The translations under genes were made by a program, and so were the position numbers. A DNA stretch of 38,205 bases from an uncultured Flavobacteriales bacterium. Its GTDB lineage: Bacteria > Bacteroidota > Bacteroidia > Flavobacteriales_D > Sanyastnellaceae. Each line of letters starts with the position of its first letter. The stretch's first letter is position 1. Under the pieces are notes generated by a model. That model had not been told where the DNA came from. It made no database searches and saw only the letters and a list, made by a program, of their open reading frames with translations. The stretch lies in contig CAJQIB010000056.1 in the NCBI GenBank assembly GCA_905478325.1, positions 1-38,205 on the forward strand. Reading direction: 5' to 3'. Below are positions 1 through 38,205 of this stretch, in pieces.

Positions 1-873
1 AGCAGGACCGTTGCCATCACAATCGCAGTCGCCCTCAGCAATGCCATCACCGCCACAAACGCCGCATGCGTCCAATACGTTGCCAGCGCAATCGCAGGCG
101 CCCTCAGCAATGCCATCACCGCCGCAAACGCCGCACGCATCATTCACAGCACACGAACCGTCGTCCTCGGTCGCATCCATGTCGTAGTTGCAAGCCGTAA
201 CGTCCGTGCAACCAGCAATTGAATCCTCTCCTCCAGCTGGTGCGAAAGAACCTACGCCATCAAAACTAAAAGTTAAGTATTGAGAGTCCGATCCTACGCC
301 GTTCTCAAAGACTTGAACATTCATCGTTCCTGCAAAATCTCCCCCTGTCGTTATCTGCATGAACAACACCCGGTTGTTTACTGCATCTGGCAAGCCATTC
401 GAAGCACCGTTCAATACATACCAAGCTCCGCCTGTCGCATCGTCCATCGCGAAGTCCCCTCCGTCATTGGAAGATCCAAAGGCAAACGCTGAAACCCACG
501 GCTGACTCGAACTCTCGACTGTGCTAATCGGTGATTCATCACCCGTAGGCTGAGACTCAATACCAATGGTAACCCAGCTATCTGCTGCCAGTTCAGGGAA
601 GAAGGTTAAAAATGCCGGATTGATCCCGCCAGCTGTCGTTGATCCGAACGAACTGTTGAAAAAACCATCGGTCGTAGTCAACGAAAGCGGATTGTCTTCG
701 TTGCCATAAACAGAGCTAAAGAAATCGTCCGTATTGACCATTTCAATATAAAACCGATAGGTAGAAGTTCCTGGAACAATGTCCGTAGCATGGTTTTCTA
801 CAACCAATGAATACTGAGCTGAAGAGCTCAACACCATGCCCATGAGCATGGCGGCTAAAGTAAAGATTCGCAT
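1..873 (-). CDS. Secreted surface protein with Cys-rich repeats (3' end outside the window)
   Basis: The gene reads leftward from an ATG at 873-871 and is still open at base 1, so 291 codons are visible and the C-terminus is missing. Residues 1-20 form a signal peptide ([20 protein letters not shown]). About 200 residues follow with no fold I recognise. Near residue 222 comes a [11 protein letters not shown]...DDGSC motif, then ACGVCGGDG units with DCDGN or DCAGN links. Proteins with this layout are common in marine Bacteroidota. They are large, secreted, probably calcium-binding and usually carry a T9SS sorting domain at the far end, which cannot be checked here. A TATATTTG element at 898-905 on the same strand lies about 25 bases before the start and fits this start. 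Function is unknown; a surface or adhesin role is inference. Confidence 0.8.
11..148. repeat. 69-bp tandem repeat, two units, inside a coding region
   Basis: TTGCCATCACAATCGCAG at base 11 recurs as TTGCCAGCGCAATCGCAG at base 80, a period of 69 bases (23 codons). The two copies differ at only a few positions. On the minus strand each unit encodes about 23 residues around [13 protein letters not shown] and DCDGN or DCAGN. The array probably continues beyond base 1. Near identity at the DNA level points to recent duplication or recombination between units. Confidence 0.8.
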
Positions 874-897
874 GAAGATGACAATTTGGTAGTCGTT

Positions 898-905
898 CAA
901 ATATA
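898..905 (-). promoter_or_regulatory. Bacteroidota -7 element for the gene starting at 873
   Basis: On the minus strand this reads TATATTTG, an exact match to the Bacteroidota -7 consensus TAnnTTTG. It would start transcription near 891, giving a leader of about 18 bases before the ATG at 873. No clear TTG -33 element is seen at the usual 19-21 base spacing, so it is a candidate only. Confidence 0.5.
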
Positions 906-966
906 CTCTTTTATCGATAAACTTTAGCTAATCACGTTTACACACGATATATACCGCTTTACATCC

Positions 967-974
967 TAATTTTG
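967..974 (+). promoter_or_regulatory. Bacteroidota -7 element for the pepD operon
   Basis: TAATTTTG matches TAnnTTTG and lies 19 bases before the ATG at 994, so the leader would be about 13 bases. The -33 region is not convincing. It is probably the promoter for the 994-5795 gene chain, where no later gap is large enough for another promoter. Confidence 0.5.
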
Positions 975-993
975 ACTTGAAAAAAGAAACCGA

Positions 994-2460
994 ATGTCCA
1001 ACCAGATTTCCCAGCTTAATCCAACCGCACTTTGGAGCCATTTTGCCCAACTCAACTCCGTTCCACGCCCCAGTAAAAAGGAAGAGCGTGTCCGTGCTTG
1101 GGTCATCGGTTTGGGCCATGACATGGGATTGGAAACACAAACGGACGAAGTCGGTAACGTGCTCATTCGAAAGCCAGCTACCAGCGGAATGGAAAACCGT
1201 GTTGGCGTGGTCCTTCAAAGTCACCTCGATATGGTCTGTCAAAAAAACAATGACACGGTATTCGACTTTGACACTCAGGGCATTCGCATGTACATCGATG
1301 GTGATTGGGTACGGGCAGAAGGAACTACTCTGGGAGCGGACAACGGAATCGGAGTCGCAGCTATATTAGGCGTTCTTGCCTCTAACGACATCCCACATCC
1401 GCCTCTAGAAGCTCTTTTTACCATCGATGAGGAAACGGGTATGACCGGTGCACTTGGCCTGAAGGGCGGATTTCTCGAAGGCGAAATCTTGTTGAATCTG
1501 GATACGGAAGACGACGATGAGCTCTCCATTGGTTGTGCCGGTGGTGTTGATGTTACTTCATCAGGTTCTTATGGGACAGAAAAAATCGAAGAAGGTATTT
1601 TCCATGGAAAACTGACCATCAAAGGGGGATCAGGCGGACATTCGGGAATGGACATCACAAAAGGCATTGCCAATGTCAATAAGGTGATGAATCGCATTCT
1701 ACTTGTAACCCTTGAATCGGTTGACTTTAGAATCTCAACAATACAAGGTGGAGGTTTACGCAATGCCATACCGCGTGAATCTGCTTGCAATTTTGTCATT
1801 GACCCCAATGATTTTGAGTTCTTCAAAGAATCTATAGTCAACGAGATGACACGGGTTCAGGCAGAGCACCGCACCACAGACCCCGATTTAACTTGGGAAC
1901 TCACGGAGAGTGCGGAACACGTTACCGAGGTCATGTCAGAGGAAGAACAGGAATTGCTTCTTCTCGCCATCCAGGCATGTCCTGTTGGCATCCATCGCAT
2001 GAGCCCTGAAATTGAAGGTCTCGTGCAAACGTCCAACAACCTAGCGCAGGTTGAAGTCGGAAACGGCCTCGTTAGCCTCCGATGCCTTTGCCGAAGTTCC
2101 GTTGATTCTGAAAAAGATGATCACGCCCGCAGCATTGCCTCTTCATTCGCTCTTGCCGGTTTGGAAACAGCTTACGGAGGGTCATACCCGGGTTGGACGC
2201 CGAACCCAAACAGTGATGTCGTGTCACTATTTAAAGACCTCTATGAAGAGCAATTCGGCGAATCACCGCGGGTCTTAGCATGCCATGCAGGATTGGAGTG
2301 TGGGATTTTAGGAACCCATTATCCCGACATGGACATGGTCAGCTTTGGACCGAACATTCGTGGGGCGCACAGTCCCGATGAGTGCGTGCAGATTAGCTCA
2401 GTTCAAAAATTTTGGGGATTCTTCCTTGAAGGGTTGTCACGTATACCGGTAAAAGCATGA
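994..2460 (+). CDS. pepD: Xaa-His dipeptidase (peptidase M20C, PepD family)
   Basis: A 488-residue cytosolic metallo-dipeptidase of the aminoacyl-histidine dipeptidase family, which splits Xaa-His and other dipeptides using two metal ions. Visible M20 motifs: the metal ligand and catalytic pair in QSHLDMV (H77, D79), the bridging Asp in GADNGIG (D116), the catalytic Glu in DEETG (E146, E147), LDTEDDDELSIGCAGG near residue 170, and AHSPDE near the C-terminus. Length matches the family, usually about 480-490. The start at 994 begins MSNQISQLNP, like the conserved family N-terminus. First gene of a rightward chain; its stop overlaps the surE start by 4 bases (ATGA). Confidence 0.93.
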   Translation: MSNQISQLNPTALWSHFAQLNSVPRPSKKEERVRAWVIGLGHDMGLETQTDEVGNVLIRKPATSGMENRVGVVLQSHLDMVCQKNNDTVFDFDTQGIRMYIDGDWVRAEGTTLGADNGIGVAAILGVLASNDIPHPPLEALFTIDEETGMTGALGLKGGFLEGEILLNLDTEDDDELSIGCAGGVDVTSSGSYGTEKIEEGIFHGKLTIKGGSGGHSGMDITKGIANVNKVMNRILLVTLESVDFRISTIQGGGLRNAIPRESACNFVIDPNDFEFFKESIVNEMTRVQAEHRTTDPDLTWELTESAEHVTEVMSEEEQELLLLAIQACPVGIHRMSPEIEGLVQTSNNLAQVEVGNGLVSLRCLCRSSVDSEKDDHARSIASSFALAGLETAYGGSYPGWTPNPNSDVVSLFKDLYEEQFGESPRVLACHAGLECGILGTHYPDMDMVSFGPNIRGAHSPDECVQISSVQKFWGFFLEGLSRIPVKA

Positions 2461-3242
2461 GCAATCAATCCAATCGCCCCTTGATATTGGTCACCAATGA
2501 CGACGGCATCGAAGCCGGTGGATTGCGGTTTCTCGTAGAAACGCTTCTGCCCATTGGAGACATCGTAGTCGTTGCTCCCGATCGACCAATGAGTGGTATG
2601 GGACATGCCGTGACCATCAACCAAACACTCCGAATGGAGAAGCGGCAATTTTCCGTTGAAGGGGTCCGTGAAGCCTGGCAAACTTCTGGGACACCTGTCG
2701 ATTGCGTGAAACTCGCGATCTATGAAATCCTCGGCAAAAAACCAGACCTGTTAGTGAGCGGTATCAATCACGGCAGCAACGCTTCCATCAATGTGATTTA
2801 CAGCGGCACCATGTCAGCAGCTGTTGAAGGTGCTGTCGAAGGGATTCCTTCCATCGGCTTTAGTTTGCTAAATCATGATCCTGAAGCTGACTTTTCCGCC
2901 TGTGGCCCCAGCATTCAAACTCTCGCTCAAGAAGTTCTTGAACGGGGTTTACCTGTAGGGTCATGTCTCAATGTGAACGTTCCAAACATACCGTTGGATG
3001 CCATCCAAGGCATCCGCATCTGCCGACAATCTGCGGGATATTGGGAGGATGCTTTTGATAAACGCGTCTCCCCTGGCGGATCCACGTACTTCTGGATGAC
3101 CGGTGAATTTAAGAATCCAGACCAAGGTGAGGACACCGATGAATGGGCCCTTCGCAATGGATACGTTAGTGTTGTTCCCACACAATTTGATATGACAGCA
3201 CATCATGCCATTGCGGCATTAAATCAATGGAACCTGTCCTGA
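2457..3242 (+). CDS. surE: 5'/3'-nucleotidase SurE
   Basis: A 261-residue metal-dependent phosphatase that removes phosphate from nucleoside 5'- and 3'-monophosphates; the family is linked to stationary-phase survival. The N-terminal motif LVTNDDGIEAGG supplies the metal-binding Asn14, Asp15 and Asp16. It is followed by the family motifs APDRPMSGMGHAVT and SGINHGSN. Length is typical (about 250-260). The ATG at 2457 overlaps the pepD stop as ATGA, which suggests coupled translation. The next gene starts on the base after the TGA stop, so this is a tight operon. Confidence 0.95.
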   Translation: MSNQSNRPLILVTNDDGIEAGGLRFLVETLLPIGDIVVVAPDRPMSGMGHAVTINQTLRMEKRQFSVEGVREAWQTSGTPVDCVKLAIYEILGKKPDLLVSGINHGSNASINVIYSGTMSAAVEGAVEGIPSIGFSLLNHDPEADFSACGPSIQTLAQEVLERGLPVGSCLNVNVPNIPLDAIQGIRICRQSAGYWEDAFDKRVSPGGSTYFWMTGEFKNPDQGEDTDEWALRNGYVSVVPTQFDMTAHHAIAALNQWNLS

Positions 3243-3554
3243 ATGAATCTCAAGAAATTCGACCACACAGCTTGGGGAGTAGCCGTCGGACTGGGTGGCA
3301 CCCTGATTGGCTTTCTTGTATTGGCTTCCTGGTGGAGCTCTGCAAATGGAACAAGCCTGGCGTATTTTTATGAAACTGTTTTTCAAAACAGCCAGCTGTA
3401 TAAAGATTCCATTCTTACGGTCAGTGTTCTCTTCAACGTGGGCCTTTTTTGGCTTGCGCTTCGAACAGGGTTTGAGCGCTTAGCTCGCGGAATCATGGTC
3501 ATAATATTGCTGTCGGTACCGGCCATTATTTGGATTCAATCTCAATCCTTTTGA
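3243..3554 (+). CDS. Small inner-membrane protein of unknown function, about 3 TM segments
   Basis: A 103-residue protein not assigned to any named family. Hydrophobic stretches at about residues 12-31, 55-73 and 82-98 look like three membrane helices. A polar segment (SSANGTSLAYFYETVFQNSQ) lies between the first two. It starts on the base right after the surE stop and ends 4 bases before lpxB, so it is almost certainly co-expressed with both. A role in the envelope is plausible from position only. Confidence 0.8.
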   Translation: MNLKKFDHTAWGVAVGLGGTLIGFLVLASWWSSANGTSLAYFYETVFQNSQLYKDSILTVSVLFNVGLFWLALRTGFERLARGIMVIILLSVPAIIWIQSQSF

Positions 3555-3558
3555 GGAC

Positions 3559-4683
3559 ATGAGTCTTGAACGGACACCCCGACGACGCAAGTTGTTCCTG
3601 GTCGCAGGAGAAGCTTCAGGCGATCTCTATGGCGGACAATTGGCGGAGGCACTGCTACAACTCGATCCTCATCTTGAAATCAGAGGTTGGGGAGGTGAGG
3701 CCATGGAAGCCTCAGGGGTCAAGATTTCGACCCATTATAGAGATCTCGCTTTCATGGGGTTTTGGGAGGTCCTCAAAAACCTCAAAACCATTCGACGAAA
3801 CCTGAAGCGATGCACGGAAGAAATCCTTTCTTTCCAGCCCGATGCCTTTGTGGGCATCGATTTTCCAGGATTCAATTTACGGGTTGCTGCCAATGTAGGA
3901 AAAGCAGGCGTTTTCACCCACCATTACATCTCTCCTTCCATTTGGGCTTGGAATGCACGGAGAATCCACCGCATCAAACGCACCGTGCAGCGCATGCATG
4001 TGACCATGCCTTTTGAACTCGCACCATACGAGGCGGCACACATGGATGTTCGTTTTGTCGGGCACCCATTGATCTCGTTATTGGATCAACTTCCAGACCA
4101 AAATCTCGACGTAAAGACCTCCCTTCCCATCTTAGCGTTGCTCCCTGGATCGCGAACACAAGAGCTGAACCACATGCTTCCATTGCTGGTGCAAACAGCA
4201 CGGTTGCTGCCACAATTTCAGCCTGTCATTGCCGGTGCTCCGGGACAACCCGCCTCAGCCTATCACGAAGCTACTGCCTTGGGCATCCCCGTTGTTTTCA
4301 ATCAAACTCGCTTGTTGATGAAGACTGCTGCGGTGGGATTGATCACCTCCGGCACTGCGACCCTTGAAGCCAGTTTACTTGGACTCCCTCAGATCATTTG
4401 CTATAGAACAAGCCGTTTAACCTATGCCATTGCAAAAAGGTTGGCGCAGGTTCAATGGATTGGATTGCCCAACATCATTCTAAACGAATCCTCCGTACCG
4501 GAGAGAATACAGGGTGCATGTAGTGTAAAAACGCTGAGCCAAGACGTTGAATTACTGCACGATGGAACAGACTGGACCGCTCTTGGTCAAAAACAAAAAG
4601 AATTGGCCACTTCTTTGAGACACATTCTGGGTTCCGAAGCTGCAGCAGCGAACACCGCAGCTTCAATCATGGAAACGCTTTGA
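3559..4683 (+). CDS. lpxB: Lipid-A-disaccharide synthase LpxB
   Basis: A 374-residue peripheral membrane glycosyltransferase (GT19) that joins UDP-2,3-diacylglucosamine and lipid X into the lipid A disaccharide. Family signatures seen: VAGEASGDLYGGQLAEAL at residues 15-32, GIDFPGFNLR, HHYISPSIWAWN, VGHPL, LLPGSRTQEL and the C-terminal SGTATLEASLLGLPQIICYR. Length is typical. It shows that the organism makes lipid A and so is Gram-negative. Its stop overlaps the next start by one base (TGATG at 4681-4685). Confidence 0.95.
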   Translation: MSLERTPRRRKLFLVAGEASGDLYGGQLAEALLQLDPHLEIRGWGGEAMEASGVKISTHYRDLAFMGFWEVLKNLKTIRRNLKRCTEEILSFQPDAFVGIDFPGFNLRVAANVGKAGVFTHHYISPSIWAWNARRIHRIKRTVQRMHVTMPFELAPYEAAHMDVRFVGHPLISLLDQLPDQNLDVKTSLPILALLPGSRTQELNHMLPLLVQTARLLPQFQPVIAGAPGQPASAYHEATALGIPVVFNQTRLLMKTAAVGLITSGTATLEASLLGLPQIICYRTSRLTYAIAKRLAQVQWIGLPNIILNESSVPERIQGACSVKTLSQDVELLHDGTDWTALGQKQKELATSLRHILGSEAAAANTAASIMETL

Positions 4684-5795
4684 TGCGATTATTCTCCTGT
4701 TTACTGGTGTGTCTTACGGTTGCAATCCAGACAGGTCAAAGCCAGGACATCGTCCGCATTGGACTCGTGGATTTTTCGAAGGCCCAGACTCTGAAAATCC
4801 GATCTGTTTCAGGTGGCTATCATTGGCTCAATGCCACGGGCCAAATTCTCGACACCCTAACCGAATCAACGCAAATATCCATCCGGGACAAGCAGTGGAA
4901 GGGGAACAACCTCCCCCTTGAAAACCATTTGATTTTACAACCCATCGTGCCTGGAAGTGTGTTGAGCATTCAGTCAGTCCACACCGGATACAGACAGGTC
5001 AGAGGGGTCCTGCATTTGTTCGCCGATTCTGAAGTCCGATGTGTCTTGGAAACCCCATTAGAAGCCTACCTGCCTGGCGTTTTGGTCGCAGAAGCGGGCA
5101 AAGGCCATTTCCCTGATTTTTACGAGGCACAGGCCATTGTCAGCCGCACGTATACGGTTCAATCCATGGGACGCCATCGGCTAGAAGGCTTTGACCTGTG
5201 TAACAGCGTTCATTGCCAAGTATTCCAAGGGATTAGCACAGTAAATGACACCATTTTGTCTGCGGTCATGTCCACGCGCGACCTGATTTTAATCGATGCG
5301 AACACGCGTCCCATTACGGCGGCTTTTCACTCCAACTGTGGTGGACATACACAGGGCTCTGAGGCTGTTTGGCAACATGCTCTTCCCTACTTAAAAGGAG
5401 TGCAAGATTCCTTCTGCTTAACTTATCCTCACAGCCACTGGGAACAGCTCATCGATGCGAAGGCTTGGCAAAATTGGCTGCAATCCAAAAGCGGTGATTC
5501 ACTTCCGCCTGGTCAATGGCTGCCCACAGAAAGAGAATCCTTCTTGATGAATCGAGAAGATGCCATTCGAACTTCCCAAGCACGGAAAGCGTTTGGATTT
5601 CGTTCGGGGTTTTTTATTACATTGAATGAAGGGGACTCCATTCGCGTCATCGGCCGGGGATTCGGTCACGGTGTCGGCATGTGCCAAGAAGGTGCTATGG
5701 GACGTGCCAAGGCCAATCACGACGCATGGGATATCTTGTCCCATTATTACCACAAGGTCAGCCTGACGCCATGGCAGAACGCCCAACTTGAGTAA
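4683..5795 (+). CDS. Secreted SpoIID/LytB-domain protein (probable peptidoglycan lytic enzyme or amidase enhancer)
   Basis: About 370 residues with an N-terminal signal peptide (MRLFSCLLVCLTVAIQTGQS). The ATG at 4683 overlaps the lpxB stop by one base; an in-frame TTG at 4680 is a less likely start. The SpoIID core is clear: the LEAYLPGVLVAEAG segment with the putative catalytic Glu137, EAQAIVSRTYTV, the CNSVHCQVF metal-site motif (C173, H177, C178), FHSNCGGHTQGSEAVW and the C-terminal GRGFGHGVGMCQEGAMG. In sporulating bacteria SpoIID is a lytic transglycosylase acting on denuded glycan strands. In Bacteroidota its role is not settled, and since this is a non-sporulating lineage a general cell-wall role is inferred. 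Key residues are intact, so activity is likely. Confidence 0.88.
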   Translation: MRLFSCLLVCLTVAIQTGQSQDIVRIGLVDFSKAQTLKIRSVSGGYHWLNATGQILDTLTESTQISIRDKQWKGNNLPLENHLILQPIVPGSVLSIQSVHTGYRQVRGVLHLFADSEVRCVLETPLEAYLPGVLVAEAGKGHFPDFYEAQAIVSRTYTVQSMGRHRLEGFDLCNSVHCQVFQGISTVNDTILSAVMSTRDLILIDANTRPITAAFHSNCGGHTQGSEAVWQHALPYLKGVQDSFCLTYPHSHWEQLIDAKAWQNWLQSKSGDSLPPGQWLPTERESFLMNREDAIRTSQARKAFGFRSGFFITLNEGDSIRVIGRGFGHGVGMCQEGAMGRAKANHDAWDILSHYYHKVSLTPWQNAQLE

Positions 5796-5805
5796 CCGTG
5801 ACGCG

Positions 5806-7431
5806 TCAGAGTCCTTGAATCGAGAACTTTTTGGGGTACTCCACCTTGTAGGAAAAAGACAGGGTTTTCTGGGCACCTGGAGATAAGGTCATCTCCCATG
5901 TAATCCACCCTGTAACCGGATCAAGTTCGCCTCCATCCAAACTTTCGACAAAGACTTCAATGTCAGAACTTCTTGACACGGGTATCCGATCTATAATCCG
6001 AACTTTCACAGAACGACTGTGCTGGTTCACCACGTCCACTTGAAATGCCTGAACCGTTCGTTTTGTGCCCCCTAAAGCCGAACTGGAGCATAATTCCATC
6101 AGACGTTTCCGACTAGATCGTACACGACCATCTTGTCCCAATGGAATTTCCAACGTATCCCCTGGAGCCGGAAGTGCCATTTCAAACACTCCACGATACG
6201 CTCCACCTGCAACAACCTGCACGTCTCCTGCCATCAACTGTGCTTCGCTCCAGTCGGCACTTGCTGCCAGTTGAAATGATTCATCGGAATATTCAGGCAT
6301 GACCAAATAGGTCAAGTCGCTGTTCAAGCGCAACGTTTCCAATGGGATGCGTTCCGGCGTTCCATTTCCAGATATCCGAACGGGCAATTGCGGCGTGAAG
6401 GCAAGCCGTTGGATCGCAGAACCTGTGGCATTCATCAGTGGCTGTATCTCCGTCGTTGCTATCGTCTCGAGTCCGGGACCTTCGCTGCGTTGCATGGACT
6501 TGCTTGACGCCCAATCATAACCACTTTGAGACGCTGATGACCGAACCAAAGAAAGCTCTAGCGGCAATAAATTGGGCGGTGAAAGGGACTCAAGAGGGTT
6601 TCCTGCCAAAAATCGAATCGGCAGACCATTCCATTCTACCCCCGTCTTTTGGACCACATGGGCAAACCGTTTCAACTTCACAGCTCCGTCATCGGAAACT
6701 TCAGCATCGTACGCTGTTCGCCAAAAGGCATCCTGCGCTAAATAGGCAACCTCCACCTTTCCCTTCACCCCCTTGGGACCAACGATGCGCATGATGATCT
6801 GCCCCTCCTCTTCATTCTGCAACTTCAAAATTTCTTGGCGCTCCTCTGCCAAGTCGCTCAGCTCATCCTTCAAGTCGCTCAACTCCATTCTCAACTCCAA
6901 CATCAAATACTCAAGCTCTTTCACTCGACTTCGCCAAAAGTCAGCCAATTCAATCAAGTCTTCGACAAGAAGTGATTCACTTCCTCCGACTTTCCGATTT
7001 GCCTGAATCATGGCCAGCTCCTCAGAATAAACTGCCAACAGCGCATTTCTCATCGCCACCGTTCGCTCCGACGATTCAAGCGCATCATCAATGCGTTGCA
7101 ACGCGGTCAACGACTCCTCAGCGCGAGAGGGGTTTTTCGCAATTTGAAAAGAATGGCCTGACAATCCCCATCCTTCCGGAAGGACCGTTTGAATGCTACC
7201 GGCATCGATGCTTTTGGCTAGCCCGCCAATTTTGATCACAGCCCTGCCATTTGCATCCAACGTTACGCGGGCGCCACGTTGAATCAATGCACCGGACTCG
7301 TAAACCGCAACTTCATCAATCTCCCACTCGCTGAACTGAACGTTTTCAGTCACTATCTGGGCCTGCGCATGCCAAGCAATGCAACTCAAGAAGAAAGACA
7401 CGACAAGGACCTTACTCAATGGATGGTTCAT
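5806..7431 (-). CDS. DUF4140/DUF4139 (mucoidy inhibitor MuiA-like) secreted protein
   Basis: A 541-residue protein with a signal peptide (MNHPLSKVLVVSFFLSCIAWHAQAQ). I chose the ATG at 7431 because the peptide begins there; the open frame extends upstream to 7500 but would put 23 polar residues in front. The N-terminal part (about 33-110, AVYESGALIQRGARV) matches the DUF4140 pattern. A long Glu/Leu-rich coiled coil spans roughly 130-195, and the rest (VKGKVEVAYLAQDAFWRTAYDAEV onward) is the DUF4139 beta-rich domain. Molecular function of the family is unknown. It sits 20 bases after the stop of the DUF4249 gene, so the two are probably one transcript. It converges on the SpoIID gene with a 10-base gap. 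Confidence 0.85.
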   Translation of the reverse strand: MNHPLSKVLVVSFFLSCIAWHAQAQIVTENVQFSEWEIDEVAVYESGALIQRGARVTLDANGRAVIKIGGLAKSIDAGSIQTVLPEGWGLSGHSFQIAKNPSRAEESLTALQRIDDALESSERTVAMRNALLAVYSEELAMIQANRKVGGSESLLVEDLIELADFWRSRVKELEYLMLELRMELSDLKDELSDLAEERQEILKLQNEEEGQIIMRIVGPKGVKGKVEVAYLAQDAFWRTAYDAEVSDDGAVKLKRFAHVVQKTGVEWNGLPIRFLAGNPLESLSPPNLLPLELSLVRSSASQSGYDWASSKSMQRSEGPGLETIATTEIQPLMNATGSAIQRLAFTPQLPVRISGNGTPERIPLETLRLNSDLTYLVMPEYSDESFQLAASADWSEAQLMAGDVQVVAGGAYRGVFEMALPAPGDTLEIPLGQDGRVRSSRKRLMELCSSSALGGTKRTVQAFQVDVVNQHSRSVKVRIIDRIPVSRSSDIEVFVESLDGGELDPVTGWITWEMTLSPGAQKTLSFSYKVEYPKKFSIQGL

Positions 7432-7451
7432 ATGAATTGATTTTATCAAAT

Positions 7452-8444
7452 CTATTGCAGGCAAATTACGGTATCCTGCCAAATGCCATAACCGGCCCAA
7501 AGACCAATTCCTCCATCGATGTTGGATTCCATATTGGCAGGAAGAGAGAACGGACTTCCTTGACTTAAAATGAGGTTTTCATAACTGGCAATGGCATCAT
7601 ACACACCGGCATCAATCGCACACAACCTCACCGCCACGGTATCGTTCGCCTTAAAATAGCCCGATTCCCCGCTGGAAAAATCATCATCCCAAGCTGTACT
7701 TCCGGCGGCACTGCCTCGAAACGTTCCAAACTCAAAAGACAAGCCATTGAAAAAAGAATCGTCGAATACGCTTCCAAGCGGCGCTACAAAATCAGCGTCT
7801 TTTATCTCCCCAGCTAGCGGGTCCCATGTTGGACGCAGATTGATGCGTTTTGCGTACCATCGGTATGCATTGCCCGAAGAGTCCGGGTCTGTAAAAGAAG
7901 CATAAAGCAAACCGAGGGTGTCATTGCTTCCTGGAGCAGCCCAACGCATACTATCCAAAGGGATGGCCGGAAGAATTTCTGTTTCGGCGTGCAGCTCTTT
8001 CTCACCAATCAACACGTCCAATTCATAGGCATTGCCCGATTGACCGATCAATGCTTCATCGAAAGAGGTGTACACACAAAGGTTCAATGCACCCAACACC
8101 TCGGCAGGAAAGCCGAGCAATTGTGCGGCTTGTTCCAAAGCCTCTGGAGTCAAGTCGCCCGTGCACAACTCATCCAATGCGATCGATTGACCTTGGTTCG
8201 AAATCTGAACTTCAGCTCCTGACAAAAAAGACTGCCCGACGCTACTTGCATCAACGGGATCAAAATACCCTTGAGCCAAACCGACAAAAACAATGGGCGC
8301 AGCCCCGCTTTCGATCTTTCCTTCAATCACATAAACCGTTTCAGTTTCAGGCAACTCCACTTCGATTTGCTGTTCGCAGCCAATCATCAAAAGTGAAGCA
8401 ACAAACACCCACAAAAAACGAAACTTAGGAGGCGGCAAAGCCAT
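7452..8444 (-). CDS. DUF4249 family lipoprotein
   Basis: About 330 residues. The ATG at 8444 gives a standard lipoprotein signal: PPPKFRFLWVFVASLLMIGC with the lipobox Cys at residue 23. Upstream in-frame starts at 8468 (ATG) and 8483 (GTG) exist, but a TATTTTTG promoter element at 8473-8480 would place them at or before the transcript start. The body begins EVELPETETVYVIEGKIESGAAPIVFVGLAQGYFDP, the pattern of DUF4249. That family is a Bacteroidota outer-membrane lipoprotein usually found next to TonB-dependent receptors. No receptor gene is in this window, so here it pairs only with the MuiA-like gene. Function is unknown. Confidence 0.8.
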   Translation of the reverse strand: MALPPPKFRFLWVFVASLLMIGCEQQIEVELPETETVYVIEGKIESGAAPIVFVGLAQGYFDPVDASSVGQSFLSGAEVQISNQGQSIALDELCTGDLTPEALEQAAQLLGFPAEVLGALNLCVYTSFDEALIGQSGNAYELDVLIGEKELHAETEILPAIPLDSMRWAAPGSNDTLGLLYASFTDPDSSGNAYRWYAKRINLRPTWDPLAGEIKDADFVAPLGSVFDDSFFNGLSFEFGTFRGSAAGSTAWDDDFSSGESGYFKANDTVAVRLCAIDAGVYDAIASYENLILSQGSPFSLPANMESNIDGGIGLWAGYGIWQDTVICLQ

Positions 8445-8472
8445 GAGGGCGAAACGATTGATCAGCATGACA

Positions 8473-8480
8473 CAAAAATA
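8473..8480 (-). promoter_or_regulatory. Bacteroidota -7 element for the DUF4249 gene
   Basis: On the minus strand this reads TATTTTTG (TAnnTTTG). Transcription would start near 8468, leaving a leader of roughly 24 bases before the ATG at 8444. No good -33 TTG is seen. Confidence 0.45.
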
Positions 8481-8570
8481 CACGGGATGTTGGCTTGAAA
8501 TGGTTGAAAATTTGAAGATAAATCGCCAAATGATTACAAAACATACGGGTGAATTAGAGCAAGGAGGAAG

Positions 8571-8591
8571 TAGATTTGTGTTCTAGATTTG
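8571..8591 (+). promoter_or_regulatory. Two overlapping-range -7-like elements before nusB
   Basis: TAGATTTG occurs twice, at 8571-8578 and 8584-8591, both exact matches to TAnnTTTG. The second is too close to the ATG at 8595 to leave a leader, so the first is the better candidate and the second may be chance. A purine-rich AGGAGG lies just upstream, too far from the start to act as a ribosome binding site. Confidence 0.4.
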
Positions 8592-8594
8592 CCC

Positions 8595-9539
8595 ATGCTC
8601 AACCGACGACATATACGTATCAAAATCCTACACATCTTGTACGGATTTTATCAGGATTCAGACGCTGATGTCGTTGCAACTCGAAAAGCCCTCACTCACT
8701 CAGTGGGCAAAATGCAGGAATTGTACATTCTGCTGTTGATGATGATTGGGGCCATGCAAGGCTTTGCCATTGATCGCATTGAGGCCGGACGAAAAAAACA
8801 GCTCCCTACCCCAGAGGATTTACATCCGAACACCAAATTTGTCACCAACAAGCCATTGCGCGCTTTGGCCAATAGTAAGAACCTGCAAAAAGCAGCGAGT
8901 GATTTAGGCGTTGGATGGGGAGACGATCAGGAAATGCTCCGAAAGATGTTCCGAAGCTTGCTTGAACACGAAGAGTACATCGAGTTCATGGCCTCAGAAG
9001 AACGCGGATTCAAGCACGACCGTGAGTACTTGATTCGGATTTTCCGGAAGCACATGATCACGAGTGAAGTTTTTCAAGAACGGCTCGAAGAACAAAGCAT
9101 TTTCTGGAATGATGATCTTGACTTAGCTGCGTCAATGGCTATCAAGACCATCAAAACCATTCGCGAAACGGATGATGACATTACCCTGCTTCCTCTGTGG
9201 CGTGAGGATGACGATGACAAACAATTCCTTGAGACGTTGTTTGTGGAGTCATTGGCACAAGCTGAAGTCAACGAGATTCTTGTCACGGAAGCTGCGAAAA
9301 ACTGGGAATTGGAACGCATTGCCCTCATGGATCGCATTCTGATGAAGATGGCATTGGCTGAAGCGAAATCCTTTTCATCCATTCCATTGAAGGTGACTTT
9401 GAACGAGTACATCGAGCTGTCCAAATATTACAGTACGCCCAAAAGCAATGGCTTTATCAACGGCGTTTTGGATCAGCTTTTTACACAATTGAAAAATGAC
9501 GGGACCATTGTCAAGATTGGCCGCGGTTTGATCGAATGA
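8595..9539 (+). CDS. nusB: Transcription antitermination factor NusB
   Basis: A 314-residue NusB of the long Bacteroidota type. The ATG at 8595 begins MLNRRHIRIKILHILYGFYQ, the conserved family start; a TTG two codons earlier is not needed. The N-terminal half is a lineage-specific helical extension. The C-terminal part holds the NusB fold: NDDLDLAASMAIKTIKTI, then LVTEAAKNWELERIALMDRILMKMAL and the signature IPLKVTLNEYIELSKYYSTPKSNGFINGVLD. NusB binds boxA RNA with NusE (S10) and supports rRNA antitermination. The stop overlaps the next start as ATGATG. Confidence 0.93.
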   Translation: MLNRRHIRIKILHILYGFYQDSDADVVATRKALTHSVGKMQELYILLLMMIGAMQGFAIDRIEAGRKKQLPTPEDLHPNTKFVTNKPLRALANSKNLQKAASDLGVGWGDDQEMLRKMFRSLLEHEEYIEFMASEERGFKHDREYLIRIFRKHMITSEVFQERLEEQSIFWNDDLDLAASMAIKTIKTIRETDDDITLLPLWREDDDDKQFLETLFVESLAQAEVNEILVTEAAKNWELERIALMDRILMKMALAEAKSFSSIPLKVTLNEYIELSKYYSTPKSNGFINGVLDQLFTQLKNDGTIVKIGRGLIE

Positions 9540-10042
9540 TGCAGTGGTACATCCTTTTGACTTTGGGTTGTTTGACCATCGCTTCTTGCGGTGACACAAA
9601 CAGCGGGCGCATTTCGACGGATATGATTCACATGCCGGCCACCGCGAGCGCGTCTGAGGCAGCGGCACGGTCGGTACCGCAAATCCTTTTCACGGCTTTA
9701 TCCATTGATCTAGGAACGCTCGTAGAAGGTCAGAGCGCCACAGCCATTTATGAATTCAGTAATTCAGGGAAGGCTCCTTTGGTTATCGCAGACGTTTCCA
9801 CTTCGTGCGGTTGTACCGTTGCTCGGGACTGGCCGAGAAACCCCATCCAATCCGGTAAAAAAGGCCGCATTGAAGTGACCTTTGACAGTCGCTTGCGACC
9901 TGGACTCAACGAAAAGAGCATTTTTGTTGTTTCCAACGCAACCCCATCCACTACGGAACTCACTCTTAAGTCACTGGTCGTTGGTCCACAATCGTCGCCC
10001 ATTGAAATCGACTCTAACGAAATTATAGACTCCAACTCATGA
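9536..10042 (+). CDS. DUF1573 lipoprotein
   Basis: A 168-residue protein. Its N-terminus MMQWYILLTLGCLTIASC ends in a lipobox (TIASC), so it should be a lipid-anchored periplasmic or outer-membrane protein. The DUF1573 region covers about residues 55-145: a beta-sandwich pattern (DLGTLVEGQSATAIYEFSNSG) with the family hallmark STSCGCTVARDWP and a late IFVVSNATPSTTELTL. The start at 9536 overlaps the nusB stop; 9539 is one codon downstream and equally possible. It overlaps yajC by 4 bases. The nusB, DUF1573, yajC order makes a translationally coupled trio. Function is unknown. Confidence 0.88.
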   Translation: MMQWYILLTLGCLTIASCGDTNSGRISTDMIHMPATASASEAAARSVPQILFTALSIDLGTLVEGQSATAIYEFSNSGKAPLVIADVSTSCGCTVARDWPRNPIQSGKKGRIEVTFDSRLRPGLNEKSIFVVSNATPSTTELTLKSLVVGPQSSPIEIDSNEIIDSNS

Positions 10043-10359
10043 CACTCTTTTCTATCCTATTTCAAGCACAAGCCGAAGGCGGCATGTCCTTTTTCCTCTT
10101 GATTGGCGGCATGTTCTTGATCATGTATTTCTTCATGATTCGCCCTCAAGTCAAGAAACAAAAAGAATCCAAGAAGTTCAGAGAAGGCATCTCCAAGGGA
10201 GATAAGGTCGTGACCATTGGAGGCATTCACGGCAAGGTGGTCGAAATGAATGAACGCACCATTCTACTGCAAATTGACGGCGCCAAAATTCGCGTCGAAA
10301 AATCAGCGTTGAATCCAACCGGCGAAGTTTCTGAAGAGGACATCAAGTCCAACAGCTAA
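10039..10359 (+). CDS. yajC: Preprotein translocase subunit YajC
   Basis: A 106-residue single-pass membrane protein. Residues 12-34 (GGMSFFLLIGGMFLIMYFF) form the helix, followed by the signature MIRPQVKKQKESKKF and a small cytosolic domain with GDKVVTIGGIHGKVVEM. YajC joins SecDF at the Sec translocon. The start overlaps the upstream stop as ATGA. The antiporter gene follows 3 bases after the stop. Confidence 0.95.
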   Translation: MTLFSILFQAQAEGGMSFFLLIGGMFLIMYFFMIRPQVKKQKESKKFREGISKGDKVVTIGGIHGKVVEMNERTILLQIDGAKIRVEKSALNPTGEVSEEDIKSNS

Positions 10360-10362
10360 GCC

Positions 10363-11838
10363 ATGCGTTCGGACAACCAAAGCCAATCGATGTCTCTGCT
10401 CCTTGCATTGACTCCGGTTGTCATTTTGATTGCACTGCTCGCCGCAGATGTCATTGCTTTTGGGGAAGACAGCTCATATGGCGCCAATCAAATCGCCATG
10501 CTTTTTGCGGCATTTGTCTCTGGAGGCATCGGCATGCTGAGGGGGTTGAAATGGGAGGTCATCCGCGATGCCATCAGCAAGTCCATAGCGCAAACATCCG
10601 AGGCTATGCTCATCTTGTTGATGATCGGAGCGCTCAGTGGCACGTGGCTAATGGCCGGGATCATCCCAGCGTTTATCCATTACGGTTTGCAGGTTTTGAA
10701 CCCTGAAATCTTCTTGTTCGCTGCATGTCTTATTTGCGCTGTGCTTTCATTGGCGACAGGCAGTTCTTGGGGAACCGTAGGAACCGTCGGTGTCGCATTG
10801 ATTGGCATTGGAACCGCATTGGGACTCCACCCAGGATGGGTTGCAGGAGCGATTATTTCAGGAGCCTATTTTGGGGATAAAATGTCCCCTTTGAGTGACA
10901 CCACCAACATTGCTCCGGCTGTTGCGGGAACCGATTTATTCACGCACATCCGGTACATGATGATTACCACCATCCCGAGCTTGATCATTGCATTGATCGT
11001 TTTTCTTTTTGCTGGATTTGGAGGTGGCGCGAGTGTTGAAACCTTGGAAATGAGTTTTGCAGAAGGGTTTGGCCAAGCTGTTGAGGCGAATTTTAACATC
11101 CACGCTGGCTTGTTCATCGCTCCGGTGGTCCTGATTGCCCTCATCATCAAAAAAGTTCCAGCCGCTCCTGCCCTGTTTATTGGGTGTTTGCTCGGTGCGG
11201 TCACAGCGGTGGTCTTTCAACCCGAAATGGTCCGCAATGTTGCAGGCATCGGTCTTGAAGAAGGTAGCTACGCCATTGCCGCATTTACCGCATCAATTCA
11301 ATCCATGGCGCTGGACACGGCCATCGTGACGGGGCATTCCATGGCGGATGAATTGCTAACTTCCGGTGGAATGGCCGGGATGCTCAACACCGTTTGGTTG
11401 ATCATTTGTGCCATGACGTTTGGAGCAGTTATGCAAGCGACCGGAATGCTTGGAAGGATTACTCAAGTCCTCTTAAATGGAGTACAGTCGACCTTTGGCT
11501 TGGTCGCGAGAACAACCGGCACGTGTCTTGCTTTCAACGTATTGACATCCGATCAATACCTCGCCATTGTCATTCCAGGCAATATGCTCAAGGACGCCTA
11601 TGCTGAGCAAGGATTGGCCCCTGAAAACTTAAGCAGAACGTTAGAAGACACTGGAACCGTGACCAGTGTTCTCATTCCATGGAATACCTGCGGTGTAGCC
11701 CAAAGCGGTATTTTGGGAATCTCCACATGGACGTATTTGCCCTACTGCATCTTCAATTTGGTCAGCCCCATCATGACGCTGACCATTGCGGCTATCGGAT
11801 TTCGAATTCGAAAACTGGAGCGTCCGACGGCGTCCTAA
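10363..11838 (+). CDS. nhaC: NhaC-type Na+/H+ antiporter family membrane protein
   Basis: A 491-residue polytopic membrane protein with about 12 hydrophobic segments. The family signature GDKMSPLSDTTNIAPAVAGTD is near residue 165, preceded by SLATGSSWGTVGTVGVAL, and the C-terminal LEDTGTVTSVLIPWNTCGVAQSG is also typical. Members exchange sodium for protons, and some move amino acid or malate/lactate pairs, so the substrate is not certain. It starts 3 bases after yajC. The marine setting suggested by the neighbours fits a sodium cycle (inference). Confidence 0.9.
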   Translation: MRSDNQSQSMSLLLALTPVVILIALLAADVIAFGEDSSYGANQIAMLFAAFVSGGIGMLRGLKWEVIRDAISKSIAQTSEAMLILLMIGALSGTWLMAGIIPAFIHYGLQVLNPEIFLFAACLICAVLSLATGSSWGTVGTVGVALIGIGTALGLHPGWVAGAIISGAYFGDKMSPLSDTTNIAPAVAGTDLFTHIRYMMITTIPSLIIALIVFLFAGFGGGASVETLEMSFAEGFGQAVEANFNIHAGLFIAPVVLIALIIKKVPAAPALFIGCLLGAVTAVVFQPEMVRNVAGIGLEEGSYAIAAFTASIQSMALDTAIVTGHSMADELLTSGGMAGMLNTVWLIICAMTFGAVMQATGMLGRITQVLLNGVQSTFGLVARTTGTCLAFNVLTSDQYLAIVIPGNMLKDAYAEQGLAPENLSRTLEDTGTVTSVLIPWNTCGVAQSGILGISTWTYLPYCIFNLVSPIMTLTIAAIGFRIRKLERPTAS

Positions 11839-11854
11839 CGGCCCGTTTTTTTTT
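11827..11854 (+). terminator. Weak intrinsic terminator after nhaC
   Basis: Nine T bases at 11846-11854 follow a short possible stem (ACGG at 11827-11830 with CCGT at 11843-11846, or AACG with CGTT around a 3-base loop). The stem overlaps the nhaC stop codon. The T run is good but the hairpin is short, so termination may be partial. Confidence 0.3.
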
Positions 11855-11880
11855 GACTTTAGTGCTTCTTCGAACTGAGA

Positions 11881-14742
11881 ATGAAATCCTCCTCCCAAAA
11901 GAAAAGTGTCACAGCGAGTGACGGATCTGATGATAAAATCGTCATCCGAGGAGCCCGAGAACACAACCTGAAGAACATTGATCTGACCATACCGAGAAAT
12001 CAATTGGTCGTGCTCACAGGAGTCAGTGGTAGCGGCAAGTCCAGCCTCGCTTTTGACACCATATACGCTGAGGGGCAACGGCGGTATTTGGAAACCTTTT
12101 CCGCTTACGTACGTCAATTCATGGGGGGATTGGAGCGACCCGATGTCGACCAAATCACTGGGCTGAGCCCTGTTATTAGCATTGAGCAAAAGACCATCAG
12201 CAAAAACCCACGCTCAACAGTCGGGACCATCACGGAACTGCATGACTTCTTGCGCTTGGCGTACGCACGGGCTGCAGATGCGTTCAGTCTGCGCACAGGA
12301 GAGCCCATGGTGCGCTTTTCCGATGAGGAGATGGTCTCCAAATTGCTGAGTGAATTCAATGGAGAAAAAATCCTGATTCTCGCTCCACTCGTAAAGGGTC
12401 GAAAAGGGCACTACCGGGAGTTGTTTGAGCAAGTTATGAAGCAGGGGTATGTGCGTGCACGCATTGACGGCTCTTTGGTGGAACTCGAACCGGGACACCG
12501 CGTTGATCGATACAAGGTGCATGACATCGAATTGGTTGTTGACCGCTTAGCCGTAACCCTCGGTGATGAAACACGCATTCTTCGGTCTGTCCGTACTGCG
12601 CTGACTATGGGCAAAGGCTCCATGAGTGTTTTGCCACATGACGGCGTTGAGCTGAGGCACTTTAGCCGAAATCTGATGTGTCCCACAACGGGTCTCGCCT
12701 ATCCTGACCCTGAACCCAACCTGTTCTCCTTCAACTCCCCTTATGGAGCTTGCTCTCATTGCAATGGTTTAGGCCAAATCGCCGAGGCAGATGCGGCACT
12801 CATTGTACCGGATCACTCCAAGAGCATCTTTGCTGGCGGAATTGCACCGCTCGGGGACCTCAAGAGCTCACGCGCCTTGAACATCATTGAGGCCTTGTTA
12901 AAGCGGGAAGGATTGACCCTCAAAACCAAAATTCAAGATCTCGACGAATCCATCATCGGTCAACTTTTATACGGGTCGGACACCTTGGTAACGCTTGAGG
13001 GCAAAGGCGGCTTTAAACCCACGAATGTGCGATGGGATGGCGTAATTGCTACCATCGAAAAAGCAGCCGAACAAGGCAATTCCGTTCCTCTGAAGCGATG
13101 GGCGCAACGGTTTATGAAAAAACGAACGTGTCCTGAATGCAGCGGCTCACGTTTGAGCGAGATCAGCTTGCACTTCAAATTGGCCGGCAAAAACATTGCT
13201 GAATTGGGGCACATGGACTTGAGGTCGCTTGCCTTGTGGTTCGAAGACTTGGAACCCCAACTGTCCGAACGGCAAAAAACCATTCTCAAAGAGCCACTCA
13301 AGGAAATCCGGAGTCGACTGGGATTCCTAGTCGATGTTGGGTTGGAGTACTTGGCCTTGGACCGTTCAGCACGCACGCTTTCGGGTGGCGAAGCACAACG
13401 TATCCGACTTGCGACGCAAATCGGCAGCAAATTGACGGAAGTCCTGTACATCTTAGACGAACCCAGTATTGGGTTACACCAGCGTGACAATACACGACTG
13501 ATCCGGAGTCTTCAAGCCCTCCGGGACGCGGGGAATTCTGTTTTGGTGGTTGAACACGATGAGGAGATGATGCTCGCAGCCGATCACCTCATTGACATTG
13601 GTCCCGGCGCCGGGATTCACGGCGGACACATTGTGGCACAAGGAGACCCGCTCACCCATTTGAAAGGAGACAGTTCCACAGCAGCCTATTTGACCAAACG
13701 ACTGCGCATTGCCATTCCGGCAAAAAGGAGAAAAGGCAACCGCAAGTCTATCACGCTCACAGGAGCTACAGGCAACAATCTCAAGTCGGTTAAACTCAAA
13801 ATCCCGTTGGGTACATTGACGTGTATCAGCGGCGTAAGCGGCAGCGGTAAAAGCAGTTTGATCAACCAGACGTTGTATCCGATACTGCACAACCACTGCT
13901 ACGAAGAAACCAAGGTGCCCCTGCCCTACAGCAAGATCACTGGCTTGGACCATACAGACAAGGTGATCGCGATCAACCAAAGTCCCATCGGAAGAACACC
14001 GCGTTCGAATCCAGCCACTTACACTGGTATGTTCAACGAAATTCGAACGCTATTTACCAAACTTCCGGAGGCAGCTATTCGTGGCTACAAACCGGGCCGA
14101 TTTAGCTTCAATGTTTCCGGAGGACGTTGTGAAGAATGTAAAGGAGCCGGCTTGAGGACGATTGAGATGAATTTCTTACCTGATGTGCACGTCGTTTGTG
14201 AAACCTGTAAAGGGAAACGCTACAATCGTGAAACACAGGAAGTGCGGTATCGCGGTAAATCCATTGCCGATGTCTTAGACATGACCGTCAATGATGCGGT
14301 GACCTTTTTCGATGCCTTCCCCAAACTCAAGCGATTGACTAAGACATTGCAAGATGTCGGATTGGGTTACATTACGTTGGGACAGCAATCAACGACACTT
14401 TCAGGAGGAGAAGCACAACGTGTCAAATTGGCGACTGAATTGGCGCGCGTGAGTACAGGAAGCACCATATACTTGCTAGATGAACCCACTACCGGCTTGC
14501 ATTTTCAGGACATTCAAATGCTCATCAATGTCCTCCAACGGCTGGTCGACCAAGGAAATACCGTCTTGGTCATCGAACACAACATCGATGTACTAAAAGT
14601 AGCCGATCACCTCATCGATGTCGGGCCCAATGGAGGTCAAGCAGGAGGCGAAATTGTCGCCACAGGAACTCCCGAAGAGGTTTCGATTTGCAAAGAGAGC
14701 GCAACTGCACCATTTTTACGAACGGCGCTTGAGGCGGAATAA
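11881..14742 (+). CDS. uvrA: Excinuclease ABC subunit A (UvrA)
   Basis: A 953-residue DNA damage sensor for nucleotide excision repair, with two ABC ATPase modules. Module 1 has Walker A GVSGSGKSS (47-55) and the signature LSGGEAQRIRLA near 500. Module 2 has Walker A GVSGSGKSS near 650 and LSGGEAQRVKLA near 840. The C-terminal zinc site is complete (CEECKGAG near 750, CETCKG near 773). The N-terminal zinc site is CPTT (266-269) with CSHC (291-294), so one of the usual four cysteines is Thr. Length fits UvrA1 (about 940). Marked DNA-binding surface motifs such as TITELHDFLRLAYAR and RTPRSNPATYTG are present. The next gene follows after 11 bases. Confidence 0.95.
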   Translation: MKSSSQKKSVTASDGSDDKIVIRGAREHNLKNIDLTIPRNQLVVLTGVSGSGKSSLAFDTIYAEGQRRYLETFSAYVRQFMGGLERPDVDQITGLSPVISIEQKTISKNPRSTVGTITELHDFLRLAYARAADAFSLRTGEPMVRFSDEEMVSKLLSEFNGEKILILAPLVKGRKGHYRELFEQVMKQGYVRARIDGSLVELEPGHRVDRYKVHDIELVVDRLAVTLGDETRILRSVRTALTMGKGSMSVLPHDGVELRHFSRNLMCPTTGLAYPDPEPNLFSFNSPYGACSHCNGLGQIAEADAALIVPDHSKSIFAGGIAPLGDLKSSRALNIIEALLKREGLTLKTKIQDLDESIIGQLLYGSDTLVTLEGKGGFKPTNVRWDGVIATIEKAAEQGNSVPLKRWAQRFMKKRTCPECSGSRLSEISLHFKLAGKNIAELGHMDLRSLALWFEDLEPQLSERQKTILKEPLKEIRSRLGFLVDVGLEYLALDRSARTLSGGEAQRIRLATQIGSKLTEVLYILDEPSIGLHQRDNTRLIRSLQALRDAGNSVLVVEHDEEMMLAADHLIDIGPGAGIHGGHIVAQGDPLTHLKGDSSTAAYLTKRLRIAIPAKRRKGNRKSITLTGATGNNLKSVKLKIPLGTLTCISGVSGSGKSSLINQTLYPILHNHCYEETKVPLPYSKITGLDHTDKVIAINQSPIGRTPRSNPATYTGMFNEIRTLFTKLPEAAIRGYKPGRFSFNVSGGRCEECKGAGLRTIEMNFLPDVHVVCETCKGKRYNRETQEVRYRGKSIADVLDMTVNDAVTFFDAFPKLKRLTKTLQDVGLGYITLGQQSTTLSGGEAQRVKLATELARVSTGSTIYLLDEPTTGLHFQDIQMLINVLQRLVDQGNTVLVIEHNIDVLKVADHLIDVGPNGGQAGGEIVATGTPEEVSICKESATAPFLRTALEAE

Positions 14743-14753
14743 ACACACTTATC

Positions 14754-15443
14754 ATGAAGAAAGGATATAAGCAGAGAGATTGGAACGAGTCAAAAACGAA
14801 TGATAGTTGGTCCATTTTCAAAATCATGGGCGAATTCGTCCAAGGATTCGAAACACTCCAACGCATTGGACCGTGCATCAGTATTTACGGGTCTGCGCGT
14901 ATGGCTGAGGACTCTGTTGTCTACAATCAATCGCGTGAAGTCGCCAGGCAATTGAGCGAACGCGGATACGGCGTGATTACGGGTGGAGGCCCCGGTGTCA
15001 TGGAAGCGGGAAACCGAGGTGCACATGATGCAGGCGGCACGTCTGTGGGGCTGAACATTGAATTGCCTTTTGAGCAGCACAACAATCCTTACATCGATCC
15101 CGATAAGAGCATTGACTTTGATTACTTTTTTGTTCGAAAAGTCATGTTTGTCAAATATTCTCAGGGCTTTGTGGTCATGCCAGGAGGCTTTGGAACCTTA
15201 GACGAATTGTTCGAGGCCCTTACCTTGGTCCAAACATCCAAAGTTGAGCCCGTTCCGATCATCTTATTCGACTCCAGCTTTTGGTCCGGTCTTGTTGATT
15301 GGATGAAAACAACGCTATCCGATCGTTACCACACCATTAGCCCTACTGACCCTGATTTGTTTCATGTCGTTGACACTCCTGAGGAAGTGGTCAAGGTCAT
15401 CGATGCATTCTACTCCAAATCATTACTACGTCCCAATTTCTAA
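14754..15443 (+). CDS. LOG family protein (TIGR00730-type phosphoribohydrolase)
   Basis: A 229-residue Rossmann-fold protein. The LOG motifs are intact: GGGPGVMEAGNRGA near residue 80 and PGGFGTLDELFEALTLVQT near 143. The family cleaves nucleoside 5'-monophosphates to a base and ribose 5-phosphate, with cytokinin activation in plants; bacterial copies probably act in nucleotide salvage or hydrolyse AMP-type substrates. The N-terminal 40 residues are charged and rich in Lys, Trp and Ser, with no known domain. It lies 11 bases after uvrA and 10 before a T9SS protein gene. Confidence 0.9.
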   Translation: MKKGYKQRDWNESKTNDSWSIFKIMGEFVQGFETLQRIGPCISIYGSARMAEDSVVYNQSREVARQLSERGYGVITGGGPGVMEAGNRGAHDAGGTSVGLNIELPFEQHNNPYIDPDKSIDFDYFFVRKVMFVKYSQGFVVMPGGFGTLDELFEALTLVQTSKVEPVPIILFDSSFWSGLVDWMKTTLSDRYHTISPTDPDLFHVVDTPEEVVKVIDAFYSKSLLRPNF

Positions 15444-15453
15444 TTTACATACG

Positions 15454-16464
15454 ATGAACAACAACATCAAAACGTGCATGGCCTTGATTCTATCAGCCAC
15501 AGTATCCATTTCAGCGCAAGCGCAATTTCCGTATGAAGGATCTGTCTTCACAGACGAATACGTTGCTCTGCAAGACCCTACGTTACTAGACATTGAGATC
15601 GGATGGGATGATCCGGAGCTTCTAATCCCATTGCCTTTTTCTTTTTCTTTTGGTGATATCCAGGCTTTTGACATGAATCTCGGAGGAACGGGTGAAATGC
15701 TATCTGCAATGGATGAAATCGGCAACATGAATATCCTGTGGCCGTTGAGCCTCGATGTCATGGATGTATCCAACTCAATGACCGGAGACCCAGAGGACGT
15801 CAGTACCATTGGCTATGAAACGCAAGGCAACGAACCCAACCGCATTTTTAAAATGGAGTGGAACAATTGTGGTCTTTACGATGAAATTTATCAATTTGGC
15901 ACTGCAGATATCCGCGTCAATTGGCAGGTATGGTTGCACGAAGGTTCTGGAATAATCGAATACCGATTTGGCCCAACAACCCTGACCGAGGAGGACATCT
16001 TGTCCTTTTTAGAAGGATACCCCCTCACTTCTGGCATCATCCTCAACTTCGATTACGAAGGCTACTCTGGCGACGTTTATTTTGCCGCAGGAGATGCCTC
16101 TGCACCGACTTGGTCACTGAATACGGACTTTTACAACTGGTACTACAGTGGGGAATCGTTGACGAATGCCCCACAAGAGGGAACCGGATATCGTTTCAAT
16201 GGGACTTCAACATCCATTGCTGAATCTGAAGTCGTGAACAACGCTTTTCAACTCTTTCCTAACCCCGCATCATCAACCTGTTTGGTTTCCAACCTAACGG
16301 AGGCCGAACAACAGTATGCATGCCTTTCTGTTGCAGGAAAAATCGTAGACCAATGGACGCTCGCACCGCAAGCGACACAGCGATTGGATGTTTCGGGATT
16401 TGCCCCTGGACTGTATGTGATCCAAACGGACCAAGGTGCATCTCAAAAACTGATGATTCACTAA
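15454..16464 (+). CDS. Secreted protein with T9SS type A sorting domain
   Basis: A 336-residue protein. I chose the ATG at 15454, since it starts a clear signal peptide (MNNNIKTCMALILSATVSISAQA); the frame is open farther upstream, inside the previous gene. The middle is acidic, with no recognised fold. The last 75 residues are a T9SS sorting domain: FQLFPNPASSTCLVSN, the VAGKIVDQW strand and GLYVIQTDQGASQKLMIH at the end. This directs export across the outer membrane and attachment at the cell surface. It converges with the large T9SS gene, with a 13-base gap and no visible terminator. Confidence 0.85.
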   Translation: MNNNIKTCMALILSATVSISAQAQFPYEGSVFTDEYVALQDPTLLDIEIGWDDPELLIPLPFSFSFGDIQAFDMNLGGTGEMLSAMDEIGNMNILWPLSLDVMDVSNSMTGDPEDVSTIGYETQGNEPNRIFKMEWNNCGLYDEIYQFGTADIRVNWQVWLHEGSGIIEYRFGPTTLTEEDILSFLEGYPLTSGIILNFDYEGYSGDVYFAAGDASAPTWSLNTDFYNWYYSGESLTNAPQEGTGYRFNGTSTSIAESEVVNNAFQLFPNPASSTCLVSNLTEAEQQYACLSVAGKIVDQWTLAPQATQRLDVSGFAPGLYVIQTDQGASQKLMIH

Positions 16465-16477
16465 GGACTGGCTGGAA

Positions 16478-19400
16478 TTATTGGATCATTACGGGCACGC
16501 TTCTACGCTGGCCGTCTTTCATCCACTCCACCAAGTAAATACCGGGTGACCAGGACGATACGTCCCAGGTCATTCGGTATTTTCCGTTCATATCACCCGA
16601 CTGCATCAAACGACCGGATGTGTCAAAAACACGCCATGATACGCCGTTCGGATTGATATTGTTCAAGCGCAATGTCATCGATTCATTGGCAGGGTTCGGA
16701 TACACCGTGAACCCAGCGTCGACGAAACTTTCTTGCACATTCATCTGGGGCTCAAAACCAACGGTGAATACACCGTGCTCCGGCAGGTCAACTTCGGCTG
16801 ACCAATATGCGCCATTGTTTTGCAACGGGTAAAAAGCGGGCGCGCTTCCCACTTCAAAATTCTCAGCATCATCCACGATGACACCGATTGCAGCAGAAGC
16901 AAACAGCTCACAGACACCCGCATCAGTAAATTGGAGCTGAACCGTACCGGCGTCACCAATCTCTTCAGCAGCCCACGTACGTGCCAAACGACTCGATAAA
17001 AATGGATAGCTAGTTACCACCTCCAACGCTCCTCCGTCATGGCCCCAAAAGAGGTAATCTCCATCATCCAATGCTTGGGGGTTGCTGACTCGAACGACAC
17101 CGATTCCCTGGGCATCATCATGCTGGTCCCATTCGTTCTCACGTCCAATTCCGGCTACATCCTCTGAGAAATCTTCCCTGAAATAGTGTTGGATGCTCCC
17201 CATGGAAATGCCATAACGCGCCGCTACATAATTGGATACAATGGTGCGATGAGATTCAAATAATTTCGTTCCATAAATGAAGTGCTCTGCAATGTCGCCT
17301 TCTCCAAATCGATTGTCAAAGTCCCACCCGAGACGCACTTCAACATTGGAATTTTCAGCACGCGACCCAATGTTCGATCCCGGGAAGGGAATGCGCAAAT
17401 CGTTCACAATCGTCTGGAAGTTTTGATCCCAATCGGATTGCCCATAGATCACCCCATAAAATTGAGGCAGCGAAGCGTCAACAATCCAATAAGGCGTCGC
17501 CTGAGCATAATTTCCATTGTCATCGAGTACAACGGCTTGGTAAGAACTCTGGTTCTTCCATGGATGCAAGATGAACCCATTGTCTTCGCGAGCACTGCCC
17601 AACCAACCGTGTTCATTCCACGCAACGTCCTCTCCTTTCGCCACCGTAAATGCTGAGATTTCGCGATGCATCGGGACGACTGAAGCCACAACACAATCAT
17701 TCATCCCATCAAATGACAAAGCTGCGCGGCCGTTGATGGCGGCGCTTTGCAAAGCGGGATTGGCCTCGACTTCATTTTGCGTGGCTGAAAGAACGTTTCC
17801 GGACAACACATCACGCCATTCAGCAACCGCCATGCCATCTGTAGCAACTTCGCCTTCATCGGTAAATGTGCCTTGGTCACCCCGCAACCAAATCGTCAGA
17901 GAGGAAGCATCGCCAACCCCACCAGGCCCCCAAGGACCCAATGGTTCTGGAACCGGATGGTAGACCAAACGCAACGTGTCGGATGCCGCATTGGCCAACC
18001 CATATCCATCTTGCTCAATCGCAACACCTTCTGGGACGACGAGCTCAATGGGACCATAGGCAATGGGCGCCACGACACACGTAAAGCCGTCCTCATCGCT
18101 CTCCAAAGAAGTGATCACAGCATTGGTAACGTTGATATCTTCAGCGACAAATGATTCCATGGAAACGTCCAGCAGGTTCCGACGAAATGCAATGGACACC
18201 GGTGCCGCCCCAAAAATAGAGGTCTCTCCAGATGCAGAAATGAGATGCGCAATAGGAGGAAAACCTTGGGTCGCTCCCTGTGCGTCCGTTTCCCACATGC
18301 CTCTCCCATAGGTTCCAGCCCGTATCCGTCGTGGATCATTCGGTCCGTTGCCTGCATACAATTCCAATTCCGTCACACGGACAGTTAGAGGCAGTCCTTC
18401 CGAATAATCGATCCACAATGAATCCGCATTCGACCAATAGTAAACCCCCATATCAGTGCCTGCATACAAGCCTCCTGTTCCCGATGTATCACACACCAAT
18501 GTATTCACAGCCACACCGGGTAAATCACCTTCCATTTCAGTCCAATTTTCACCGAGATCTGAAGAATGCCACACCCGATTGCTGAAGCCGATGTACACTG
18601 AGCTCGAGTCCCCCAATACCGTTTCAACCGCCAGAACTGGCTGCGCGCTCAACGGCAGGGCATCGCTGAGATCGACCCAGGTCACACTGTCAGCTTGAAT
18701 CAACGCTGAATCACAGCGAAAGAGCTTTCGACTTCCTTCCGTTGCAAATAAAATGTTCTCATTGCTTCGATGCCGATGCACTACACGCATCGTAGTCAGG
18801 TCGTTCCCTCCTAGCTCAGAACTGATCCGTTCCCAAACAATGCTATCCCTTACAGGGTGTTTGATGTTGGTGCTTCTCCAAACGTTGAGCAGCCCAACAA
18901 ACATCGTTGAGGGGGTCTCGTAAGAAAGTGTAAAAGGAGTCGACCACGCGCCGCCTTCGTCAATGCCCAGCTCTCCGTTGGCAACAATCGTTTGGGACTG
19001 GATTCCCGGGCCAGTTCGATACAGCCTTCCATATTGCGAACTGGAAAAGAACCAATCCGGATCGATCGGGTCATAAATACACTCAAACCCGTCACCGCCG
19101 CTGCCACGTGACCACTGAACCCCATTGAACAAATAGGTGCCGTTGTCTTGGTAGCCATTCATGGCATCCGTTCCGGCGTGGGGACTTTGTCCAATTTTAT
19201 AGATTTCACCGGTTACAATGCCGTTGCTCATATCCATCCATTGTTGGTTGTTGTCATAGCGATATACTCCACCATCGTTGGCAAGCCAAATTTCGTCGGT
19301 ATGCGGATTTGCGACCAATGCATGTTGGTCAACGTGCGTATAACTATCCTGGATATCAAGCCAAGTCGCTCCCCCGTCATCTGATCGTTTCATTCGGATA

Positions 19401-20605
19401 CCTCCGACATATACCCGATCTACAACAACGGGGTCCGCTTCGAGGCAGAGATCATACCACGCTTGGCCTCCATCTTGATCTCCCGAAGCGCTCCACGCCA
19501 TGATGTTGGGGCTATCACTCATTTCCTCAAAATTCACCCCTGCATCTGTCGACTTGAAGAAGGCTCTGAATTCATAGGTGCCCGTGGAGAGCACATACAC
19601 GTTGTCTGGGGCGGCTGGCGTAACAGCGATGCACATCCGAGTGCTCGGGTTGATGCCATCATTGATGTAATCCCAATTGTCCCCACCGTCTTCACTGCGC
19701 CAGAATCTTCCTTGCCCTGTGCTATACACGATTTCAGGATTCGTTGGATGAAAACAAAGGTCCTTGTAATTCTGGGTATTAGACGAAACCTGCTCCCACG
19801 TGTCACCGGCATCAACAGAACGAAACACACCGCTATTCGTAGCTGCAAATACGCGATCATCATCCGTTGGATGAACCAAGATGTCACCTACCGTCAGATT
19901 GGCCATACCGTCGTTGACAAAATCCCACGTCAAGCCGCCGTCGACCGATTTCATCACCCCCATCCCGGGACTATCTGATGCGTCGCGATCACCTGTTCCG
20001 ATATAAACAATCTCAGGATTGATAGAAGAGAATGCAATGGAACTAACCCCCAGCGTTGGCAAATCGTCTGTATTTGTCACCCACGAACCTCCTCCATCGT
20101 AGCTGCGCCAAAGTCCGCCAGCAGGAGCGCCAGCAAAGATGGTTTGATCGTCATTTGGATGGAATGCAATGGCATTCATTCTCCCCACTCCTCGAATGTT
20201 TTCTCGCGTTGTAATGTTGGTCAACGTGGGCCCGCACACTTGCCAATTCCCGTTTGCTGAACGTCCCGACTCCCTACCCTGCATGATGCTGCGGTGGGCC
20301 TCGACTGAAGCATCCGAACCAATGGCAAATCCCTGGTCATCCGTCCTGCCGTCCATGAGGTGCAACCACCGTTCAACTTGCTTGTAGCCTGACCCCTTGA
20401 CACGTTCCTTCCCTTCCCAATGTGCTTCAAACACGGCACGAACATCGGCTGGTTTCACATCAGGGGATTGCATCAAAACAGACCAATCAGGATCTTGTTC
20501 TTGCGGGGTTTGACTGCTCGCAAAACGAGGGAAAAAGAACGCAAGCGAAAGGGCCAAGTAGGTGAAATAAAACCCGCCAAATTTAAAGGGTGCTGTTAAA
20601 ATCAT
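16478..20605 (-). CDS. Large multidomain T9SS surface protein with Asp-box beta-propeller
   Basis: A 1375-residue secreted protein. Signal peptide at residues 1-32. Residues about 120-775 form a sortilin/GH74-like beta-propeller region with at least seven Asp boxes (SYDGGGSW, SVDGGLTW, SVDAGDTW, SEDGGDNW, SDDGGATW, SSDLGENW and a weaker STDAGVNF). About 780-875 looks like an Ig-like domain (FVAEDINVTNAVI). About 890-1135 is a LamG/concanavalin-like module (LTIWLRGDQGTF, GRAALSFDGMNDCVV). About 1140-1270 matches the DUF8202 pattern (EDVAGIGRENEWDQHDDAQGIG). The end is a T9SS domain (YPNPANESMTLRL...GIYLVEW). Members act as surface glycan-binding or peptidase-like proteins; no catalytic site is evident, so function is unknown. 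Confidence 0.88.
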   Translation of the reverse strand: MILTAPFKFGGFYFTYLALSLAFFFPRFASSQTPQEQDPDWSVLMQSPDVKPADVRAVFEAHWEGKERVKGSGYKQVERWLHLMDGRTDDQGFAIGSDASVEAHRSIMQGRESGRSANGNWQVCGPTLTNITTRENIRGVGRMNAIAFHPNDDQTIFAGAPAGGLWRSYDGGGSWVTNTDDLPTLGVSSIAFSSINPEIVYIGTGDRDASDSPGMGVMKSVDGGLTWDFVNDGMANLTVGDILVHPTDDDRVFAATNSGVFRSVDAGDTWEQVSSNTQNYKDLCFHPTNPEIVYSTGQGRFWRSEDGGDNWDYINDGINPSTRMCIAVTPAAPDNVYVLSTGTYEFRAFFKSTDAGVNFEEMSDSPNIMAWSASGDQDGGQAWYDLCLEADPVVVDRVYVGGIRMKRSDDGGATWLDIQDSYTHVDQHALVANPHTDEIWLANDGGVYRYDNNQQWMDMSNGIVTGEIYKIGQSPHAGTDAMNGYQDNGTYLFNGVQWSRGSGGDGFECIYDPIDPDWFFSSSQYGRLYRTGPGIQSQTIVANGELGIDEGGAWSTPFTLSYETPSTMFVGLLNVWRSTNIKHPVRDSIVWERISSELGGNDLTTMRVVHRHRSNENILFATEGSRKLFRCDSALIQADSVTWVDLSDALPLSAQPVLAVETVLGDSSSVYIGFSNRVWHSSDLGENWTEMEGDLPGVAVNTLVCDTSGTGGLYAGTDMGVYYWSNADSLWIDYSEGLPLTVRVTELELYAGNGPNDPRRIRAGTYGRGMWETDAQGATQGFPPIAHLISASGETSIFGAAPVSIAFRRNLLDVSMESFVAEDINVTNAVITSLESDEDGFTCVVAPIAYGPIELVVPEGVAIEQDGYGLANAASDTLRLVYHPVPEPLGPWGPGGVGDASSLTIWLRGDQGTFTDEGEVATDGMAVAEWRDVLSGNVLSATQNEVEANPALQSAAINGRAALSFDGMNDCVVASVVPMHREISAFTVAKGEDVAWNEHGWLGSAREDNGFILHPWKNQSSYQAVVLDDNGNYAQATPYWIVDASLPQFYGVIYGQSDWDQNFQTIVNDLRIPFPGSNIGSRAENSNVEVRLGWDFDNRFGEGDIAEHFIYGTKLFESHRTIVSNYVAARYGISMGSIQHYFREDFSEDVAGIGRENEWDQHDDAQGIGVVRVSNPQALDDGDYLFWGHDGGALEVVTSYPFLSSRLARTWAAEEIGDAGTVQLQFTDAGVCELFASAAIGVIVDDAENFEVGSAPAFYPLQNNGAYWSAEVDLPEHGVFTVGFEPQMNVQESFVDAGFTVYPNPANESMTLRLNNINPNGVSWRVFDTSGRLMQSGDMNGKYRMTWDVSSWSPGIYLVEWMKDGQRRSVPVMIQ

Positions 20606-20748
20606 GGCAGCAATTTAGCACCCAACCGACAGGATGTCCGCTGCAATGCTTTTAATCGTCACATCAAGGGTCAGAATGGCAGTTTTTTCACCCGTGTATC
20701 GCATTGGCGCGGTCATTGAAAGCATGAAACAAATCGAATTCAAGCATT
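20606..20748. other. Divergent intergenic region before htpG
   Basis: 143 bases between the large T9SS gene (minus) and htpG (plus). I see no exact TAnnTTTG element in either direction, no complete CIRCE repeat and no RpoH-type promoter. TAAATTGC near the minus-strand start is the nearest -7-like sequence. How htpG is induced cannot be read from the sequence. Confidence 0.5.
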
Positions 20749-22647
20749 ATGCAAAAAGGAAACATCAACGTTCAAACGGAAAATATTTTCCCCATCATCA
20801 AGAAGTTCCTCTACAGTGACCATGAGATCTTCCTCCGCGAGTTGGTGTCCAATGCTGTAGACGCAACACAAAAGCGAAAAACGCTTGCGAAGCTTGGCGA
20901 AATGCCTGCCGTCGAAGGAGAAACTTCCATAGAAGTGATCATCGACTCGGAGGCCAAGACATTGACTATTCGCGATCGGGGCATTGGCATGACCGAAGAA
21001 GAAGTCAATAAATACATCAACCAAATTGCCTTCTCAGGAGCGACAGAATTCTTGGACAAGTACCAAGGAGATGATGCGAAAACCGCCATCATTGGCCACT
21101 TCGGTTTGGGGTTCTATTCGGCCTTCATGGTCGCCAAGCATGTAGACATCATTTCTTGGAGTCAAAAAGAGGACAGTACGCCTGTCCAATGGACGTGCGA
21201 CGGTTCACCCGCTTACGAAATTGGAGAAGCGACCAAGGACGAGCGGGGCACTGACATTGTACTACACATTGCTGATGACAGCCAAGAGTTTTTGGAGCAA
21301 GCGCGAATTGATGGCATTCTGAACAAGTATTGCAAGTTCATGCCGGTCGAAATCATTTCAGGAACAACCAGCAATTGGGAAGATGATCCTTCGGGCGAAA
21401 AAGACGAAAATGATGCCGTCAAGAAAATCGAAACGAAGGTTCCGAATGTCATCAACAAGACCCAACCCTTGTGGAGCCGACAGCCTGCGGACTTGAAGGA
21501 TGAGGATTACCAAGAGTTTTACAAGGATCTGTACCCGATGAATTTCGAGGATCCATTGTTTCACATTCACCTCAACGTGGACTTCCCATTCAATTTGACG
21601 GGCATCCTCTACTTCCCGCAGCTCAAAAAAGAGATGGAGTTGCGCAAGGACAAAATTCATTTGTATTCGAATCAGGTGTTTATCACGGACAACGTCGAGA
21701 ACATTGTCCCTGACTTTTTAACGATGTTGCACGGCGTCATTGATTCACCGGACATTCCTTTGAATGTGTCGCGCTCTTATCTGCAAGAAGACGCCAACGT
21801 CAAGAAAATTAGCGGCCACATCTCCAAGAAAGTCTCAGACAAATTGGGTTCGATGTTCAAAAAGGACCGGGAGACCTTTGCCGCACAATGGGATGACTTG
21901 CGCATTTTCGTTGAATACGGAATGCTGACAGATGAGAAGTTTACAGAGCGCGCAAAGAAATTCTTACTCTTCAAGGACACCGAGGGCGAATGCATGACAC
22001 ACGAAGAGTTGATTGCTGCTATTGGAGAAACGCAGAAGGATAAAAGTGGTAAGGTCATTTTGCCATACACGAATAATCCAAAGGGACAACACGCCTTTAT
22101 TGAGCCGGCAAAAGAGCGCGGATATAAAGTGTTGGTCATGGAGGGGCCCTTGGCAGCACACATGGTCCAAAAACTAGAAGAGGCCTATCCGGATGTTCAA
22201 TTCAAGCGTGTTGACTCAGATGTCATTGACAACTTGATTGAAACGGACGAAGCCTCGACCAGCGCCTTGGATGAGAAGCAAGAAGAAACGCTCAAGCCCA
22301 TTATCGAAGGAGCTTTCCCAGCAGGAACATACAAAGTGAAGTTTGTAGCGATGTCTCCATCAGCAGCACCAATCACCATTACCCGAGCTGAATTCATGCG
22401 CCGGATGAAGGAACAGCAAGCAGTTGGTGGTGGAGGATTTCAGATGTTCGGGGACATGCCCGAAAATTATGAGGTCGCAGTCAATGCCAATCACCCGATG
22501 GTTCAAAAGCTATTGAATGAATCAGACGCCGCGGAACAAGCCAAACTGGCCAAACGAGCTGGAAACTTAGCCCGATTGTCTCAAGGCTTACTAGAAGGCG
22601 CCGAGCTTACTTCCTTCATCACGGAAGGCTATTCTGAACTTTCGTGA
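20749..22647 (+). CDS. htpG: Molecular chaperone HtpG (Hsp90)
   Basis: A 632-residue cytosolic Hsp90. The N-terminal GHKL ATPase motifs are all present: ELVSNAVDA with E31, N35 and D38, DRGIGM near 80, and GHFGLGFYSAFMVA near 120. The middle domain carries GVIDSPDIPLNVSRSYLQ with the conserved Arg. The C-terminal dimerisation domain is complete (NPNHPMVQKL-type sequence, here NANHPMVQKLLN). Length is normal for the family. The stop overlaps a GTG start of the next gene (GTGA), so the downstream co-chaperone gene is likely to be translated in step with it. Confidence 0.96.
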   Translation: MQKGNINVQTENIFPIIKKFLYSDHEIFLRELVSNAVDATQKRKTLAKLGEMPAVEGETSIEVIIDSEAKTLTIRDRGIGMTEEEVNKYINQIAFSGATEFLDKYQGDDAKTAIIGHFGLGFYSAFMVAKHVDIISWSQKEDSTPVQWTCDGSPAYEIGEATKDERGTDIVLHIADDSQEFLEQARIDGILNKYCKFMPVEIISGTTSNWEDDPSGEKDENDAVKKIETKVPNVINKTQPLWSRQPADLKDEDYQEFYKDLYPMNFEDPLFHIHLNVDFPFNLTGILYFPQLKKEMELRKDKIHLYSNQVFITDNVENIVPDFLTMLHGVIDSPDIPLNVSRSYLQEDANVKKISGHISKKVSDKLGSMFKKDRETFAAQWDDLRIFVEYGMLTDEKFTERAKKFLLFKDTEGECMTHEELIAAIGETQKDKSGKVILPYTNNPKGQHAFIEPAKERGYKVLVMEGPLAAHMVQKLEEAYPDVQFKRVDSDVIDNLIETDEASTSALDEKQEETLKPIIEGAFPAGTYKVKFVAMSPSAAPITITRAEFMRRMKEQQAVGGGGFQMFGDMPENYEVAVNANHPMVQKLLNESDAAEQAKLAKRAGNLARLSQGLLEGAELTSFITEGYSELS

Positions 22648-23381
22648 GCAATTACGGCCCATGGATCGGAGGTGCAATCGGTTGGGCATTAGGCGGCCCA
22701 ATCGGTGGCATCTTGGGGTATTCGTTCGGTAAGATGTTTGCCGGAGGGTCTGGAGCTGCGCAACAAAACCCAATAGGGCGTGACAATGGCCGATCAACAC
22801 GATCAGGTGATTTCGCCGTTTCGCTGCTTGTTCTGAGTGCCGCTGTTATGAAAGCCGATGACAAGGTTCTCAAATCTGAGCTTGACTTTGTCAAGTCCTT
22901 TTTGAAAAACAATTTCGGACCAGCACAAGCGGATCAGTTGACCTTAATGTTGCGTGAGACTCTGAGTCAATCCATCGATACGCGGGGTGTTGCAGAGCAA
23001 ATTCGTCTGCAGATGGATCACGCTAAGCGACTCTTGCTTCTGCAATACCTGTTTGGCATCGCCAAAGCAGATGGACACATCCACAGCTCTGAATTGGATG
23101 TGATTCGGCAAATTGCCAAATGGCTCGGAATCCATGAGCGCGACCGCGTCAGTATTGAGGAAATGTTCCAAGCAGGAAAGGCCGATCCGTTTTCTGTTTT
23201 GGAAATAGACCCATCCAGCACGGATTCAGAAGTCAAAAAAGCCTATCGCAAAATGGCCGTGAAATTTCACCCTGACAAAGTCCAAGATTTGGGTGAATCG
23301 CATCAAAAACAGGCCAAAGAACGGTTCATTGCGATTCAGGCCGCTTATGAACAAATCAAACTCGATCGAGGTATGAAATAG
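22644..23381 (+). CDS. TerB and J-domain co-chaperone (DjlA-like)
   Basis: A 245-residue protein. The GTG at 22644 overlaps the htpG stop by 4 bases and gives the N-terminus MSNYGPWIGGAIGWALGGPIG, a Gly-rich hydrophobic segment like the membrane anchor of DjlA. Residues about 55-165 match a TerB helical domain (FAVSLLVLSAAVMKADDKV, LFGIAKADGHIHSSELDVIRQI). The C-terminal J domain (about 178-240, DPFSVLEIDPSSTDSEVKKA) has an intact HPD at residues 209-211, so it should stimulate DnaK. The gene order links an Hsp70 partner to Hsp90. Calling it djlA would be reasonable but is not certain. Confidence 0.88.
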   Translation: MSNYGPWIGGAIGWALGGPIGGILGYSFGKMFAGGSGAAQQNPIGRDNGRSTRSGDFAVSLLVLSAAVMKADDKVLKSELDFVKSFLKNNFGPAQADQLTLMLRETLSQSIDTRGVAEQIRLQMDHAKRLLLLQYLFGIAKADGHIHSSELDVIRQIAKWLGIHERDRVSIEEMFQAGKADPFSVLEIDPSSTDSEVKKAYRKMAVKFHPDKVQDLGESHQKQAKERFIAIQAAYEQIKLDRGMK

Positions 23382-23410
23382 GAAATGAGCGTGTCTTCAT
23401 TGAACATCCT

Positions 23411-23418
23411 TAGATTTG
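23411..23418 (+). promoter_or_regulatory. Bacteroidota -7 element for the metalloprotease gene
   Basis: TAGATTTG matches TAnnTTTG, 39 bases before the ATG at 23458, giving a leader of about 33 bases. No -33 TTG is found at the normal spacing. Confidence 0.45.
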
Positions 23419-23457
23419 GCGCTTCCTAACTGACTCACGTCACACACTTTTGACCAC

Positions 23458-26070
23458 ATGAACCACTCCATTTCGGCCTATGCTATCGCCGCTTTGCTAG
23501 CGATTTCCAGTGCCTTTGCTCCGATCAGTGATCTCTCGGCTCAGCGATCTAAAAAGAACAAGAAAGGCAAGACATCGTCTTCAGAGGGCCGACCAGCAAA
23601 GAAAGACGCCATTAAATCGCTGTCTGATCTCACCAAAACGTGTGCTTTGGATTCAGGGCTTTTTTCCATGTATTCCGACACGGCTTCTGGGGAAAGTTGG
23701 TTCATCGTTCCCGATTCAATGCTCGAGAAGGAGTTTATTTACTTTTCTCACATCAATGATGGAGTCGCACAATCGGGTTTTACACGAGGCAGCTATCGCA
23801 ACTCGAAAGTCATTTCATTTCACAAGCATTTCGACCGCATTGAAATCCATGCGGAGAACACAAATTATCACTTCGACTCCACGTCTCCGCTTGCTCGAGC
23901 TTCTTCAGCCAACATCAACACTCCCATTTTGGCTAGTCTTAAAGTGGAAGGCATGGACTCCTCAAAAACCGTATTTGCCATTTCAGGAGATGCCCTGTTC
24001 TTGCAAGAAGCCGTTGAGATGGTCAAGCGTCCATCGCGCAAACCTGGAGATGGAGTCTTGGGCAAACTCTCGCGAGACAAGTCAAAAATCACACGGATCA
24101 ATAACTATCCCGCCAACACCGAAGTGTCCGTGGATTACGTGTATGACAACCCGGCCCCAAAACGAGGAGGTGCTGCGTTGGAAGACGCGCGCTATGTGAC
24201 TGTATCGTATCAGCATAGCATTCTTCAAATGCCTGAAAACGATTTCACGCCACGACCTGATGATGCCCGCATTGGATATTTCAGCACACAGACAGAAGAC
24301 ATGACGTCCGCTTCATCCACCCCATGGTTGGACATGATTCACCGGTGGAATTTGGAAAAAAAGAATCCCGACGCGGCCATTTCTGACCCCATTCAACCCA
24401 TTGTTTGGTGGATAGAAAACACCACTCCTTATGAATTTCGCGACATCATTCAAGCTGGAGTAGAAAAGTGGAACATGGCCTTCGAGCCCCTTGGGTTTAG
24501 CAATGCCGTTGAAGTGCGTATTCAACCCGATACGGCCCTGTGGGATGCAGGAGACATTCGTTACAATGTACTTCGGTGGACGTCCTCTCCATCTCCGATG
24601 TACAGCGGTTATGGCCCCAGCTTTGTCAACCCCAAAACTGGAGAGATTTTAGGTGCCGATATCATGCTGGAATGGAGCGGAATGACCGGTAGACTATGGC
24701 GTTCCGAAGTGTTTCAAAAGGCCGGAATGATGGACTTCCCTGAACAGGATGCTGACATCACATCTTCTCGCGCTTTGGCTGCAGAGTGGATGCACCGATG
24801 CGATGCAGGCGCAGTTCAAGCGCAGCAAACTCTTTTTGGATTTGCAGCATTGCGTGCCCGCTCCTTTACCGATGAAGATCAAGAAAAGTTTACACGTGAA
24901 ACCTTGCACCGCTTGGTGTTGCATGAAGTTGGACACACGTTGGGGTTGAGCCACAATATGGCAGGTTCCACCATGCTCAGCCCAGAGGATTTGAAAGATC
25001 GTGCGATCGTAAATGCCCAAGGCATGAGCAACAGTGTGATGGATTATCCCGCAATCAATTTCACCAAAGAAGAATCCGATCAAACGAAATTCTACGATGA
25101 CCAGCCCGGCCCCTATGACATGTGGGCAATTGCCTATGGTTACTCGAGTGGACTTGATGACTCGGATGCAGAAGGCGCTCGACTTGAAAGCATCTTACAG
25201 CGGTCCACTGAGGCCAATTTGATGTTTGGTAATGATGCCGACGATATGCGACGCCCTGGGGGCGGAATGAATCCTGACGTCAACATCTATGACTTGTCTA
25301 ATGATCCAGTCGCATATGCAGCAGAACGCTGTGAATTGGTCAATGACTTACTGCCTCAACTATTAGATATGTATGGCAACGATGGCCAAGACAGCTATAT
25401 GGAGGTGCGTCGGGCCTATTTAACGCTCACCGGAGAATACGCGACTCAACTCGGCGTGATGACCCGTCAAATTGGAGGCATTCGTTACAACAGGGCGCGC
25501 CCATCTCAACAAGAAGGCGCTCCACTTCAACCTGTATCGAAGAATGATCAAAAGGCTGCCATGCAAGCATTGGCCACGTATGCCTTCGCTCCCTCTGCCT
25601 TTGATGCATCGCAAACGATTTACGGTTACTTGCAAGGCCAGCGTCGCGGATTCGGATTCTTCAGCGAACCCGAAGACCCGAAAATTCATGCGAGAATCTT
25701 AAGTGCTCAACGAAGAGCGCTTGCGCATCTACTGCATCCCCGAGTGCTGCAGCGCATTACGGATGCCGGGAATTATGGCAACACCTATGGTTTGGATGCC
25801 TACATGACTGATTTGACAACTGGTATTTTCAAAGCAGACCTCAGAACCTCTGTCAATACGGTCCGACAGCAACTTCAGATTGCTTACGTCCAAGGCCTCA
25901 TCACGGCATTGGACCCCGCGAAGAAGTACGATGTGATCGCACAATCCATGGTGTTGTCTTCACTGAAGCGCATCCAGCGAGAACAAAAATCAGCTTCATC
26001 GCCTGATGGACTCACCCGAGCGCATCGCGGCCACATTCTCTTCATCATTGAGAAAGCTCTCGAGAGCTAA
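23458..26070 (+). CDS. Secreted zinc-dependent metalloprotease (DUF5117/DUF4953 family)
   Basis: An 870-residue protein with a signal peptide (MNHSISAYAIAALLAISSAFA, cut near DLSAQ) and then a basic KKNKKGKTSSSEG linker. Residues about 70-300 fit the DUF5117/5118 region. The catalytic site is LHEVGHTLGLSH, a metzincin-like HExxHxxGxxH with H489, E490, H493 and H499, and a Met-turn candidate SVMDYP near 530. The DUF4953 domain covers the C-terminal half. There is no T9SS sorting domain; the protein ends in IIEKALES. Bacteroidota proteins of this family are periplasmic or secreted, and their substrates are not established. It has its own promoter candidate upstream and a strong terminator right after. 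Confidence 0.9.
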   Translation: MNHSISAYAIAALLAISSAFAPISDLSAQRSKKNKKGKTSSSEGRPAKKDAIKSLSDLTKTCALDSGLFSMYSDTASGESWFIVPDSMLEKEFIYFSHINDGVAQSGFTRGSYRNSKVISFHKHFDRIEIHAENTNYHFDSTSPLARASSANINTPILASLKVEGMDSSKTVFAISGDALFLQEAVEMVKRPSRKPGDGVLGKLSRDKSKITRINNYPANTEVSVDYVYDNPAPKRGGAALEDARYVTVSYQHSILQMPENDFTPRPDDARIGYFSTQTEDMTSASSTPWLDMIHRWNLEKKNPDAAISDPIQPIVWWIENTTPYEFRDIIQAGVEKWNMAFEPLGFSNAVEVRIQPDTALWDAGDIRYNVLRWTSSPSPMYSGYGPSFVNPKTGEILGADIMLEWSGMTGRLWRSEVFQKAGMMDFPEQDADITSSRALAAEWMHRCDAGAVQAQQTLFGFAALRARSFTDEDQEKFTRETLHRLVLHEVGHTLGLSHNMAGSTMLSPEDLKDRAIVNAQGMSNSVMDYPAINFTKEESDQTKFYDDQPGPYDMWAIAYGYSSGLDDSDAEGARLESILQRSTEANLMFGNDADDMRRPGGGMNPDVNIYDLSNDPVAYAAERCELVNDLLPQLLDMYGNDGQDSYMEVRRAYLTLTGEYATQLGVMTRQIGGIRYNRARPSQQEGAPLQPVSKNDQKAAMQALATYAFAPSAFDASQTIYGYLQGQRRGFGFFSEPEDPKIHARILSAQRRALAHLLHPRVLQRITDAGNYGNTYGLDAYMTDLTTGIFKADLRTSVNTVRQQLQIAYVQGLITALDPAKKYDVIAQSMVLSSLKRIQREQKSASSPDGLTRAHRGHILFIIEKALES

Positions 26071-26091
26071 AGAATATTTGTTCCGGTATAG

Positions 26092-26125
26092 AAAGGCGAA
26101 ATCTCTTGGAGGTTTCGCCTTTTTT
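26092..26125 (+). terminator. Strong intrinsic terminator shared by convergent genes
   Basis: A 14-base-pair stem (AAAGGCGAAATCTC with GAGGTTTCGCCTTT, one G-T wobble) closes on a 3-base TTG loop and runs into further T bases on the plus strand. It ends the metalloprotease transcript 22 bases after its stop. The stop of the minus-strand SRPBCC gene (26124-26126) lies in the T run, so the same hairpin may also end that transcript. Confidence 0.9.
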
Positions 26126-26594
26126 AGTCGACCAAACGGGCGCCAGGAAATAACGTCTCGAGTGTTATTTCTCGAAAAGAAAAAATACCTCTGACCTTGC
26201 GGTGCACGAAGCCTCCAAACAATTCACCCAAGAAACCAAAAGGCAAGGCGTAGTGAAGCACATCTTCCATCAGCACTCCCCCATTGTCAGGAGTAAAACG
26301 ATGCATATGATGCCAGAATCGGTAAGGACCGAAACGTTGCTCGTCTATAAAGTAGACCCCCTTTTCTTCATGCGTGATTTCGGTGACCCACTTCATGGGA
26401 ATCCCGAAGAGAGGCTTGATCGTGTAGCAGATAATGTGACCACTAAATGTTTTCTCACCGCCTCCAGAAAGAATCTTGAAGGACATGTCATTTGGAGTGA
26501 TCCGATCTAAGTTTTCTGGAATACTGAAAAACTCCCATGCCTCCTCAGGTTTTAGAGGAAGCCATTGACGGGATTGGAGGCGATGCAATTTCAT
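26124..26594 (-). CDS. SRPBCC family protein
   Basis: A 156-residue single-domain protein of the START/polyketide cyclase-like (SRPBCC) superfamily. It begins KLHRLQSRQWLPLKPEEAWEFFSIPENLDRITP, the usual first strand and helix with a substrate-pocket pattern. Later come KWVTEITHEEKGVYFIDEQRFGPYRFWHHMHRF and MEDVLHYALPFGFLGELFGG, features of the group often annotated as cell-division-inhibitor-like or ligand-binding proteins. It has no signal peptide, so it should be cytosolic. The ligand is unknown. It is transcribed alone, toward the terminator it shares with the metalloprotease. Confidence 0.85.
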   Translation of the reverse strand: MKLHRLQSRQWLPLKPEEAWEFFSIPENLDRITPNDMSFKILSGGGEKTFSGHIICYTIKPLFGIPMKWVTEITHEEKGVYFIDEQRFGPYRFWHHMHRFTPDNGGVLMEDVLHYALPFGFLGELFGGFVHRKVRGIFSFREITLETLFPGARLVD

Positions 26595-26650
26595 AAATCT
26601 CTAACGCATCAAATGCCGTATTGTTCAAAGTGGCATTTAAAAATTGAAGC

Positions 26651-26729
26651 AAAAAAATGAAGCACCCGCCGTTGCAGATGCTTCACTACGATTCACAACT
26701 AGGTCCTCCAAGAACTAATGTTCAATGAC
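26651..26729 (-). ncRNA. Candidate small RNA, about 80 nt
   Basis: Inferred from a promoter and terminator pair on the minus strand. The promoter has TATATTTG at 26743-26736 with a TTG 20 bases upstream at 26766-26764, the best -33/-7 pair in this window. Transcription would begin near 26729. The end is a hairpin (TGAAGCA at 26685-26679 with TGCTTCA at 26664-26658, 14-base loop) followed by seven T at 26657-26651. A second short hairpin, GTTCT-TGG-AGGAC, lies near the 5' end. No convincing protein is encoded. It could instead be an untranslated leader reaching the SRPBCC gene if the terminator leaks. Not matched to any known RNA family by eye. Confidence 0.4.
26658..26685 (-). terminator. Rho-independent terminator-like hairpin on the minus strand
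   Basis: A 7-base-pair inverted repeat (TGAAGCA/TGCTTCA) with a 14-base loop, followed on the minus strand by TTTTTTT (26657-26651). It lies upstream of, and points toward, the SRPBCC gene, and no annotated gene reads into it from the right. That makes it the end of an unannotated transcript or a leader attenuator. Confidence 0.5.
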
Positions 26730-26735
26730 CCAAAT

Positions 26736-26766
26736 CAAATATATACCATTCAACGTTAAATAACAA
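26736..26766 (-). promoter_or_regulatory. Bacteroidota promoter with -33 and -7 elements
   Basis: On the minus strand, TTG (26766-26764), 20 bases, then TATATTTG (26743-26736). This fits the TTG-N19-21-TAnnTTTG consensus. It faces leftward into the candidate small RNA and, beyond that, the SRPBCC gene. Confidence 0.55.
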
Positions 26767-26841
26767 TTATTCATAACTATTTCAATGGCTTCCGTCGTGT
26801 TTTTTAAGCATCTGTTCTTGACCTGCCATTTTATCCATTGA

Positions 26842-28092
26842 ATGAAGATGTGTCCCTACTTTTGGCACATGTCCTCCAAGACGATTTTACACGTTGCCCT
26901 CATTGCAGGTGCAGCTTTCTTTTCGGTTCTCCCAGCGCGCTGTTGGAGCCAATCTGACCTCGAATTTTGGAAGGAACAAACCGTCCAACGAATCAATTGT
27001 GCGGATTTTGAATCGTTCCAGAGTCGTTTTCCAACGTGGTACGATTCAAACGCAGTGCCCACCATCAAGGATTCCGTTCCGGAGCTGGACGCATTGGAAA
27101 GAGCGCTACAACCATGGGGTCAAGATCCTGAACTTGAAGATGCTTGTGTACAATCCCTGCTAGAAGGAAACATGCTGCGGCTGCAAATCTTGCATGCGAT
27201 GCACGGTTTATACGGCAAGGACATTGAACGCGCGTTGGCTTTGAAAGAAATCCCATCTTCATTTCAATGGATTCCAGTTATCGCATCAGCCTACAACCAT
27301 GCTTTCAATAGCGGCAATAAACGCGCTGGACTGTGGGGACTGACACGTGCACAAGCTGACAAAGAAAACATAGCCCGCTCCATTTACGTGGATGAACGCA
27401 TGCTCCCCCACGTATCGACTCGCGCAGCCATTGACATCTTGGACCGACTGCAGCGTCGATTTCCAATGAACCCTGAACGGGTATTGGTTGGATTCTTCAA
27501 GGGCATGCCCTTCGCTTCGCGATGGAGTGGCAAGCCAGGATATGACCAAGCTTTGGACGAATGGCTTTCATTTTATCGCGTTGTCGCTCGGTTTATGGTC
27601 AACTTGGATTCTCCTGAATTCGAAGCGCAATGGGGAGAAGTGCTGACTGAATGGGAGTCCATTGCATGCCCTGGCGAATTCAACCGAGCAGGTTTGAAAG
27701 CTGTTTTGAATATGACCGAGGACGTTCAAAAACAGCTCCTTCCCTGGTGGACCCATGAAACCATGCCGTGTGATACCTTCGACGAATTCCAGCCCTTTGT
27801 GCCAAAAAACTGGTCAGAAACATGGAATAATAACCTGGAGAACCTGGCCAATTGGGACGAAAACCCTGACTTAGAGCCACCTGTACCGCACACGACAACG
27901 GAATCGAAAAAGCAGGTTGCTTCACCTTCACGCTCTCTCCCATGCACCGAACATGAGGTCAAAAAGGGTGATACATTGTATAACATCTCCAAGCGGTTTC
28001 CCGGGACAACCCCCGAACAAATCGCAGCAACAAACGGGATTGATACGGTCATTAAGATTGGCCAAACCCTGTGCATTCCGCGAGCGGAATGA
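26842..28092 (+). CDS. LysM protein with degenerate lytic-transglycosylase-like domain
   Basis: 416 residues if started at the ATG at 26842; the ATG at 26869 gives a cleaner signal peptide (MSSKTILHVALIAGAAFFSVL) and is equally likely. Residues about 120-220 (numbered from 26842) resemble the MltD-type SLT domain: IPSSFQWIPVIASAYNHA, then RAGLWGLTRAQADK, STRAAIDILDRLQRRFP and the later VGFFKGMPFASRW. The catalytic Glu of MltD (in VESAF) is replaced by Ala148 (GCA at 27283-27285), and the AYNSG motif is also lost. Residues about 370-416 form a LysM domain (HEVKKGDTLYNISKRFPG...IKIGQTLCIPRAE), which binds peptidoglycan. It is probably a glycan-binding non-enzyme. First gene of a four-gene chain; its stop overlaps the next start as ATGA. 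Confidence 0.82.
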   Translation: MKMCPYFWHMSSKTILHVALIAGAAFFSVLPARCWSQSDLEFWKEQTVQRINCADFESFQSRFPTWYDSNAVPTIKDSVPELDALERALQPWGQDPELEDACVQSLLEGNMLRLQILHAMHGLYGKDIERALALKEIPSSFQWIPVIASAYNHAFNSGNKRAGLWGLTRAQADKENIARSIYVDERMLPHVSTRAAIDILDRLQRRFPMNPERVLVGFFKGMPFASRWSGKPGYDQALDEWLSFYRVVARFMVNLDSPEFEAQWGEVLTEWESIACPGEFNRAGLKAVLNMTEDVQKQLLPWWTHETMPCDTFDEFQPFVPKNWSETWNNNLENLANWDENPDLEPPVPHTTTESKKQVASPSRSLPCTEHEVKKGDTLYNISKRFPGTTPEQIAATNGIDTVIKIGQTLCIPRAE

Positions 28093-29669
28093 CACCGAAG
28101 GCTCACCCTGTAATCAAGACGTTGGCGTTTCTTTGCGCCGTGGGGCTATTCACCGGGCTTTGGATGAATCGTCCCAACACCCCGACTTTTGACCTGCTTC
28201 CCTTTCCAAGATGGGACGACTTTTTGCACTCGACTCCTTCAGTTCTGCAGCCCGAATCAATTGATACGTTACTTGTGGCTTATGACACCTACGTTCGTGT
28301 AGATACAAGTCAAGCTTTGAATGCGAGCACACATGACACCTTAACGGTGCAGATCGCATCGCATATCCCACAAGACACTGCGTTCAAAACGCCCCTCCCG
28401 CCAGGAAACAACGGGACATTTGAGGCATCTTCCTATCCAAGGCTGTCTGCAAAAACATCCCTTCACCCCAACTTGCAACTTCAGGGATCACAGCGTGCTT
28501 TTGATCAGCTCTCTTCTCTGTTTAATCACTTGCACCTTCGGGGGAGTCAAGATGCCCTGCATATTTTCCATTTTGGAGATTCTCAAATTGAAGGCGATCG
28601 AGTCACGCGCTCCTTGCGCACTGCATGGCAAAAACGCTGGGGAGGCTATGGAATGGGGTACCTCGCTCCTAAGCCATTGGTAGCGCCGAACTCCATGACG
28701 CAAACAACGTCAGATGGGTGGGAGCGCCATGCTCGATTTGGCCGCAGAGATTCAACCATAGAACACCGACGATATGGAGTCCTCGCTTCTTTCGCGACCC
28801 ATGCCCCTTCTTTGGAAACGGACGAAACACCCTGGATTCGATTGGAGCCCCGGAAACATGCAGGCCAAAATGAACGGCAAGTTCATTCCATCAAGATGCT
28901 GTTTGGACGAACCGATTCAAATGCTCGCATGACATGCCAAGTGGACTCGATGCTGTTGGGTCCGTTCCTCATTCCCGCAGACAGTACGGGATCAGAATTG
29001 ATTGTTCCCATAGCTGCATTGACAGCCTCGAATGTTTTTAAATCGATTGAATTCAAGTTCGACGGCCCTATTCCTGAGGTTGATGCGATTGGAATGCTCC
29101 CCGATACAGGATTGGTTTTTCACAATGTTGCCATGCGCGGGTCATCAGGAACGCTGTTTCGACAATTGGACCGCACGCAATTTTCAGCGCAACTGAAATC
29201 ACAGGATGTTGGAATGATTCTGCTTCAGTTTGGCGGAAATGCGGTCCCATACATTGCAGACACCGCCGCCGTCGAGCGCTATGGTGAGTGGTTCGCTTCT
29301 CAAATCAGACTGTTTCAAAAGACACTTCCAAATGCCGCCATCGTCGTTATTGGCCCTTCTGACATGGCCACCAAGGAGGAGCAACACATGGTCACGTATC
29401 CCATGCTTGTCCCTGTACGCAATGCGCTGCGACGAGCCGCTTTGAATGAAGATGTTCTTTATTGGGATGTTTTCGAGGTGATGGGTGGAGCGGGGTCCAT
29501 GGCAGCGTGGGTGGCCTCTGAGCCATCTCTTGCTAGCTCTGACCATGTTCACTTCACACGTAGGGGCGCAAAAAAGATCGCATCGCTCCTCTTGCAGAGT
29601 TTGGATGCCGAATGGCTAGCCTGGAAACAATGGCACACTGAAAACACACCTGCATTGTCAGCGCCATGA
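28089..29669 (+). CDS. SGNH/GDSL hydrolase-like protein, copy 1 (O-acylation partner)
   Basis: 526 residues. The ATG at 28089 overlaps the upstream stop by 4 bases. An N-terminal hydrophobic segment (VIKTLAFLCAVGLFTGLW) looks like an uncleaved anchor or signal, and a Pro/Thr/Ser-rich linker of about 80 residues follows. The SGNH domain shows block I HFGDSQIEGDR with the nucleophile Ser165, and block V SDHVHFTRRG with Asp485 and His488. LLQFGGNAVP is the probable block III. The catalytic residues look complete, so it should be an esterase or acetyltransferase in the periplasm. Such proteins work with MBOAT partners (AlgJ/AlgX, PatB type) to place acetyl groups on glycans. It is not clear whether it transfers or removes acyl groups. 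Confidence 0.85.
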   Translation: MTPKAHPVIKTLAFLCAVGLFTGLWMNRPNTPTFDLLPFPRWDDFLHSTPSVLQPESIDTLLVAYDTYVRVDTSQALNASTHDTLTVQIASHIPQDTAFKTPLPPGNNGTFEASSYPRLSAKTSLHPNLQLQGSQRAFDQLSSLFNHLHLRGSQDALHIFHFGDSQIEGDRVTRSLRTAWQKRWGGYGMGYLAPKPLVAPNSMTQTTSDGWERHARFGRRDSTIEHRRYGVLASFATHAPSLETDETPWIRLEPRKHAGQNERQVHSIKMLFGRTDSNARMTCQVDSMLLGPFLIPADSTGSELIVPIAALTASNVFKSIEFKFDGPIPEVDAIGMLPDTGLVFHNVAMRGSSGTLFRQLDRTQFSAQLKSQDVGMILLQFGGNAVPYIADTAAVERYGEWFASQIRLFQKTLPNAAIVVIGPSDMATKEEQHMVTYPMLVPVRNALRRAALNEDVLYWDVFEVMGGAGSMAAWVASEPSLASSDHVHFTRRGAKKIASLLLQSLDAEWLAWKQWHTENTPALSAP

Positions 29670-30919
29670 CTATTGGATGCCTATCCATTCTATGCGCACT
29701 GACCGGGGCATTCGAAACAGCCCCCATTTCGTTGCCCTCGGACTCCATCCCGTTGTCCTCGTCCCACACATGGCACTTACCTCCAGATTGCACACCGCTT
29801 GAAGCCGTTTGGCACACCATGGACTCAATGCAGTATGAAGGAGTCGGAACCCTTTCCTGCTTGTATATCGGTGGTTCGCATGTGCAATCAGGTTGGATCG
29901 GTCTCGGTTTAAGAAAACGATTTGAAGAGGCCTTTCCTATGAGCAATCAAGCCCGAGGGTGGATGCTCCCTTACCGCATGGCTCAAACAGATACTCCTAC
30001 CCATTTCAGGACAGAGTCCTCTGGAGAATGGTCAGGAATGCGTTGCGTTCAAAGTCGATACAAAGGGCCCTTTGGAAGCACTGGCGTACGTGCACACACC
30101 GAAGACATCCAGGCCACATGGCAGCACGTTTCGCTTCGATCAGATTCTAGCTTACACGCAAGTAACACAATTGAAGTCTGGGGACAAGCGACAGGCTGTA
30201 TCCCTCAATGGCTAGGGAGTGAAACGCTACGTCATTGCGATACCCTTGCGAACGGGAGCGGTTGGAGATTTCTATTTGACCAGGAGGTGGATACGGTTCG
30301 GTTCGGGATTGAACGTCTCGGGAAAAGCACGATTGCCTTCGATTTGTTCGCGACTGTTCACGTACCGACATCCCGAAAAAAAGCACAATTCACGCTCTAT
30401 GAGTGGGGAAACAATGGAGCAAAAGTTTCGAGCGCGATGCGCTGCGAACGCTGGGAAACAGAATGGCCTGCTCTCAACTTGGACCTCATCTTCATTGGAC
30501 TTGGAATCAACGACATTCATTCCGCCGGGAAAACTTGGAACGAAGAACGATTCGAGGTCGAATATGACGCCATGGTCCAGCGCATTCAACTTGCTGCGCC
30601 GCATGCGACACTGATTTTACTGAGCAACACCGACTCCATGCGAAAGGGCCAGTCCATGGCAAAACAAGCGCAGCGGATGCACGCAATCCAGCAGCAAATC
30701 GCTGTCCGACGTCAGTGCGTAACCTTCGATCTAGGGCGCGCTATGGGTTCACCGGGCTGCATTGAGGACTGGCATCAAAGAGGTTGGGCTCAACCCGATC
30801 TGATTCACTTCACGCCTCGAGGCTATGATGCATTGGCTGAAATCCTATTTTCATCTTGGATTGCTGCCCACAAATCGTGGCACACGTCTTATCCTGTGCC
30901 ATCTTCGCACGAACGATGA
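29666..30919 (+). CDS. SGNH hydrolase-like protein, copy 2
   Basis: 417 residues, starting at the ATG at 29666 that overlaps the previous stop. The N-terminus (MTIGCLSILCALTGAFETAP) is a likely signal peptide. Block I reads YIGGSHVQSG with Ser71, so the usual GDS Asp is Gly. Block III is LGINDIHSAG and block V is PDLIHFTPRG with Asp378 and His381. The Ser-Asp-His set is therefore present despite the block I change. It is clearly different in sequence from copy 1, so the pair is not a recent duplication. Its stop overlaps the MBOAT start. Probable envelope glycan O-acyl esterase or transferase. Confidence 0.82.
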   Translation: MTIGCLSILCALTGAFETAPISLPSDSIPLSSSHTWHLPPDCTPLEAVWHTMDSMQYEGVGTLSCLYIGGSHVQSGWIGLGLRKRFEEAFPMSNQARGWMLPYRMAQTDTPTHFRTESSGEWSGMRCVQSRYKGPFGSTGVRAHTEDIQATWQHVSLRSDSSLHASNTIEVWGQATGCIPQWLGSETLRHCDTLANGSGWRFLFDQEVDTVRFGIERLGKSTIAFDLFATVHVPTSRKKAQFTLYEWGNNGAKVSSAMRCERWETEWPALNLDLIFIGLGINDIHSAGKTWNEERFEVEYDAMVQRIQLAAPHATLILLSNTDSMRKGQSMAKQAQRMHAIQQQIAVRRQCVTFDLGRAMGSPGCIEDWHQRGWAQPDLIHFTPRGYDALAEILFSSWIAAHKSWHTSYPVPSSHER

Positions 30920-32607
30920 TGGATTGGATTCTCTTTGACGCCAATGAACCGCTCACGTTCATGCAAGGAGCCTTTTGGGGCTTTTTCTTGTTCGTGTTAG
31001 CCGGTTTTGCGATTCTAGAAAAAAGAAGGGCCCTACGCAATGCCTTTTTGTTTGCAGTGAGCTTGTTCTTCTACTGGAAAACGAGCGGCTCCTTCGTCCT
31101 CATCCTCTTGTTTTCGACCGTTTCCGATTGGTGGATTGGACACCGAATCCATGCGTCCGATGGAGCGACCCGAAAAGCCTGGCTCGCTTGGAGCATCGCG
31201 ATCAACTTGGTCATTCTCTTTTATTTCAAGTACGCCTATTTTCTCGCGGACAGTATCAGCCCGCTACTAGGAACGCATTGGAACCCCCAGCATGTTATTG
31301 GAGGGTTCGCCAATTCCTCGTTCGGAACAAGCTTCCGAGTGGATCGCATTTTACTTCCCGTTGGTATTTCGTTTTATACGTTTCAAACCATGTCATACGC
31401 GCTGGACGTATACCGAAACGATGTCAAACCCGTCAAAAGCTTGGTTGATTTCGGATTCTTTGTGTGCTTCTTTCCGCAACTTGTGGCGGGTCCCATTGTC
31501 AGAGCCAAGGATTTCATTCCTCAAATTCATCGCCCGTATGCACTGACTCACGCCGGTTTTGGAATGGCCCTATTCTGGATCCTCAATGGGCTGATCAAAA
31601 AGGTTTGGTTGGCAGACTATGTTGCTACCAACCTCGTCGACCGTGTTTTTGCCAATCCTGAAAGCTATTCTGGATTGGAGAATTTACTGGGACTCTATGG
31701 GTACAGCCTTCAAGTATATGGGGACTTTAGTGGCTATACCGATATGGCGATTGGGGTCGCATTGCTCATGGGATTTCATCTGCCTACCAATTTCAATTCC
31801 CCTTACAAAGCCCGCAACCTCGGAGAGTTTTGGAAGCGATGGCACATGAGCCTTTCGAGCTGGTTAAAAGATTATCTGTACATCCCCATGGGCGGTAATC
31901 GCAATGCCTCTGCGTTTACATGGATAAGCGGTGGAATCTTTTTACTCTTTCTCATCCTGCTCTCTCCTTCATTCGGATGGATTCTTGTCGGAAGCGGATT
32001 ACTCTTGCTTTTTTTGGCTTTGGCATGGGCTTTCCCTGGAGTTCAGAAGAGCATCTCAACCAACATCAACTTGCTAATGACCATGATGATTGGAGGGTTG
32101 TGGCACGGTGCGAGCTGGAATTTTGTGCTGTGGGGAGCCCTCAATGGAGTCGGTCTGATTTTTTACAAATACTGGAAGCGCATCAGTCCATGGGAAATTA
32201 AAAATCGCTGGTGGAAGCACCTCATCGGCATCCTCCTGACCTTTCACTTCATCACCTTTACGCGCGTTTGGTTTCGAACGGGGTCTCAAACACGATGGGA
32301 GGACATCGGCAGTCCCCATGACTTGTGGCATGAGTGGTTTTCTGCAAACAGCATGCTCCATCAATTGACGCAAGGTTTCGGCGGAACACCGTTCTTCGAT
32401 GTGATCTGGGGCTACCGAAGCGTGTTGGCCGTTATGGCCTTGGGATATGCCATTCACATGGTCCCTGAGTCTTGGAAAAAACCGTATCGAAACAGATTTA
32501 GCCAATCCCCCTTGTTCGTTCAATGGTTGATTGCTATCGGCGTTATCGGACTTGTCTGGGCTGGAACGAGTGCTGAAATGCAGCCGTTCATTTACTTCCA
32601 GTTTTGA
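30916..32607 (+). CDS. MBOAT family O-acyltransferase (AlgI/PatA-like)
   Basis: 563 residues with about 10-12 membrane segments. The ATG at 30916 overlaps the upstream stop (ATGATG; 30919 also possible). Family motifs: LFFYWKTSGSF, PVGISFYTFQTMSYALDVYR, FFPQLVAGPIVRAKDFIPQ, SGYTDMAIGVALLMGF, FWKRWHMSLSSWLKDYLYIPMGGNR and GGLWHGASWNFVLWG with the catalytic His397. AlgI/PatA proteins move acetyl groups from cytosolic acetyl-CoA across the membrane to periplasmic SGNH partners. Two such partners lie directly upstream. The substrate could be peptidoglycan, favoured by the LysM gene in the same operon, or an exopolysaccharide. Confidence 0.93.
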   Translation: MMDWILFDANEPLTFMQGAFWGFFLFVLAGFAILEKRRALRNAFLFAVSLFFYWKTSGSFVLILLFSTVSDWWIGHRIHASDGATRKAWLAWSIAINLVILFYFKYAYFLADSISPLLGTHWNPQHVIGGFANSSFGTSFRVDRILLPVGISFYTFQTMSYALDVYRNDVKPVKSLVDFGFFVCFFPQLVAGPIVRAKDFIPQIHRPYALTHAGFGMALFWILNGLIKKVWLADYVATNLVDRVFANPESYSGLENLLGLYGYSLQVYGDFSGYTDMAIGVALLMGFHLPTNFNSPYKARNLGEFWKRWHMSLSSWLKDYLYIPMGGNRNASAFTWISGGIFLLFLILLSPSFGWILVGSGLLLLFLALAWAFPGVQKSISTNINLLMTMMIGGLWHGASWNFVLWGALNGVGLIFYKYWKRISPWEIKNRWWKHLIGILLTFHFITFTRVWFRTGSQTRWEDIGSPHDLWHEWFSANSMLHQLTQGFGGTPFFDVIWGYRSVLAVMALGYAIHMVPESWKKPYRNRFSQSPLFVQWLIAIGVIGLVWAGTSAEMQPFIYFQF

Positions 32608-32631
32608 GTCACATCAGCAGCTCAAACTCCT

Positions 32632-32775
32632 TTATTCAACCACCTCGACCTCCTGATATGCGCTACACGACTCAGTGTGGGCACATGAAGTGAGGAACAC
32701 GACAAACGTCAGCACTCCTAAGAACACGACGATGGCTTGTTGAAGGCGGATGTGGTTGATTTTTTGAGAATACAT
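32632..32775 (-). CDS. Small lipoprotein, 47 residues
   Basis: The ATG at 32775 gives a basic N-terminus, a hydrophobic stretch (QQAIVVFLGVLTFVVF) and a lipobox LTSC, then a short acidic tail (AHTESCSAYQEVEVVE). An upstream in-frame start at 32817 would add 14 polar residues and overlap the promoter candidate at 32815-32822, so I reject it. Short lipoproteins of this look occur in Bacteroidota, but I cannot name the family. It converges on the MBOAT gene. Confidence 0.6.
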   Translation of the reverse strand: MYSQKINHIRLQQAIVVFLGVLTFVVFLTSCAHTESCSAYQEVEVVE

Positions 32776-32814
32776 GGTAGCTTCTTTGCTTCGGTCTAAA
32801 CAACGTCTAGATAT

Positions 32815-32822
32815 CAAACTTA
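32815..32822 (-). promoter_or_regulatory. Bacteroidota -7 element for the 47-residue lipoprotein gene
   Basis: On the minus strand this reads TAAGTTTG (TAnnTTTG). Transcription would start near 32808, leaving a leader of about 33 bases before the ATG at 32775. Confidence 0.45.
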
Positions 32823-32877
32823 GTACATCCGAATCAAACTACCTTCGTACTTCATTCACACACCGTTCATTTACCCC

Positions 32878-33195
32878 ATGCTTTTCCGAACGAAATCACT
32901 ACTGATCATAACGTTGGCCTGCATGGTCAGCTTTCAACTTTTCTTTTTTTGGAACGAATTTTTAACAGACTGGACTCCGATGTGGATTCAAGCTATTGAA
33001 ACGAGCATGGATGACGTACGCGGAGCGATCATGCTGATTCAGCTGTTTGGGATTGCCGTTCTATTTATCGACTATGTCACCCGATTCGATGAAATCAAAC
33101 GCCAATTTTGGCAAGGTCTCGCGGTTGGAACCTGCATGATTGGATGGCTATTTCAAATCTTCGTCTATTTCTTAGACAGTGCCTATCTCGTCTAA
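32878..33195 (+). CDS. Small membrane protein of unknown function, about 3 TM segments
   Basis: A 105-residue protein not assigned to a family. Hydrophobic segments at about residues 7-27, 50-66 and 82-100 suggest three membrane helices, with a charged cytosolic or periplasmic loop (TRFDEIKRQFW) before the last. It is divergent from the 47-residue lipoprotein gene and converges on the 33197-33973 gene with a one-base gap. Confidence 0.7.
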   Translation: MLFRTKSLLIITLACMVSFQLFFFWNEFLTDWTPMWIQAIETSMDDVRGAIMLIQLFGIAVLFIDYVTRFDEIKRQFWQGLAVGTCMIGWLFQIFVYFLDSAYLV

Positions 33196-33196
33196 A

Positions 33197-33973
33197 TCAA
33201 TCCCACTGGTATTGATAATCGCTCTCATTCAATTTTGAAGGAAGGCCTCGAAACAGCTCGAACCGCTGCTGTATAAAGCGAATAAACTCATACTGCGTCC
33301 AAGTCTGCAATAGCTCGTCTCCAGGATCACTGAATGCAATGAAGGCGTCAAACTCAGTTTGATTCAGTGAAATGATATCGTAGTCTACGTATTTGATGAA
33401 CAACTCGCGCAACAGGTCATGCCTGCGATCGTCGTTTTCCATTTCCGCAACGAGACGCTTGCTGCGCTCATCACGATTCAAAGCTTCGTACAAAAATGTG
33501 ATGGGGCTCGCAAAGGCGTCCACCTTGGATATGCGATAATCCTCTTCACTGTACCCCAATGCTTCAATGTCACGAAGAATCTCCCTCAATTCTCTAGGGG
33601 CCACCACTTCTGCAATCCCAACGGACACCTGTAGTCGACGTAAACGGACTTCCAAATCCCACTGCTTCCCTGACGAAGGGGCCATCTTCTCGACTGTGTG
33701 AAATCCAATCGCTCCAAATGCGAGCGTATCTCCGGGACAAACAGCCAGTAAAAAAGTTCCCAAATAATCGACAAACTGTCCTCCACCCATGCGTGATCGG
33801 TTCACGACCATCGCTACGGGAATGTGATGACCTGTCACATCAGTAACAGATCCTGAAACAACGATGAGGCTATCACATCGCTGTGATAGCGGATTTTCCT
33901 GTGAAAAAGTATGGAAACAAAAGAGGCATTGCGTAAAACTCCACAATAGGAGTCGCATAACTGTACTCGACAT
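33197..33973 (-). CDS. Secreted protein with carboxypeptidase-regulatory-like domain
   Basis: 258 residues from the ATG at 33973; a start at 33958 (MRLLLWSFTQCLFCFHTFSQ) is also good and gives a compact signal peptide. The frame is open farther upstream, but that would overlap the meaB start. Residues about 35-110 (VVSGSVTDVTGHHIPVAMVVN, then GGQFVDYLGTFLLAVCPGDTLAFGAIGF) match the CarboxypepD_reg-like beta-sandwich found at the start of many Bacteroidota outer-membrane proteins. The rest is helical and acidic (EVVAPRELREILRDIEALGY) with no known domain. No receptor or barrel follows, so it is a stand-alone exported protein of unknown role. Confidence 0.75.
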   Translation of the reverse strand: MSSTVMRLLLWSFTQCLFCFHTFSQENPLSQRCDSLIVVSGSVTDVTGHHIPVAMVVNRSRMGGGQFVDYLGTFLLAVCPGDTLAFGAIGFHTVEKMAPSSGKQWDLEVRLRRLQVSVGIAEVVAPRELREILRDIEALGYSEEDYRISKVDAFASPITFLYEALNRDERSKRLVAEMENDDRRHDLLRELFIKYVDYDIISLNQTEFDAFIAFSDPGDELLQTWTQYEFIRFIQQRFELFRGLPSKLNESDYQYQWD

Positions 33974-34012
33974 GTCCGCAATATACTCTTGGCATCGTGT
34001 TACCTTCGAATC

Positions 34013-35104
34013 ATGGCGCAAAATGCGGGCCCAAAAAAATCCAACAAAGACGAGCGTTCGTCCTCCCTTCAAGCAAGGGAGCAGGCTAAGGCGAGAATTT
34101 CAAAAGCTCATCAGGCTCCCCATGCAATCAAACAATGGGCAGATGAAATCCAAAATGGCAGTCGAAAGGCCCTTGGACAAGCCATTACGCTTGCAGAAAG
34201 CAGTCTCGCAAAAGACCGAGATAGATTAGAAACACTGTTGGATCATGTGCAATCTCCCGAGCGAAGCCAGAAAAGTTGGCGCTTAGGAATCACGGGAGTC
34301 CCTGGCGTTGGAAAAAGCACCTTTATCGAATCGTTCGGAGCGGCATGGATTGACCAAGGTCATCGGGTTGCGGTCTTGGCTGTCGACCCTTCTAGTGAGC
34401 GTTCGAAAGGAAGCCTTCTCGGGGATCAAACGCGCATGGAAACCTTGACCAAAAATCCGAAGGCATTCATTCGCCCCAGTCCAACCGCTCAAACGTTGGG
34501 CGGAGTGGCTCGGGCGACCCATGAGTCGATCTTACTTTGCGAAGCCGCTGGGTTTGATCGAATTCTCGTTGAGACTGTTGGGGTTGGTCAATCTGAAACG
34601 GCCGTCCGTCAACTGACTGACGCCTTTATTTTACTGATGTTACCGGGTGCGGGAGATGATTTACAAGGGATTAAGCGGGGCATTATGGAAATGGCTGATT
34701 TGATTTTAGTCAATAAATGTGATGGCTCCGCTGCGCAGCAAGCAAAATTAGCGGCTTCTCAATACGCTCAGGCGGTCCATCTGTTTCCGCCGACTGAAGG
34801 TGGTCATACCGTTCATGCGCAAACCATCAGCGCCTTGGAACAAACGGGGATTTCTGAAACCTGTAACTCGATTCAAGACTTGATGCTTCTATGGAATTCA
34901 AATGGGTGGTTTGAAGGGCAGCGTTCTCAGCAATCCATCCGGCAATTCAATGACCATGTGCGTTCATTGCTCTTTGAAAATACGCAATTGTCTCCGCTTC
35001 AAACGGGCGCATGGGAACACTTGCAAACTCAGGTTCAACAGCAGCAAATTAGCGCATTTGCAGCGGCCCGAAAATGGATGAATACCCTAGCTTCGCAGAC
35101 ATGA
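34013..35104 (+). CDS. meaB: Methylmalonyl-CoA mutase-associated GTPase MeaB
   Basis: 363 residues from the ATG at 34013; a TTG at 33989 is in frame but overlaps the divergent promoter region. Walker A is GVPGVGKST near residue 93, with the MeaB/ArgK motifs VAVLAVDPSSERSKGSLLGDQTRM, GGVARATHESILLCEAAGFD, ILVETVGVGQSE, LLMLPGAGDDLQGIKRGIMEMAD and NKCDG. MeaB protects and loads B12-dependent methylmalonyl-CoA mutase. The mutase genes are not in this window. The stop overlaps the next start as ATGA. Confidence 0.93.
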   Translation: MAQNAGPKKSNKDERSSSLQAREQAKARISKAHQAPHAIKQWADEIQNGSRKALGQAITLAESSLAKDRDRLETLLDHVQSPERSQKSWRLGITGVPGVGKSTFIESFGAAWIDQGHRVAVLAVDPSSERSKGSLLGDQTRMETLTKNPKAFIRPSPTAQTLGGVARATHESILLCEAAGFDRILVETVGVGQSETAVRQLTDAFILLMLPGAGDDLQGIKRGIMEMADLILVNKCDGSAAQQAKLAASQYAQAVHLFPPTEGGHTVHAQTISALEQTGISETCNSIQDLMLLWNSNGWFEGQRSQQSIRQFNDHVRSLLFENTQLSPLQTGAWEHLQTQVQQQQISAFAAARKWMNTLASQT

Positions 35105-36048
35105 CGGGTTGGACGATCGGCTGGGCAGCACTTGGGTTCGTAACCATCGCGAGGGCGACGAAGGACGCCTATCCCTTCTTCATTCCTCGGGTACTGACTC
35201 TAACCAAAACACAGCATGTTTCCTGGCCTCATGTCTTAACTCACCCCACCACTCTGAGTGTATTTGGCTGGTGTCTTTGCGGCGCATTGCATGCCTTCCT
35301 AAAGGATGATATGTGGTCTATTTACCTCATGCCTCCTTTGGCCCTATTTGCATTTGCCTATCGCAGTCCGGTCATCAGTCCTGCAGTCGTTCAAAACAAC
35401 GACTCCCCAGAATCCATTCATTCGCGTTTGATTCAGCTGCGTCTGCAACTGCAAAGACTGCATGAGAAAGAGCGGCTCAATGATCGCTTGGAGAAGGCCG
35501 AACAATCTCAAGCGGTATTGGATCGGTACGACCAAAGATTTCATGTGATCCTGCTGACCATTGAAAACCACTTGACTTTTGGAGACCATGGCCGCGCGGA
35601 ACGTATTATCACCTTGTTTGCGCGACACTTAAGACACATTCTCTCTGAAGGATCCGTGCCTTTCCTCACACTGGAGACGACTATCGAGCACATTAAAACT
35701 CACCTGAGCCTCATGGAGCTGTTGACCGCGGGGCGGTTCCTCTGTGACGTGGACGATGGCATGCTCGAAGCCTCTCACTTGGCACGCTGTACCGAGAGTT
35801 TAAGAATCAGTCCATGGGTGGAATCCATGGTATGGCCCTTTTTCGAATGGGCTGAACGCAATCATCAGCCGATTGAACCGATGCAATTGCTCATCGACAT
35901 GGAAGATGGCGAAATCCTTCTCACGTGCGCACATCCAAGTTTGGTGGATTCTCAGATTGCATGCTCCAAGCGCTTGAAGCTACTTGGCGATTATTCTGGA
36001 AAACAAGAGGAAATCAATTGGGAAAAAACGCTCAAGGTGGTTGCTTAA
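35101..36048 (+). CDS. Degenerate LytS-type sensor histidine kinase-like membrane protein
   Basis: 315 residues from the ATG at 35101, which overlaps the meaB stop by 4 bases; a start at 35074 would overlap by 31 bases and is less likely. There are two or three membrane segments (WTIGWAALGFVTIA; about 46-60; about 67-80). After a coiled-coil-like stretch (LIQLRLQLQRLHEKERL) comes a region that lines up with the His_kinase domain of LytS proteins: RFHVILLTIENHL (His148) in place of NPHFLFNSLN, then AERIITLFARHLRHILSE and LTLETTIEHIKTHLSLMELL. The ATPase N box Asn and the Gly-rich G box are not recognisable. It is probably an inactive kinase or a highly diverged one. No response regulator is adjacent. 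Confidence 0.6.
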   Translation: MTGWTIGWAALGFVTIARATKDAYPFFIPRVLTLTKTQHVSWPHVLTHPTTLSVFGWCLCGALHAFLKDDMWSIYLMPPLALFAFAYRSPVISPAVVQNNDSPESIHSRLIQLRLQLQRLHEKERLNDRLEKAEQSQAVLDRYDQRFHVILLTIENHLTFGDHGRAERIITLFARHLRHILSEGSVPFLTLETTIEHIKTHLSLMELLTAGRFLCDVDDGMLEASHLARCTESLRISPWVESMVWPFFEWAERNHQPIEPMQLLIDMEDGEILLTCAHPSLVDSQIACSKRLKLLGDYSGKQEEINWEKTLKVVA

Positions 36049-36056
36049 GACGTGCG

Positions 36057-37430
36057 TCACGGCATCTCTTTTAGCAATTCCTCGGTGGTGTATTCTGCTT
36101 GATCACCTGTGGTCATATTCCTCAAGGTCCAAACATTGGAGACACGCTCCTTCTCACCGCGCATTGCCACAAATTGAACACCAATATCCGCCGCGTGTTT
36201 CAGTTGTTTTTTCAATTTGGCGGCATCGGGATACAACTCAGCATCCACCCCTGATTTGCGCAACGCTTGGAGCAATTGCAGCGCATCATCGACGCCTTCT
36301 GCATCCATTTGAACAATCATGACTTTGGATCCAACGCGTGATTCTTCAGGAAAGCACTCAAAATGTTCCAGGACATCATAAATCCGGTCAGCACCGAAAC
36401 TGATGCCCACTCCACTCATTCCTTCCCAACCAAAAATTCCTGTCAAATCGGCGTAACGGCCTCCTCCACAGATGCTACCAACTGGAGCATTGTCCACGCG
36501 CACCTCAAAAATAGCTCCTGTGTAGTAGTCCAACCCACGAGCCAAAGCCGGATCAAATACCAGTTGGTCTGGATGAACTCCACAGTTTATCGCACGCTCA
36601 AAAAGAAGCTGCAGTTCAGCCCAAGCCTCGTGAGCCTCCTGATCTTCCTCCAGAAGCATTCCTTTTAGACCGTGCATTCGTGCTGAAAAAGAAGGTTCCT
36701 CAAGCAAGGCAAACAAAGCCGTAATCGACCCAACAACGGCATCCGAAAAGCCCCGTTCGCTCAACTCTTTGACGACCCCTTGGGTGCCAATCTTATCCCA
36801 TTTATCCAAAGCAACGGTCAAATCACCCAACTGGTTCGACACCCCCCAACTTCTGCCCAAACCATTGAGCAATCGACGGTCATTGATTGCAATCCGGTAT
36901 CCTGGTACTCCCAGCTCTTTTAACACCTCATCAAAGAGGAGCATCAAGTCCAACTCACACAAACAACTCTCTGAGCCAATGATGTCAGCATCGCACTGAG
37001 TGAATTCCTGATAACGGCCTTTCCCAGGACGATCGCCTCTCCAAACATTCTGCATCTGATACCGTCGAAACGGAAATTGCAGTTCATTTCGAGACATGAC
37101 AACAAAACGCGCAAAAGGAACAGTCAAATCGTAGCGCAACGCTTTTTTAGAAATGCTCGGGATGAGTGCTTTGCTATCCTTAGACTGCAAGGCCTGGCCA
37201 TCGGCCTTCGACAAAAAGTCGCCATTGTTGAGAATTCGAAAAATAAGTTGATCTCCCTCCTCCCCATATTTTCCCGTGAGGGTTGAGAGGTTCTCCATTG
37301 CAGGAGTTTCAATGGGCTGGAACCCATGCCGTTCGAACGCATTGCGCATGATGCTGAACATCCAATTGCGTCGCGCCATAACCGCTGGACCAAAATCCCG
37401 GGTTCCTTTTGGAATAGAAGGCTTGCTCAT
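36057..37430 (-). CDS. hisS: Histidyl-tRNA synthetase
   Basis: 457 residues, class II aminoacyl-tRNA synthetase that charges tRNA-His in the cytosol. It begins SKPSIPKGTRDFGP, the standard start. Motifs: LRYDLTVPFARFV (98-110), motif 2 QNVWRGDRPGKGRYQEFTQCDADIIG (127-152), the HisA motif ARGLDYYTGAIFEV near 300, and GGGRYADLTGIFG with GISFGADRIYDVL near 335-360. A C-terminal anticodon-binding domain follows. Length is normal for the Bacteroidota form. It converges on the sensor-like gene with an 8-base gap. A tiny membrane peptide gene lies 26 bases upstream on the same strand. Confidence 0.96.
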   Translation of the reverse strand: MSKPSIPKGTRDFGPAVMARRNWMFSIMRNAFERHGFQPIETPAMENLSTLTGKYGEEGDQLIFRILNNGDFLSKADGQALQSKDSKALIPSISKKALRYDLTVPFARFVVMSRNELQFPFRRYQMQNVWRGDRPGKGRYQEFTQCDADIIGSESCLCELDLMLLFDEVLKELGVPGYRIAINDRRLLNGLGRSWGVSNQLGDLTVALDKWDKIGTQGVVKELSERGFSDAVVGSITALFALLEEPSFSARMHGLKGMLLEEDQEAHEAWAELQLLFERAINCGVHPDQLVFDPALARGLDYYTGAIFEVRVDNAPVGSICGGGRYADLTGIFGWEGMSGVGISFGADRIYDVLEHFECFPEESRVGSKVMIVQMDAEGVDDALQLLQALRKSGVDAELYPDAAKLKKQLKHAADIGVQFVAMRGEKERVSNVWTLRNMTTGDQAEYTTEELLKEMP

Positions 37431-37456
37431 GGTTTACTTTGAACCTGAAAGGTCAA

Positions 37457-37528
37457 CTATTTCTTCCGGCGGTATTGAATAAAAGCAACAACAGTCAAAA
37501 TGGCCATGGCGAGAAATACGTATTGCAT
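37457..37528 (-). CDS. Possible 23-residue membrane peptide upstream of hisS
   Basis: A short frame from an ATG at 37528 to a TAG at 37457: a run of mostly hydrophobic residues (MQYVFLAMAILTVVAFI) followed by QYRRKK, a textbook single membrane helix with a positive cytosolic end. It ends 26 bases before the hisS start on the same strand. Chance is possible at this length, but the composition is that of a real small membrane protein. Not assigned to a family. Confidence 0.4.
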   Translation of the reverse strand: MQYVFLAMAILTVVAFIQYRRKK

Positions 37529-37567
37529 ACTGTAGATTGTTTATGAGAGTGCTAAATTCGGAAATTG

Positions 37568-38205
37568 ATGGGAACGAATGAAAAAGAGAATGCACTTTCC
37601 GGTCACCAAGGTGCTTTGTACGATGCTGCCTGGAATGCAACAACCCAAGAATGGGTGACAGCAGGGGGTGACGGGGTGGTGGCCAAGTGGCCGTTCCAAG
37701 ATCCAAATGCGGGCCAAGCCGTCCTGCACCATGAAAAAGCGTTTTTTTGTGTCTGCGTGACCACTGATGGCTTGGTTGCGGGCACAGAAGATGGCGAGTT
37801 GTTTTTCTTCAACACATCTGAAGAGACAAAACGATGGACTGCGCACCGAGGAGGCGTTTTCTCCCTGTTACAGCACGAAAACGGCCGAATCTATTCGGGA
37901 GGAGGTGATGGGCGCATCTTGGAATGGACAAGCGGGCGATTGACTGGAGAGTGGTCACTTGCGAAACCCGTGAAAATTCGAACCTTGGTTGCTCAAGGCA
38001 GCAACATCTTTGTGGGTTCAAGCAATGGAGAGGGGCGCATTTGGAACCCGAATGAGTCGATGGACCTCGCTGTTGCCCCGGCCATGGGGTTCCATGAAGG
38101 CGGACTATACGCCGCCCTATTTTTAGATTCAAAAAATGTGTGGGTCACAGGCGGTCGCGACGGACATCTTCGCGTTTGGAACTCCGCGGGAGAGCCCGTG
38201 ATGAA
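37568..38205 (+). CDS. WD40-repeat protein (3' end outside the window)
   Basis: 212 full codons are visible from the ATG at 37568 and the frame is still open at the window end. There is no signal peptide, so it is probably cytosolic. WD-type blades repeat about every 40 residues: SGHQGALYDAAWN...VTAGGDGVVAKW, HHEKAFFCVCVT...VAGTEDGELFFF, AHRGGVFSLLQ...YSGGGDGRILEW, and HEGGLYAALF...VTGGRDGHLRVW. The blades show the GH and W/F endings of WD40 repeats. Full propellers need about seven, so roughly 100 or more residues are missing. It probably serves as a protein-binding scaffold; partner unknown. It is divergent from the 23-residue frame. Confidence 0.85.
   Translation, partial: MGTNEKENALSGHQGALYDAAWNATTQEWVTAGGDGVVAKWPFQDPNAGQAVLHHEKAFFCVCVTTDGLVAGTEDGELFFFNTSEETKRWTAHRGGVFSLLQHENGRIYSGGGDGRILEWTSGRLTGEWSLAKPVKIRTLVAQGSNIFVGSSNGEGRIWNPNESMDLAVAPAMGFHEGGLYAALFLDSKNVWVTGGRDGHLRVWNSAGEPVM

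Follow-up and report, generated by a model that had tools for sequence, protein, structure and literature searches.

A probable transglycosylase-derived pseudoenzyme at the head of a putative peptidoglycan O-acetylation operon in Bacteroidota

In a 38,205-nucleotide stretch of DNA from an uncultured Flavobacteriales bacterium (hereafter the window; contig 56 of a 2.38 Mb genome that is 98.9% complete), four ORFs on the forward strand (26869-32607) encode, in this order, a LysM/MltD-like lytic transglycosylase (LT), two SGNH proteins (SGNH1 and SGNH2) and an MBOAT protein. Genes 2-4 fit a known kind of locus, the peptidoglycan O-acetylation (OAP) cluster ape1b-ape1c-pat, and the new part is gene 1, an apparent pseudo-LT placed ahead of the OAP genes. 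We infer, with somewhat better than even confidence, a Bacteroidota-type OAP operon with an added pseudoenzyme, where peptidoglycan is the substrate, SGNH1 transfers acetyl groups, SGNH2 removes them, and the LT, no longer able to cut, partners SGNH2. In such a mechanism, the MBOAT would take an acetyl group from acetyl-CoA, load it onto its C-terminal Tyr560, and pass it to SGNH1, anchored in the inner membrane, which would place it on peptidoglycan MurNAc. SGNH2, as a free periplasmic protein, would strip acetyls, and the secreted LysM pseudo-LT would bind the glycan strand without cutting it and hold or activate SGNH2 there, with the LtgA-Ape1 pair as the model. A more far-reaching version, to which we give rather less than an even chance, is that the LT of many Flavobacteriales, and of several Bacteroidota lineages besides, lost catalysis once and became a dedicated subunit for placing and activating SGNH2, with SGNH1 taking the PatB role. 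If true, a wall-cutting enzyme has turned into a regulator of the very mark that blocks wall cutting, peptidoglycan O-acetylation being described as a control on autolysins and a block to lysozyme (PMC6174289).

The original prediction described four genes with an ATGA overlap at each of the three junctions, and re-reading the ORFs shows this to be exact: the overlaps lie on the forward strand at 28089-28092 (LT/SGNH1), 29666-29669 (SGNH1/SGNH2) and 30916-30919 (SGNH2/MBOAT). These overlaps suggest translational coupling, which is less than the fixed ratio of products proposed in the original prediction. The start of the first gene, previously placed at 26842, is probably 26869, since homologues begin at MSSK, and the frame is open from 26842. 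A 4-base overlap recurs at 37 of 82 LT-SGNH1 junctions when the start is taken mechanically, and a further nine lie at -21, the window's own value if an earlier GTG is taken as the start. A scan for promoters and terminators returned fewer sites than it did in shuffled sequences.

The earlier proposal of acyl transfer by an MBOAT and SGNH proteins, with peptidoglycan as the likely substrate, holds as a reading of the sequence; what it did not say is that genes 2-4 fit a published OAP cluster. Weadge 2005 describes the order ape1b-ape1c-pat in clusters including those of Bacteroides and Porphyromonas (P. gingivalis), and gives peptidoglycan O-acetylation of 69.4% in B. fragilis and 27.0% in B. 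thetaiotaomicron (PMC1199599). The window has the equal order, two Ape1-type SGNH genes and then an MBOAT, where the names 1b and 1c rest on gene order, not on a phylogeny that includes the proteins so called. It differs in having an LT-derived pseudoenzyme gene in front; for the Bacteroides cluster, the passages on it in that paper name an upstream cation-efflux gene and no LT (PMC1199599). With the Neisseria patA-patB-ape1 operon, the window shares an MBOAT with an FXYXXF end and an Ape1-fold SGNH protein (PMC7083599). In contrast to that operon, it has no PatB-type SGNH, two Ape1-type proteins, the MBOAT last instead of first, and an added pseudo-LT. Our search of open-licence PMC papers found no dead LT in peptidoglycan O-acetylation, and no paper that assigns transfer and removal of acetyl groups to particular SGNH proteins in Bacteroidota.

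The MBOAT (30916-32607, +) is PatA-like (Pfam MBOAT, 2e-19), having the MBOAT fold, the invariant His, with the WHG His aligning to that of DltB, and a C-terminal FIYFQF (32587-32604, +) that includes Tyr560 and conforms to the PatA-type FXYXXF motif described in PMC12148441. According to that source, PatA ends in FIYSSF or FIYANF and carries the acetyl on the Tyr of the motif (PMC12148441). FxYxxF is present in 105 of 108 complete MBOATs (eight incomplete ones left out), and one MBOAT in the genome scores above cut-off. DltB identity was dropped, the NCBIfam LTA_dltB score being 167 bits, far below its cut-off of 375.

Both SGNH proteins are Ape1-type rather than PatB-type. SGNH1 (28089-29669, +) has an Ape1 fold, an N-terminal transmembrane anchor that is probably uncleaved, and the residues S165, G351, N384, D485 and H488; SGNH2 (29666-30919, +) is Ape1-like, probably secreted, and has S71, G248, N282, D378 and H381. 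By Pfam, SGNH1 falls just below both GDSL cut-offs and SGNH2 is above one. The best PDB match by sequence for both is Neisseria meningitidis Ape1 (SGNH1, E = 3.6e-14; SGNH2, E = 1.2e-9 over residues 58-397). The SGNH1 model (pLDDT 79.3) aligns with Ape1 4k3u at Z 38.0 (rmsd 2.4, 342 aligned) and with C. jejuni Ape1 at Z 35.4 (CjApe1 8gkd) and 35.0, while with PatB it aligns over one domain only, at Z 14.2-14.7 (8tlb, Z 14.7, 192 aligned). The Ape1 architecture of an SGNH triad with an inserted second domain is thus supported for SGNH1 by its model and for SGNH2 by a sequence match spanning most of the protein. The catalytic S/G/N/D/H set is intact in at least 113 of 114 SGNH1 and 115 of 116 SGNH2 proteins (rows of 330 aa or fewer left out). 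In place of the Ser or Asn that marks block II of PatB, Gly stands in 114/114 SGNH1 and 115/116 SGNH2, and block II Gly is associated with true esterases in PMC12148441. SGNH1 may still work like PatB. A hydrophobic N-terminal stretch was found by a plain test in 104/114 SGNH1 and 54/116 SGNH2 proteins, and a cleavage-like motif by a crude regular expression in 11/114 SGNH1, 61/116 SGNH2 and 54/82 LTs. The two SGNH proteins are paralogues whose separation is nearly complete, though not clean: on a FastTree of 230 rows, where long branches meet, the labels need two changes, not one.

How the two proteins divide the chemistry would follow from their company. An MBOAT requires an SGNH partner to hand on its acetyl, and SGNH1 is the one that stays by the MBOAT (it is the sole adjoining SGNH in 18/18 cases), so SGNH1 is likely the acetyltransferase, leaving SGNH2 as the putative O-acetylesterase. 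Since the operon holds no PatB-type protein, we infer the transferase by this route. Clusters with a single SGNH make SGNH1 a testable transferase candidate.

The first gene (26869-28092, +; protein P0001) encodes an MltD-like pseudo-LT, predicted to be secreted, with its start taken from homologues and its domains from Pfam. An SLT/MltD-like domain (residues 141-231; 27262-27534, +) passes its cut-off narrowly (23.2 vs 21.3 bits), and a single LysM domain (residues 371-413; 27952-28080, +) matches at 2e-13. The earlier description of a transglycosylase fold minus its catalytic Glu was borne out: the best structural match of the P0001 model (pLDDT 86.6) is P. aeruginosa MltD (8rhe, Z 18.3, rmsd 5.3, 243 aligned), and codon 148 (27283-27285, +) encodes Ala at the aligned catalytic Glu position, within ASAYN, where the MltD of the same genome has ESGLN. 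Therefore, relative to the GH23 enzyme MltD (8rhe, 8rhf, 8rhi), the window LT has the fold and the LysM but neither the catalytic Glu nor the Asn of the AYN motif. Glu was found in 0/38 members of a first homologue set (5 of the 38 short). Among 75 full-length OAP-linked LTs (7 short ones were left out of these column counts and of the LT tree), Glu and the AYN Asn are both absent in 68 and both present in six Bacteroidales-type proteins (L127, L131, L134, L135, L151 and L158); in the remaining one, L147, Glu stands without Asn where a stretch is deleted, and this row was judged misaligned. As a control, canonical MltDs from relatives keep Glu, Tyr, Asn, Trp and Gln in 30/30. Structural residues persist in the dead rows, with the GLW Trp (W165) in 67/68 and the DER Asp and Arg (D184, R186) in 68/68. 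Cutting activity has presumably been lost. An MltD match (E 1e-30 or better) was present in 40 of 40 relatives searched, so the dead LT is a paralogue, not a replacement. A phage origin was also considered and dropped, tblastn against 50,697 phage records giving no match.

Loss of the Glu maps to a single ancient event on the tree. In this tree (105 rows, two trait columns removed, built by a quick method with SH-aLRT support only, several branches long), a single branch separates each group, the dead OAP LTs, the Glu-bearing OAP LTs and the canonical MltDs, from the rest (SH-aLRT 99, 99 and 95), and the Glu state needs one change, with L147 placed in the dead group for the tree and omitted from the state count. 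Dead copies span Flavobacteriales, Cytophagales, Bacteroidales and Marinilabiliales. The LT is under purifying selection, with dN/dS against three relatives of 0.133, 0.150 and 0.148, compared to 0.13-0.28 for the SGNH genes (one SGNH1 value undefined through saturation) and 0.030 and 0.056 for the MBOAT against two relatives. Selection has kept the dead LT in place, its role probably being to hold or to activate. As a pseudoenzyme with a single origin on the tree and maintained by selection, it would be a clean model for LTs as partners and not cutters, an idea that comes from LtgA-Ape1, and sister clusters with an apparently live LT permit a before/after comparison.

Searching for the four-gene order across Bacteroidota showed that it recurs in part of the phylum. 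Where enough upstream sequence was available, the SGNH-SGNH-MBOAT triple has an LT immediately in front of it in 30 of 38 clusters of relatives and in 45 of 56 GTDB-named clusters, the GTDB set being the best 80 loci by SGNH1 similarity. An even sample of the phylum comprised 247 Bacteroidota genomes, of which 48 match SGNH1; 40 new loci from 39 of the 48 gave an upstream LT in 1/15 new triples. With G000, G025 and G068, which belong to the same sample, the count is 3/18 and covers 42 of the 48 matching genomes. The order is thus more than chance among relatives and a feature of part of Bacteroidota. Dropping duplicates (134 to 129 and 138 to 132) and clusters with too little upstream sequence left 126 contiguous clusters, whose counts are not independent, the genomes being related. 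Both SGNH genes are accompanied by a full-length LT in 68 clusters (62 dead, 6 Glu-bearing), by a remnant or broken LT in six and by none in 33; SGNH1 alone is accompanied by a remnant in eight, by none in ten and by a full-length LT in zero. The order 2-1 without an LT occurs once, and SGNH2 alone never. The remnants (206-312 aa) number 13, with one broken copy in addition. In the phylum sample, some of the loci counted as single-SGNH have another SGNH gene nearby on the opposite strand or elsewhere around the MBOAT.

Loss of SGNH2 thus accompanies reduction of the LT, so that SGNH2 is likely the LT's partner. In the original prediction, the LT holds the glycan strand for the action of both SGNH proteins; the holding role is kept, and the co-occurrence (68/68) now ties it to SGNH2 in particular. 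The 33 two-SGNH clusters lacking an adjacent LT indicate that SGNH2 does not always need one beside it. A precedent comes from Neisseria meningitidis, where LtgA, in complex with Ape1, stimulates Ape1 activity towards p-nitrophenyl acetate, which is not a substrate of LtgA (PMC7083599). By analogy, because LtgA speeds Ape1 on a substrate that LtgA does not use, cutting by the LT may be dispensable for activation. The likeness is a transglycosylase paired with an Ape1-type protein, a pairing that gene linkage suggests here; the difference is that LtgA is active and, as described, encoded outside the pat operon, whereas the window LT is dead and co-operonic (PMC7083599).

An unlikely but serious alternative gives the pseudo-LT an independent function as a wall-binding protein, for example protecting O-acetylated strands against active LTs or tethering, so that it would have only transcription in common with the OAP genes. 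Its absence from the 33 two-SGNH clusters is consistent with this, as is its retention in G015 and G049, where a full-length pseudo-LT persists and our queries found no SGNH1, SGNH2 or close MBOAT. In G015, meaB, a small ORF, the LT, a gene we take to be SRPBCC-like and a zincin keep their order, and the three OAP genes alone are missing. Either the OAP genes were lost recently or the LT has another role, and one outside OAP may therefore exist. What argues against an independent job is that the full-length form is contiguous only with both SGNHs, and that it is co-retained where it lies apart. Among 100 relatives, 46 have the full-length dead LT with SGNH1, three the LT only (G015, G049 and G020, whose copy stops at a contig edge), 18 SGNH1 only and 33 neither. 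Eleven of the 100 genomes have the LT at a distance from SGNH1. Each of the 11 retains SGNH1 and also another SGNH that scores lower and that we take to be SGNH2; nine have a full MBOAT orthologue, with that of G058 in pieces and G045 having none. The 16 extra LTs that include these 11 all lack Glu and Asn. It is improbable that the acetylated polymer is another envelope or secreted glycan, although MBOAT and SGNH pairs are described as also serving alginate, cellulose and secondary wall polymers (PMC12148441). The Ape1-type SGNH folds, the LysM and MltD fold ahead of the OAP genes, the single MBOAT over cut-off in the genome, and the peptidoglycan O-acetylation measured in Bacteroides with an equal three-gene order (PMC1199599) all point instead to the wall. 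The original prediction had counted rare co-occurrence of the four genes, or an exopolysaccharide neighbourhood, against itself. Neither check refuted it, as the order recurs in part of the phylum, and a Pfam scan of the 24 neighbouring ORFs of the window, some of them without a family, found no such cluster; one 103-aa ORF matches GT87 below cut-off. An AlgI/AlgJ/AlgX exopolysaccharide reading was dropped, the neighbours giving it no support and the best PDB matches being Ape1.

Decay of the LT into a functionless relic of the operon, to which its long branches, the loss of one LysM in the window's genus and the remnants and broken copy would all be suited, seems very improbable, as its dN/dS is similar to that of the SGNH genes and full-length frames have stayed open in several orders since one loss on the tree. 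The same purifying selection, together with the retention of the GLW Trp and of the DER motif, could also be taken to mean that the LT is still catalytic through another acid or substrate-assisted chemistry. This is very improbable too: the AYN Asn has gone along with the Glu, and 69 dead rows contain no newly conserved acid in the LT domain, D184 and E185 (at least 70%) being conserved in canonical MltD as well.

Divergent from the operon, a conserved, structured small RNA with a terminator is predicted at 26649-26732 on the reverse strand, between the operon and the presumed SRPBCC-like gene, for which Pfam gave no family. Within the genus, the small RNA shows 84-98% identity at 16 of 17 loci, while SGNH1 is 42-94% identical to that of the window. 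Changes on both sides of a pair occur at 9 of 24 pairs, compared to a mean of 3.5 in shuffled controls (0/500 as high) and 1-4 in slid controls. Rfam gave no match in the window at gathering score, and a permissive search gave two chance-level matches (E = 0.54 and 0.99). Searched with a model of the small RNA, 20 of the 21 other genomes in the genus gave a match, and 31 of the 100 relatives did so overall, two of them weakly. We count it as a neighbour of the operon, not as a part of it, and it lies about 0.1 kb from the LT in G015 and about 2.5 kb from it in G049.

Directly upstream of the OAP genes, six clusters (L127, L131, L134, L135, L151 and L158) carry an MltD in which both the catalytic Glu and the AYN motif are intact. 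Judged by these residues, the enzymes are apparently live, and they form the sister group of the dead clade of OAP-linked lytic transglycosylases (LTs). In eight reduced clusters (L056, L069, L088, L089, L090, L110, L112 and L114), an LT remnant, SGNH1, and MBOAT are all that remains, where the latter two possibly constitute a minimal acetyltransferase pair. SGNH1 and MBOAT genes resembling those of Bacteroidota also occur in a MAG labelled Muiribacteriota (L124), reflecting either a mislabel or a transfer.

Beside the operon lies a conserved structured RNA of ~85 nt on the minus strand (26649-26732), composed of a hairpin, a nearly invariant linker and loop, and a terminator that contains compensatory changes. 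It is preceded by a TATATTTG box, which we take to be the Bacteroidota -7 element. This RNA was found in 20 of 21 other genomes of the genus and in 31 of 100 relatives in all; no Rfam match reached the gathering score. In G015 (locus L246), the flanks are intact and the three OAP genes between them are absent, despite which the pseudo-LT and the small RNA are both retained.

Elsewhere in the window, the gene for an HSP90-like protein overlaps a TerB/DnaJ-domain gene (20749-23381), with a DUF5117/met-zincin gene adjoining the pair. An LpxB gene is overlapped by that of a SpoIID-domain protein (4680-5795), possibly a further wall enzyme.
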